Source: Nannochloropsis oceanica (lineage: Eukaryota; Sar; Eustigmatophyceae; Eustigmatales; Monodopsidaceae). Taken from it: DNA of 64,000 nt. The position numbers and the translations under genes are program-made. Under the pieces are notes generated by a model that saw only the letters and a list, made by a program, of their open reading frames with translations, ran no database searches and was not told the origin of the DNA. Below, in pieces: positions 1-64,000 of this stretch (position 1 is the stretch's first letter; each line of letters opens with the position of its first letter). The DNA is taken from NCBI GenBank assembly GCA_004519485.1, contig CP038128.1, positions 1,319,001 through 1,383,000 of the forward strand, in the 5' to 3' direction.

Positions 1-305
1 CCACAAAAGCCGTAGGCAGGCTCAGGGGCCCTAGGATAAATCCCGCGACCTTGAGCTACTTGTCGTGTAAGGGGAGGAAGAAATGAATCAAGGAGATGAG
101 CACGAAAATTTGGAAGTAGCCTTGAAGAGGATACTTTCAGTTAGCTTGCAATAAGATTAAGCTGGGAGAAGGCTTACGAACGCTGCGATGGCAAAGGGAA
201 GAAGGAAGAGGGAGGGAGGGAGGGAAGGAGGGAGGGAAGCCACAGGGAAGCTCTATGCCTTGAGATGCCTGGCATTATGACGGGGGGGGGGAGGGGGGCC
301 TTCAC

Positions 306-565
306 CAGCGAGATTTTGAGGCAATGCCATACAGCCAGTGGATTATACGTACCCTCCAAGCCCACGGACCCTCCTTAGCGGCCTCCACCGTTGCATCGGC
401 TATCGAGCCTCCATGCGGAGCAGGCGGTGGTGTGTGCACAGTTGTGCTAAAGGGCCGAGGCCTTCTACGAAGGACTGGACGTACAGGAGCAAGTGAAGTG
501 GCGGCGATGTGGGTCTGGAGAGTGCGCCGAGCGAGATGCCGGGCGGCGAAAGACGACGCAGACAT
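306..565 (-). CDS. First exon of an unidentified, probably mitochondrial protein (partial)
   Basis: An ATG at 563-565 opens a frame of about 86 residues. The N-terminus is rich in Arg, Ala, Ser and Thr with almost no acidic residues (MSASSFAARHLARRTLQT) and reaches RPRPFSTT, a typical mitochondrial presequence. A more conserved-looking stretch follows (PWAWRVRIIHWLYGIASKS). The exon can end at a GTGAAG donor at 305, or earlier at a stronger GTACGT donor near 352, which would remove the IIHWLYG segment. Positions 1-55 can encode a hydrophobic stretch (KVAGFILGPLSLPTAF) that may be the next exon, but I could not join the two in frame. The position of the hydrophobic part loosely suggests a small inner-membrane subunit such as a succinate dehydrogenase anchor, but I do not recognise the family. 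Confidence 0.45.
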
Positions 566-1173
566 GATGAGTGCTGCTCCCCTGTGGTGGGGCGGACTGG
601 GATGATGAAGGATAGCAGGAAGGGGTGAGCAAAAGTCGCAGTGACGTGAGATCTACGAGGGGCTTTATGTGGCCTGCATCTTTTTGTGTATGTATATTTT
701 GTGGTGGTGGTAAATTGGCACTCGTGCGTAGTGGTGGTAAAAGATGGGAGGCTAGGATGGGGGAAGCTGCGACGCCTCTCATGACGGCCTCGGGTATGGT
801 CGGTAAAGGCGGGGGACATACAGTCCATGAGTACCACCACCACGGTCCCAGAGGCCCCATACTAATTCTCCAGGCATAATTGTATGCTGAATGGCTTTAC
901 GTCGGAGCGGCAAAGAATTGGAGCGAGACATGGGATCCAAGCTCCGACATGCCCCCACAGGTGCACTACTTACCACCGTGTAAAATTCGCAAATGAAACG
1001 ACCGTAAGGGACGATAAATGGGCTATCTGGCTATTGCTTGGAAAATTTGAAGACAGCTCTAGTCCCGCAGGTGACAAATTCTGGCCTCTTTCCTTGTACA
1101 AACTCGTAAGGCCCGCTGGCAATCAACCGTCTAATCTATAAAGACAAAGGTATTGCGAAGTCGGCGCTAGACA
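566..1173. other. Intergenic stretch, nothing recognised
   Basis: Upstream of the leftward presequence gene and ahead of the tRNA-Ser. It has only short reading frames, without splice-linked or conserved-looking segments. Confidence 0.5.
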
Positions 1174-1215
1174 GTTAGCGTGGCCGAGTACTTTGGTTAA
1201 GGCGGTGGACTTGAA

Positions 1216-1253
1216 TGGGGTCTCATCGTTTCAATGCGCGTCGACCACGGATC
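1216..1253 (+). other. Canonical-position tRNA intron (between 37 and 38)
   Basis: About 38 nt between A37 and the 3' half of the anticodon loop of the tRNA-Ser. The exact boundaries can slide by a base or two. Confidence 0.7.
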
Positions 1254-1285
1254 ATCCACTGAGCACTGCTCTCGTAGGTTCAATC

Positions 1286-1339
1286 CACACGTGCGTCGAG
1301 ACGTCTGTTGGTATCGTCTCGTGGCCTGTGGGAACACAC
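1286..1339 (+). other. Putative ectopic intron in the T-loop of tRNA-Ser
   Basis: These 54 nt lie between T-loop sequence TTCAATC and the 3' T-stem CCTGC. They contain inverted repeat 1297-1303/1315-1321 with an 11-nt loop. Removal leaves a normal 7-nt T-loop. The B-box-like sequence GGTTCAATC stays contiguous upstream of the insertion. Confidence 0.65.
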
Positions 1340-1358
1340 CCTGCCGCTAACGTTCACG

Positions 1359-1365
1359 TTTTTTT
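1359..1365 (+). terminator. RNA polymerase III terminator of tRNA-Ser
   Basis: Seven consecutive T, six bases after the discriminator base at 1352. Confidence 0.75.
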
Positions 1366-1683
1366 CATTTTCCCCTTCATACTCATACATGCGTAGCATT
1401 GACAGCGCCTGGGATGGCAACGAAGACTTCCCTCGCATGGAAATTGAGTTGACAGAGCAAAAGCATCGGGCATGGGCCGGCCCGCCACGAGGTTGAGATC
1501 ATGTGCGCATGAAATGTGACCGGATATGCGCATGGAATGCGAGCGGATAAGGAGAAGGTCGCATCTTGATTACTAAGCAAGCACTCAATAAAAAAGTTTT
1601 CCCTTTCTTTGGAAAGCATGATCCGGCTGATCCTGGCGGAGCGTGCCGGAGCAGGGAAAGTAAAAAGCCTGGGTAGAGACGCT
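1366..1683. other. Spacer between two convergent tRNA genes
   Basis: No gene recognised. It is bounded by the Pol III terminators of the + strand tRNA-Ser and the - strand tRNA-Arg. Confidence 0.5.
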
Positions 1684-1688
1684 AAAAA
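1684..1688 (-). terminator. RNA polymerase III terminator of tRNA-Arg
   Basis: Five T on the minus strand, seven bases past the discriminator base of the tRNA-Arg. Confidence 0.7.
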
Positions 1689-1695
1689 GAGACCT

Positions 1696-1822
1696 CACCG
1701 GAGATAGGAGTCGAACCTATGACCTTACCCTTAGGAGGGGTACGCGATCAGGCGCAAGAGCCCAGTGTCGATCAGCTGAATGACAACGCGGCGCAAAGCT
1801 TAATCCTCTACGCTACACCGGT
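1696..1822 (-). tRNA. tRNA-Arg(CCU) with a large D-loop insertion
   Basis: Read on the minus strand. Acceptor ACCGGTG (1822-1816) pairs with CTCCGGT (1703-1697) with one mismatch. TA at positions 8-9 is followed by GCG. The A-box-like TAGCGTAGAGG is intact and the B box GGTTCGACTCC is perfect. The anticodon stem TACCC/GGGTA encloses CTCCTAA, so the anticodon is CCT. The variable loop is AGGTC. T-stem ATAGG/CCTAT is perfect with loop TTCGACT. The D-loop (1747-1810) is about 64 nt instead of 8-10, so roughly 50-55 nt must be removed or looped out. Short direct repeats (TTGCGCC) flank the insert, and an internal stem TGTC/GACA is possible. No canonical anticodon intron is seen. The terminator and both promoter boxes argue for an active gene. 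Confidence 0.78.
1750..1803 (-). other. Putative ectopic intron in the D-loop of tRNA-Arg
   Basis: About 50 nt interrupt the D-loop between AGAGGATTAA and the 3' D-stem bases. Exact ends are ambiguous because the TTGCGCC repeats allow several equivalent boundaries. Confidence 0.55.
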
Positions 1823-2312
1823 TTCAGTATCAGGTATGCGACGATCTGCATTTATATCAAGTAAATCACTTGTTTTGGTGACACTAGATCCCAGGAAGTA
1901 TCTGATGCTTGGGTGATGTATTAAAAGAACCATACGGGTTGGTCATTTGCAAGTATTTCTGCGACATAATTTATGCCTATTGTCTCTTGCGGGTATGGTA
2001 GCTCACACTTTTCTAAGAATGAAAGATGCCTGAGATGGAAGACTAGTCTATAGTTTACATGTTAATAGCGGGCTCTGCTGACGTGCATTTTATCCTGTAC
2101 TTTTGACCTCCAGACTGCCTGAAGGAATTCTTTTCTTCTGGGTCGTGCTGCGTAGGCTATGGCAAGTCGAATGACGCCTTGTGTGGCACGATAGATGGAG
2201 GGTCAAAAGCCTTTCGTCCGGCTGGCAGAATTTAGCGAGTGAAGTTCCCCGTACGCTATACAACAAAGAACGCATTGCTCACACCACACTGCACACTGTA
2301 CACTATAGGGAA
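1823..2312. other. Intergenic stretch, nothing recognised
   Basis: Upstream of the tRNA-Arg (minus) and of the hypothetical gene (plus). An open frame begins at a GTG at 2181, but I see no reason to extend the downstream protein into it. Confidence 0.45.
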
Positions 2313-4253
2313 ATGGAACGCCACACCTTTCTCCAGGGGTTGACATGGCTGATACCTTACAACGAGGTGTACAACCACCTCGAAGAAGACTTTAAAGACG
2401 ACGCCCCCTTAACGCCGCAATGGCCCCCGATCACCTATAATTGGCCTGCCACGGATGCTGCCAGTGCTGCGTCTGCGGCGATGCATCCGCCAGGACGCCA
2501 AAAACAACGCTGCCGACGCACCTTGGCCTCGCGCGTCATCTTGCAAGACAGTTCCTGCTGCCTGCACCGGGGCCCCAAAGCCCTCTTTTTCGCCGCCGAA
2601 AGGCCGCAAGACGATGCCACCCAAATGTCCTTCCAAATAGCTATGGTGGAGATGAACCCGGCGGCCTTTCGTGCTATCGTTCAGCAGCACATGCAGCGAC
2701 GAAGGCAACAGTCGCGGCGGGAGGAGCATGAGAAGCAACGTATACGACGAATGGAGCGGCGGCATGAGGAGCGAGAACAACGAACACCCGCACCAGCCGA
2801 CGATGAGAGCAGCTGTCTGCTGCAGCCTCCCGACCCATCTTCCTCTTCTTCCGTGTCTTCCTCCAATACCACCGGCAGTGGGGATGGTAGCAATGGCTGG
2901 AAGGATAGGGAAGGCGACGAAGGCCTGGAAGAGGAGGACACCAAAGTCGAGAAGGAAGAGGACGACGATACTGTCGTGCCAGCACTCTTCTTCCGCATCG
3001 ATGACCATGTATATCTCGTAGATCATATGGCCATGGAAACAATCGTCTGCCCCAAAGGCGATCCCCGGGCCGAGGCACCTCCGTCGTCCTCCACTTCCTC
3101 TGAGCCTTCCTCTCTCCCTCCCTATGCAGCCTTCAAATTCCCCACAGTCACCTTGCGTTTCTGGCAGTCCCGCCTGTCTTTATCACCCCTGAAGGCCACA
3201 CAACCATTAATCAGCGCAATCGATGCGATTTCTCGAGGACTTGCTCGACGATTGTGGCTTCCTCCGTCGTTGGAAATCTCGCCGTCCGCAACAGTTATAA
3301 AACCAACAGCAGCAGCAGCAGCAGCAAGAACAGGTGTCAAGAGTATGGGAAAAGAATTAGGAGGAGCAGGAGGCGTCGAGGCAGCAGAGAGCTTTCTAAG
3401 AGCGGTCGAGACGCTTTTGCTACTGCAGCCCTCCTCGTCCTCCTCCTCCTCCTGCTCTTCCTCCCTCGCGTCCTCCGCTGTCGAGGACATTTTCCTCCTC
3501 CGGCAGGCTGGTCGCATGTTCCGGAAGGCACTGGTGCCGCTCTCTTACAGGATGGCAGGCTCAGAAGAGAACAAAAGGACACGAGGCCTACTGGAGGAAG
3601 AAATAGCTTGGCGCCGGCGATGGGATCGCTTACTGATGCAAATGTTCCCTATACGCCGCCCTCCATCGGGAGGGGCAGGAGGTGGGGGGAAGGAGAGCAA
3701 GGTAGAGAGTGACTTAGTTGAAAGTGTGGAGGTGGCGACTGCGGCATTGAAGGCCGTCGTAAGGGAGAGGCATAGGGAGGCGATGAGGGTGCGTACTGTG
3801 AGAGCACCGCAAGGGGAGGAGCCGCAGACGCAGCAGACGCAGCAGACGCAGCAGCAGCAGCAGGCGCTGCCAGGTGAGGGGCAGGAAGAGAGGGGTGAAG
3901 ATAAAGCAGGAAGAACAGGAGGAGGAGGAGGAGGAGGAGGAGGAGGAGCTGGTTGTGGTCCTGGTGGTGAGGGGGAGGGAGAGGGGGAGGGCGGCATGCA
4001 TGGTGTGGAATGTGCGGGCTCCGAGGCAGGGATACGGGCCAAGGGGACATATGTCGCCTCGTCCTTGACCGGGAGGACAAGGATGGGTGGGTTCAAGAAA
4101 CGATTGGCGACAGCTACGGTAACATCAGCAGCGCCAGCACAGCAGCAGCTGCAGCAGCAACAACCACAGCAACAACAAGCACCAAAATCGTCCACCCCGG
4201 CACAAGGGAAAGGCCAAGGAAGGAAAAAGCGAGCGCGGACGATCGCAACGTGA
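2313..4253 (+). CDS. Hypothetical low-complexity protein, 646 aa
   Basis: Single uninterrupted frame. I place the start at ATG 2313 (MERHTFLQGLTWLIPYNEVY) because the frame upstream opens only at a GTG. Ordered-looking parts are the first 40 residues, a basic coiled-coil-like stretch around residues 120-155 (many RRxEE repeats), a segment near 230-250 (VPALFFRIDDHVYLVDHM), and 390-470 (VEDIFLLRQAGRMFRKALVP). Between and after these are Ser, Glu and Gly runs. The C-terminus is poly-Gln and basic (GQGRKKRARTIAT), a possible nuclear localisation signal. No family recognised. The length of the open frame and the alternation of ordered and disordered parts support a real nuclear protein, but not strongly. 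Confidence 0.6.
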   Translation: MERHTFLQGLTWLIPYNEVYNHLEEDFKDDAPLTPQWPPITYNWPATDAASAASAAMHPPGRQKQRCRRTLASRVILQDSSCCLHRGPKALFFAAERPQDDATQMSFQIAMVEMNPAAFRAIVQQHMQRRRQQSRREEHEKQRIRRMERRHEEREQRTPAPADDESSCLLQPPDPSSSSSVSSSNTTGSGDGSNGWKDREGDEGLEEEDTKVEKEEDDDTVVPALFFRIDDHVYLVDHMAMETIVCPKGDPRAEAPPSSSTSSEPSSLPPYAAFKFPTVTLRFWQSRLSLSPLKATQPLISAIDAISRGLARRLWLPPSLEISPSATVIKPTAAAAAARTGVKSMGKELGGAGGVEAAESFLRAVETLLLLQPSSSSSSSCSSSLASSAVEDIFLLRQAGRMFRKALVPLSYRMAGSEENKRTRGLLEEEIAWRRRWDRLLMQMFPIRRPPSGGAGGGGKESKVESDLVESVEVATAALKAVVRERHREAMRVRTVRAPQGEEPQTQQTQQTQQQQQALPGEGQEERGEDKAGRTGGGGGGGGGGAGCGPGGEGEGEGEGGMHGVECAGSEAGIRAKGTYVASSLTGRTRMGGFKKRLATATVTSAAPAQQQLQQQQPQQQQAPKSSTPAQGKGQGRKKRARTIAT

Positions 4254-4448
4254 AGAGATGAGGAATGAAGTTGTTTTCATAAAAGGAAGAACGTGATAGC
4301 GAAATGGAAAATGAAGGGCGAATACGATCAACGTTTGGTTGCTCGCATGAAAACAGGTGCTTTTCTTATTCCCTTCTCAAGCCACCAATTCCAACCGCCC
4401 TCTTTCTGGTCCTCCTCCTCCTCCTCCTCCTCTTCCTCCTTCTCCTCG

Positions 4449-6581
4449 TCATCCTCCTCCTCTCCTTCCCTCCTCCTCCCTCTCCTCTCCTTCCCTCCCC
4501 TCCTCAAACACGACCTTCCCCCCCTTCACACGGCGCCCTTTTGCCTCCTCCTCCCACCCTTCCCCTCTATATGCCCCCCCCGGCTTCCTATAATAATCCC
4601 GCCCGTATTTCTTCACCTTCTTCCTGAACCCTCGCTGTCGGGAAAACGACCGATCCAGGCTCTCCTCCCCGGCCAGTTGCAGGCTTTCCACCAAATCCGT
4701 CGACCCTTCATCATAAAAATTCACAGCTCTTCCCTCCCTCCCTGCCCTGACGGCCCTCCCTATCCGATGGAGGTGCTGCACAACATTAGGCGCAAATTCA
4801 ACTTGAATCACCTGCTTAACGTCCGGTATGTCCAAGCCCCGAGACGCCAGGTCTGTACACACCAATAACGGCACAGAATTGGAGCGGAATTGCCGCAGGT
4901 TCTCTTCGCGGTCACTGGAACGGATGTCCTTGTGAAAGGCAACGGAGGGGAAGTCTGCCTGTGCCAGGGCGTCATGCACCCTTGCGGCCGCTTGGGCCGT
5001 GTTGAGGAAAATCATCGTCTTGGGAAGAGGGAGAGGGAGAGAAGCAGCGTCCTCGTCGTCCTCCTTCCCTTCTCCTCCCTCCTTCGCTGCTAATGCTCGT
5101 CCCTTCTCCTGCAATCTCTGCAACACCTTTTTGAGCATACCAATCTTTTCATCCAGTCCTATCGGAGCTTCGACAAACAATTGAGTGAGCTTCGGATGGT
5201 GCCTGTGCATCATGTCCGTATTTACACGCATCGCCGAGGGAAACCGTTTCCGGACGAGTTCCTCGACGGACTTCAACCCGTAGGTAGGGAGAGTGGCCGC
5301 CGCCAGAACGTATTGGGTGGAGGGCTCTGAGCGGATCACGTGGAGTTTATCGGCGCTTGAGGGAGCAAGGGACGGAATGGGGGATAGGTGAGTAGTTTAT
5401 GAAATGATAACCCTTTCTCCCTCCCTCCCTTTTCCTCACCGTTTGAAGGCCACCAAAATCCTATCCAAGTGCCGCCCATAGTCGCCCTCCAGCAGCATGT
5501 CGGCCTCATCCACCACCACCATTCCCACCCGACTAAACAGCCCAATGTCCCTATCGAAAAATGATAAAGTAGCCGGGGTGCACACAAGCACATCCGGCGC
5601 CGGCCGTGTCTTCGGGTGAAACGGCCACTCCTCCACACTCCCCGCCAACGCATCGATTCTCGGTCTTCCCTCACGCTCCCCCTCTCCTTTCTGTTGTGTC
5701 AACAACTCCCTGCCCATCTGCAGCACCTGCTCACTTAACTGCCTGTTGGGGACGAGGACGATTGCAAACGGGGTCTCCCACGGAAAGTCCTCCGCCAAAG
5801 GCGTCAAGCGATTATCCCCCTCCCAACCCGCTGCCCCGCCTTTCAATGCGGCTTTCCGCTCCATATAATATTCCATCTCGCGTATCTGGGCCTCGGTCCG
5901 AGCGGGGGCTGCGCGGTGAGCAAGGTCCAAGACAGGGAGAAGGTAGGCCAGCGTCTTGCCTGCTCCAGTTTCACTCCCTATCACCACGTCGTTGCCCTCC
6001 AGGATGGACGGGAGGCTCAGGGCCTGGATATGCGTCGAGATGGGTTTTCCTGCGGCGTTCAACGCGGAGACAAGCCAGGGGGAAAGGCCAAGGGAGGCGA
6101 AGGGGACTTGGGCTCCAAACGTGCCTGTGTTGGCTGGTAGGTCCTCGTCAAAGGACGAGGAGGAGGAACCCGCCGTGGCGTAGTGTCTTCTTTGTGTAAG
6201 CATGTGGGCTGGAGTAGGCCAATACTCATGCGGGTGGTGCCGCCGGCTGCTGCTGGTGGTAGACAGGAGGCGATGCTGTTGCTGCGGCAGCCATAGAAAG
6301 GCCGTGCTACCCCTGCTGCTTCTGCTGCCGCTGCTACTGCTGCTACTGCGTCCGAAGGGGTTCGTGGCGACCGTTGCCATGACGCCGTGATGGTGAAATA
6401 GCAGAAGGTAGACCAAGCTGATCATCGTGGTGGTGGTGGTGGTCGAGCCTGATGATGGTTGGGCTGGGCGGCTACTGGTACTGGTGCAGTGGGGCAAGGC
6501 GAAAGTTGCTGTTGCACTACCGTTTGTAGTGGTGCGCCATTCCAGGCCCCAAGCCCGTGACCTCGACGAAAAGACGCGCAT
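4449..6581 (-). CDS. DEAD-box ATP-dependent RNA helicase, organelle-targeted
   Basis: Two exons: 5440-6581 and 4449-5355, joined at a GTGAGG donor and CAAG acceptor, in frame (AFK-R-ADKLHVIRSE). About 682 aa from ATG 6581; an internal ATG (MATVATNPFG, residue 68) could be the real start. The Ser/Arg-rich N-terminus suggests a mitochondrial or plastid transit peptide. RecA domain 1: motif I GSETGAGKT near 202-210, motif Ia PNRQLSEQV, Ib TPATL, motif II VVVDEADMLL near 355-364. RecA domain 2: TMIFLNTAQAAARVHD, CTDLASRGLDIPDV (motif V), HRIGRAVRAGREG (motif VI). Motif III, normally SAT, reads AAT (LAAATLPTYG). The C-terminal tail is basic and then Glu/Gly-rich. It probably unwinds or remodels organellar RNA; the exact orthologue is not identifiable by eye. 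Confidence 0.88.
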
Positions 6582-7238
6582 TGCGTCTCCTCTGCAGCTG
6601 TGTCAGCGTGTCGTTGTATGGTGTGCCGGGGAGAAATGAGATGAGTGTGAGAGAGGCCACATTTCGGGAGCGAGGCAACATCCGACGAGTCGTCATCACC
6701 GCGCTCAGGCGCGTACGTCGTCTTTCAACCTTGATTCTGACGAGCTTGTCCGCGTAAATGACATGTAACCATGGCCTCTTGGGTTTATCTGAGCGAGACA
6801 GGGGGACTCCTGCTCCCTTGGCACCTACCTCTATATCTAGGCTCATGCCCGCCGCGAGCAGATCTAAAGTGGGCGTCCTAGGGCAATCACCATGCCGCCG
6901 CAAGCCTTGCCCGACTGCTTGCTCGAGCATGACAGGACTGAAGAGGGTTTGTTTTTCAAAGCTTCCTGGAGGTGAGAATGCTCCTGATTACCTTCTGGGC
7001 CACGCCAAGTTGCCACTGCTGATGCAATGTGAAAAATTGTCCATAGCCTTTATTGGAATGCGATAGGCGAACCCAAACGTAAATAAAGCAACGATAGAGT
7101 GACGCGTTCGAAAGCAGTCATTTAAATATTTCCTTTTCTTTTTCCTATTGTCGGCTATCCCATCATACTTTTCCCCCTTTCTTCTCTTGATCTTTGCATT
7201 ACCTTCTTACCATCCTCCCCCGCCAAGCAATAAATTCC
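6582..7238. other. Intergenic region between two minus-strand genes
   Basis: Holds the 3' flank of the nucleoporin gene and the 5' flank of the helicase. A minus-strand open frame of 137 codons covers 6517-6930, but it lacks any domain-like pattern and I do not call it. Confidence 0.5.
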
Positions 7239-10200
7239 TCAAAGCGACCCCGATAATCTTGCATTATCCCTCGCGATCTCCATGGCATCCCCCCCTTCCT
7301 CACCTTCCTCGTCCTCCTCCTCCTCTCTCTCATCTTGTCCCCAGGGTGCCTCCTCTTTTGCCGTCCTCGCCAGCTCTGCCCACTCCGTCCGCCTCAACAG
7401 GCGCAGTAACGCCCGTCCCGATCTTCCCACACACACCATGAAGTCCTCCAACGTGAATGCCTCCTTTAGCAAGGACGCCTGCGCCGGCGGGGCCGCGAAT
7501 CGACCACGAGGAAAGTATTCGTGCAGCTTGATGCGGGGGTCAGCCACCGTTTCTCCTATTTGCATGCTCCACATGTAGCACTTGGCAGCTAAATGTCGGA
7601 AACGGTCGGCGTTAACGTCCGCTTGTTCCGCGCGTTTGGCAGCGGCTTCGGGGGTGGAGGCTAACAGGGAGGAAGAGAAAGTGGTGGTGGTGGTGGTGGT
7701 GGAGGAGGAGGAGGAGGGGGGAAAGGCTGCGAGGGAGGGCGAGGCGAGGGAGTGGCCGACGGCGGAAGGGGAAACGAAGGCGTCTTCCAGGCAGCGTGCC
7801 GTGTCGTACAATGTCTGGGATAACGGCAGAAGGGGAGGGGGGGAAGGAAGGATGAATCGACCGTAAAGTGTCACAAGAGAAGACGAAGTTCACAGTGAGA
7901 ATGGACACCAGGAAGCTCCTTCCCCTCCCTCCTGCCCTCCCTCCCGCCCTCCCTCTCTCCCTCCCTCCCTACCTACCTACCTGATGCAATAGATGGACCA
8001 GTTCTGGCAAGCACGTGGCCTTGAGCTGCCTCAGCTCCTGCTCCCGATCCATCAACGCCTCCGGTCGGAAAATGAGGGCTTCGACATCGTTGTTGTAGGC
8101 AAGGACGACGTCCCCCCCTCTCTGAGGAAAGGAATGAGGGGTGTAGGGGGAGGAGGAGGAGGAGGAGGAGGAGGAGGAGGAGGAGAGCGAGGCGAGGGCC
8201 TCCTCGGTAAGACCCGAGGAAAGCCATTTATCTGTGAAGGAGGGAGGGAAGGAGGGCGGGCGGGAGGGCGGCAGGAAGGAATTTGAGTACATCACCACCA
8301 AAACCCCTGTCCCTCCCGCTCTCCCTCTCTCCCTCCCTCCCTCTCTCCCTCTCTCCCTCCCTACCTGCACGCTTGATGATCACCATAAGGACCGTGGCAG
8401 CATTGGCCATCGCCCCAGCCATGTCTGTTGCCAGGTCCGTCAAACGAGTCACTTCGTGCACCACGTCCTGGATGGAGAGCTCGAGAATCTGCTCTTGCTG
8501 CAGGAGGGAGGGAGGGAGGGAGGGAGGGAGGGAGGGAGGGAGGGAGGGAGGGAGGGAGGGAGGGGGGTAAGGAACTTGGTTTTTGGGGTCGGTCACGATC
8601 GACGCAAGGAAAGAAGGGAGGGAGGGAAGGAGGGAGGGAGGGAGGGACCAGCACCGACACGCACCGCTTGCACTGTGCTGGCGCTCTCTACCATCCGCTG
8701 CACGTGCCGCCGTTGCACGTCAAACGCCGCCTCCGAGGCCTTCCATTCGAAAAATGCTTCCTGGGCTGCACCCATTTGCTGAGGCAGGGAGGGAGGGAGG
8801 GAGGGAGGGAGGGAGGGAGGGGGTGAGGAGATCAGACAGCTGGTCAAAGTCCATTCTTCACGATGGACCAGTGATTCCCCTCCCTCCCTCCCTCCCTCCC
8901 TCCCTCCCTGCCTCCTTTTTGTAGTGATCTCCTTCCCTCCCTCCCTCCCTCCCTTCCTCCCTCCTACCGTACCTGCCAACTCTCCCACTCCTCCACGTGC
9001 GAGTCAAACAAGAGACTGCCCACCCCCTTGACGGTCTGCTCCCCCCCTCCCTCCCCCCCTCCCTCCCTCCCTCCCTTCTCCTGGGCCAGGAGCAAGCTCT
9101 TGCCAAAGCGAAGAAGGGCCCCAAAGGCCTCGGAGAAAATGACGCCTTGGTCGCGCTGAGGGAGGGAGGGAGGGAGGGAGGGAGGGAGGGAGGGAGGGAG
9201 GGAGGGAGGGAAGGGATGTTGGACGACGGTGTGCAGGGAGGGAAGGAGGGGAGGGGCAGGAGGAAAGGGAGGGAAGGAGGGAAGGAGGGAGGGAAGGAGG
9301 GAGGGAAGGAGAGAGGGAAGGAGGGAGGGACGTACCTCATCAGGGGAGGCGCAAGCGCGGGCGGCGACGGCTCGACGGAGGAAGGCCGTGAGGTGCACGA
9401 TCGATTGATGGTGGAGGCGAGGATTCCGGAGCCATTGCAGGGACTGGGGGAGGGAGGGAGGGAGGGAGGGAGGGAGGGAGGGAGGAAAGGAGGGAAGAAG
9501 GAAGGGAGGGGTGTTCGTGAGACGAGTGAAAACAAAAGAGCACCTGCGTGGTTGACCCTCTCGTCCGTCCGGTCGTCCCTCCTTCTCTCCCTGCCTCCCT
9601 CTCCCTTCGCACCTTGAGCCGAAGCGTGTCTGCCGCTCCGAGTGTCGGCAGTCTGTCATCTCCCTCCACCGCGCCGGGAGGAAGGCCCACGAGCTCCCTC
9701 TGCGCAGCTTCCCTCCCCCCGGGGGGGGAGGAAGGGAGGGAGGAAGCGAGGGAGGAGGCGAGGGAAGAGAGGGAGGGGTCGTCTTGGTCGCGGTAGTGCT
9801 CGAGGACCTGAGGGAGGGAGGGAGGGAGGGAGGGAGGGAGGGAGGGAGATGTGAGTCTGCTGTCCGATTCGACTTCCTTGATGTTAAAGACTCTCAGTTG
9901 TATCCTTCCCTCCCTCCCTCCCTCCCTCCCTTCACTCCTCCCCTTGTCCCCTCCCTCTCGTCCCTCCCTCGCCCGTCACCACAGCAATACCCCCATCTGC
10001 ATGAACCGAAAGGCTCCCCTCCCTCCCACCCTCCCTCCCTCCCTCCCTCCCTCCCTCCCTCCCTCCCTCCCTCCCTCCCTCCCTCCCTCCCTCCCTCCCT
10101 CCCTCCCACCCTCCGTACCTACCTCGGCCACCACCACTCCCACATCCTCCCCCTGCATGAACCGAAAGGCTTCTTCCAGGCACGCTGCCCTGACGCTCGA

Positions 10201-13200
10201 CGCGTACACCTGCATCCAGTGGCCCGCCACGGCCCTCCTCCTTCCCTTCCTCGGGAGGAAGGAGGCATAGAGCGTTATCAAAGGCACGTGGGTCGCCTCC
10301 CGCGTCAGCACCTGACAGGGAGGGAGGGAGGGAGGGAGGGAGGGAGGAAGGGAGAGAGGGGGGATGGTGAGTGGGCGAGTGTTACGTGAAGGCTCCTACA
10401 CTCCTCCCGCTTCCCTCCCCTCCATCCATCCTTCCTTCCTTCCTTCCAATTTTCTTCCCTCCCTCGATCCCTCCTCCCCTCGATCCCTCCTCCCCTCCCT
10501 CCCCACCTGCATGTATCGTGTCACTATCTCCCACACCGCCGACTCCACCCCCTGAGGTTGCCCTGCCCACGCCCCTCCCTCCCTCCCTCCCCCCTCCGTC
10601 TCAACGACAAAGAGAGCGACGTGGGTCCACAAACGGAGAAGGCGAGGATCGTCCTTGCTCACGGCGCTCTGCGGGAAACCGTAGGAGGGGAGGAGGGAAA
10701 GGAAATGTCATATATATATTTATATATACATATATAGCGGCACAAGGGAGGGAGGGAGGGAGGGAGGGAGGGAGGGAGGGAGGGAGGGGAGGAGACAGCG
10801 AAAAAACAGCGGTGGAGATGAGTCCACGTCCTCGAGGGAACTTTATGAATAGATCATCCTTCCCTCCTGCCTTCCCTTCCTCCCTCCCTCCCTCCCTCGC
10901 GCCCTCCCTCCCTACCTGCGCCACGGCCACCAACATCTCCCGGAGCTCCCCCGTCATCACGCCCGCCTGCACCCTTCTCTCAGGTGTCAGGTCTAAGGCC
11001 TCCAGAGCCGCGGCATCCTGAAAGGGAGGGAGGGAGGGAGGGAGGGAGGAAGGGAGGGAGGTCAATTTAGTGGTGTGTGGGACAGGGAGGGAGGGAGGGA
11101 GGAGGGGAGATACCTCCACGTGGGAGTCAAAAAAGGGAGGGCGGGAGGGAGGGAGGGAGGGAGGGAGGGAGGGCTGGCTTGCTTACCTCCACGTCACGAA
11201 AAAGCTGCGCCACAGTCCGATCTTGGAGGAGCCTGCCTGTCTTCATAAATTGCTCCTCCTGCTCCTGGGATGTACGGTAAGAATGCAGAGATAAAGGGCA
11301 GGAGAGGGGGGAAACAAAGACAGAAATCAATGTGACGATAGGGATACACGTTCAATCTTCCCATTTATCCCTCCTCCTCTCCCTTCTTCCATCCCTCCCT
11401 CCTTACGTAGATCGATGCCTCGCCCTCCACCAGATCGGGGTATAGGTCGGAGTAACGGCGTTTAATAGTTTGTAACTGCTGCATCGTCAGTTGCAGCTCC
11501 CATTCCATCTTGGCCTAGGGTGGTGGGGAGTCAAAAAGACGGAGGGAGGGAGGGAGGCAGAAAGGGAGGGAGGGAGGGAAAGGAGAAAGGAAAGCGAAAC
11601 GATCAATGAAAGAGTCGATACCGGCAAGTCCATCCCCCCCTCTGCCCCTCCCTCCCTCCCTCCCTCCCTCCCTCCCTCCTTTCTCACCCTAAAAAATGCC
11701 CACGCCTGGTCTTCCCACCCCTGCATATACTCGCCCCCACACCGCACCAACAGCTGCGGCTCCAGCGCGAGGGCTGCGTAGACGGTCTGTGGGAAGGAGG
11801 AAGGGAGGGAGGGCAAGAGGGAGGGAGGGTGTTAAAGAATAAGTAGTGCATTCATGTCGGGAAATTAGGCACAACAGTAATCCATACGCTCGCTCCCTCC
11901 CTCCCTCCCTCCCTCCTCACCCTCTCCATCTTCACACTCTTCTCCTTCGTGTTCGGATGCTGCTTAGTCAGAGTCTCGGCCAAGCTCGCGCACATCCGCC
12001 TCCAGAGCAACGGACGGAGGTTATTCACCCAAATGACACCTGCCCTTCGCTTTCCTTCCCCTCCTCCTCCCCTGCCTCCCCCCTCGCCACCTGTCCGTGC
12101 GCGTCGTGTGGCGTGTGTGCAGTAGGTGCATTGCGTAAACAAATTAATAATGGACAGCATACCCGGTTACCTCCCTCCCTCCCTCCCTCCCTCCCTCCCT
12201 CCCTACCTTCCGGTACATACACCTCCCAGGGGTCCCCCCCACTTATGGAGGCAGCCCGCCAATGCTGCCCACAGCGATGACAGAGGTCAACTGCGTCATC
12301 CAGTCGACCAGCACGGAGGAAGCTGTAGGAGTAGGAGGGGGTGGGGGGAGGGAGGGAGGAAGGGAAAGAGGAAAGGAAGGGTGCGTTAGAATTAGACTTG
12401 AAGGGCGACAAGGGAGGGAGGGTAGGTGGGAGGGAGGGAGGGAGGGAGGAAGGGAGGAAAAGCCTAGCTACCACCGGACGCGCTCGAGGAAGAGCAAGAG
12501 AGGGAGGAAAGGAGGAATTAGGAGAGGCAGGGAGAGGGAGGGATGAGGGAGGGAAACGACGTACCGCCAGATGCGCTCGAGGAGGAGGAAATCTTGCTGT
12601 TCGTCCACAGGAGCGAGAGGGCGCCGGGTATGGTAGGGATGGTCGGGATCGAGAGCAGGCACCCCCTCTTGCTGACAGGTGGATGGCCACATGTCAAAGC
12701 CTCCTTCCTGTAGAAAAAAGACGAGGGAGGGAAAGAGGGAGGGAGGGAGAGGGGGAGGGGATGGGTGACTGGTGGAGAGCTGGAAGGTTGGAGGGACTCG
12801 CTTGCCCTCCCTCCCTTCCTCCTTTCTTCCCTCCCTCCCTGCGCACCAGTCCATTGATCTCATCTTGGAGCATCCACAGGTCGCGTTCTCGCAACAGCTC
12901 CAGCCACGTGACCAGAAGGAGGATGCGACGAAACTCCTTCCGATGGTTAAGGAAGTCTTCAAGGACCTGAAGGAGGGAGGGAGGAAGGGAAGGAGGGAGG
13001 AAGGGAGGGAAGAGACGCATGTATGCATATGTAAACATCCATCGGTCGAAATAATGCTCCTGCTGGCTATGGCACCCTTCCTTCCCTCCCTCTTTCCTTC
13101 CCTCTTTCCCTCCCTCACCTTCAACATGCTCTTCTCCACTAACCCCTCCTCCTCCAGCTCCTCGTCTTGCACGTGCTTCAACTTGCCCGGTACCAACTGC

Positions 13201-13709
13201 ATGGACGACGAACGGAAGGGGCCCAAGGACGGATAGTCCAGGTCTTCGCGACGGAGTTCTATGAGCTATACCAGAAATGAAGGAGGAAGGGAGAAATGAG
13301 ACTGGGGTCTGTACATATGTATATATATATATATGAAGCCACAGTGCCTTCTCCACACCCCAGTTGCTTCTCCCACCCCTCCCGCCTTCCCCCACCCAAG
13401 CACACGTACCATCCACGTATCCGCCTCCACCTCCCACCGCCTAGCCATCGCCGCGTCTTCTTTCCGTTGCCGTTCCCCACCTCCTCCCGCCCCTGCTCCG
13501 GCATGCTCCCTCCCATTCCTGGCCGCCTCGCGCAAACGGTCTTCGGCCTCCTTCAGAAACTTCTCTTCGGGTCTGTACCGCACTTCCAGGTCTGGGTGCT
13601 CTGAATAGCGTCGATGCTCCTGCACGTACTCCGCAAGGTATGCATGGAAGTCGGCTTGTAGACCCGCCTCTTCCATCTTGCTGCTGGTGGTCGTTGTGCT
13701 GGCGAGCAT
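7239..13709 (-). CDS. NUP107: NUP107/NUP84-like nucleoporin, 19 exons
   Basis: About 1097 aa, close to plant NUP107 length. Exons (each junction keeps frame): 13410-13709, 13119-13265, 12847-12966, 12565-12707, 12207-12322, 11921-12090, 11688-11786, 11407-11514, 11187-11264, 10916-11017, 10507-10668, 10123-10311, 9613-9807, 9336-9443, 8973-9155, 8665-8778, 8365-8497, 7981-8231, 7239-7814. The diagnostic segment is AGRLDDAVDLCHRCGQHWRA then SISGGDPWEV (exon 5), the Nup84/Nup107 family signature. LITLYASFLPR with downstream VYASSV in exon 12 fits the later helical solenoid. The product is a scaffold component of the Y-complex of the nuclear pore. Exons are 78-576 nt; introns are mostly (GGGA)n/(CCCT)n. 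Exons 13 and 15 contain in-frame repeat-like segments (GREGGGEGGGE in 15). The assignment rests on remembered family patterns, not an alignment. Confidence 0.78.
8504..8565. repeat. (GGGA)n microsatellite in NUP107 intron 16
   Basis: About 15 uninterrupted copies of GGGA immediately next to the exon 17 acceptor. On the coding strand it is (TCCC)n and serves as the polypyrimidine tract. Confidence 0.9.
9158..9211. repeat. (GGGA)n microsatellite in NUP107 intron 14
   Basis: About 13 copies next to the exon 15 acceptor, again C-rich on the coding strand. Confidence 0.9.
10016..10107. repeat. (CCCT)n microsatellite in NUP107 intron 12
   Basis: About 20 copies of CCCT between a partial copy of exon 12 and the exon 12 donor; the coding strand is (AGGG)n just after the GT. 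One of the longest pure tracts in the window. Confidence 0.9.
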
Positions 13710-14066
13710 GATGATAGATGATGATGGGGTGGGGAGGCGAGGGAGGGAGGGAGAAATTGGTCGCTGGTTTCGACTGGGCAATGTCGAGGCTCGCTGTCGG
13801 CGTGTCTTATCAGGGCCTATTGTTGTAAAGAAGAAGGAGTTCAGATGCAAAGAATGAGGCCTTGGTCAGTTATGGTGGTTGTGTGCGGTGTCTGCTTGTT
13901 CTTCGCTCTCTCGTGTCTGACCCCGGGGCCCGAGCGGCCCGTCCCATGCCTCGCCAAGGAAAGCCGCAGCGATTTTGCGTTCCTACTCTCTCTTTTTTCC
14001 ACCTAACTTTAATCATGCCACACCTCCCCACACATATCCACCGGTACCATCGAGGTCTGGGGTGCC
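13710..14066. promoter_or_regulatory. Divergent promoter region of NUP107 and the WD40 gene
   Basis: 357 bp between two head-to-head start codons, so both promoters should lie here. No core element is identified with confidence. Confidence 0.4.
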
Positions 14067-17000
14067 ATGGAGCGCGGTGATGGTGGCGGTGGCGGACGCA
14101 AGAAAGCCCCTGCGCCGCCAATCACAGGGAGCGGCTCCATCCTCTCCTTCTTCGGCGGCAGCAGCAGCGGCAAGGGCAATAAACCCGCTACAGCGGCACC
14201 AGCAGCACTACCGCTACGGACAGGAGTAGATGCAGAAGCTGCCGCCGCGACGTTGCCACCGAGGAGGACCATAACGCAATCCAGAAGTGGAGCAATGGGA
14301 AGAAAGGGCGTGCGCCTCCGAGAGGAGCCTGAGATCATCCCTCCTGCACCCACGCCTCCTCCCCCCACTCCACCTCATCTTCCCCAGCACCAGCCCCAGA
14401 CCCAGCTCGGCAGTAGGAAGCGTCATCGTTCGGACAAGAAAGATGAATCATCTACAGCCGCAGCACCAAGGGATGCGCAATTACAGCAGAAGCAGCTGCA
14501 TCAGGAAGAAGACGATGACCCTTTTTTGAGCCGATTACTACAAATGTCTTCGCGCAGTCTTCCGGTCGCGATGGCACAGTCCTCCACATTGCTATCTTTG
14601 ACTCGGCGTAAAAAAAAGGCGATTGAAGTCGAAGGAGGGGGGGGGGGAGGAGGAAGCAAAAGGGTTGAAATGACAGCAGCAGCAGGAGCACCAGCACTAG
14701 CAACGGTCACGGCAGCAGGAGCATCACGCCAAGAGAACGAGCAAGATCGGAAAGGGGTGCCAAATCAAATACTACCACCCATGCCATTATCTTCCTCGTC
14801 GGTAGTAGAACCAGATATTCTACCAGGAGCTGAGGCACCAGCAGAAAAAGCAGCACCAGCACCAGCAGACGTAGCAGCAGTCACATATGTGGCCCCGGCA
14901 GCCGCGGTCATGAATCCCTCCCTTTCTCCAGCCCCCTCCCCCGCCCTCGGCGACTTCGTGGACACTGAGAGCTGGCGGGCATCATTCGCCGACGACGATG
15001 GCACCAGCACTAACAACAACAACAGCAGCAACAGCAATACAACCACCACCACCACCACCACCAAACGCGGTATCCTCGCCTTCCTCCGCCCAACTCCTCC
15101 CCCCCTCCGCTGCCCCGCCCTCCCTCTTCCCATCCCTCCCCCACATCCCCCCCGCCTGCGTCACTGGCGGCAATTTTTTACCCACTTTCAAACCAACACT
15201 CAACGGTCACGTACCCGTTTCGCTATCCGCACTCTCCTCACACACCGCCTCCGCCCCTTCTCCACCACTCTCCCCCCCTCCCTCCCTCACCCGCACCCTC
15301 GTTCCATCACGGGCCTGGCTGAAGGGCGAACGAGCACCAGTGTCACCGACCCGCCGTCGGTCCTCCGTTTCGATGCCGTTGGGGCGTTGCTGGCCGTTGG
15401 GACCACTCACGGCGTTGTCCGCATTTTTGACTTCGATGAATTCCTCTCTGTGATTGCCACCCGCCCTGCCCACCCTCCTTCCCTTCCTCCTTGCTTCCCT
15501 GACCTTCAACACTTGCCCCGGCAGCGTCAACAGCAGCTGCTACAAGAGCAGCAGTATCAACGGCAGCAGCAGCAGCACCCTCCCTTGCTCACGCTGGAGC
15601 CACGCAAGGCCGTTTCGGCTGTGGAATGGAACGCGGAGCAAGATACTCACCTGGCAGTCGCCTTCTGGCACTGGCCCGAGGTTTATCTCTACGATCTCGC
15701 CTCCTTCTCCTCCCTCCCTACCTCCATCTTCAAAGTCGGCCACCGGGTCAAGGGCGCGGCGGGAGGGAATCACTCCCTGGTGTGTTTCTCGTCCGGGGGA
15801 AAAGGCGGGATAGAGGGACGGAGGACCACCACGTTGATTGCGGGCAGTGCGTACGGAGTGCTGAGGGGATGGAGAGTAGGGTCACCGGCGAGTGTGTGCT
15901 GGGAAGTTAAGACGAGGGGAAACATGGCTCTATCAGCGCTGTGCGTGACGGGGTCTCTAGTGGTGGGGGCAGGGGGGGGGGGAGGAAGGGAAGGAGGGGG
16001 GGGCGGAGGTGGAGGTGATGTGCTATACGTATGGGATGTAGGGCATTTGCAGACGCCGATTTTGGGGGCGATACCAGCGCCGCCTTTACTGGTGAGGGTG
16101 GAGGTGGGGGGGTATGTGAGGGGGTTGGGGTGCCCTTCCTCCCTCCCTTCCTCGCCGTCCTCCTTGCCTCCGTCTCCGTTCGGGTCGTCTTCGCATGTGT
16201 CGTCGTCCTCTACCTCCTCCTCTCTCCCTTCCTCGTCGTCGGTCTCGACGGCATTGGATGCTGTGGTGTGCGTGACGGAGGCCGGGAATGTCTTCCGGGT
16301 AGGAGAGAGGGCGAGGAGGGAGGGAGGGAGGGAGGGAGGACTATTTGTGGGCAGATGTGATGCGGCCTGGGTGGGGGAGCTGCATGGGAGGGAGGTGTGT
16401 GTGACGCATGATATAGGGACGGGCGAGACGGTGGTGTATGGGTGTGAGGAGAGGGAGGGGGCGAGAGAAGGACGGGGGGAGGGAGGGTGGTTGGGGTTGG
16501 AGGGATCGAGGAGGCTTAGGAAGGGAGATGCAGTTGTGACGTTTCATGAGGAGGTCCTGTCGGAGGAGGGTGAGGGAGGGGAGGGGAGAAAGTTTGATTT
16601 GACGTTGCCGGGTGAGGTGGTGTGGGCCGAGGAGGGTGGGCATCTAATCCAGTCGTCTTGTCCGAGCTTGCATTATTATTTATGTCCTTGTTCTGTGAAA
16701 GATGGGGCGGGAAATGGAGGAGGTGGGGGGGGGGAAGAGGGAGAGGAGAGGTGGGGGGCTGCTGTGGGGGGAGAAATAGGAGGAGGAGGAGGAGGAGGAG
16801 GAGGAGGAGGAGCGATGGGAAGGCGAAGCAGGAGGAAGAGGAGAACATGTGTGATAAAGGTGGAGGGTAGAGTGTACCGGATCAAGGACTTGTGGCCTAC
16901 TAATCACTACAAAGAGAAAGCAATGGACATAGGGCAACATGGGGTAAGGGAGGGCAGGCAGGAGGGCGGGAAGGAGGTAGGGCAGGATGGAGCGAGGGAG

Positions 17001-17396
17001 GGAGGGACGACGATTGAATTGATCGAGGCCTTTCATCGCGATATTTTCACCTCTTTCAAGACCGAGCCAGGGGGAGCTGTCCTTCTTCTTGCTCCTCTTC
17101 GTCCTATTTTCACTCCTCCTTCCTCCTCCTCTTCTTCCTCTTCCTCTTCCTCCTCGAGAAGGTGGGCTCCTCTCATTGGAAATCTTCCTATTAATTCGCC
17201 CCTTGGGTGTTTGACAATCAATCCCGCCACACAACATGTGGTGATGGGGTTATCCAGCGGCGGGTACGAGGTTTTGGGAAGTGAGCATCATGCAGGTGGG
17301 AGCTGGGAGGAGGAAGAGAGGGATGAAGTCCAGGCGGTGGTGGAAATAGAGGAAGAGATGGAAGTTTTGGGGGAAAGAGAGACTGTTGGGGTTTGA
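14067..17396 (+). CDS. Large WD40-like protein with an N-terminal PIP-box-like motif
   Basis: Single frame of 1109 aa from ATG 14067. The first 430 residues are disordered (Ala, Pro, Ser, Thr, His runs). Residues about 20-30 read ITGSGSILSFFGG, resembling the hydrophobic-FF core of a PCNA-interacting peptide but lacking the usual Gln. From about 430, beta-propeller-like repeats appear: VLRFDAVGALLAVGTTHGVV then RIFDFDEFL; AVSAVEWNAEQDTHLAVAFW then VYLYDL; LIAGSAYGVLRGWRV; DVLYVWDVGHL. Later blades are split by Gly/Glu and Ser insertions, several of them repeat-derived. The C-terminus returns to a blade-like VVMGLSSGGYEVL. Role not identified; a propeller scaffold possibly linked to replication or repair would fit the FF motif. 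An AATAAA lies 16 nt after the stop (17412-17417). Unspliced introns in the 15.1 kb region cannot be excluded. Confidence 0.65.
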   Translation: MERGDGGGGGRKKAPAPPITGSGSILSFFGGSSSGKGNKPATAAPAALPLRTGVDAEAAAATLPPRRTITQSRSGAMGRKGVRLREEPEIIPPAPTPPPPTPPHLPQHQPQTQLGSRKRHRSDKKDESSTAAAPRDAQLQQKQLHQEEDDDPFLSRLLQMSSRSLPVAMAQSSTLLSLTRRKKKAIEVEGGGGGGGSKRVEMTAAAGAPALATVTAAGASRQENEQDRKGVPNQILPPMPLSSSSVVEPDILPGAEAPAEKAAPAPADVAAVTYVAPAAAVMNPSLSPAPSPALGDFVDTESWRASFADDDGTSTNNNNSSNSNTTTTTTTTKRGILAFLRPTPPPLRCPALPLPIPPPHPPRLRHWRQFFTHFQTNTQRSRTRFAIRTLLTHRLRPFSTTLPPSLPHPHPRSITGLAEGRTSTSVTDPPSVLRFDAVGALLAVGTTHGVVRIFDFDEFLSVIATRPAHPPSLPPCFPDLQHLPRQRQQQLLQEQQYQRQQQQHPPLLTLEPRKAVSAVEWNAEQDTHLAVAFWHWPEVYLYDLASFSSLPTSIFKVGHRVKGAAGGNHSLVCFSSGGKGGIEGRRTTTLIAGSAYGVLRGWRVGSPASVCWEVKTRGNMALSALCVTGSLVVGAGGGGGREGGGGGGGGDVLYVWDVGHLQTPILGAIPAPPLLVRVEVGGYVRGLGCPSSLPSSPSSLPPSPFGSSSHVSSSSTSSSLPSSSSVSTALDAVVCVTEAGNVFRVGERARREGGREGGLFVGRCDAAWVGELHGREVCVTHDIGTGETVVYGCEEREGAREGRGEGGWLGLEGSRRLRKGDAVVTFHEEVLSEEGEGGEGRKFDLTLPGEVVWAEEGGHLIQSSCPSLHYYLCPCSVKDGAGNGGGGGGEEGEERWGAAVGGEIGGGGGGGGGGGAMGRRSRRKRRTCVIKVEGRVYRIKDLWPTNHYKEKAMDIGQHGVREGRQEGGKEVGQDGAREGGTTIELIEAFHRDIFTSFKTEPGGAVLLLAPLRPIFTPPSSSSSSSSSSSSRRWAPLIGNLPINSPLGCLTINPATQHVVMGLSSGGYEVLGSEHHAGGSWEEEERDEVQAVVEIEEEMEVLGERETVGV

Positions 17397-18325
17397 CATA
17401 GTACGTAGTGAAATAAATTCGCGAATGAGGACTGGGTGACTGAAAGACAAAAACAGCAGAGCATCTTGAGAATTACAGCATAGAATGAAGCACGAACTCG
17501 ACCGTAATGTCTCCAAAAACGAACAGTACACAAAACGATTCCAAAGAACTAGCCCCATGTACGTACATTCGCATTATTCAACAATGGGATAGGACTTGCA
17601 TTGAGACGCTTGCAAACTTGGTGGTTCAGGAGACTTCAAAACCGACAACCTCCTCACCCTCCACCCTCCCAACTTTTTAAGGGCCTCACTTTTGCTGGCA
17701 TGGTATGTCGCTTCCGTCACAAAGTTCATGCACTACCTCTATATCCTGTTAATGCTATCCACCAATGAAAATCCATCACCACCACACTTTGTCGTCCCTG
17801 CACACCTTTCTAGGAAAGGTGTGCCCCACGTAGCAGTTCGATCCGTTCCGAAAGCCCGCTTTTCTCCTCCCCGAAGGCTCGACTCCATCACGAGAAGAAC
17901 ACATGGATGAGTCATTCCTCCACACCAAGCTTTTCATGTCCCTTTCGCCGACAGAACACAAAGCCATTCCATCACAGGAAGCATTGCATGCGCACGCAAG
18001 ATTGCAGACGCTAAGTGGAGATCCTGCTCATTTTCATGTCCTATCTGTGTTATTTTGGCCCCCTGCTTTCCGCTCACGTGGCCGCCTCAAAGCACGCTGC
18101 CTCCATATGGCTTGTCTTCGATGTCCCTACGCTTTGCTTGCGGTGATATCACGTTTATGCCAGTCGACTAGCATACATGTGTTCTGATTCCAATCATCTC
18201 CACTCGCCCACCATCACAGCCAACGCCAAGCCAACTGACATCAGCTCTTTGGGGTGGGTTGGACCGGGCTCGCATCACCAGCGGCGAACACGAGCTGGAG
18301 CACGGCGGGAATCGGAATAAGAAGG
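17397..18325. other. Intergenic region, nothing recognised
   Basis: 3' flank of the WD40 gene and promoter side of squalene epoxidase. Only short random frames; an open frame at 18254 upstream of SQE begins with GTG, not ATG. Confidence 0.5.
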
Positions 18326-20732
18326 ATGGAGGCAAGCACGCCTACACAGGGCCAAGTGCCACACCGTCCATCATTATCATCAGAACCAACACCACCAGGA
18401 TCTCCTAATAGTAGCGTGGGTGTCGGCGGCTCCATCGTCGTCGCCTCCTCTTTGTTGTTGGTCTCCAGCCTCACCCTCTGGCAGGCCTGGCACCAGCACC
18501 AGCAGACACCTTTGGCCACGACCGGCAATGCCGTAAACACAGCCAAGGTTCGTACATACATGTCCTTCCCTCTGCTGTTTATCGTCAAAACTGCAATCTG
18601 GGTCCATTCACGGGTCATGCTTCTCTGCCTGCCCCCCCCCCCTTCTAATTCCCTCTCTCCCTTTCTCCATGCATCCATCCATCCCTCCATCCATCACCCC
18701 GCAGCTCCTCCTTCCTGTCCTCGGTGTGCTTGCATCGCTTTCTTTCCTCTGTTATACCTCTCTCTTCTCCTCTGCCCAGTCTCAAAGCAGCTGTGACGAA
18801 CCCGACACCAAAATTACTCTTGGGCAGAAAAGCACCGACTCCTCCTTCTCCCCCTCCACCACCACCACCTCTTCTCAACTTCCCTCCTCCTCTATCTCCA
18901 ACGCCGAGATGCTCTTCCGCTCCGGTGGGGTGGGGGGCAATCGCATTCCTCCCCGCCAAGCCCCTTCAGCCGGACAGACTATCATTGTGGTTGGAGCAGG
19001 TACCGCAGGAGCAGCCGCGGCCGTCGGGCTCGCCGAACGAGGGTTCAAGGTGTTGTTGTTCGAGAGAGACATGACGCTGCAAGACCGGATCGTAGGAGAA
19101 TTGTTGCAGCCAGGGGGGGTGCGGGCGCTGGAAAGACTGGGATTGGATGAATGCGCGAAGGAAGGCATTGACTCGGTGGGGGTGGAGGGGTATGTGGTTT
19201 TTCGTCCTCACAAGCTGGAAGTGGAAGGAGGGGAAGAGGAAGTTGTGAAGAACATTATGTTGAATTACCCGGCATACGACCCTGCGTCAATGAAGGAGCT
19301 GTTTGGCGTGATCGATCCCTGCGTCAGCCCCTCGTCCTCGTCCTCGTCCTCATCTTCGTCCTTGTTCTCCATCCCTCCTTCCACGGAAGAGGTCCATGGG
19401 GCCGGCAAGACGCTCTCCCCCCACTCAGCAACTAAAGCCCGAAAAACCGCAGCAGCAGTAGCCACAGCAGCAACAACAGTCGCACAAGAGCATGAGCCGT
19501 TACGGCCCAAAGGCCGCAGTTTTCACAACGGTCGATTCGTCCAACGGTTGCGCGAGCGGGCGCTGGCGGAGAAAAATGTCACCGTCATCCAGGGAATTGT
19601 CAGTCGGCTCGTCCACGAAGAGGACTTGACGGAGGGAGCGAAGGAGGGAAGGGAGAAGGGAAAGAAGCAACGCGTCGTGGGAGTGGAATACAAGATCGAA
19701 ACGGGTCGAACCCTCACCAACGAAGAGGGGGTGGAAGTACCTGAAAAAGAGACCCGGAGGGCCCTGGCCCCCCTCACCATCGTCGCCGACGGCCTCTGGT
19801 CCTCTCTCCGGACCCACGTCGATAAATGCGCGAAGCCTCACCAGCTTTCCTCCTTTGTTGGCCTGATAATCACCCACCCATTCATGTCCTCCCCCCTCCC
19901 CCACGCCCATTGCGGCCACGTCGTCCTAGCCGAGCCTTCCCCAGTCCTGCTCTACCAAATCTCCTCCACTGAGACCCGAGTCCTCGTCGACATCCACGGC
20001 AAGCTGCCCTCCGCCTCGACTGGAGAGCTGGCCTCCCACCTCTACACCCACATCCTCCCCCAACTCCCTCCCTGTCTCCAAGCTCCTTTCGCCGAGGCCG
20101 TCGCCCGCGGGAACTTCAAGTCCATGCCGAACCGTGCCATGCCTGCTGCGAAGCTGGCCAAGGATGGCGTCATTCTCCTCGGGGATGCGCTGAACATGCG
20201 ACACCCGCTCACAGGGGGTGGGATGACGGTGGCCCTCCGTGACGTCGAGGCATTGTGTTATTTGTTGGAAGAACCAACCGCGGACCTTACCAACCCCGTC
20301 GCTTTCCGCGCGCTCAAAAAGCGCTTTGCCACGGAACGAAAATCGTGGGCTGCCACGATCAATGTGCTGGCCAATGCCCTGCACGCGGTCTTCTCCACCC
20401 CAGATGGAGACCTGACCCGGAAGGATCTAAGAGACGCGTGTTTTGATTACCTTTCCATTGGCGGCTATTGCGCCGGCGGTCCTATTAACTTGCTCTCGGG
20501 CCTAACGCCTCGTCCGTCCATCTTGGCGATGCATTTCTTCCTGGTGGCGTTTCACGGGGTGGGGAAGTACGTCTGGCCGTTTCCTACCCTCGGGGGTATG
20601 GTCCGCATGTACGACATGCTGCATGTCGCGTGTCAGATTATCATGCCTTTGCTGACGGTGGAGGGATCGACGGTGCTGGCCTCGTGGCCAGTGCGGACGG
20701 CGATTGGGGTGGTGTTCCCCTATGGGAAGTGA
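18326..20732 (+). CDS. SQE: Squalene epoxidase (squalene monooxygenase)
   Basis: Exons 18326-18547 and 18705-20732; donor GTTCGT, acceptor CCCCGCAG, phase 0. About 749 aa. FAD-dependent oxidation of squalene to 2,3-oxidosqualene, the first oxygenation in sterol synthesis, at the ER membrane. Two hydrophobic segments precede the enzyme (SIVVASSLLLVSSLTLW; LLLPVLGVLASLSFLCY). Rossmann motif TIIVVGAGTAGAAAAVGLAE at about 166-185; ELLQPGGVRALERLGL and NIMLNYPAYDP are typical of the family; DG motif TIVADGLWSSLR; GD motif GVILLGDALNMRHPLTGGG. The C-terminus carries the usual hydrophobic membrane-associated helices. A Ser-rich and Ala-rich insertion (near 19330-19490) separates the N-terminal FAD part from the RSFHNGRFVQRLRERA region and looks species-specific. 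The family is certain; the start is slightly uncertain. Confidence 0.96.
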
Positions 20733-21295
20733 GGTGGAGTATATGAGGGATATATGAGGGGCACGAGGTGGAAAGTGGGGGGTAAAGGAGGGGGAGAAAG
20801 TGTTAAAAGCGAGTTACGGCATAGAGTATTGCTATGGCTATGGCCATTTTGGCGTCGGTGTTTCTTTGTATTTGGTCGTCGAATTTGATACACATAATAT
20901 CAAGGGGGAAAGGCGCGTGAGAGATGAGAAGACGACGAAGACGACAAGAAACAACAGAAGAGTAATAGTGAGTAATACGCTTAACAAAACGGCAAAAAGG
21001 ACACTCTAAACAGAGAAAGGAAGAGAAGAGAAACATGAAGAAGAGAAGAGAAGAGAAAGAAGATGGCGACCGAATCATTTTTGAGTGGGAAGTGGGTAAG
21101 TCGGGGGATCCAATGAGCAGAGAAGGGACGCGAATAGGACATGGGAGAAGAAACAGCAAATATTTATAATTTATTCGTCGGCAACAGAGCGGTTTATGTA
21201 TGTCAGATGTGTGTCATATATAACAGGGAGAGAGTGGTAGATAGTGAGCGACAAGAACCAAGACAGACAGAAGGAGAGAGAGATGGAGAGAGATG

Positions 21296-21326
<31 letters not shown>

Positions 21327-21607
21327 GAAAGAAGAGAAAAGAACAGGCGAGCCGGGAGGGCCTCGACCATCAACGGAAAGCCAATTGATGTTTAGACAAG
21401 AGCGAGGGCACCCAGAAAAAAAAAGTCGAGACCCACAACAACAAGAAAACGCCTCACACGTGCTTTCGATTCGCTCCGTTTGCTTTCACACCCTCCCTAC
21501 CCCCTCGACTCCCTCCTTCCCTCTTTTCTCGCTCATCCTCCTCCCCTCCCTCCCTCCCTCCCTCCCTCCCTCCCTCCTCCCCTCTCTCCGTCCTCCCCTC
21601 CCCCCCC
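20733..21607. other. Convergent 3' flanks of SQE and PSMA4
   Basis: Purine-rich, with a GAGA microsatellite near 21285-21320. No coding signal. Confidence 0.5.
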
Positions 21608-23339
21608 TTACATGTCCCCCTCAGGGGCAGTGGCTGCGCTGACCTCGTTCAATAAGGCTGTCGTCTCCTCCGTCCCCAGCGTGGCGTGAACCACCCTCCC
21701 CCCCACCTTCTCCGCGGCCTTGAGCGTGAAAAACTCCACCTAGAGGGAAAAGGGGAGGGAGATATGATATGGTTGAGTGCCCGATGCATGGCCGGGTTGA
21801 CTTGCTATCGTTCCCCGTCGAGTCAATTTATCCCTACATCCCTCCTTCCCTCCCTCCCTTACCTTCTCCGCGGACGGCGTGGTGGTATCCATCGTCTTAA
21901 GCAACACCTTGGCCGCCAGCTTCAAACCTTCCGCCAGCGTAGGCTTGTCCCCCTCCGGAAATTCGTTCTTCAACAGATTTTTCCCGGCCTAGGGAGGGAG
22001 GGAGGGAGGAAGAGAGGGAGGGGGAGTCGGTGGTAGGAGCGTCTTGTTCATTATCTTTGATGTCCATCCTCCAGCGCGGGCTTGAAAGAGGGAGGCAGGG
22101 AAGAGGCCGTTTGAAGCACTGTGGGGAAAAACACTCCCACACGAGGAACTAAAAGCGAGGCGTCCATTTCGAAAGGGGGTGGGGAGGGATGAGGGAGGGA
22201 GGGAAGGAGGGAGAGGGAAGGAAGACATACCTGAAAATTGGCGCCAATGGCTGTGGCGGTCCATCCCCCGAAGGTCCCGGCAGGATCAGACTCGTATAGC
22301 TGGAAACCATGGTGCCTGGGGAAGGAGGATAGGGAAGGGGGGAAGGAAGGAAGGGCTGAATACGTGTGTGCATTGCCCCCCCAAAATAGGGTAGATGGGA
22401 GGGAGGGAGGGAAAGAGGGAGGGAGGGAGGGATGGAGGGAGGGAGGGATGGAGGGAGGGATGGGGGCGGTGTCCTTCCTACCTGTCGTAGCCGGCAAACA
22501 GGAAGGAGACCCCGAAAGGGCGCAGCCCTCCGTACTGTGTATACGCCTGCTTGTAGTCGCAGATGGACCGCACGAGCTGCTCGACGGGCATGGTCTCTTG
22601 GTACTGGTACAGGTAGCGTTGGGCGGACAGACGGGCTGGAGAGAGGGGGAGGGAGGGGGGGGGGTGGAAGATCATGAGGGGTGTGGTTCTTCTACAGCTT
22701 GTCTCGACACCTTCCGGGCAATGCGCGTGGGCCAGAGAGCGAGGAAAGAATTCCACAGAAATTCACGAACACGAGCACGCATAAATTTAGAGAGCATTAA
22801 GGATTCACCCGCGCCCGAATGTTTCCTCTCTTTTCCTCTTGGCTTTCCGCACCTTGGTTTATCAGAATGTTAGCATCAGACGTCAGGCCCGCCACCACAC
22901 AGGCGATGTGCCCGTCGATCTGGTAAATCTTGTCGCTGGACTTAGATGGTGCTAGAAGCTTGCTGGTGGTCTTTCGTTCCGCTGCCAGGACTATACCGTC
23001 GGCGCAGAGGATGCCCACGCAGGTTCCGGCGTTGTTGATAGCCTCAATGGCGTACTCAACCTGATGCAGACGGCCTTTCGGGGTAGGGGAAAAGGAGGTC
23101 AGAGATAGACGGGCAAAAGGTAACATGAGACGAGGGGCGAGGGGCGGTGTAGTCTGCACTGTTACCGTGGACTCAAGACACAGGTGCGGGGGAAGGGGTT
23201 GGGACGTGGAACGGGGCATGATGATGCTTGGGAGGGGGAAGAGACAGGCAACAATCATACAGGCAGATAGATTGAAGGACGCAAAAAACGCACCTTCCGG
23301 CGAGAACGTGGTGGTCGACGAATCGTAGCGTCTTGCCAT
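21608..23339 (-). CDS. PSMA4: 20S proteasome subunit alpha type-4
   Basis: Six exons: 23294-23339, 22853-23074, 22482-22635, 22231-22315, 21863-21988, 21608-21739, all in frame, giving 254 aa (family about 250-260). Begins [20 protein letters not shown], the canonical alpha-subunit N-terminus, split by intron 1 after FSPEG. Other conserved parts: [74 protein letters not shown], and [20 protein letters not shown]. Alpha subunits form the outer, non-catalytic rings of the 20S core and gate substrate entry. Human PSMA4 has a longer charged tail; here the tail is short and ends APEGDM. Introns are C-rich at both ends. Confidence 0.96.
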
Positions 23340-24356
23340 GATTAGGGGTATGGCCTGTGGTGTGCATGGGTTTAGGTTAGGTGGGTTGTGTGGAAAGGAA
23401 AGAGCTCCTACACACACAGAAGACGGAATCGTTCTTCGGTGCATGTTAGCGATGATGGGGGGGCGAGGCCGGCAACGGTCTTGTGCTTCTTCAATCCTTA
23501 CGCGCATGGGGTGCTAGAGCCACGGCATTATGTCACATGTCACACATGCTGACAGGCATGCCCCTTTGCCATCGCCAAAGTTCGGAGAAGTCACCAAGAC
23601 ATGGAAGAAAAGTAAAATTGATTGATTGCAATACAAACAACCTCCTGCCTTCAGTTCCTGCCTTTTTTCCCTTTTTGAGGTTTATCCCCGTGTATTGATT
23701 TGCTGAGTGCGGGTTCAGAAATAATACGACATCCCATATACTGTTGGACGCGGCGACCGGCAAGCGCTTGTGTCGCCTGACGCACGTCTCGCGGCAAAGG
23801 GTCGTAATCTCTTGGGGGCCACAAGGGCCTCGAAGGAGGAGAGGGGAAGAGATCGAATCGACTAAGAAATCATGGACTAGGATATCCTCTCCGCGAGTTG
23901 CTTCTCTGGTACTACAGTTTATTTCACGCTTGCTCCTGTTCTCATCGCTCTGCCGGCTTTCGCCAAAGCCTTCTGTACATCAACACTCTACATTCGTGCA
24001 ACCCACCCACACGGCAGGAACCGCTTTATAACATTGGCAGCCCAAAGTCTCAAGAGACCACACTCCACTCGTAACATGGAGATGGTCGTATTCTTCTGGT
24101 TATCTTGAAGCAGCAGGTCGCGCTGCGGCGAACACAAACCTCACAAACCTGCAACACTTCGGTGGGCCAGGAAGCCCACCGAAAAATCGTAGAGTCGGTC
24201 TAGTGCAATGCAAAAGCATTACAAGCACGTAATCCTAAACCCCAAGTCCTGCGTGCTATGGATGATGTAATCCATGTTCGAGGTCGTGTCGCCAAGGGTC
24301 CCCTTGAATTGCTGCCAGTGCTGCTGGCTGACCCTCCCCTCCCTCCCTCCGTCCCT
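23340..24356. other. Intergenic region with a strong hairpin
   Basis: 1 kb between the PSMA4 start and the TRM112 stop. No convincing gene. It contains an 8-bp hairpin at 24160-24181 (CGGTGGGC, six-base loop, GCCCACCG) and a second small one (AATGC-AAAA-GCATT) about 25 nt further on. Confidence 0.45.
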
Positions 24357-24963
24357 TCAAACCACCTCCTCGTCCTTCATCATCATATCGACAACACCCC
24401 CGACGATGGAAAATCGCCTTCCCGTCTCCGGACAGATCAGCGCCCCTTCCAGCACATGCACGTCAAACAGCGTCTTGTGCAATGCCTTCAAGAACTCCTC
24501 ATCCTGTGCCAAGGCCTCAGTAAGTGATTCAGGAAACGCAGCGACGTCTAATCCCAAATCTTTGGCGGCGGAGCGAAGACAGGGGAAGGAGAGGGTGGGA
24601 AGGAGGTGACGCATGAAGGGCAGATCGGGCTCGGTGTCTCGTACCTGGTTGGGTTTAGGGTGGGATGGGGAAGATGGATGATTGGAATAGGAATGAAGCG
24701 GGTCCTATGAATAGCTGTTGTAAACAATCGCGCGGGAGGCATGGATTGAAAGACAATAAAAGATACGATGGCTGGACGGCCGTGCTGTCCGAGAGGAAGG
24801 AAAAGCGGGGGGGCTTGGTGGAAGAGAGTCGGGTTGGAAGGTCGATAGGGAGCAGAGCGGCCACCATACGTACTTCTATTTGCTGGGCCTCGATTTTGAG
24901 TGGGAAACCTTCCACCACACCCTTGGCCGTGTTGCGCAGGACATTGTGGCTGAGGAGGCGCAT
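24357..24963 (-). CDS. TRM112: TRM112 multifunctional methyltransferase activator
   Basis: Exons 24874-24963 and 24357-24644 (donor GTACGT, acceptor CCAACCAG, phase 0) give 125 aa, the family length. Starts MRLLSHNVLRNTAKGVVEGF then PLKIEAQQIEV, matching the family's MKLLTHN...GFPL pattern. The C-terminal part ETGRRFSIVGGVVDMMM matches the zinc-knuckle-like region (CPESGRMFPISRGIPNML in animals). TRM112 is the small partner that stabilises tRNA, rRNA and release-factor methyltransferases (Trm9, Trm11, Bud23 and Mtq2 in yeast). Compact promoter shared with the divergent AOS1 gene. Confidence 0.93.
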
Positions 24964-25451
24964 TAGTGGTGAGGTGCAGAATACGGCCTAAATTGGAATA
25001 GAGTGGGAATGAGAAATGGTGTGTGTGGTTGGCAAGGCTGAAGGCTGTGGTGGGGAGGTAGTGGGCCATCGTCTCACCCAGAAATATTTCTAAATCCAAA
25101 CGGGTCGATCGAAAGGCAGGCAGCCATTGGGATGAATGACCAGTTCTCATAAGATCTGACTGTTTGCATGGCTACTTTGGTGTTGCTCAGAGATAGTGAG
25201 GCGTGTAGTCGGGCTTCCAATCGCCGCAAAAGTAGTGTTCTTCCTTTTCCCCTTGCCCACCTGCCCCGCTGTAGACTGAACGACGCCTGGGAAGAAGCAG
25301 CAGCTATTTAAATCTATTCGCTGCCTGCTGTGCCTTTTCCTGTTGGCTCTACCCGCTTTTCTAACCCTAGCTCCCGCAGCTTTTCCATCGATTCTGACAA
25401 CCCTACCCACCCCACGGTGGCCGTGCCATACACACACCTGAGCAGACGGCC
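24964..25451. promoter_or_regulatory. Divergent promoter region of TRM112 and AOS1
   Basis: 488 bp between two head-to-head ATGs; no convincing coding capacity. Individual elements not resolved. Confidence 0.4.
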
Positions 25452-27320
25452 ATGGACGCTTCAGAAGTTTACGACCGACAAATCCGCCTGTGGGGGATGG
25501 AAGCTCAAAAACGTATGCAGGAAGCCCGGGTACTGTTTTGTGGCTTACGGGCGCTGCCAGCTGAGGTACGAAAGAGAGGATGGAAGGAGGGAGGGAGGGA
25601 GGGAGAAGGGGAAAGAGAAGAAGAAGGGTAGGAATGAGGAGGGGTGGAAGCGGTTTTCAAATGAAAAGTCCGTTTGATGTGTAACAATATGTCGCCTTTT
25701 CATTTGTCGACTGATAAAGCCTTCCCTGCACCCTACCCCCTATTCAATCCCTCGCTTCCTCCATCAATGCCTCCCTCGGCTCCCCAGATCTGCAAAAACG
25801 TCATCCTTGCCGGCATCAATGTCGCACTTCTTGATGCCGAGACCGTGACACACGAGGATTTGTGTGCGCAATTTTTTTTACGGCCAGAACACGTGGGAAT
25901 GAACGTATGTCCAGGAGGGAGGGAGGGAGGGAGGGAGGGAGGGAGGGAAGGAAGGAAGCAAGGACGGGCAGGGAAGGGGGGGAAGGAAAGAAGGAGCAAG
26001 CGTAATCATCGTTCAAGCCCTTCTATTCATGCTCGTATACGATGATCCTTGCTTCCATACCAGCGTGCAGAAGCCTGCCTCCCGGGTGTCCGAGAGATGA
26101 ACCCGCTGGCCACCGTTGAGTGCCATACTTCTCCCCCTTCCTCCCTCCCCGACACCTTCTTCTCTTCCTTCGACATCATCGTCGCTTCAGACCTCCCTCC
26201 CTCCCAGCTTATCCGTCTCGATGCCCTCATGCGGGAACGAGGGAGGGAGGCGGGGAGGGGGGGAGGGTTTATGTACGCCGACACGTTCGGGCTGCATGGA
26301 TGGGCCTTCGTTGATTTGGGGGAGGGTTTCAAGGGGCGGATGGATGAGGCGAGTAAAGGAGGAGCAGGACCAGGAGAAAAAGAGGGGGGAAAGGTAGGTG
26401 GGAAGGAGGGAGGGAGGGAGGAGGGGGGGGGGGAGGGAGGGAGGGAGGGAGGAAGGGGGGGGGGGGGAGGGAGAGAAGGAGGGAGGACGGGTGCTGCACG
26501 TGTAAGGTTACAGACGATTTTGACACCAACATTTCTCCTTCCCTCCCTCCCTCCCTCCCTCCATTTCTCTTTCCCTCCCTCCTTCCAGCCCGCGGCACCG
26601 AAGGAGTTCACGCTTTCCTACCCCTCCCTTCAAGAAGCGCTTTCAGAGCCGTGGTCCTCTTTGAAAAATCGCTTTCCAGTGCCACGTGTTTTTGTGATGG
26701 GTCGTCGTACGTAGGGAGGAAGGGAGGAAGGGAGGGAGAAAGGGAGGGTGAGTTTTATATCTTGGTCAGCATGTGTACCGGTAAGCAGAACGTAGTCCTC
26801 TCCTCTCTCTCGAGCTCACGTGCTTCCCCTCCCTCCCTCCCTCCCTCCCTCACGTAGTCCTTGGCATCTTCGACGAGAAGCACGGGTGCCGCCCCTCCCC
26901 CTCTGCCAGCGGCAAGGAGGTGGCGTTGTTCGTGTCCGAGAGCCAAGCGGCCCTGCTGGAGAATGGCTTAGAAGAAGGATTTTTGAGCGAGGAGGAACTT
27001 CGGTAAGGAGGGAGGAAGGGAGGGAGGGAGGGAGGGATAAGATGGAAGGTCAACTTGGCTCTTACTCATGCATGACCATGAACTCCTCCTCCCTCCTTCC
27101 TTTCTTCCCTCCCTCCTTCCGTCCAACCCTCAGTGCACTCGCTATCTCAGGTCGGACGGAGCTGTCGCCGGTGTGTGCCGTCATTGGCGGTATTTTGGGG
27201 CAAGAGATATTAAAGGCTGTTTCACGTAAAGGTGAGCCAGCCCTTAATTGCTTCCTGTGGGATGGGGAGACGCATGAAGGGAGGGTGATCCAGGTACCGC
27301 CGCCTGCGGTAAAGAGGTAG
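25452..27320 (+). CDS. SAE1: SUMO-activating enzyme subunit 1 (AOS1/SAE1)
   Basis: Six exons: 25452-25565, 25788-25904, 26064-26393, 26589-26706, 26858-27002, 27134-27320; all in frame, 336 aa. Starts MDASEVYDRQIRLWGMEAQK, the hallmark of the ThiF/E1 small subunit, followed by GLRALPAEICKNVILAGINV, ALLDAETVTHEDL, REMNPLATVE, FDIIVASD, and C-terminal CAVIGGILGQEILKAVSRKG. With UBA2 it forms the heterodimeric E1 that adenylates SUMO; the catalytic Cys lies in UBA2, so its absence here is expected. A Gly/Glu-rich loop (EASKGGAGPGEKEGGK) at the end of exon 3 abuts a GGGA-rich intron and may be exonised repeat. Introns 1, 3, 4 and 5 have G-rich 5' ends and C-rich 3' ends. Confidence 0.93.
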
Positions 27321-28180
27321 GGGGGGACGGAGGGGAGGGGGACGGAGGGGAGGGGGACGGAGGGAGAGGTGATGTCAGCACGCAAGCGTGTGTTGTATCG
27401 TGGGACGTGAAGGACGGGTGTTTCTCGGACGGGTTAGTCATGACGGAAAGGTGTCATAATAGCTGTACCGTGTTGGCGGGGATGTAGACAAGAGCGAGAA
27501 GGTAGGGAGGGAGGGAGGGAGGGAGGAGCGATGGGGTGAAAAGAAAAAGAGAGAGAGAGGAATAATGCAACAGCTCGAGAAGAAACATCGGACGACCGAG
27601 GTCATCACGGCTCTCTATGTGATTGCTTTAATTTTATGTTGGCTCCCCTCCTTATTTTGTCGCCTTTTTTCCATCTTGCAATTGATATATTTTTTCTACC
27701 TCCATCCCTAGCCAACCTCTCCCTCTCCCTCTCCCTCCCTCTCTCTTCTGCCCCCTGCTCTTTTTGGATGGTGATGGCCCATTCTTTCACATTTCGGTTT
27801 CTTTTCCAAAGGGCGTGTGGGCATGCTGCTCTGCGCATCCATCTAGCCGCCATCTTCTTTGTTCTTTGATCTGCCTCAAAACCCATTTTTCTTTCTCTCC
27901 ACTCAAACTCTCCACGTGCTCTCAACGCGTCCGCGTCTTTCGCTTCTCCTGCTGTTGCTGCTGCTTTTGCTGCTGGCTAATGATTTTTCTTTTACTGCTG
28001 CTGCTCCTACTTCTTCCTCAAACTCATGCTATTGCTGCTGCTGCTCCTTCTTTCTGCTCGCGCTCTCCTCTAAAACTCACCCCTCCGCCCATCGCCACTG
28101 CTGCTGCCTTGTAAACCTAAACCTTCCCTCCCCCCCTCCCTCCCTCCCTCCCTCCCTCCCTCCCTCCCTGCTTCCCCTGC
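27321..28180. other. Convergent 3' flanks of AOS1 and the GT64 gene
   Basis: Begins with about three copies of a 16-bp tandem unit (GACGGAGGGGAGGGG, 27328-27364), then pyrimidine- and CTG-rich sequence. No gene seen. Confidence 0.5.
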
Positions 28181-31100
28181 CTACCAAAAAGACAACTTGA
28201 CGACAATCAGCAAAAAAACGGCCAGCAACGGTACCAGGTGCAATGCCTTACCCCGTCTCCTCCCTCCCTCCCCTCCCTCGCCCCCTCCCCCCCCCGAGCC
28301 CAACAACACGTCACTCGAGAAATAATCGAACACGGTCGACGGTCGCCCGAACAGGAGACTTCCTGCCGGGCCAGCCACCACACTCCCCTTCACCAGGGGC
28401 ATTCTTCCCCCGTACAGATCCACAAAGTCGTTGAGGCACTGTCCGCGGCTTTTCATGTGCCCGAGTTGCGTCCAGCTTTTGGTTGAGATACCTGCGCAAC
28501 GAGGGAGGGAGGAAGGAAGGAAGGGTTGGAAGGGGGGAGGGATGAGTGACCGTGCCCAACCATTACTCACATCACGCAACAAGGAATTGAAGAATAGATA
28601 CAAACATACATCGACAAATTTCAAATAAGAAAACAGAATGTACCCAAAAACAACAAAAAAACGTACCTTTAAACACCCCCAAGTCCGTTAACCGCCCCCT
28701 CACAAAAATGGGCGGCTTTCCTGTCATGTTGGTGGCGAGGAACTGCATGGCAATGTCCTCACAATTCCGGTTCTCGTCCACATACGCCCGAATCGTCCCC
28801 GGCATCAGTTCCGTGTAGGCCGTTAAAAAAGAGCGGTGCAAGAAAGCTGCCTTGGTCAATACAAGAGAGTATTCACCCTCCCACCACACCTTCCACCACC
28901 CGTTGTAGCGAAACAAGGGCGGAGGGATCTTCCCCCCCCTCAGCCCTCCCCCATCCCTCCCTCCCTCCTTCCCTCCCTCTTCCGCCTCCACGTCCAAAAT
29001 GTCTTCCTCCTCTTCCTCCATTCCCCCCCTGCCAACTCCCTCCTCCGCCTCCCCATCCCCCTCTCTTATTTTCTCCCTGCTTTCATCCCCCTTCTTCCTC
29101 CGCCGTCTCTCCTCCTTCTTCTTGGCCTTGCGCCCTTCCGCCTCCGCCACAGCCCTCAATGCCTTGGGGTTCATCGTATGGATGCGCGGCATGAATCCCA
29201 CCAGCGACTCATCCGCCACCTTCCACACACCAAAGGCAAAATCCAAGTCGGTGCATGGGACCCGGATGTCATCGTCCACGGCGAACACGGCGTCAGTAAC
29301 CAAGCCTAGAGAAAGGAACAAAGTGCGTTGACGGGAAGGAGGGAAGATGGGAAGGAGGGAAGGAGGGAATTGAGGGTCTTGTATCAGGCCGAGGAGGAGA
29401 GGAGGGAAGGGGGGAGGAAGAGAGGGAGAGAAGGGGAAGGGCACTTACCGTTATCCTTCCCGTCCTCGCCGACGGGCGGGACGAAACGGTTATTCAAACT
29501 GGTCGTTGAGTAGGTGTCGTAGAAAACGGGCTTGTGCTCACTGAACCATCCCTTGTCTTTCTCGTCAGTGGGGGAAGGAGGAGAAGTCCCGTTCTCCGAC
29601 CAAACGACGCGGATGGAGTCAACCTGAACATGAGGAGGGTGGGAGGGAGGGAGGGAGGGCGGGAAGGAAGGAAGGAGTACGATGAGAAAGAGGGGGGTCG
29701 GGCGAGACTGAGGAACCCAAAATGCAAGAGGAGGCGACGAGGGAGGGCGGGGGGGAGGGAGGGAGGGAGTTACCTTGGCACACGCGGCATAGTGCCGGAC
29801 AGCGTCTTTGGCCATGTCGTGCCTCTTGTAAGTGTTCACCATCACCGTGAACTTCTGTCGAGCCAACGGCTCCGGTTGCCCCCCGCCCTGCAAGAGAGCA
29901 GCAGCAACAGCAGGGTAGGCAGATTCGAGATCTTGCTGGGCTTTCCCAGCGGCCGCCGCGCCTTCTCCCGAGAAGGACACAACGGTGGCGAGGAGCATGA
30001 TGAGGACGATGACGGGACAAAAGACGATCAAGGAGGGCTTGGACCGTTGCCGAAGGGCATTGACAATGGTCAGGCGCTTCTTCTCGAAGGCTCGAGCGAG
30101 GGTGTGAGGGTGGAGGGTGCGTTGAGATCCATGGTGCCGGAGGTAGTATTGCCCATGACGCCCGCCCTTCATCCCCCCGGAGGTGGAGGAGGAGGAGGAG
30201 GAGGAAGGCAGGCTGCTGCCGCCCTCACACCCCAGCAGCTCCGCCCTTTCACCTTTCTCTTTCTCCTTCTCCAAAGCCGCGAATGGGGTAGAGGAGGAGA
30301 GGGAGGAACCGAGCGAGGAAGATGACGAGGAGGAGGAAGGGCCAGAGTCGTCCTTGGCAAGGCAGGTGTTTCTTCTTGAAAACCATGACCCTCCCGTTAA
30401 CGACCGCAGGTAGGAATTCACCATCCGTGCCGGTGGTGCCTCCCTCCCTCCTTCCCGCCCTCCTTCTTCCGACGAGGGAATCACTCCCCCGCCCCCACCG
30501 CTGCTGCTGCTGCTGCTGCTGAGACCCCCTCCTCCACCGCTGCCGCTGACAATCATGCCCCCTGCTGCAAGGGCCAGAGCAGCTGACAAGCCATCCAAGT
30601 CCTCCTTTGTGCTTCTCCGAAGCGAGCGCGGGCGAGGCACTCCCTCACCGCTGCATCCACTGGTGGGCATACTCACCATACAGCTCTCCACTTCCACTAC
30701 AATCCCTTCCTCCTCCTCGTACCTGCAATCCCCCCCCTCATCGTTTACATTCCGCAAGCCCCACAATCCTCCATCCCTCCCCCCCTCCCTCCCTCCCACA
30801 CCACCGCCAGCCGCAGCAGTCGCACTCCCACTTGTTGGTGTGCTCAAATTGCTGCTGCTGTTGCTGCTGTTGCAGCTGCTACTGCCTGTTTGTCCAAGGA
30901 AAGCGTGGACGGAGGAAGTCCGTCTTGACAAGCCCGTGGCGCCGGTGGCAATAGCAAGACCCAAGACAGATGTATTGCTGCCACTGTCGCCGGAGGAGGC
31001 GGAAGAAGAGGAGGAAGAGGAGGAGCTGATGGGGGTGGAGTGTGCCGGGGGAGAGGCGGAGGGATTTGCGGTGGACGTGGTCGTTGACGACGCGCCCGAC

Positions 31101-31417
31101 AAAGGAAGGTTTCCCCCCTCCTTCCCTTCCTCCTCGTCTGCCACCTCTACATTCTCTTCTCTTGAACCTTCGTCTTCTTGCCTCCTCTTAAGCAAGGCTT
31201 CGTTTTCCTCTGATGCCGTCGTGGCGGCGCTGCTGGCGCTGCTGCTGCTGCTGCTGCTGCTGCCGCTACTACTACTACTACTACTGCTGCCAAGCAGCCC
31301 TCCACTGCTTCCACAGCTGCTACCGCTGCTGCTGCTACTGCCGCTGCTGCTGCTGGCACCATTGAGGTCGTGCACTGGCGGGGAGCGAGCCCGTCGCCAT
31401 GAAAGGGAAGAGAGCAT
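28181..31417 (-). CDS. Exostosin-like family 64 glycosyltransferase, membrane-anchored
   Basis: Four exons: 29774-31417, 29449-29623, 28667-29305, 28181-28491; frame kept throughout, about 922 aa. The first 440 residues are Ser/Gly-rich and disordered. A transmembrane anchor (LIVFCPVIVLIMLLATVVSF) suggests a type II Golgi/ER protein. The GT64 domain follows: FTVMVNTYKRHDMAKDAVRH, DSIRVVWSENG, NNRFVP, DXD-type site AVFAVDDDIRVPCTDLDFAF, VGFMPRIHTMN, NGWWKVWWEGEYSLVLTKAA, and VDENRNCEDIAMQFLATN. This domain transfers N-acetylhexosamine in animal EXT/EXTL proteins; in algae the acceptor is unknown. A basic Lys/Arg-Glu insert sits between MNPKALRAVAEAE and FRYNGWW. The C-terminus ends in a second hydrophobic segment (HLVPLLAVFLLIVVKLSFW), unusual for EXT proteins. 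Confidence 0.88.
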
Positions 31418-32551
31418 GCCTAGGTTTAGGGGCTGCGTTTTTCAATCTCTTTTGTCCCCCAGACAAAAAGCCCCTCAGCTTCTGCTCCTACCAGATGGTG
31501 TACTACTGTGACTGCTACGGCTGCTGAGACTGCTCACGATTATCTATCTTGCAAATCCCTGTGTGTACATATGTGTGTGCGATGCGGTGGGTCAGAATCA
31601 GAACAAGTGGAATGATCGGGATCAGGGACAGCACACACGGAGGTGCGGGCGCGCCTTTCCATGCCCAAGCCCGGGAATAACCATGGATCATGAGATGACG
31701 ATGAAAAGCTTGGTTAGCCTCACTCCGAGCACACATAAGACGTGGGCAAGGCATAATTGCCCATTGATAACCACATGTGCATCAGCCCTGAACCAGAACG
31801 AATCGCGTCGACGCATCGAAGGTATTGCGGGCCGAAAAGGCGAAGACCCAGAGGGTGTTGTTTTGGGCGCGGTGGAAGAGAGTTAAGAAAGCAAGTCTTC
31901 GTGACGTGGGGTTGGAAGTGGATTTTGCAAGAAAAAATCATGCGTGCCTTCACGCAATGAAAACTTCCCGCGTCAATTAGGTTGTCCTCGTCGCGGTGGC
32001 GAGCATGTGAAATAGTGCCTCGCCGTCTCCTCGGGCAGTGGGACTGACGACGGACCCAAAAAGTAATGGGTGTCTTGGATCATCACCAAAAGGAGTTTTA
32101 GGCGCGCGAAAAAAAGGGGGTGGACGCTCAAGTCCGAGCCCAAACCCACTCACTCACTCACGTCATGTAGTAACATCAATATGGAATGCAATGTCTTCTA
32201 CATGTAGACGTATTCGTGGATGATGCGCATGACATGCTCACATTTGACCTAGTGGCCACCAGTGATTTTTTAAAAAAAAAAAACTGTCCTCCTTTGCCCC
32301 CTGGTTGCAGCACCGCGGCCTCTTCGATCACTCACACACAACTTTTGTTCTACCAACACCTCTCCTAAGCGCAATTCTTTCTTTATCTCTATCCCTCGGC
32401 ATTTGTCTTGGCTGCATGGGCGGGAACTTCTACTCAGTTTTGTTTCCTCGCCATGCATTGAAAATCACAACAATGTCAAATCAATCGCTTCTATCATCGA
32501 CCTCATACCCACCCCAAAGGACCTCCACATCCACTGACATACGACACCGGC
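31418..32551. promoter_or_regulatory. Divergent 5' region of the GT64 and JMJD7-like genes
   Basis: 1.1 kb between head-to-head start codons, with no convincing gene. Contains the A-rich run near 32272-32282. Promoter elements not resolved. Confidence 0.35.
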
Positions 32552-33660
32552 ATGGCCTCCACTCCCGCATCTACCATCAGCACTATCTCTTCTAGCCCTC
32601 CACCCAAAAAGAAAGCCAAGTCCTCCTCGTCCCCCTCCTCCTCCTCCCCGTTCATCAACCACTACTGCGGCTATGTGCCTCCGTTCGGCACCACCACCGT
32701 TGATACCCTTGACCTTGCATCCTTCCTAGCGACACACGGCGCCGACAAAGCACCTGCTGCCTTCTTCGAGGAGTACATTGCTTTGCGCAAGCCTGTCCTC
32801 ATCAAGGGTGTCTTGCCCGACGAAGCCTGGCTAGCGGGCGTGGGGAGGCTATGGAAGGACCACGAGTATTTAAAGAAGAAAGCGGGCAAGGCCTTGGTGA
32901 AGGTGGAGACCCGGGGTGGGATAGATGAGAAATATGGACAAGGAAAAGAAAGGACGATGAGGTTCGACGAGTTTGTGGAGGAAGTGGTTGAAAAGGGGAA
33001 TGAGCTGTTGTACTTGGTAAGGTGGGAGAGGGGCGGGCGGGAAGGAGGGAGGGAGAGAGGGAGAGAGGGAGAGAGGGAGAGGGGAGGATAAAAGAGCAGA
33101 GAAGAATGCAGGAAAAGGATGCATTTACTACCTTATACTTACAAGCGCCTTGTAATTGTGTATTGTTCACTCCTTTTCTTCCTTCCTTTCTCCCTCCCTC
33201 CCTCCATTCTCCTAGACCACTCAAGAACTCGAAGTTGGACCGGAGGACCGTCCTGCCATCATGTCAAGCCCTCTCACCGAGCTTCAGGATGACTTCCCCC
33301 TCCGCCCCTCCCTTCTTGGTCATCTCGTCCCCCAAAATATGAACCTATGGATGGGTCGCAGTGGCAGCAGCAGCGGCAGTAGCAGCAGCGGCAGCAGCAG
33401 TGGGTTGCACCACGACTACCACGACAATCTGTACATCTTGCTAAGGGGGCAGAAGACATTCCGTCTCTTCGCACCCTCCGAAGCCGGCAACATGTATACA
33501 GTGGGCAAGTTGAAGCTGGTGCATCCCAACGGGTACGTCCTCCCTCCATCCCGCCCGCCCTCCTTCCCATGCTTCTACTCGTCGCGTCCTATGCTTTTTC
33601 TCACTCGCACTATGAGACTTGCTCACACTCACACTCACACACACACACACACACACTTGC

Positions 33661-33736
<76 letters not shown>

Positions 33737-34133
33737 ACACACACACACATGTTTATATATACATATATATAAACATATTCATGTATATAATACCAATTGT
33801 CTATGTCGACACTCCCACACACTCGCAAGAACGAAAAACACACTCGCACGCACACACTTATTCACACATCTACCCGCATATACACACACATGTATACATA
33901 CGCCCTCCTCGCAGTCGCATCCAATACCATGACCAACCGATGGTCTATGCTGACGGCCGGGACATGAAGGCGGACAAGGCCTGGGAGGCTGCCAAAAGAT
34001 TGGAAGCAGCAGCAGCAGCAGCAGGTGAAGGAGACGGAGGAGGGGGAGGCGAGGGAGGGAAGGAAGGAGGGGGAGGAGACAACGAATTGGAGGCGGCATT
34101 GGAGGCGGTCTTAGATGCGGAGATGGAGGGGAG

Positions 34134-34172
<39 letters not shown>

Positions 34173-34617
34173 AGCGTGGAATCAGGGAGACAAACCGGCC
34201 AGCCCCGCCCTCCCTCCCTCCCTTTCTCCCCCCTCTTCCTCCATCGCTTCCTTCACTACCACCTACACTCCCTCGGGAGAACACCCCGCAAATTTCTCTC
34301 GCGTGGACCTGACTGCGCCTGGTGGGGTGGACTACGCCCTCTATCCCTCTTTCCCCCGGCACCTCCCCCTCGAGGTGGAAGTGAGTGAAGGAGAGATGTT
34401 TTACGTACCAGCGGGATGGTTCCATGAAGTCAGGAGCAAGGGAGGGGTGCATGCGGCTTTTAACTATTGGGTTCATCCGCCCGATGCCCTGGGGACGGAG
34501 GGCGGGACGGAGGGCGGGACGGAGGGCGGTTTCGAGCGGCCTTACGTGAGTGATTTTTGGGAGAGGGACTGGAGGGAACGAGGGAGGGTGAGGGGAGGGG
34601 GCTTGGGAGGGATCTAG
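32552..34617 (+). CDS. JMJD7-like JmjC/cupin-8 oxygenase
   Basis: Three exons: 32552-33016, 33216-33532, 33915-34617, in frame, 494 aa. A Ser/Lys-rich N-terminus is followed by FFEEYIALRKPVLIKGVLPD, typical of JMJD7-type proteins. The 2-oxoglutarate/iron core: MNLWMGRSG, LHHDYHDNLYILLRGQKTFR (HxD), and VSEGEMFYVPAGWFHEVRSK with the distal His. NYWVHPPD ends the fold. JMJD7 hydroxylates a lysine on TRAFAC GTPases in animals; the same substrate here is only inferred. The double-stranded beta-helix is interrupted between its two metal-binding halves by a roughly 100-residue Ala/Gly/Asp/Glu-rich insertion coded by exon 3. Near the C-terminus a 12-bp repeat codes TEGG three times. Intron 2 is a large AC/CT microsatellite. 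Confidence 0.85.
33616..33772. repeat. Compound (AC)n/(CT)n microsatellite in intron 2 of the JMJD7-like gene
   Basis: Runs of AC, then CT, then AC repeats, followed by AT-rich sequence. It is responsible for spurious Thr/His open frames on both strands. Confidence 0.92.
34495..34530 (+). repeat. 12-bp coding minisatellite
   Basis: Three copies of a GGGACGGAGGGC-like unit inside the last exon of the JMJD7-like gene, coding Thr-Glu-Gly-Gly repeats. The unit preserves frame. Confidence 0.8.
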
Positions 34618-35057
34618 GCCATCTCTTCATGTACAGTAGGAAGAGACACGCGTACCGAAAGAAAGGGGAGGCACAAAAAACAGAGAGATAGTGCTATCGC
34701 CTCCGTCTCCTTCTCCCCCTTATTTCGCTTGGGTGGTCCGATGGTAGTATTTCTTCATTTCTTTCTTTCTCACAGCGAACGGTCGTCGCTGTTGCTTCCT
34801 TTCTTGTGCCCATTCGTCGGCCACTCACATTTCCCCCCTCCTTCCTTCCTTTCCTCCCTCCCTCCCTCTCTTCCTCCCTCGACTAACACATGCAGGCAGG
34901 AGATACTTTAGGGGATACTTTTTGACCTTACCGTCTCGTCACTCCTTCCCTCCCTCCCTCTCTCCCCCCCTCCCCATCTCCCTCCATAGTACTAAAGATA
35001 CAAATTTTCAATCTTCTATGTTACACCCTCCTTCCCTCTTTCCTCACCCACCGCTCC
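34618..35057. other. Convergent 3' flanks of the JMJD7-like and WNK genes
   Basis: Pyrimidine-rich on the + strand; nothing coding recognised. Confidence 0.5.
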
Positions 35058-36200
35058 TCACTTTCCTCCTCCTCCTCCTCCTCCGCTATGGCTGACCAGG
35101 GCCCGGTGGGCTTGACGGGCGTCAATGAAATGCTGACGCATGTCTTGGACCTGAGCGAAAAGGAGGGAGGGAGGGAGGGGAGGAGGAACACAAGGAAGGG
35201 GAGGGATTGGGGTGAGGAGGCGATAAATTGGGAAAAGGGGAGGGAAGGAGGGGGAGAGGGAGGAAGGAGGGGAGGGAGGGAGGGAGCTCACCTTCTTGGC
35301 CTGGTCGTCGGTGGCGAGACACAAGCGTCGATCGTAATCGGCTATCGTCCGCTGGTGCTGCTCGATGAGCCTCCAGTGCAGGTCCTCCCGATCCTCGCGG
35401 CACTTGAACATGGACTCCATCCGCTGAGGGAGCGAGGGAGCGAGGGAGGGAGGGAGGGAGGGAGGGAGGGAGGGAGCGAGGGAAGGTGAGCATCTGCTTT
35501 CATACTCCTTCCTTGCAGGAATAAGAAGGAGGTCTGTGAAGGGAGGGAGGGAGGGAGGGAGCGAGCGAGGGAGGGAGGGAGGGCATTACCACTTTGAAGG
35601 CTTTTTGGGCTCGAGCGACGCTTTTGATGTACTCCTGACGGAGCCGCTGTAGCTCTGAGGGAGGGAAGGAAGGGAGGGAGGACGGGCGGAAAGAGAGTAA
35701 GGGAGGGAAAGAAGGAAGGGAGGAAGGGAGGGAGCGTCAAAACATACATAAGCCACTGGTCCCCAGAAGGCAAACAAGACCCTCTTCCCTCCCTCCCTCC
35801 CTCCCTCCCTCCCTCCCTCCCTCCCTCCCTCTCTCCCTGGGCACTCACCAGTGTCGGCATCATCCTCCTCCTCATAGTCGTCGTCACGGTAGTCTGGACG
35901 GAGGGAGGGAGGGAGGGAGGGAGGGAGGGAGAGGGTGAGAGAAGGGACGGGGGTGACAGAGCGCAACCAAAAATCGTTCGAAAAGCGACACAAAAATACA
36001 TCCATTCATCCCTCCCTCCCTCCCTCCCTCCCTCCCTTCCTCCCTCCCTTCCTTCCTTCCTCCATACGTACCTATATCCGTCAAGAGCAGCTGGTCCAAG
36101 CTCTGAGGCAGGACAGTCGCAATCCCTCCCTCCCTCCCTCCTTCCTTCCTTCCCTCCTTCCCGTCCTCTCTTTCCCCCTCCTGCTGCTCGTGCAAACGCC

Positions 36201-36270
<70 letters not shown>

Positions 36271-39200
36271 GCTGACGAGAAGGTCATAGGAGGCCGTGCG
36301 TGGCATGTCCGGATGGGAATTGTAGTACGACTGAAGGAGGGAGGAGGGAGGGGGCGAGAGCGAGGCGGAGGAGGAGAAGGAGGAGGTGGATGTGGAGGAG
36401 GTGACGGGCAGGGCGCTCAGGTGGTGGCTGGACCGAGAGAGGGAGTCGGGAGTCGTGACTCGGGTGGGAGGGAGGGAGGGGGGGGGGGAGGACGCAGTGG
36501 GATGTAGGCCAGTAGGAAGGGAACGGCTCGAGCCCACGCCGGGCGGGGGGAGAACAAAGGTAGGGAGGGAGGGAGGGAGGGATGGAAGGACGGGAGAGCC
36601 GCCGCCGGTGCTGCTGCTGCTGCTGCTGTTGTTGTTGTTGTTGTTGTTGTTATTGTTGCTCTTGCCACTGCTGCCGTGAGGCATGTCTCCGTCGAGTCCT
36701 GTGCGGGAGACAGGGGGGCGGTTGGGTTGGGCAGGAGAGGAAGGGCGGGAGGGAGGGCGGGAGGGAGGGCGGGAGGGAGGGCGGGAGGGAAGGCGACCAA
36801 AGCTTGTTAGAGCAGCCGATGACGTAATGGCCAGCTCACGAGTCTCCGGAGAAGAGGAGCGACCTTCCTCTTCCCCTCCCTCCTCCTCCTCCTCGCCCTC
36901 CTCCTCTTCCTCCTCCTCCGACTCCTCCCCCACCTGACTACGACTCCTCCGCCTCCTCTCCCTCCTCCTCCTCTTCTCCTCCCTCCTCTCCTTCCTCTTT
37001 CTCAACACCTCTTCCTTCAACGCCGCGATCTGAAGTGCCAAGCCCTCCATCTCCCTCAGAGGAATATCAAGCTCCATTACCATCTCCTTCGCCACAGCAG
37101 CCGGAGAGTCCTTCGCAAGATCGAATTCAAACTCCACCTGAGGAAGAAGGGAGGGAGGGAGGGAGGGATGGAGGGAAGGGGGAGGGAAGGTGAGTATTGC
37201 TTGCTCTTGACGTTGAGAACGTACTACTCTTCCTCCCTCCCTCCCTCCCTCCCTTTTTCAGTACCTACCTCGGTTGGCTTGCCCTTCACCTCGGTGGCTA
37301 TCAATAGCGTCATACTCGACCTGCTCCCCGTCGTCCTCCCGGACCTCCGTCCCATCAACACCCCCCCCTCCCTCCCTCCCTCCCCCTCCCCCTCCATCGC
37401 CTCCTCCTCTTCCTCCTGCTCCTCATCCGCATCCCTCTGACTAATCGTCTCCAATCTTTTATGACTCCCCTCCCTCCCCCCCTCTCTCCCTCCTTCCCTC
37501 GGGCCGGTTGCCACGGTAGCTGTTGATTCGCTCAGACCGAGGCTGGCGTCACTGCTCGAGAGACGACGGAATGAGGACACGAGGGAGGAAGAGGAAGAGG
37601 AAGAGGGGGAGGAAGAGGGGGAAATGGTGTCGTGGGAAGTGGAAAAGGGAGGGCAGGAGGAGGAGGAGATCGGATCGTGGCGACCCTCCCCCTTTCTCTT
37701 TCCTCCTCCCTCTCCCTCCTCTTCTCCTTCTGATGACGGAGAGGAGGAGGAGGGGGAGGAGGAAGAGGAGGAGGAGCAGCAGCCTTGTGGATGACACAGG
37801 GTGAGACTGAAAGAGCGCTCCCCTTCGCCTAACCTGAGTGGACGGTATCTCTTCCCCTCCTCCTCTTCCTCCTCTTCCTCCTCTTCATCCTCTTCCTCCT
37901 CTTCCTCCTCCTCCTCTCCTTCTTCAACCTCCACCTCACCTTTTATGTTTCCCTCACCCTCCTTCTTTTTCCTTTTCCTTTTTTTCTTTTTCTCCTTCTC
38001 CTTCCTTCCACCTTCCTTCTCTCCTTCCTTATTTTTCTCCTCCCCCTCCTTCTTTTCTTCAAGCTCTTGCACCACCACCTCCTCCTCCTCGTCGTCGTCT
38101 TTCTCCTCCATCTGCTGCTGCTGTTGTTGTATTTCCTTACAGCGTCGAGACGACGGAGATTTTGGGGGAAGGCCATAAGGGCTGGCGGGAGGAGGAAGAT
38201 GGGCAGGGNNNNNNNNNNNNNNNNNNNNNNNNNNNNNNNNNNNNNNNNNNNNNNNNNNNNNNNNNNNNNNNNNNNNNNNNNNNNNNNNNNNNNNNNNNNN
38301 NNNNNNNNACAGCTTTGGCAGAAGAGGGGGAAGTGCAGGAGGAGGAGGAGGTGGAGGAGGAAGGAGCGGGGGAGGAGGCGAGAGACTGACTGCCAAGCTG
38401 CTGGTGCTGCTGGGCGGGGGAGGGGTGGGTGTGCGAGAGGTCCTCGAGATTAAGACCGGAGGGGGATCGACGGAGGCCCTCGTTAATGGCCGTGACGAGG
38501 AGCTGCTGCATGTTAAGGGAGGAGGATTTAGCGCGGGTGAGAGTGGGGCGGAAGGGAAGGACGGGAGGGAGGGACGCAGGACCAGCACCTGCACCACCAC
38601 CAGTAGCACCACCAGCGGTGCCGCCAGTACCAGCAGCGGTGCCAGCAGTACCAGCAGCTGTGGCAGTGGTGGTGGATGATGACTTGGAAGGGGTGGGGGG
38701 CGAAGAATGATGAATAGTAATAACGGAGGACGAGGGCGGGATGTGTAGAGGAGGATTAAAGGGCGCCCCTCCCTCCATCCCAACCATCTTCCCTTCCCCC
38801 TCTTCATCCACCACGCTCGATTCCGCGTCTGAGCCTCCTCCTCCCCCTCCTTCTCCTCCCCTCCCTCCTATTCCCTTCTTTTCTTCCCCCTCCTCCACGA
38901 GCTCCGTCCCTCTCGCACCCATAACTTTCACCTTCTTGATGGAACACTCCGCCGTCGGCATCTCGCTCAACAAATCGTCATCCTCCCCTTCCTCCCCCCC
39001 TTCCTCCCTCCCTCCCTCCTCCCCCCCCCCCTCCTCCTCCTCCCCATCCAGCCTCCTCCCTCAACACACTCCTAGGGCTCCTGCTCCCATCCCTCCCTCC
39101 CTCCCTCCCCGCTCCAAAGCCCCACCCGTCCCCCACCTCCTCCTCCACCCCCTCCAAAAACCACCCGTCCTCCCCCCCCCCCCCCCCCTCCTCCCTCCCC

Positions 39201-41606
39201 CACTCCCTCATCCTCACTGCCCATCTCCGAACATGACCCGTGCGGTTCCGAGAAGAATCTCAACCGCAATTTCGAGCCGTTGGAGACGTGCTGCTGGGCT
39301 GAAACGGGTGGCTTGGTGCTGGCAAGCCCTCCCTCCCTCCCTCCCTCCCTCCCTCCCTCCCTCCCTGACCCAACGCTCTCGCCCCCTGCCTGGATCTCTC
39401 CTCCTTCCAAAGCACTGCCACTATCCTGCCCCCTCCCTCCCTCCTTCCCTCCCTCCTTCCCTTCCTCCCCCCCGCCGTCAGACGACTCTTGGCTCATGCT
39501 TCTCTTCACACACCCCATCACCGACCCGGGCCCTTCCCCCCCCCCCCCTTCCCCCCGCTCCTCCTCCTTCGCCTCCCCCGCCGGGTGTGAGGGGAGGGGG
39601 GAGGGAAGGGCGGTGAGAACCACGTCTAAGGCATCCACCTCCTTGTCCTCCTTAAGGAAAGGATGCTCGAGGAGCTCTGATGCGGAGGGACGGAGGGCCG
39701 GATTGGGGGCCAGGCAGCAGTCGATGAAGGCACGAGCGGAGGGGAGGGCGATAGTTTGGAGGGAGGAAGGAGGGACGTGGTTGGTGACCCGCTGGTAGAT
39801 CTCTCCGACACTGCTGCACTCCGTGTAGGGGGCTTGCTTCGTCAGCATCTGCAGAATAGACATGCCCAAGGCGTATATATCCACCTGGGTAAGGAGAGAG
39901 GGAGGGAGAGGGGGCCAAGCGGTGTGGGCAGTAGGAAGATACGAGAGTCCTTGTGGTATGCCCGATGAGCCTTCAAATGAGGGGGGAAGGGAGGGAGGGA
40001 GGAAGGGAGGGAGGGAGGGAGGGCGTACCTTCTCGTCGTAGTCCTCTTCGAAAAGCTCCGGTGCCATGAAGGGTGCAGTGCCAACGCACGACTCGGCCCG
40101 ATGGCTAGGGAGGGAGGGAGGGAGGGAGGGGGGGGAGGGAGGGAGGGAGGGCGGGAGGGAGGGCAGGGAGGGATACGAAGGATGAGGTGTGGAAGAAGGG
40201 AAGGGGGGGACAGGGCACGGAGGAGGGATGAGCAGGTCGTGGCCATGAAGCAGGCAGACGGAGGGAGGGAGGGACGGAGGGAGGGACGGAGGGAGGGGGT
40301 ACCTGACGGTGGAGAGGCCAAGGTCGCCAATTTTGAGTTCGCCCGTGTTGGCAATGATAAATATATTCTCGCAGTTGATGTTACGGTGAATGATGGGGGG
40401 GGTCTGGGGTGAGGGGGAGGGAAGGAAGGGGGAGGGGGAGGGAAGGAAGGGTGAGGGGGAGGGAAGGGGGAGGGAAAGGGAAGGATAGGAAGGGGATGGA
40501 CGGGTGGATGTCAGACATGTGGATACAGCGGAAAGAAAGGGAGGGAGGGAGGGAGGGAGAGAGGGAAGAGGGTACCTGCGAGTGTAAAAAAGCGAGGCCC
40601 TCGAGGATCTGTCGGAGCCACCGCTTGACGATCCGCCAGCGGAGGACCGGGATGGGCTGCACAAAGGCATAGAGGGAACCGTTGTTATTGTTGTTCATGA
40701 GCTCGGTGATGAAGACGATGTGCTTGGTGTGCCGGTTATACCACGAGGTGTAGAACGTCATGATGTTGTCATGATCCAGCCTCTCCAGAATCTGGATCTC
40801 ATTCACGATCCTGAGGATGGGATGGATAATACGTGATCATTTGAGTGCTTGGGTTGGTTGCTATGTACTTCACTGATTAGCTTCACTTCTTACTAATCCA
40901 TCGATGAGCTTCACTTCTGAATTCTTATAATTAATTGACTTCATTCCTTAGTACTTCCCTAATTGGCTTCGACCTTCATTACCCACTACTTAATGGATTA
41001 AATAACTTATATTGTATTTGATAAGCATGTGCGTTCGACTCACCTCTTTTTGTCCGAGCGCGGCACCAAGTCGAGGCAGAGCGTGTTCCACGCCACCTCC
41101 ACCCCCTCACTCGTGTCAAAGGCCTTCCATATCTCCTTATAGGCGCACCCGTCCAGCCGTGTGTTGAACCGCACATACCTTCCGGGAAGGGAGAGGGAGA
41201 GAAGGGGGGAATGGAGGGAGGCAAGTGCGGTGCGTTAATAGATGAGCAAAAGCGGCATGCTTTCGGTCAGAAACGACCCCAAATATAACCCTCGCCGCAT
41301 GCCCATTCCTCCACTCCCTCCCTCCCTCCCTCCCTCTCTTCAGACCTACCTCCCTTGGGGACTGTGCTCCACCACCTCATCCTTGCCCACCGGCACCGGT
41401 GTCCCCCCTCCTGCACCTTCCCCTGCTCCCTGGTAAGACTCCTGGGAACGAAACGACACGAGGGTGCCCACGTTCGGAGGTTTAGAAGCTCGCGGAGAGG
41501 AAGGCAGGGAGGGGCCGAAGGAGGGCGGGTCGTTGCTCGCGCTGATGGCAGATTCGACGGCGCTTTTGACGACCGAGTCTTTGGTCTCCGTCTCTTTATC
41601 CCCCAT
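35058..41606 (-). CDS. WNK-family protein kinase with altered catalytic loop
   Basis: Clear exons: 41350-41606, 41044-41178, 40576-40810, 40303-40403, 40029-40104, 39884 down to about 39230, then a low-complexity part broken by the gap, then an exon ending 37269, and 36072-37137, 35849-35893, 35590-35654, 35292-35423, 35058-35150. WNK features: beta-3 has no Lys (GVEVAWNTLCLDL) while a Lys sits in the glycine-loop region (GCAYKEIWKAFD); NIMTFYTSW; TELMNNNNNGSLYAF; GELKIGDLGLSTVR; CVGTAPFMAPELFEEDYDEK; VDIYALGMSILQMLTKQAPY. The catalytic loop reads IIHRNINCENIFI instead of HRDLKCDN, losing both the Asp base and the Lys. VEFEFDLAKDSPAAVAKEMV resembles the post-kinase WNK/OSR1-C (PF2-like) domain. 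A coiled-coil tail follows. WNKs regulate ion transport and osmotic responses; this one may be a pseudokinase or scaffold. Confidence 0.85.
36190..36270. repeat. CTG/CAG tract coding poly-Gln in the WNK gene
   Basis: About 25 consecutive CAG/CAA codons on the minus strand, in frame in the 36072-37137 exon. Confidence 0.88.
38209..38308. other. Assembly gap (100 N)
   Basis: Exactly 100 undetermined bases within the Ser/Glu-rich middle of the WNK gene. The round number suggests a gap of unknown true length, so frame across it cannot be judged. Confidence 0.99.
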
Positions 41607-42790
41607 GACTTATTTGATGTGTCGATAGACCGAGAAACTTAGATCTTGTGAAGAGATGCAGAAAGTGGAAGAATACTATCCACTGCTTCGCTTCTCTCGA
41701 AGCTTGACTTGAAAATTTACAGAAAATTTAAAAACACACAAAACACACGAAAATGGACGTTTATGACGGAAGCTGAGGGAAGAATGGGTAGGAGGGAAGA
41801 AGGGCCTGGGGTCTTGGGCACTAGCAACCTCCTCTTCTACGCACTACAGCCGCCTGGCGGTGGAGCATGATTCTCGACTATCTCGAGGAGGGTGTGTAGT
41901 TGGAATAGTGTATGAGGGGAACAGAGGAGGACCAAGGGCTCGAGAGGAAGGTGACGACACGGTAGTGGTACTGGTGGAGTTGGAGGTCCGGGTTGTCGGT
42001 GAATGTAGGGGAATGAGCGCCCGCTGCCCTGAGAAAAAGGAGGGGGAGGGGGGGAGAGACGGAGGGAATGAGTTATGAAGTCGAGGTGGAGGTGATGCAG
42101 TCATCCCCGCTTCTCTTGGATCCACCTATGCAACAACAAGAGCAACCGCATAAATGTGCCTTCTCTGCTATCTGTGTGGAGTGTGGTGGTATGGAGAGAC
42201 CACGGAAGCCCATGTCCGTGCCCAGGAAGGAGGGAATGCGGCCACTTATCGGCCAGATGAGTTGACCACAATATCTTATCCTTCATTCCTGACCGCCCAT
42301 GGATTTTCCTCCTATTCTCCCACATGTGTTTGTGGTAACAGTGGCGAGGGTGGAGGGTGGTAGTAGCACAAGGAGGAAGAGGATTGAGGAATGGAAGAGG
42401 AGGATAGCCAAGAATGTGGCCGCCACCACTTCTCAAGCAGCGATTGATCAACTCAGATAACTGAAGACCGCAACCGAACACAATGGCCGGGACCACAGAC
42501 ACAGACACAGTCAGCTGGAGTGGACGCGTGTGATGTACAAGTCTTCAGTGCTGGGGCATTGTATGGCTCGTCGCCTGGCATGAAAGACAAAAAAGCAAGA
42601 AGCTGCACGATTCCACACCGTGAGAGTGACTGCTTTAAATTTTTTACACGACGTCACCGGTGGCCTTCCCACACGCGCGCGCTTTTTTCTGGGATCCTTG
42701 CGCCCGTATTCCTATGTTTTTGTTTCACAGCTCGATTCATCACTTAAAGATCGTCTCATCCTCCTACCACTGCAAGAGTAAGGTTCGAAA
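41607..42790. promoter_or_regulatory. Divergent 5' region of the WNK and PCD genes
   Basis: 1.18 kb between head-to-head ATGs. An open frame of about 135 codons on the minus strand (42101-42508) has no conserved feature and is not called. Confidence 0.35.
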
Positions 42791-43356
42791 ATGCAGCATC
42801 GGTGCATCCTCCGCCCTCCCACGGCATTCCAACGCATCAAGGCCTTCCTCAGCACCAGCACCAGCCAATCAACACCCCCAACCCCACCGAAAAAGGTGCC
42901 GCGTCTGTCCCCGCAAGCCGTGAAGGTAGCCTTGACCATGGACTTGCCTGGCTGGGCGGATGTGAAGGGACGCGATGCCTTGGAAAAGACGTACCTCTTT
43001 AAAGACTTCGGGGAGGTAAGAACAGGAGGGAGGGGTTCAAGATGGATTGTGGACGTTCGAATGGAGTAAGAGGATTTGGTTTATACAGGAACCGATCTCT
43101 GACTTACTCTGACACCCTCGCCATCCTTCCTTCTTCCTCCTTTCCTCCCTCACCTTCGATCCAGGCCTGGGGCTTCATGTCCCGCGCGGCCCTCTTGGCG
43201 GAAAAGCACGACCACCACCCGGAATGGTTCAACGTCTACAACAAAGTGCATGTGGTCTTAACCACACATGATGCTGGGGGGGTCAGTCAGAAGGACGTTG
43301 CGATGGGTAAAGCCATGGATGCTCTGGTAGTTGAGAAGCCGCGCTCGAGCTCCTAG
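42791..43356 (+). CDS. Pterin-4a-carbinolamine dehydratase, mitochondrial-type
   Basis: Exons 42791-43015 and 43165-43356 (GTAAGA donor, CGATCCAG acceptor, phase 0), 138 aa. The N-terminal 28 residues ([20 protein letters not shown] then STSTS) look like a mitochondrial presequence. The core contains [40 protein letters not shown] then QKDV, the family active-site pattern with the paired His. It dehydrates 4a-hydroxytetrahydrobiopterin to recycle the cofactor of aromatic amino-acid hydroxylases; the fold can also act as a transcriptional cofactor (DCoH). AATAAA at about 43405 lies roughly 50 nt after the stop. Confidence 0.94.
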
Positions 43357-43606
43357 AGAGTTGAGTAGAGAGTAGTGCCTATGTGCATATGCAGAGTGAA
43401 GAGACAATAAAATTATTGTGAATAGAATCGAAGGCAAGCAGAAAAGAAGAAAAAAGAAAAGAAGGAGGACAAACCCAGAAAAAAATAAGAAGCTGGAGAA
43501 GAAGGGTTATAGTGACTTATCTCACCACTTCACTACAGTGTAAGACGCAGTGCTTTGACTTGTTTTCTTTACCTGCTCCTTTCCCACTCCTGCCCCCCCC
43601 TCACCC

Positions 43607-44756
43607 TCAACAACACGACCAATATACGTTCCGATACGGATAGCGACACACGTCCCTAGACCTTTCCCCCCCCCACTCCTCTTCCTCCTCTTTTTTCGCC
43701 CACACCGCAGGCCGCCACTCCTTCCCCATCAAGCTCGACCATATCCCATCCCTCACACAACAGAAGGACACAACATTCATGCACAAGCCCTCACTGAATG
43801 GAAGGTCAAATACATCACCGTCCCCTCCCTCTCCCCTTCCTCCTCCTCCTCCCTCCTCCTCTCCTCCATGTCTTCGTAGATACACAATTCTCTCAGGCCC
43901 TTTGGTAAATTCGTAGGACGTGAGGGAGGAGACAGCAAGGAAGATGTGAAGGACGAGAAGGAGGAAGGCTATGCCGTACAAGCACCAGAGGAGGAGGGAG
44001 AGGGAGAGGGGGAGGAGGTTGGCAAGGACGTAGTCGACCAAGTCAGGGCTTCCTCTAGGAGGGGAGGAAGGGGGGAAAGAGAGAGAGGGGAGAAATGAGA
44101 TGAATCGGCTCCCATCGCGTCCATTAAGGGAGGTTCCCAACGTTTCCCTCCCTCCCTCCCTCCCGCCCGCCCGCCCGCCCGCCCGCCCTCTCCCTGTACC
44201 TGCGTGCGAAGCCCGTCCCGACGACTTGCAAAGCCGAGTAACACGCCGTGTTCTGCGCCATGAGGAAGAGAAGGAAACGGCAATGGTTCCGCTCTCCCAC
44301 GCACGTAGCGAGGAAGTGGCAGTGGTGGTCGAAAGTATGGACACAGCGGTTGCAGTGCGTGCAGTGGTGAGCACGCAAAGGCTGGTATAGATGAGGAAGA
44401 GGAGAGACAGAGGGAGGTATGAAGTAAATAATAACAGAAGTAGCATTCCTCTTGTTGTTGTGTGTTGTTGTACCCTCAACCCTCGCTCCCTCCTTTCCAC
44501 ATTCATCAACTACCTTCTTCATCCCACACTGCTTGCACCAGCCGTCTGGAGTGGTCGACATCCGCCCTGCTCTCCTCCTACCTCTCCTCAAATCGGGATG
44601 GTTCCAATCGGCGCTATAACTTGAATCAGCTGTTGGTACTGCACCTTGGTGCTGCTGCTGCTGCAGCTGCTGGAGCTCTCCCTGTTGCTGCTCCTCTCCC
44701 TCCTTCTCCTCCTTCTCCTCTTCCTCCTCCCCCTCCTCCTCCTCCCTCTCCTCCTC

Positions 44757-44799
<43 letters not shown>

Positions 44800-45384
44800 A
44801 GGGGTCTATGTTTGCGCTGCCTCCAATACCGAGGCCCCCGCAACAACACTTGATCATCTCCTTCCTCCTCTTTATTACCCTTCTCCTGACCAACTTCCCA
44901 CATTTCAATCTCTCCTCCCTCCAACAAACGCAATCTCCCGTCCTCATCCTCCCTCCCTTCCGATGCCTCCTCTCGAGCCACGTATCCCGGACTACTCGCC
45001 TGTAACACCAAAAACAAAATGACTGTCGTCCCGACCGATACGGCAAAAAAGCCCCACAAATCTTTTCGTTCATGTAAATAGGTGCGGTCCGGAACCAGGG
45101 CCAATAGCACCGTGACGACGAGATTTGATGCCAGGTAGGTAGCGCACGCTTTGTTCCGCTTTTGTGTGGCAATGGGGAGGGATGGAGGGTGTGAGGGTGG
45201 GTCGGTGAACGGCTTCTTTGGCACTGCCTCTTTATAAAGATTAAAAATAATAATAAGACCGCATCTTTCCTTTGCCTAATCTCAATTTACTTACTTCGCG
45301 TCGTTGGGACGTTCGGGAGCGCGGCAGAGGCTTGGGTTTTTGTCGAGGCCAAGGTATGCCATTTTGTTCTGCTTCTGCCGACAT
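43607..45384 (-). CDS. DHHC-type palmitoyltransferase
   Basis: Four exons: 45295-45384, 44514-45227, 44200-44381, 43607-44054, in frame, about 477 aa from ATG 45384 (the frame upstream begins with TTG). Helices 1-2: [18 protein letters not shown] and [21 protein letters not shown] Gln/Glu-rich loop (poly-Q coded by CTG/CAG) precedes the cysteine-rich domain: [30 protein letters not shown] and [19 protein letters not shown] is intact, so S-acylation activity is expected. Helices 3-4 ([20 protein letters not shown] and on) end in TSYEF, the TTxE-like motif. Likely a Golgi or plasma-membrane enzyme. The 5' splice choice of exon 2 (acceptor AAAGAG) is the least certain junction. Confidence 0.92.
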
Positions 45385-45701
45385 TACCTCCACAAGCGAA
45401 TCGTGCTCCTCCTCTAGCTTTCCCTTCTTCTTATCGTCGTCGTTGACGCGTCGCAATTCAGTGCCCCTGCTTGAATGTTATGTGTGTGGGTGATGGTGGA
45501 TAGTGGGGTCACGAAAATGGTTTGAAGAATTGGGACGACTCGGCGATCGAGTTGATGTGTCCAATTCATCTCGACCGTGCCTGACCTCACGGTTTTGCAC
45601 GCCATGTCTTCACAAGGTTTTGGTCCTTTTGTATCAAAAAATCACAGCACCAGTTTGAGTGTATCAATAACGAGCATGTGACAACCTCCCCACCCTCAAT
45701 C
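45385..45701. promoter_or_regulatory. Divergent promoter region of the DHHC and membrane-protein genes
   Basis: 317 bp between head-to-head starts. Core elements not resolved. Confidence 0.35.
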
Positions 45702-46825
45702 ATGTCTGGATGCTCTTCTGACCCCAAATGGATCGTGTCCATACCTCCCACCATTACGCCCACACGCTTAGGGCCCCTTCGACTGATCATGCCACAATTG
45801 TGTAGGCCGGTTAAGGCCGAGGCCTCCTCCAGTGTCTCGACAGAGTTGTTCAGCAGCAGAAGCACCAGCCAGTATAGTAGCACCACCACCACCACCAATC
45901 CCCCTCCTAGCGGCATCACGTTTGCGGCATTGACCCCGCTAATAAGCTTTTCAATTTTACTAGGCGTCGTGATGGATGACGTAATCATCGATTTTTGCGA
46001 GAATGCCGGTACGGAGCCTCTGGGATGGGGCATGAGTGGGGTTTACCCTCTTCTAGATGTATACCCCCCCCCCTCCTTTGTATCTATGACGACAAACGCT
46101 GACCATTTCGTCTAATTCTTTCCATTACCTCTATTCTTTACCTTTCTCCTCTCCTCTCAGAATGGAAGAAGGCCTATCTTGCCGCACATCGGACGGCAAC
46201 TCTGCCGACTAGCGCCTTTGTTCCTCTTGCTTGTGTCTTGGGATTTGGTGGATTCGTGTACAATATTTATGTGAACAACTTGAGCAGCAGCCGCAGTGGC
46301 TGCAAGATCCACAGTAGTGAAGGTAGTAGTATCAATGCATCTGGATGTACCAGTGAGGAGAAGGTGATAACCACCATGGATGGCAAGAACAAGAGGCGAT
46401 GCAGCAGTAGACGGAAACCCAGCAGCAACACTAGCACCAAGAATGCCGTTATCTACACTGATAGCACATCCCTGCATACTCCCATCTCTCCTTCAATCCA
46501 TGTCCCTCTTTCCAACACTCGCCAATGCAGTAGCCCTTCCCCTCTTCTCGACTGGCGCATCCTTATTAGCACCGGTCTTGGACTCTTAATGTACGTACTC
46601 TTCGTCCACTTTCTCATCCCCAGCCAAGACTTCATCGCCGGCGTCGTAGTGTCTGACAAGTCGCGTCTACGGAGCGCTGGACAGGTACAAGAGGCTTTAA
46701 GGCTTGTGAAGGGAGGGCATCTGCTGTTGTTCGGTGCATTGACTGGAATGGTTGCCTTGCAGGTCTCATCGCTAGGCCACGGCGGGCTAAGTAAATGGAG
46801 GAATCGACAGGTAGAGAATGAATAG
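45702..46825 (+). CDS. Predicted four-helix membrane protein, family unknown
   Basis: Exons 45702-46035 and 46161-46825; donor GTGGGG and acceptor CTCTCAG join as GWGM-K-WKKAYLAAHR in frame, 332 aa. Predicted membrane segments: ITFAALTPLISFSILLGVVM, FVPLACVLGFGGFVYNIYV, ILISTGLGLLMYVLFVHFLI, and HLLLFGALTGMVALQV. A Ser/Thr/Lys-rich hydrophilic loop of about 90 residues separates helices 2 and 3. The start is ATG 45702 because the frame upstream opens at GTG. No family recognised; topology alone gives no function. Confidence 0.72.
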
Positions 46826-47491
46826 GATAGATTGTAGGCGAGAGAGGTAGGGCTATAGAAGTTTTGTGTACAGGGCCTCAATTTGAAATGAAGGGGTGTG
46901 ACATTGACCAATGCAGCAAAGCCTTAGTGAAAGGTTACAAGACGGAAATCGACATGAATATGTATGTAGTAAGGTAAATATGGCCAAAGAAAAACAGGGC
47001 AGTGACATCGCATCAACAGATCATGCTGCTGATTGTGAACTTTTGTTTTTAATGTGTAATGCGTAATCGAATGAAGAAGGTTGGATCGTAGTCAAGCCTT
47101 CCCGTGCTGCAAGGTCTGCTGGCGCCATGCTAGCTATGGTTCTGTACGTGGAGGCACAACTCCAATTCCCCTATGAAGCGGTGTGGAAGTAAAGTTTGTG
47201 GCTACTTGAACCTACCATATTCCCTCCGTCCTCCCAGGTCCACTCGGTCCAAAAGAATGTTCTCGGAGTCGACGTGTAGCGCGGATACGTGCCGTGGAAT
47301 GCAAGCCCGACGGGGAGGTGGCCCCACCAAATGCAACGTATCTGTCTTGCCTCCTTCTTTCCGCTCCAATCGCACACCATTACATCCACAATTCACGCCC
47401 TCCACCCATAGCTGGCACAGGGAACACTGAAGCTGGAGCCTTGAAGGTGCAAGGACACGCTTAGAAACGACCTAGCTTCGGATAGGACCTC
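46826..47491. other. Intergenic region, nothing recognised
   Basis: 665 bp between two + strand genes. No coding or structural signal stands out. Confidence 0.5.
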
Positions 47492-48352
47492 ATGCCAACC
47501 CCCAGAATGGTACGGGAACCCAGCGACGGCCGCTTGACCCATCAAGGCGCCGCCTTTCTCTTTCTCATAACCACTACAATGGCTGCAGCAGGCGGTGCAG
47601 CCCTTGTCCTCTTATTGCAGCACCGCGGCACTCTCCCTCCACCTCCACGCCGACAAGCACCACGCTCGCCAAGCAAGGGCAAAGAAGTGCATGCCGCCCA
47701 CGTTGGCAGCCCTAGCAAAAGCAACAGCAATCGGGACACTATGCCTGTGGAAGGGAGCGAGGATATCTTCCCTCCTTTGCCCCCCACCGTGGTGGCTTTG
47801 CTTCACTCCACCCGTGTCTGTCACCTGAGTACTACCAGCTCGGATGGCTTACCGCATTTGTCCCTAATGCGGTTCACTTACCGACAGGAGGAGGAAGTAA
47901 TTATAATGACAACGCGGACCGACACCAAGAAGTATGAGCTGTTGTGTTCGAGCCCCAAGGTTGCTGTCTTGGTACATGATTTCCCGTCGTTACGGAAGGA
48001 GGAGGAAGAGGAGGAAGAGGAGGTGGGAGGGAGTAAGGGAGGGGGGGAGGGAGGGTCGACGGTCCAGGACGTAGATGACGGAGCAGGAGAAGGGCACACA
48101 TACGCGATAACTTTAAATGGCGTGGCACATGTGCAAAAGGGAGAGGAGGCAGAGAGGTTTCGGGCGCTGCACTTGGTGAATAATATTGCTTACAGGCAGT
48201 TCATCGAGGGGGAAAAGATCGCTGTGTTTACGGTGCATGTGATGAGTGCACGAATATGCAATGTGAAAGACCGCGTGACGTACTGGGATAAGCATACGGC
48301 GGTCAAGGCAGCGAAGGAGCAGGAGATGAAGAAGGAAGCCGAAACGGTGTGA
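47492..48352 (+). CDS. Pyridoxamine-5'-phosphate-oxidase-like FMN-binding protein
   Basis: Single exon, 286 aa. A hydrophobic N-terminal segment (AAFLFLITTTMAAAGGAALV) could be a signal anchor or part of a targeting peptide. The split-barrel region: LLHSTRVCHLSTTSSDGLPH, LMRFTYRQEEEVIIMTTRTD, TKKYELLCSSPKVAVLVHDF, then an acidic/Gly insertion, TYAITLNGVAHVQKGEEAER, and AVFTVHVMSARICNVKDRV. This resembles PNPOx-like flavin reductase or general-stress FMN proteins. True pyridoxamine phosphate oxidase has further C-terminal Arg/Trp motifs that I do not see, so a related oxidoreductase is more likely. Confidence 0.75.
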   Translation: MPTPRMVREPSDGRLTHQGAAFLFLITTTMAAAGGAALVLLLQHRGTLPPPPRRQAPRSPSKGKEVHAAHVGSPSKSNSNRDTMPVEGSEDIFPPLPPTVVALLHSTRVCHLSTTSSDGLPHLSLMRFTYRQEEEVIIMTTRTDTKKYELLCSSPKVAVLVHDFPSLRKEEEEEEEEVGGSKGGGEGGSTVQDVDDGAGEGHTYAITLNGVAHVQKGEEAERFRALHLVNNIAYRQFIEGEKIAVFTVHVMSARICNVKDRVTYWDKHTAVKAAKEQEMKKEAETV

Positions 48353-48660
48353 GGGGAGGAGAGGGGAGAAAGAGACGGAAGTTGTAAAAGGTGTAGAGAG
48401 AAGAGGAGAGGAAGAAAAGAAGGATTCCGAAAAGGTGTAGGAGGGCGATGACCAGCATCAAACAATGCATGTGCGAAGAAATGGGTAAATTTTTAAAAAT
48501 AGGTCGGAGTCGGTGAGTTGTTACAAAAGCGACAAGAGAGCGAAGCTAAGAGGGAAGGAAAAGGAATAATAACACGAAGAAAAAGAAGAGCAGAATGACC
48601 TCAGAGGCCACTTACAACTCCTTTGCAATTGATTGGAATGTCCCTTCGGTCACATGACTG
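48353..48660. other. Convergent 3' flanks of the PNPOx-like and GT1-like genes
   Basis: About 300 bp, purine-rich; no gene. Confidence 0.5.
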
Positions 48661-50532
48661 TCATTCCTCCTCCCCCTCCTCCTCCTCCTCCTCCTCCTCC
48701 TCCTCCTCCTCCTTTCTCCTCTTCTTTCTCCTCCTGCTCATCTCTTCCATCAACACCTCCACTGCCCTTCCCACCCCATCCTCCTCCCTCAACCACCCTG
48801 CATACCGCCTTATCGTCTTCAGACAGATCTCCCTCCCTCGCTCCAATCCCTTCAACGCCTGGTACACCGCTTCCTCTATCCCTCCGTCCTGCTCTCCCTC
48901 CCTCCCCATCACTGCCCCTATGCCCAGATAGGCGACACGTTCCCCCCAAACACGCTGCTCCTCCGTACATGGCAGCACCAGTTGAGGAACCCCCCTCCCT
49001 CCTCCTTCTCCTCCCTCGCCTCCTCCTTCGCCTCCTCCTCCTCCTCCTCCTTCTCCTCCTTCCTCTTTTCCTCCTCCTCCTCCTCCTCCACCTCCTCTTG
49101 CGCCTATGCACGCCATCGTTGAGCCCAACCCTCCGTGATGCAGCACGAGGTGACAACGAGGAAAAAGCCAGGAGTGAGGAACGTATTCTTCAACTGGAAG
49201 ACGCAGAATATCATCGCACGTCAGCTTCTGCTGCTGCTGCTGCTGCTGCCGCTGCTGCTGCTCATCAACCCCCCATTCCTCGTCTTTCTCCAACGCCACC
49301 TCCGCCCCCAGTGAAGAGGAGGGAGGGAAGTGCAGCAACAGCAAACGAAAGCCCCCGCTGCCATATCCTGTCCTCTTCTCCCCTTTCTCAGGGTTGTCAG
49401 GTGATCCTCCCCCCCTCCCTCCCTCTCTCCCTCCTCCTCCTCCCCCTCCAGGGAAAGCGCGTCGCAGCGCCTCCACCACACCCTCAATCAATCCCTCCCA
49501 TTCACTCCGTGTCCGAAGTCCAACCTCCACGCACGACCCCATGTCCAGACAGATCAATGGGGGACGGGGAAGGGAGGCAGGAAGCACTGGTAGTGCCATT
49601 GCTCCCTCTTTTCCTTCTCCTTCTCCTCCTTTACGTGCCAGCGCACATGTCGTCGCCTCTGTGTCCTCCTTCCCTTCCTCGCCTTCCACAAACCGCTGCA
49701 GAGCCTCCGAAGGCATCCATTTCTCCTTCCATTCCTCCTTCCCCTCCCTCACGTCCTCCTCCTCCCACCTCCAGGCGCCACAGAAAACGGCCGCCTTTGG
49801 CCAGTAGCCGGGTTTGGGGAAGAAGAATTCACTGACACCGTACAGGAGGGGCGTGCCACCCGTCAGGGCTAGACGAGCAGTGAGTGAGAGGGAAGAGGAG
49901 GAGGAAGAGGAGGAGGAGGAGGGCTGGAAGGACGGCGAGGAGATGCAGGGACACAGGCCGTGCCGCTCTCGAAAGGTGTGATAGACAGGCAGGAAGAGGC
50001 TGAGCATCCAGTGCGTCATTTCCTTGAATCTCTCTTCGCTTTCCTCTACCCTTAGCATCATCTTGAATAAATTTGCGCCCAACATGGACCTGACATATGC
50101 GAGGGAGGGCTCGGGCGAGGGAGGGGCGAGGGAGGGGTGGAGGAGGACGTAGGAAGGGATAGAGAGGAGCTCGGCGAGGTGAATGCCAAACTTGGCGACG
50201 AGATTAAAAGCGAGGAGGGCAATAGGGGTGTGAATGCGACAGGCGGCGAGGCAGGCGTCGAGTTCGTGTTGAACGTGGGAGGGGCCGGCGTTTGGTAGGG
50301 GTAAGGGCGGTGTGGGGATGCCTCGGAGGACGAGGCGGAGGGGGGAAAGAGGATTGGAAGATTGGTGGAGGAGCGCATGGAGACGGGACAGGTATTGAGC
50401 GTGGGTGACGACGACCACATCGAGCTGGTCATGATCCTGCTGCGCGATACGCCGGGCTATGGCAAGGAGCGGCAAGAGGTCCCCTAGGGAGCCAAGGGCA
50501 AGGAAGACGATGCTGTTTGAAGTGGACGCCAT
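48661..50532 (-). CDS. GT1-like (sterol/UDP) glycosyltransferase
   Basis: Single exon, 623 aa from ATG 50532 (MASTSNSIVFLALGSLGDLL); the frame continues upstream to a GTG, and another ATG lies at 50607. The N-terminal GT-B half shows SIVFLALGSLGDLLPLLAIA as in sterol 3-beta-glucosyltransferases and rhamnosyltransferases (GSxGDVxP). The C-terminal half carries the donor-site region PHSWLFPRCHLVLHHGGLGS then TMACIGARGG, followed by GVPQLVLPCTEEQRVWGERV. These fit UDP-sugar transferases acting on lipids or sterols. The acceptor is unknown. Gly/Glu-rich inserts are coded by GGGA-type repeats, and the C-terminus is a poly-Glu tail. Confidence 0.85.
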   Translation of the reverse strand: MASTSNSIVFLALGSLGDLLPLLAIARRIAQQDHDQLDVVVVTHAQYLSRLHALLHQSSNPLSPLRLVLRGIPTPPLPLPNAGPSHVQHELDACLAACRIHTPIALLAFNLVAKFGIHLAELLSIPSYVLLHPSLAPPSPEPSLAYVRSMLGANLFKMMLRVEESEERFKEMTHWMLSLFLPVYHTFRERHGLCPCISSPSFQPSSSSSSSSSSLSLTARLALTGGTPLLYGVSEFFFPKPGYWPKAAVFCGAWRWEEEDVREGKEEWKEKWMPSEALQRFVEGEEGKEDTEATTCALARKGGEGEGKEGAMALPVLPASLPRPPLICLDMGSCVEVGLRTRSEWEGLIEGVVEALRRAFPGGGGGGGREGGRGGGSPDNPEKGEKRTGYGSGGFRLLLLHFPPSSSLGAEVALEKDEEWGVDEQQQRQQQQQQQKLTCDDILRLPVEEYVPHSWLFPRCHLVLHHGGLGSTMACIGARGGGGGGGGGKEEGGEGGGGGGGEGGGEGGEGGGRGVPQLVLPCTEEQRVWGERVAYLGIGAVMGREGEQDGGIEEAVYQALKGLERGREICLKTIRRYAGWLREEDGVGRAVEVLMEEMSRRRKKRRKEEEEEEEEEEEEGEEE

Positions 50533-50782
50533 CAAGTTCAAGGGTCCACCACATGGCAGACCGACAAAGGCAACGGCCCTGGCCCCTGTAGATGTACATA
50601 GTGGCATGTAAAAAGAACAATGGTTGTGCGGTAGGAAGGCGCGGGAGACCTGCACGCATCAAGAGGCAAAGAAAAACCTCCTGTGCACGTATTTCCACAC
50701 CCTTCCACCCTTCCACCCACACGCTCCCCCCGAACTCACACACCATCCTTCCTTTTTCCCTTTCAACAGAAACAAAACGAAC
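50533..50782. promoter_or_regulatory. Short divergent promoter between the GT1-like gene and YqeY
   Basis: 250 bp between head-to-head ATGs. It must contain both promoters and both 5' UTRs. Confidence 0.4.
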
Positions 50783-51361
50783 ATGAAACTCCTACTTCCG
50801 GTCCTCGTCATCTTCGCCTTGGCCAGCACTTCCACGGCCTTTCTCCTCCCGTCCTGCCCCATCCCTTCCACGTTCAGCTGGAGCAGCAGCAGCAGCAACA
50901 CCCGCCTCGGTGCATCCATCTACGACGACATCAATGCCGCCATGAAGCAAGCTATGAAGGATAAGGCTAAGGAAAAGCTCAGTGCTTTGCGCAACATCAA
51001 ATCTGCCTTTGGAACGGCCCTCAAAGAGGAAGGCGCTGCTGAATCGCTGCCGGACGAGAAGGCCATTGCAATTCTTACCAAGCTTCGCAAACAAAGGCTA
51101 GAGAGCATCGAGATGTTCCAGAAAGGCAATCGTGATGACATGGTACAGGCCGAACAAGCCGAGCTGGCCATCTTGGAGGCATACTTGCCTCAGCTGGCTG
51201 ATGAGGCCACGACGAGGGAGTGGGTCGCTGCTGCCATCGACGAAAGCGGGGCCAAAGCCAAGAGTGACATGGGGAAGGTGATGGGGGTGATGATGAAGAA
51301 GCACAAGGGGAAGACGGACAACAAATTGGTATCGAAGCTGGTGGGGGAGATGCTGGGGTAG
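50783..51361 (+). CDS. GatB/YqeY-domain protein with a bipartite plastid-targeting signal
   Basis: Single exon, 192 aa. Residues 1-20 form a signal peptide (MKLLLPVLVIFALASTSTAF) ending STA-F, like the Ala-Phe cleavage motif of stramenopile plastid proteins; a Ser/Arg-rich transit-like stretch follows. The mature part from about residue 45 is a YqeY domain: MKDKAKEKLSALRNIKSAFG, AIAILTKLRKQRLESIEMFQ, AELAILEAYLPQLADE, and MGKVMGVMMKKHKGKTDNKL. YqeY proteins resemble the tRNA-binding tail of GatB, the amidotransferase that makes Gln-tRNA(Gln). A stand-alone YqeY may act in organellar translation, but its role is poorly defined. Confidence 0.92.
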   Translation: MKLLLPVLVIFALASTSTAFLLPSCPIPSTFSWSSSSSNTRLGASIYDDINAAMKQAMKDKAKEKLSALRNIKSAFGTALKEEGAAESLPDEKAIAILTKLRKQRLESIEMFQKGNRDDMVQAEQAELAILEAYLPQLADEATTREWVAAAIDESGAKAKSDMGKVMGVMMKKHKGKTDNKLVSKLVGEMLG

Positions 51362-51896
51362 GTGATGTAGGGTAGAAAGGACTAAGAACAAGGGGTGACA
51401 TTTGATGTGCGATTTTGCAAGTAGGAGTCGTAGGTACCATCACGTCTTCTTCTTTTCGTTCTAATCTTTCCTTCCTTTCGCTTGTATCAGGCTTCTTTCC
51501 AAACGGCACCTCTCTTCGTCTCTTTTCTTGGACGGTTGTTACAAATTAACTTACTCGATTCGCGCATTTCACACACTACATCTTTTCAAAAGCCGCCCTC
51601 TCCCTTCCCGTCCCTTCCAGTGCCTCCTGACAACGACAGGCCATGAATCTTGTCGCATCTTCTCATACTCTTCTTTACTCTTATCGTCATGTCATCAGGC
51701 CCCACGTAGGCACAAGGCTGCGCTCACACATTACTGCACGCCCTTCATCTCTTCCCCCGTCCCTCTCTCTCTCCCAATAACTCACCTTCTCTTTCTCCTC
51801 CCGAAGTCCCTTAATCCATACACCCATCTTTTTTCAAAATTAATTGCATTTCCTTTCCTCCCCCCCTCCCCCCCTCCCCCCCTCCCTCACTCCTTC
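51362..51896. other. Convergent 3' flanks of YqeY and the acyltransferase
   Basis: 535 bp, pyrimidine-rich toward the acyltransferase stop. Nothing else seen. Confidence 0.5.
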
Positions 51897-53135
51897 TCAC
51901 CTCACCGTCATCCTCCCCAGCACCCTCGCCCCCAGCGCGTACAACACTGTATACATGACCACTTGTACCCCCATCCACAGCAGTACATCCAATGCCAAAT
52001 CTCTCCATCGGGGCCCTTCCTCCTTCCCCCCCTCCACCATTACCCCTCCCTTTCCCTTGTAGTAATCGTCCAAGAAACGATCCTTCTCTTCAAACCGACG
52101 CGTAAGCCACTGCCGCACCTTATCCTCCTCCTCCCAGGGGATCTCCCGCATATCGAACGTCCGCACATTCAAATGCACATACAGTGGCGTTGGATGATAT
52201 TTGACCAAGTCTATGACATTGAAAGGTGCATTGTACAGGGAGGAAGTTGGGGGGTAGGCAATGGTTATGTCCACTAGTGTCTCCATTCCCTGCCGATGCA
52301 GCGCTTGGCCAGCCTCGAGGAAGGCACCGTGCTTTGGCAGCAGGCAGTGATCGAGCAGGGGAAGGTTGTTAGCTTGGGCGTATTCGTGGGATTTCTGAAG
52401 CATACATTCCCGAAAAACGGCGCCCTCGGGGAAGAGGAAAAACTTCGTCATCCTCCGTTGAAAAAAACGCGAAACGCTCTTGCGGATTGTCTCGAGGTCC
52501 ATCTCTTTCCCGTACCCTAAAACAGGGCATTCTGACATGTAGGCAATCCATCCCAAGGGCATGTTGATGAACCCCCGCCACATTGGCCAACAGGTATCGC
52601 CGTTGACGCTGTTGTGGGCATGCAGCCAAGGGGAGAGGACGAAGGAATCTGCCCACGAGAGGTGGTTGATCATGATCAAGGCACGGGGAAGCTTGCCGGG
52701 GGTGAAAAGGTCGATGTACCGTTGCCATGACGAGGACCAGGAGGAGGAGGAAGAAGAAGGCATGGTCCCCAGGCCAGAAGCTGCTGCAGCGTGCCCTGTG
52801 ACCCGCAGTCGAATGTTGGCCCACTTGAGGAAGATCATAGGGGGGAGCCAGCCGAAGCGAACGCCAAGGATGCGGGTTGCGTGCCATATTGGTGGATACA
52901 TCGGCGCAAACACCACGTACATGACTAGTTCCAAAAATGCGGCCGACCAGAAGTTTAGGAGAATGAGTACCGCGAGGAAGTAGCCTAATAAATCGGCCGA
53001 GATGGATGCCGAGACCTCACGGGTTTTGCTGCCGCCGGCGCCACCATTTACTTTGTCGCTCGACGTGTCCAAGGGTCGGGTCTCGAGCCGCTCACCATTT
53101 CGTTGGGGCGTGGACGGCGTTGTTGGCGTCCCCAT
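51897..53135 (-). CDS. PlsC-type acyltransferase (LPAT-like)
   Basis: Uninterrupted frame; from ATG 53135 the protein is 412 aa. In-frame ATGs at 53306 and 53555 could extend it, but the added sequence looks non-conserved. Hydrophobic helices at the N-terminus (LLGYFLAVLILLNFWSAAFL) and C-terminus (ALDVLLWMGVQVVMYTVLYA) indicate an ER or plastid-envelope membrane enzyme. Motif I INHLSWADSF contains the HX4D catalytic pair; motif III is FLFPEGAVFRE; motif IV-like ITIAYPPTSS. It is expected to acylate lysophosphatidate or another lysophospholipid from acyl-CoA in glycerolipid synthesis. A Ser-rich insertion (PSSSSSSWSSSW) lies just before motif I. Substrate cannot be read from sequence. Confidence 0.9.
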   Translation of the reverse strand: MGTPTTPSTPQRNGERLETRPLDTSSDKVNGGAGGSKTREVSASISADLLGYFLAVLILLNFWSAAFLELVMYVVFAPMYPPIWHATRILGVRFGWLPPMIFLKWANIRLRVTGHAAAASGLGTMPSSSSSSWSSSWQRYIDLFTPGKLPRALIMINHLSWADSFVLSPWLHAHNSVNGDTCWPMWRGFINMPLGWIAYMSECPVLGYGKEMDLETIRKSVSRFFQRRMTKFFLFPEGAVFRECMLQKSHEYAQANNLPLLDHCLLPKHGAFLEAGQALHRQGMETLVDITIAYPPTSSLYNAPFNVIDLVKYHPTPLYVHLNVRTFDMREIPWEEEDKVRQWLTRRFEEKDRFLDDYYKGKGGVMVEGGKEEGPRWRDLALDVLLWMGVQVVMYTVLYALGARVLGRMTVR

Positions 53136-53885
53136 GCGGCTTTTAAGGGGGGCCCACGGCAACGGCAACCTACAGCAAGAGCGACAGCCTGGGAGAAGTA
53201 TCCTCCTTTGATTCGATGTGTCGAATCGAAGCCCGTCCTGTGATTTGGTGGGTGGCTGTAGCGTGGAAAAGCGACGGGGGGCGAGCCAGTAAGTGGGCGA
53301 CTGCATGATTACAAAGAGAAAGGACGGAGGACGTGAAGAACCACACAGCAAGGGGCAGCCTAGACTCGCCGGTGGTATTGGAGGAGTCCAAGCCCGCGTT
53401 GTCGAGGTTTTGTCGATGTCTGTCACTCGCCACCGCGATTGCTTTGTGAGCTCGCGTCCTCTGGTTTGGGTGCAGTGAATGTCACACACACACACAGATA
53501 CTTTTGAGACGACGGCGGACACTTTAACGTGATATGTTCTACCTGTGTCTTCCATTCCCCCCTGCCTGTTACCCTCCTACAACAGGCGGCGGAGCGTCAG
53601 CCTCCCCACTCGCCACCCCTGCTTCTTCTCGCCTTGTCAAGCCGTGACACCTACACGACCCCTTTATCCTCTTTTTTCAATGCCTGGTCAGCACTACCAT
53701 CATCATGAGATTAGATCACCCCCCGCCGGTATTTTGAGTCCACTTAAGCCATTCCTCCATCCCTACATATCATATTATTTATTACATAGCAGAGGCCCTG
53801 TTCCCTTCCCCATTGGGCCCTCGATCCTCTCATCAACTACCCCAGAACAACAACGCATCAACTCGCTGTCCCATTTACCTCCACC
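53136..53885. promoter_or_regulatory. Divergent 5' region of the acyltransferase and SRPBCC genes
   Basis: 750 bp; the acyltransferase frame stays open up to 53555, so part of this may be its coding or 5' UTR sequence. Confidence 0.35.
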
Positions 53886-54500
53886 ATGACTGCAGCGCAG
53901 CGTTCTCTCCGCTCCTTCTCTCTCCTTCTCACCCTCGTCTCCCTCTTCCTGCTCCCCGCCCTCCTACTCTCGGCCTCCACTGACAAGCCCCAAGGGCATA
54001 CGGGCATCGTCAAGCCCTTCAAACCCGGCCCTCCCGGAATCAAGCTCAAGAGCGGCGAAATTGAAAAACTCCGCAAAGGTGAAGCCGTAAAGCAACAGCT
54101 GTCCTCCGGCTCGGGTGGGCGGGGCTTGGTCATCCAGGATGTGCATGCCCCGCCTGAAGTGGTGTGGGGAAGGATCATGGACTTCCCGGCTTACACCCGT
54201 ATGGTGCCTCGGGTGAGTCTGTGTGAGAATTACAAGGTGCAGGAGAACTACATGCAGGGGCTGAAGGAGATCTACACGAGGATGCGGTTGACGGTGATGG
54301 GTTTCAATGTCGAGTATTTTATTCACCACAAATACTACCCAAAAATGAACACGATCGTGTGGACACTGGACTACAACAGGGAGGTACGTTCGGGGGTGGG
54401 ATATCCTCTCTATCTCTCACTGTCTCCATCTCTATGTATACATACATGTGGATATATAGACAGATGGGTGGATAAATTTATTTATAGAGAGAGAGAGAGA

Positions 54501-54540
<40 letters not shown>

Positions 54541-55597
54541 GGTATATTCGGTGCTGGCCTTGGGCATCTACGTTTCATCAATCCACCCATCCTCACCTTC
54601 CTCCCTCCCTCCCTTTCCCCTTCCCTCCAGAGTGATTTGGATGACTCTGTGGGCTACTGGCACGTGATTCCCCATCCTGACCCCGACAGGGAGCACTGGT
54701 CTCGTGTGTACTACTCCATTGACATGCGCCTCAAGTCTTGGATGCCAAGCTTCGTCAAGAATGTGCTGAAGAACCAGGTCGGTCAGCCGGCCCTCACTTC
54801 CTCCTTCCCTCACTCCCTCCACTCCCTCCACTCCAATTGCTTTTGAACCTATTTCGTCGACCTTCCCTCCGTCCCACCCTCCCTCCCACCTAGTGAATGC
54901 AAAGTTCGACTGAGTTTTCCACTTTACTTCCTTCAATCCACTCTCCCCCTCCCACTCCCCCCCTCCTTCATTTCTTCTCACTGGCCGTCACCAAAGGTAC
55001 CCCCTGGGTGTGGAAGGGGAGCTGGCAATTCCAAACCTCTCACTCCCCTCCCTCCCTCCCTCCCTCCCCCCCTCTCCTTCGTTTCCTCCCACAGGCCCTG
55101 ACGCAAGCCACCTCATGGGTGAAGAAGGAGAGCGAGAGGATTGGCGTTCCATCCAAATTTCGAAAACGTTCAATGGGCTCCCCGCAGGTAGGGAAGGAGG
55201 GAAAGAGGGAGGGAAGGAGGGAGGGAGGGAAGGAGTTGATCATGAATGCAGGCATCAGCGCGTCGGACGTGTGGGCAGGTAAGAAGAAAAGTGAGAAAAT
55301 GAGTAGAGGGCCAGTAGGCCAAGACGGAAAATAGAAAATGAACAGATGACGAAGAAGAGAAGAAAGCGGTGTCCAGATCAGAACGTCGCTCCTTCTGTAT
55401 TCTCTTCTGAGTATACCCTTACTCCCTCCCTCCCTCCCTAGCCCCCTGATATGGCCAAGATGGGCGAGGGCCTGCGGGATATTAAGGAGGGCTGGTGCCG
55501 CCGTATTAAGGCTGCAACGAGCTGTATTAATGAAAGGTTCCCGTGGGCGGGAGGGAAGGCGACGCCGGTGGTGGGGTCGGCGAAGGGCGGGAAGTAA
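53886..55597 (+). CDS. SRPBCC (START/COQ10-like) domain protein with a signal peptide
   Basis: Exons 53886-54383, 54631-54777, 55095-55187, 55442-55597, all phase 0, 297 aa. The N-terminus (SFSLLLTLVSLFLLPALLLS) is a signal peptide. The fold starts near GLVIQDVHAPPEVVWGRIMD followed by FPAYTRMVP, the polyketide-cyclase/COQ10 pattern, then NTIVWTLDYNRE, SDLDDSVGYWHVIPHPD, and RVYYSIDMRLKSWMPSFVKN. Such helix-grip domains bind a hydrophobic ligand; in algae similar proteins are plastid or secretory, but the ligand is unknown. The intron 2 donor is an unusual GTCGGT. Intron 1 holds a GAGA microsatellite; intron 2 holds a decayed copy of exon 3. Confidence 0.8.
54485..54537 (+). repeat. (GA)n microsatellite in intron 1 of the SRPBCC gene
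   Basis: Near-pure GA repeats interrupted once by ATGGA. Confidence 0.9.
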
Positions 55598-56087
55598 GGA
55601 AGGACGGAGGAGGGAGTGATGGGATGGGAAGACCAGAGAGAGAAAGAAAAGGATTGAGACCTTTTCATGGGAATAGATTGGAAGTGAGAGATGAAGGAGA
55701 ATGAGGAGGAGGAGGAGGCGGCGGGAGTGTCGTCGAGAGGAGAGAGAGGGAAGAGAGAAATGGAGGCCACAACTAACAGTTTTGTAATGATAGGTCACAA
55801 GAAGGGGAGAAAGGGGAGAAGAGTAGATAGGTTAATTGAGGGGGACGGACGAAAAAAGGAAGTGCATGAGAAGAGGAATAATAACGGAAGAAATACAAAC
55901 CGCTTATTTGATCGAAAATAAAACGACTCGTTCCCTCATTCCATTTGTCCGCCACCTTGGGCCATCTCCACTCCCACACAGACCCTCTTCCCTTTCCTTC
56001 GCTTCCTCTTTTGTTCAACCACTTCACACGCAAGTCTCCCATCCTCTGTCCATCTATCTATCCAACCCTCCCTCTCTCCCTCCCTCA
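55598..56087. other. Convergent 3' flanks of the SRPBCC gene and PACRG
   Basis: 490 bp with AATAAA near 55916; no gene recognised. Confidence 0.5.
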
Positions 56088-56617
56088 CTACTGCATGACC
56101 GACTCGTAGCTAGGTATCATGTACCGGATATGCTCAAACGCCTCCCTGCCCCCCGTGATTTCCAGCAACTCCAACGTCTCGTTCACCAGCTCCGACACAC
56201 ACAGCCGTCGTCGTTGCCCCCAGTCCATTTCACCCCTTTGGTTTCTGCTCCGGGTATGTATCTTGTATTTGTTGAACACGGCAGAGGCCCCCAGGAAGTG
56301 GTGATAGAAAGGGACGAGGGCCGGGCCGATCCTCTCTGGGTCCGTTAAAATGAAATCTTGGAAAATTTTTAGGGTCGTGGCGAGAATGATAGGTTGGTGC
56401 GTATCCAGGGCGCGCTTGAGGGGGGAAAGGAGGAAAGGGATACAAGCGAAGAGTTTGTGAGGGCAGGCCTCCATCAAGTCGAGTACGCCTTGCACGGCCA
56501 GAAAACGGTAGGGATCTCTGTTCTCCCGCAGGCCCTCGAGGAAGAGAGGGAAGATGCTGCGGTATTCAAGATTGGAGGGAGGCGTGTGCCACTTAAGCCT
56601 GAGGCGGCGTATACTAT

Positions 56618-56660
<43 letters not shown>

Positions 56661-57347
56661 ACTGCTCCTGGCAGGCTCGCGTCGGTGCTGAATGGAGGCA
56701 GGGAGAGTGCCACGATCGTACGCCTGGTGGAAAGGGTTTGGACCAGAAGTACTGCTGCGATGGAGATTCCAGTCAGACATTATTAGCCTTGTCTTCTTGG
56801 TGGTTGCGGTCGTGCTGCAAGCGGGGATTGAGGGCATGGGGGAGGGGCGGTCTAGGCCGAGGCGACGACGCGTCTGGGAAAGACGAGTGGTCAAGGTGCC
56901 CTTATCGTCACTCGGACGAAGTGGACACAGTGGTGGCGACATTCCCTTGTTCTTGCAAGGAGCGGCAGTAGAGAGGGAATGCTGGAACTGTGTTCGTCCT
57001 TGCTTTCTCTGGGAGATGGGTGGAGGTGGGGGCTGGTTGGCTTTGAGAGGGGCAGCTTGGAGGTGGAACCGGTTGTGGACATTTCCATCGTAGAGGAGGG
57101 ACGTCGAAAATAATTGTGCAAAATGCGAAGATTTCTGGGTTTGTGGGGAGGGTCGTTGTCGAATATGGGAAGCCAAGAACTCCTCAATTGACAGACTTGC
57201 CGCGACGGTCATGTCTGTGTGAAAACGGTGCAAACGTTGATGCTGCTGCCTGGTAAATGTGGTGACCGCTGGCACAGCCGGTATACATTTGCCATTGCTT
57301 GTCGAAAAAGAGACAGACACTGGCAGCCGCTGGCCAGTGCCAAGCAT
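56088..57347 (-). CDS. PACRG: PACRG (Parkin co-regulated gene) homologue
   Basis: Single exon, 419 aa. The first about 215 residues are basic and Ser/Pro-rich. The PACRG domain begins at NPFHQAYDRGTLPASIQHR and contains IRRLRLKWHTPPSNLEYRSI, FPLFLEGLRENRDPYRFLAV, QGVLDLMEACPHKLFACIPF, LLSPLKRALDTHQPIILATT, LKIFQDFILTDPERIGPALV, PFYHHFLGASAVFNKYK, RRRLCVSELVNETLELLEIT and GGREAFEHIRYMIPSYESVM, which run co-linear with animal PACRG up to its C-terminal YMVPTYES. A poly-Ser tract (CTG/AGC-coded) interrupts the domain start. PACRG is an inner-junction protein of motile-cilium doublet microtubules and binds tubulin. Confidence 0.93.
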
Positions 57348-59515
57348 TGCTGGCAGGGGTTAAGCGTGGAAGGCGCTGAGCGTTTCGCAGGGGAGGCCGG
57401 GCGGGTGGGGATGACCTGTGTGTGATTTGGGAATAGGTCTCATAAAGAAGGCAAGAAAATCTTGAAAGTCGATGTATGTGGGAACACTTTTTACCGCTGT
57501 AGAGTTAGTGTCATGTGGAGATAAGGAAGCTCAAAGCTGGACGAGAAGATAAATCCTGGTGTGCATGGATCGAATCAAGGTAATGGCGACGTTTTTGGGC
57601 CGTTGTCACTTTTTGACTTTTTGAACGGAGCAGCATTTTTTCCTTCGATTACTTCTGTGTGTGTTTGTGCGTTATGGGGCTCAAATGCGGACGTGCATCA
57701 TCCCATTTAAATGCCCTTCCAGCATGAGCCAAGCATGTCCTTCCAAGAAGCATGTCGCCACCACTTCCTTGTCACATGCTCACCAACCACCTCCCCTTTC
57801 CGAGGGCACCTGTAGAGCCATTTTCGTGGAAAATACCTCGGCAAGGGTTTATGTTGAGTAAGCTTTGGGGAAGCTTGGCCACGGATTGACAAAAATGCAT
57901 TGACTTGGATGCAGAGAGGGCCTAAAAGAGCGTGGCAGGACCCCCTTCCCTTCCACCGACCTAAGAATCCCGAAGGCCTCAAAATCTCATCGCACAGACG
58001 GATATATAAACTTATTACAACAATACGGCAATCGTTTGCGCTTGTTTTGGCTAGCTATCTTCGCACTTTAGACATATATACTCTAATGGATGAAGCGGAA
58101 GGAAGATGGTCAACTCTGTGCATATATTTAGAAACGGAATAGAACCAAGGAAAAACTCACGAAAGAAACCACGAAATTGGTCACTGACACTCTCTTAAAA
58201 TAAGTATGAAATATACGTACCACGTAGGAACGTGTAAATAGACACGTTCCTATCACTTTCGAAATTCAAGCGCAACATCCCGAGGTGTATTGCCAGGGAG
58301 ATCTCCCAGACTGCCTGCTCCCCTACTGTAATTTCTGTCTTACTCTATCCCCGAACCCCCACCCCTCTTTGGAACCCTGTATCTCAACCCCAAAACTCCT
58401 TTTCCAAATAAGGCAGCGGATGTGCATCCACACCTTATCTCTTCACCCTGGCAAAAGGGCGTGAGCGGAAGGCTCTCTCGATTTGAACACTCCAGTCTCC
58501 CCCACCGTGTGCCGATCCACGGGAGAATGGGAAAAGTCCTCTCAAACCCTTGAAATTATAATGAGAATGATATACTCCTGCACTCAATTGTAATCTTAGA
58601 CGGGAGGAGTGCTAAATGGTGCAGCTTGGGGCCTTAGCCCTGCCTTCATGCGGGGTTGGACCTCTCTGTTCGCCGCTGCGAGAGAGCCGGCCCCCTTGCC
58701 TCCCTTTTTGATTGACTTCGTGGTCCGAAAATGTCCTCTTACGCGCTCGTTGCTCCATGAGTCCATCTGTATTGAGATCTATTCTGAAGTTGTCCATAAT
58801 CGTAAGTCATAGCCACTGGACATTTCCCATCTCGACCCCGGACGCCCTTCCCACCCACCCCCGACGGGTGTCGGTCGGACTTCTTGCTTTGTGACGCCCC
58901 GACAATGCCAATGAAATTCTCTTCGTATTTCAAAAACAATTCCCATTTATCACTCATGTATCACACTCTTTTTTACTCATTCGCATAAAAGAAAAACAGG
59001 TAAGCAGCAGGCCGGCCTGTCCAAGCCCCCGAGTGCCTCTTTTTTTTCCAGCGAGCGATGATGACATACCATGTGTACACAGGCGTCGCTCTGTCTTCCA
59101 CCTCTTCAGATGCCACACAGCCACCCGCAGCACCTTCATAAGGGAGATATGAAGGCATGGGGTGTAGTCACACTCGTTTTGGGATCTACTGAGTTGTCCT
59201 ACGCCTCATATGCGCCCGCGTCGCTGATTTAGTTTCGACGATCCCCTTCTTCATGTTCCTTATTTTGTGCCGACCCTACTTCCTCCCCTCCTCCCCCCCC
59301 CCCCTCCTTCCATGGTGTGATTTTTCATCCGCGTAATCCGCGTCCAATGCATTTCAACATAGGCAACGACAGGAAAGAGGCAGCTGCAGCATCGGGATAG
59401 GCCACGTCAAACGACATCACAGGGGCATTTACACAAACGACACCGGGCAGCCTTATTATTACCCAAGGCCGCTTTCCTTTAACCCCCTCGCCCGCAGTAT
59501 TCCCACAACCCCGCC
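57348..59515. other. Long divergent intergenic region with an 11-bp inverted repeat
   Basis: 2.17 kb between PACRG and the SET gene, relatively AT-rich and free of GGGA repeats. It carries a perfect inverted repeat at 58225-58252. Only short frames; no gene or RNA family recognised. Confidence 0.5.
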
Positions 59516-61766
59516 ATGTTGGCCGATAAATTGGAAGTTCGTGAGCATACCCTGTACGGGTTCAGATGTCGTGGGCTTTTTGCAGCGGAGACAATCAAGG
59601 TAAGGCGCGCGAAGGCCTCCCAACCTCCAACCCCCTCGCTCTGCTCCTCTGAACCTCTCCGACACTTCCTTATGAAGTCAATCAGGACCATAATTATATT
59701 CTTCTAGCTGCCTTATCATCTCAAATGTACATGCATATTGCCTCTGCCAACACCCGTCCCTCCCTCCCTCCTTCCCTCCCTCCAGGCTGGGGAGGTTGTC
59801 TGGTCCTACAAGGAAGGCACCGAGATTCTTCGGACGTACAACAAGCACCACATCGACGCCCTTCCCGACTCATCCGCCAAATCCAATATTATCACCTACT
59901 CGTACATGCTTGACGACGACCTCTTCGGCTCTACTCCTACTCCTGAAGGTCCCTCCCTCCCTCCCTCCCTCCCTGCCTGCTGTTCTGTCCCCCCTTCTCC
60001 CCTTGGTTTTTTTATTTCATTTCCTGGTTCTAATCCATATTCTGGAACAAATTGCTGTGTTCCCCCTCTCTCTTTTCCCCCCTCTTCCTCAGAGGACCCT
60101 TCATACTTCTTCAACCACTCTTGCGCGCCAAACTGCTGGTACAGCGGCGACAACTGCATCGTGGCCATGCGGGACATAAATAGGGACGAGCATGTGGTGT
60201 ATGATTATGCCATGACCGAGACCGAAGGGAGTTTGCACGCTGGGCTGGAGTGCCGGTGCGGGGCCGGGAGGGAGGGCGGGAAGGAGGGAAGGGGGGAGGA
60301 AGGGATGACGTGCCGGGGGGTGCTCCGGTTCGACGACTGGAGGAGGGCGAGCTGGGCGGAGAGGTACAGTGGGCATGTGACGAGTTATGTGCAGAGAAAG
60401 ATGGAGGAAAACAGCTGGCACGATACCCGGGTGGTGTTGAGGTTCAAAAAAGGCGCGAATGGCGCGGGGGAGGGCGGGATGGTGGAGGGGGGGGAGGGGG
60501 GAGGGAAGGAAAAGGGCTTGTTTCTGACGGCGGCGATGAGGAAGGGGGAGGTGGTGCTGGTGTTTGCAGGGAAGGTGGTGGGAATGGAGGGACTGCTGGC
60601 AGCCGGGAGAAGGAATATGGAGCTGTCGTTGCAGGTACGCCTCGGCCTCCTTCCCTTCCTCCCTCCCTCCCTCCTTCCCTCCCTTCCCTTTTTTTCACGA
60701 CGATCGATAGCGTGCGCCATCGCCACATGCAACCCACCTCAGTGCTACCGACACATACACATCCTCCCTCCATCCCCAGATCAACGATACCCTGTGGCAG
60801 ATTCCGTCCACCAGAGGCCCCGAGACGAGTGATTTCGTCAACCACTCCTGCGACGCCAACTCGGGTAAGGAGGGAGGGAGGCAGGGAGGGAGGGAGGGGG
60901 GTTGGGAGGGAAGGAGGGAGGGCAACGTCGACAAAGACAAAGGTGGGCTTCGTCCCGTGCCTTGGTTCCTTTATTCTCATCCCCTCCTCCCTCCCTCCCT
61001 CCCTCCCTCCCTCCCTCCTTCCCTCCCTCCATCCCTCCCTCTCCCAGGCATGGAAGACTCCACCACTGTGGTGGCCATCCGGGACATGCGGGCGGGGGAG
61101 GAGGTGACAATTGACTACGCTACTGTCAACAGCGGCATCAACACCTCGGAGGGCGACAACTTTCAGTGCCGGTAGGTCGGTCGGGAAGCAATCCCTCCCC
61201 TCTTCCCTCCCTCCCTCCGCTCTTTTCTGCCGTTAACGGTCTGGGACCTGTACCCTCCCTCCCTCCCTCCCTCCCTCCCTCCCTCCCTCCAACCTGTCCT
61301 GCTTCTCCTCCCATGCCGTTCAACGCACCACGTCCATATAATCATGTTCCATGCCTTTCGTTCCTCCCTCCCTCCCTCCCTCCCTCCCTCCCTCCCAGCT
61401 GCCAGGCCAAGGGATGTCGAGGCACGGTCACCAGCCGAGATTGGATGCTCCCCGACGTGCAAGAGAAGTAAGGAGGAAAAGAGGGGGGGAGGGGGGAGGC
61501 ATTGACTCGACGAGTCGTATCACTGCTCATGCTTGAACTTACGCCCCGCCATCGGTCCCTTCCTCCCTCCCTTCCTCCCTCCCTCTCTCCATCCCTCCCT
61601 CCCTAGGTACTGGCCGTACTTCCCGCCATTCGTGCGTCGGCTCATTTTGTCGCAAGCCGCGACGGCGAGTGGGAGGGCGGGAGGGAGTGAAGGAGGGAGG
61701 GAGGGGTGGCGGGGCGAGACCAAGGGAATGATTCCTTCGAGCATGTCCGTCGTAGAGCTTTCTTAG
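59516..61766 (+). CDS. Protein with two SET domains
   Basis: Seven exons: 59516-59599, 59786-59948, 60093-60634, 60780-60864, 61048-61171, 61399-61467, 61607-61766, frame maintained, 408 aa. First SET half: GFRCRGLFAAETIKAGEVVW, then SYFFNHSCAPNCWYSGDNCI, MRDINRDEHVVYDYAM and a post-SET-like CRC. Second half: KGLFLTAAMRKGEVVLVFAG, SDFVNHSCDANSG, VVAIRDMRAGEEVTIDYATV, CRCQAKGCRGTVTSRDW. Both carry the NHSCxxN cofactor motif and the catalytic-type YDY/DYA Tyr, so both could be active. The target (histone or other Lys) is unknown. Introns alternate C-rich and G-rich ends. The donor of exon 2 (GTCCCT) is weak but keeps frame. Confidence 0.87.
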
Positions 61767-62800
61767 GGCGGGAGGGCGGGAGGGGGGGAGGGCGGGACGG
61801 AGGGCGACTGCGGCTGTTTGCGTGGATGGTGTGTCGTCGTTTTTCATGTCTCCCGGAGAGGGTGTGAAGGGGGAGGGCGGGAGGGAGAGCGGGAGGAAGC
61901 GTGAGGGAGGGAGTGTAGTGGTGTTTTTTTAAATGATTCGTTTTCGAGTGAGAGGATGTCAGGAATCGGAGAGAAAGCGATCGGGAATGGACGGAGGTGT
62001 GGGTCTAGGAAAATGGGTGAAGGAATGACAAGGGATGGACCGATGTAGGGAGGGAAAGGAGAACCTTCACTTGAGGTGCTTATAGTCACCAGCGGAGATC
62101 GCAGGATGAGGAGGGAAGGCAAGGGACGACAGTTCGATGACTAGTAAGACAGGGAGGAGGGGGGTGGGATGGGGAGTGACAGAACAGTGGAAGTAGACAG
62201 GAGGGGAAGGAGGGAGGGAGAGAAAGAGGGAGGGGGAGACGAACTCACCAACCAGAGTACTGAATTTATTCTTTCTAGATGAGGTATAGTGGGAAGGGAT
62301 CAGAGTGAGAGGGAAGGAAGCATGGCATGTGTGTGAAGGCAGGGTAGTGGAAACCAATCACGATAGCGAGATGAAGCGCGTTTATGGCCGTGCCCTGCCG
62401 TAGCTCGCTTTCATCTCTGTGTGTGTGTGAGTGAGTGACTGGAAACAAACCGTTCCCTAGTCAACCTCCTCTTCGTCCTCTCTTTTCGTTTTTATGCCGT
62501 AAAAAATTTCTTTAGTGTATAGGCTATGTTTGCGATTGCTCCCGTGGAGTTCGAGTTCGTTTCTCTTTCAAAAAGCGGGTGGGTGGGTGTTTAATCTCTC
62601 TCTTCTCTCTTATTTCTCATCTGTTCTCCTTTCTTCTTCCCATCTTCGTGCCTCAGACCGGTGGCTTTGATGTCTTGCTGGAAGCTGTCATTTCTTCCCT
62701 CACTCCTTCCCTCCCTTGTCCTCCTCGTCGCTGGATTTGATTCTTGTCTTCTCCTCATTCTTCTTCATTTCTTCGCTGGTGCTGCTGCTGCTGCCACCAA

Positions 62801-62839
<39 letters not shown>

Positions 62840-63570
62840 AGGCTATGTTGCTGGTGTATTTGTCGGCTCGGCTGGTGATCAATCTCCAAAAAAGATGAGC
62901 CGGTGGAGAAGCGACGCCGCGGGGCTCGTCCAAGGTCTCTCTTCCATCATAGAGAAGCGTTCAGCTTAAGCCTCTCTGGCCGGCCTTCCGCCCTCTTTCC
63001 CTCCCTCCCTCCTCCTTCTCTTGTCTCTTTCCCGTCGAGCGCCTTTTCCCTCACTCTCTCTATATATGTAGATAGATGTCATCGATATATGTAGTGCTCC
63101 ACACACACACGCACACGCACACACACCATTTCAACTATGTCTCTATCCTCATTCTGCAAAGTTCTTATCAATAAATTGATTGACAAATTGAATCAATTTA
63201 TATCACTGAACCTAAATAAATTGAATTAAAGGGTCAATCAATCTCATCTTCATTTGATTACAATAAAAACCCCATGTGGCACGATGAATACCGCACACTC
63301 ATATTTATGTATACTAGCCTACTCATGCATGTCCTCTGCTTCTACTGCTGCTGCTGCAGTTTTCTCCCTTCCTTTACCTCTCCTTTCTTCCCTTCTTTCC
63401 CTCTTAACCCTTCGCAAAATGCTCTCCTAGTGCACTCCCTTACTCTTTGAACTCCCTCTTCTTGCCCTTCTTTTTACCACTCACTCCCTCCCTCCTTCCC
63501 TCCCTGGTTCACACTCACTCGGCAAGACCGGTGCCACCGACACCGATCCCTCCCTCCACCCCTCCCTCCC
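61767..63570. other. Intergenic region, 3' of the SET gene
   Basis: Purine-rich at first, then mixed. A + strand frame near 62670-62969 (Leu, Ala, Thr runs) is probably noise from CTG repeats. A perfect 11-bp inverted repeat lies at 63171-63201, and AATAAA motifs cluster around it. Confidence 0.45.
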
Positions 63571-64000
63571 CTAGGCCTGCGACTGACTCAACTCCATTAT
63601 CTCGTCCTCCCGTAAATGCACCCACGACACCGCTCCTTCATGGCCGGATTTCCCCATGATCATCCTACTTCCCTTCCTCCCTACTCCCAAGGCTGTGGCT
63701 AAATCCAAAGCTCCCACCAGATAATCGTACCGCCGGCCTGCTGCTGCTGCAGCTGCTGCTGCTTCCTCCCCTTCCTTCCTCCCGCCCTTCCCGCTCGACA
63801 AGAGCAGGGACTGAAAAGAGAGAGGGAGGGAGGAGAAAGCACCCTCAACAGGGGAGGAGGACAGGGAGGAGTAGCGGCGGTGGGCCCGGGTGCGGCCGTG
63901 GGGCAGGGTGAGGAGGTGGGAGGGGGTGTTGTGCGAGATGAACGAATAAATAGACGGGACGGGGCCTGAGGTCTCCTCCACAAGGCCGCGCGTGAGGAGG
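63571..64000 (-). CDS. 3' part of an unidentified gene (runs off the right edge)
   Basis: The minus strand stays open from the edge to a stop at 63571. A good acceptor (CTCTTTTCAG) at about 63812 suggests the last exon is 63571-63811: [14 protein letters not shown], a poly-Ala tract, then RRYDYLVGALDLATALGVGR, KGSRMIMGKSGHEGAVSWVH and LREDEIMELSQSQA. Upstream, SGPVPSIYSFISHNTPSHLL looks like real protein, but the connecting donor is unclear. Family not recognised. Confidence 0.5.
   Translation of the reverse strand, partial: LLTRGLVEETSGPVPSIYSFISHNTPSHLLTLPHGRTRAHRRYSSLSSSPVEGAFSSLPLSFQSLLLSSGKGGRKEGEEAAAAAAAAGRRYDYLVGALDLATALGVGRKGSRMIMGKSGHEGAVSWVHLREDEIMELSQSQA

Follow-up and report, generated by a model that had tools for sequence, protein, structure and literature searches.

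The nuclear tRNA-Ser(UGA) gene of the stramenopile alga Nannochloropsis oceanica is interrupted at two places, by 38 nt at position 37/38 and by 54 nt inside the T-loop. The gene occupies positions 1174-1352 (+) of the 64-kb stretch of DNA analysed here (the window), which is part of contig C3 (1.58 Mb). Seven other tRNA genes of the same genome have introns at comparably abnormal positions, which suggests that tRNA splicing in this alga takes place at sites not known in most eukaryotes. In our preferred reading, to which we give a probability of about 0.85, these are working single-copy genes in which the tRNA endonuclease would recognise a local bulge-helix-bulge (BHB) motif and excise the ectopic intron before the 37/38 intron is removed. 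To judge from its sequence, the window gene would be a working gene and probably the sole nuclear tRNA-Ser(UGA) of the species.

When both inserts are removed, every stem pairs: the acceptor stem is complete (7/7), the D-stem is GCC/GGC (3/3), the anticodon stem GTGGA/TCCAC (5/5) and the T-stem GTAGG/CCTGC (5/5, including one G.U), with a variable arm of GAGC/GCTC, a TGA anticodon and a discriminator G. This intron-free form is the cloverleaf of a eukaryotic nuclear tRNA gene, with a D-loop of 15 nt, and the locus carries the sequence signals expected for polymerase III, i.e. an upstream element as in the sister genes, a box B-like sequence and a T-run (Table 1). Only the 38-nt intron sits at the canonical position; the 54-nt one is an intron outside 37/38, of the Cyanidioschyzon merolae type, as found in 8 of the 28 tRNA genes that we recovered. 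The two halves of the gene stand in the normal order, and circular permutation, with the 3' half upstream of the 5' half, is absent. Four registers of the T-loop insert leave a valid T-arm, and a strict BHB forms at 58/59 only. A preliminary description of this DNA had proposed a tRNA-Ser(UGA) gene interrupted twice, once inside the T-loop, by about 38 and about 54 nt and followed by a T7 terminator. Insert sizes and terminator came out as claimed, and the double interruption is borne out by stems that are intact without the inserts and by a scanner hit above its Markov control.

Table 1. Features of the two interrupted tRNA genes (positions within the window)
Feature	Position	Strand	Remarks
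TATA-like element TCTATAAA	1135..1142	+	position -39; 6/8 letters of TTGATAAA
tRNA-Ser(UGA) exon 1: acceptor 5' strand, D-arm, anticodon 5' half with TGA	1174..1215	+	100% match at this genome locus only
ACTTT, 5-nt excess of the D-loop, possible micro-intron	1190..1194	+	suggested by the behaviour of ARAGORN
Canonical 38-nt intron, 37/38	1216..1253	+	exon helix of 7 bp; no intron outer helix
tRNA-Ser(UGA) exon 2: anticodon 3' strand, variable arm, T-stem 5' strand, T-loop TTCAA	1254..1283	+	
Box B-like sequence GGTTCAATCC	1277..1286	+	judged against the box B consensus; last three bases intron-derived if the junction is 58/59
Ectopic T-loop intron, 54 nt, favoured junction 58/59	1284..1337	+	58/59 to 61/62 all compatible with the sequence
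tRNA-Ser(UGA) exon 3: T-loop end, T-stem 3' strand, acceptor 3' strand, discriminator G	1338..1352	+	
T7 run, presumed polymerase III terminator	1359..1365	+	judged by sequence
T5 run, presumed tRNA-Arg(CCU) terminator	1684..1688	-	
tRNA-Arg(CCU), about 47-55 extra nt within the D-loop or adjoining the D-arm	1696..1822	-	scanner score 18-18.5

Neither ARAGORN nor Rfam (at gathering thresholds) reports a tRNA in the window. The genes appear with an intron-tolerant scanner, which tolerates introns at four places: the D-loop, the site behind position 26, the anticodon loop and the T-loop. Run over the window in both orientations, it gives two hits with a score of at least 13, tRNA-Ser(UGA) (16.5) and tRNA-Arg(CCU) (18.5), against none in 1.28 Mb of control DNA (20 Markov sequences, 64 kb each, one strand), which rules out a chance cloverleaf for tRNA-Ser(UGA); these figures belong to a version whose D-loop limit had been widened after the first one missed tRNA-Ser(UGA) because of its long D-loop, and whose T54 rule had been relaxed once tRNA-Tyr, read by eye, proved to be missed. 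With a threshold of 12 the scanner never found tRNA-Asp, which was read by eye, and it splits elongator tRNA-Met differently from the reading adopted here. ARAGORN rejects the spliced 87-mer of tRNA-Ser(UGA) because of the long D-loop, and calls tRNA-Ser(tga) once 5 nt of the D-loop are also removed. The spliced forms of the other seven ectopic-intron genes are all called with the expected anticodon (7/7), by a program lenient enough to call two of the seven unspliced precursors (Phe and Pro) without its intron option.

The D-loops of tRNA-Ala(CGC) (L062) and tRNA-Lys(UUU) (L065), of 13 nt, share with that of tRNA-Ser(UGA) an excess of 5 nt over the usual length, and a 5-nt deletion restores a usual D-loop in all three. 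ARAGORN accepts the Ala and Lys genes with or without the 5 nt. The excess in tRNA-Ser(UGA) may be a further micro-intron, or merely a long D-loop; putative 5-nt micro-introns at this place would be similar to the introns of 3-24 nt in the Guillardia nucleomorph (PMC4090602).

The second disrupted tRNA of the window, tRNA-Arg(CCU), lies about 340 bp from tRNA-Ser(UGA). Its anticodon loop is intact and its acceptor stem has one U.U mismatch. The position of its insert is ambiguous: scanner runs place it in the D-loop or after position 26, and the intron option of ARAGORN gives a 53-nt intron, also near position 26. The spliced form is called as tRNA-Arg(cct), and no uninterrupted copy was found in the genome. 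Elsewhere in the window, SLPPSLPPS and EGGREGGRE repeats are abundant in many predicted reading frames, for instance the ORF at 37224-38807 (-), which contains a run of unknown bases. The product of a 552-aa ORF at 51897-53555 (-) is 100% identical to an N. oceanica protein across 75% of the query.

Upstream signals were assessed by scoring the 60 nt before 22 genes against TTGATAAA, a motif derived from those same 22 regions. At least six of its eight letters occur upstream of 14 of the 22 genes, with all starts within -41 to -37, compared with a mean of 5.1 such genes, and never more than 12, in shuffled upstream regions; the count is partly circular because the motif came from the scored sequences, and the tight spacing is the stronger point for a putative promoter. 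Phe and Pro carry the element at -39 like tRNA-Ser(UGA), Arg-CCU at -38 and Lys-CUU at -40. Leu-UAG has no good match upstream, and Ser-GCU and Asp show TATA-like stretches at a similar distance by eye. The upstream element is common to ectopic-intron and ordinary tRNA genes.

The genome search covered 29,264,788 bases in 32 contigs; the assembly is described as 30 nuclear, one plastid and one mitochondrial sequence with a total of 29,303,273 bp (PMC6610115). Genes were recovered with RF00005, T-arm patterns and D-arm patterns, then with the scanner and by eye, as the Asp, Tyr and elongator Met genes first were. This yielded 28 nuclear tRNA genes: 15 uninterrupted, five with a 37/38 intron only and eight with ectopic introns, a proportion (8/28) that is no unbiased rate because the genes came from T-arm, D-arm and Rfam searches. 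The uninterrupted genes are Ala-UGC, Ala-CGC, Ala-AGC, Thr-UGU, Thr-CGU, Val-UAC, Val-CAC, Ser-AGA, Ser-CGA, Ile-AAU, Leu-CAG, Leu-AAG, Lys-UUU, Glu-CUC and Arg-ACG, and those with a 37/38 intron only are Asn-GUU (16 nt), Val-GAC (35), Glu-UUC (45), Tyr-GUA (34) and elongator Met (26). Ectopic introns lie in the T-arm of six genes, Ser-UGA (54 nt, plus 38 at 37/38), Ser-GCU (55, plus 23 at 37/38), Phe-GAA (45), Leu-UAG (50), Pro-UGG (52) and Asp-GUC (49), and in the D-arm region of two, Lys-CUU (44-46) and Arg-CCU (47-55). These eight genes are spread over seven contigs; a single acceptor-stem mismatch occurs in each of Arg-CCU, Pro-UGG and Asp. The list of 28 is incomplete, given that nuclear genes for the tRNAs of Gly, Gln, His, Cys, Trp and initiator Met did not turn up; the genes concerned may be otherwise disrupted, permutation included.

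Spliced sequences of the eight ectopic-intron genes were searched against the genome, and no uninterrupted copy of any of them was found: all matches (16/16) are to their own broken loci and stop at the inserts. This search is strong, not absolute, because only the best candidates get scored. The same search with 17 other tRNAs returned their own loci only, plus one cross-match between Leu isoacceptors and a weak 36-nt fragment near Ser-AGA. An intact tRNA-Ser(UGA) gene at another locus, which the preliminary description had considered, was thus not found at the sensitivity of the search, and its proposal that this lineage has ectopic tRNA introns gains from seven further genes, from the lack of uninterrupted copies and from the BHB motifs at the junctions. 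Phe and Asp have one anticodon each, and therefore their interrupted genes must work if the assembly is complete.

Pattern matches were examined in part, the others being judged from the matched letters or left aside. No tRNA was found at loci L072-L075, L077-L079 and L081 (L079 by scanner only), nor at L082, L084-L087 (these four by scanner only), L111-L114 and L116-L118. Scanning of 16 further T-arm-pattern loci gave no tRNA at 15, and the remaining one, L043, is elongator Met. The D-arm loci L088-L107 are mostly devoid of tRNAs, which occur in L094, L096, L097, L099 and L107. For two patterns, no relatives were found in viral contigs. A tRNA-like sequence at C16:426250-426320 (+) (L068; RF00005, 34.7 bits), with CCA directly after it, was not accepted as a 29th gene since it has no good anticodon stem by eye, and is perhaps a tRNA-derived or transferred copy.

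The BHB motif consists of a 4-bp helix and two 3-nt bulges. For each T-arm intron we listed all registers that leave a sound T-arm and asked for a strict fit, in which each 3-nt bulge is cut behind its second nucleotide, the exon and the end of the intron form a central helix of 4 bp, and a stacked outer helix lies within the intron; 5000 shuffled introns served for comparison. Such a motif fits at a permitted register in five of the six T-arm introns, one of them with three of the four central pairs: Ser-GCU at 62/63 (GAAT/GTTC, outer helix 6; 1/5000 shuffles), Leu-UAG at 56/57 (GGGT/GCCC, outer helix 7; 3/5000), Ser-UGA at 58/59 (GTTC/GAAC, outer helix CCACA/TGTGG of 5 bp; 15/5000), Asp at 55/56 (3/4 central pairs, outer helix 5; 19/5000) and Phe at 55/56 (4 pairs, outer helix 4; 119/5000). 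Pro-UGG has no strict BHB at its permitted registers (2690/5000). Taken over all six introns, Fisher's procedure gives a combined p of about 5e-9, for a score that was fixed after the Ser-GCU and Ser-UGA junctions had been viewed by eye, a null that shuffles single letters of the intron, and Ser-GCU registers for which G53-C61 was required. A single conserved T-loop site at 59/60 was dropped because the geometry favours 55/56, 56/57, 58/59 and 62/63 in different genes. In Ser-GCU (C11:907992, L099), the favoured junction lies within the 3' strand of the T-stem and not in the T-loop.

The D-region introns have a weak BHB in Lys (331/5000) and none in Arg (1598/5000). All seven 37/38 introns lack an outer helix (0-2 bp in the registers listed), and six of them have exon helices of 5-8 bp, elongator Met being the exception; an exon helix without an intron outer helix appears to be the usual eukaryotic form at 37/38, as we read PMC3978253. 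Minimum folds were computed with the Ser precursors already freed of their 37/38 introns. Just two genes, Ser-GCU and Leu-UAG, show the whole BHB in that fold (central pair probability 0.63 and 0.28), and it lies 1.4, 2.9 and 3.3 kcal/mol above the minimum in Asp, Ser-UGA and Phe (0.06, 0.02 and 0.00). The fold of the whole tRNA-Ser(UGA) precursor is not unusual (z -0.99), a test that is uninformative. The preliminary description had looked to BHB folding at both junctions of this gene: the T-loop junction at 58/59 fits, outside the minimum fold, and the 37/38 junction, with no outer helix, does not.

For tRNA-Ser(UGA) we infer transcription, splicing, the order of the two splicing steps and the enzyme along the following lines. 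Polymerase III would transcribe the gene from the TATA-like element and internal boxes to the T7 run, giving a pre-tRNA interrupted at 37/38 in the ordinary way and, ectopically, in the T-loop. The T-loop intron would itself supply the docking structure: the 5' side of the T-loop would pair with the 3' end of the intron (GTTC/GAAC) and the two intron ends with each other (CCACA/TGTGG), so that both cut sites come to lie in bulges. Recognition of this local BHB would let the tRNA-splicing endonuclease cut the intron, the exons would be joined and the T-arm would form; the 37/38 intron would be cut last, in the mode that requires a mature tRNA body. The yeast-type enzyme is described as measuring from that body and requiring the elbow between D-loop and T-loop (PMC6379350, PMC3978253), and the T-loop intron removes the elbow, hence its placement before the 37/38 intron in this scheme. 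The same order is supposed for C. merolae, where D and T introns would be removed before the anticodon intron (PMC9602550). In this lineage, the endonuclease would recognise non-canonical sites. A search for the PF01974 family found a single endonuclease gene, with two exons, at C15:810834-811162, the first exon being above the cut-off and the second below; the joined two-exon query has seven relatives, all without names. We read this gene as a candidate Sen34.

A pseudogene reading would have insertions break old tRNA copies, with intact copies at other loci taking over; as none were found for Phe and Asp, the nucleus would then lack these two tRNAs. Short D-arm or T-arm insertions in eukaryotes do mostly hit one of many synonymous genes and are taken as pseudogenes (PMC4090602), the window tRNA-Ser(UGA) is called by neither ARAGORN nor Rfam, and sequence may be lacking from the assembly, with a gene list that is incomplete. 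Yet the eight genes are single-copy with no uninterrupted copy found, and stems, promoter element and T-run are intact, which makes such decay quite improbable; a lone oddity is likewise unlikely given the recurrence and the lack of backup copies. A chance resemblance or an assembly error, for which nothing positive speaks, is hardly credible in view of a scanner control of 0 in 1.28 Mb and of a common theme in eight genes on seven contigs.

The introns could also be real and be removed otherwise than by BHB cutting of the tRNA endonuclease, for instance by a different nuclease. We find this improbable, given the BHB fit in five of six T-arm introns and a 54-nt intron which, starting with TCC and ending with CAC at 58/59, is unlike spliceosomal or self-splicing introns. 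It would suit Pro-UGG and Arg-CCU, which have no strict BHB, and a Ser-UGA motif that is not the computed minimum, and many introns of the Guillardia nucleomorph are without a defined BHB (PMC3978253). Finally, the minimum fold presents the Ser-UGA insert as a hairpin atop an intact T-stem, as if inserts were retained in mature molecules as extended T-arms or D-arms of unusual, unspliced tRNAs. Among the six T-arm genes, however, the favoured junctions range from 55/56 to 62/63 and the lengths from 45 to 55 nt, and the inserts would abolish the elbow, so that retention is very unlikely.

Endonuclease cutting of ectopic introns at a BHB can be compared with known systems: ectopic tRNA introns have been described in the C. 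merolae nucleus, in nucleomorphs and in Crenarchaeota (PMC4090602, PMC3978253, PMC4033280). C. merolae likewise has D-arm and T-arm introns in nuclear tRNA genes, several per gene, with BHB-type junctions (PMC3978253, PMC4090602, PMC9602550), but it belongs to a different eukaryotic supergroup, permuted tRNA genes are typical of it, and its splicing was shown by RT-PCR, whereas splicing in N. oceanica is predicted from sequence. The nucleomorph of the cryptophyte Guillardia theta also has D-arm and T-arm insertions, two or three per gene in some; these measure 3-24 nt, many have no defined BHB, and they reside in a remnant red-algal nucleus (Kawach et al. 2005, via PMC4090602), in contrast to 45-55 nt in the T-arm, the nucleus proper and a BHB register in five of six in N. 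oceanica. Crenarchaeota have T-arm introns too, e.g. at 53/54, 56/57 and 59/60, with BHB or relaxed motifs (PMC4090602). They differ by their symmetric archaeal endonuclease, which lacks the accessory subunits known from eukaryotes. The canonical 37/38 introns of eukaryotes are of the same kind as the 38-nt intron of tRNA-Ser(UGA) and six others in this genome; this type cannot explain the T-loop intron, because the latter disrupts the required elbow (PMC6379350).

A literature search found no report of such introns in Nannochloropsis or in a stramenopile nucleus, and none pairing Nannochloropsis with tRNA introns, which is no proof of novelty because most subscription journals lay outside its coverage. 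In the N. oceanica genome paper, tRNA prediction relied on tRNAscan-SE and, in the text available, tRNA introns are not mentioned (PMC6610115). The main text of a eustigmatophyte genome paper has no word beginning with tRNA (PMC8570151). A bisulfite study of N. oculata detected 35 tRNA isodecoders, the word intron being absent from its available text (PMC4535395), and a text match for stramenopiles and tRNA introns concerns Clp1 kinases (PMC10598085).

For eukaryotes, the literature surveyed documents tRNA genes with ectopic BHB introns in the nucleus of one red alga and in nucleomorphs. Their presence in a stramenopile nucleus would mean that the trait either arose again or came with the red-algal endosymbiont, and a large contribution of red algae to the N. 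oceanica nucleus is argued for in its genome paper (PMC6610115). A bolder picture, which we consider rather unlikely as a whole, is that of a tRNA set of scattered BHB introns: single-copy genes, a large share of them with T-arm or D-arm introns, 5-nt D-loop micro-introns in addition (tRNA-Ser(UGA) being triply interrupted), a body-independent endonuclease, and a trait that a red alga and a red-algal nucleomorph also have and that was possibly inherited from the red-algal endosymbiont and not evolved anew. For annotation, the case is a warning that standard procedures miss essential tRNA genes in N. oceanica, such as tRNA-Ser(UGA) with ARAGORN and Rfam. For the biology of splicing, N. oceanica would give laboratory access to the question of how the tRNA endonuclease of a eukaryote can cut when no mature tRNA body is present.
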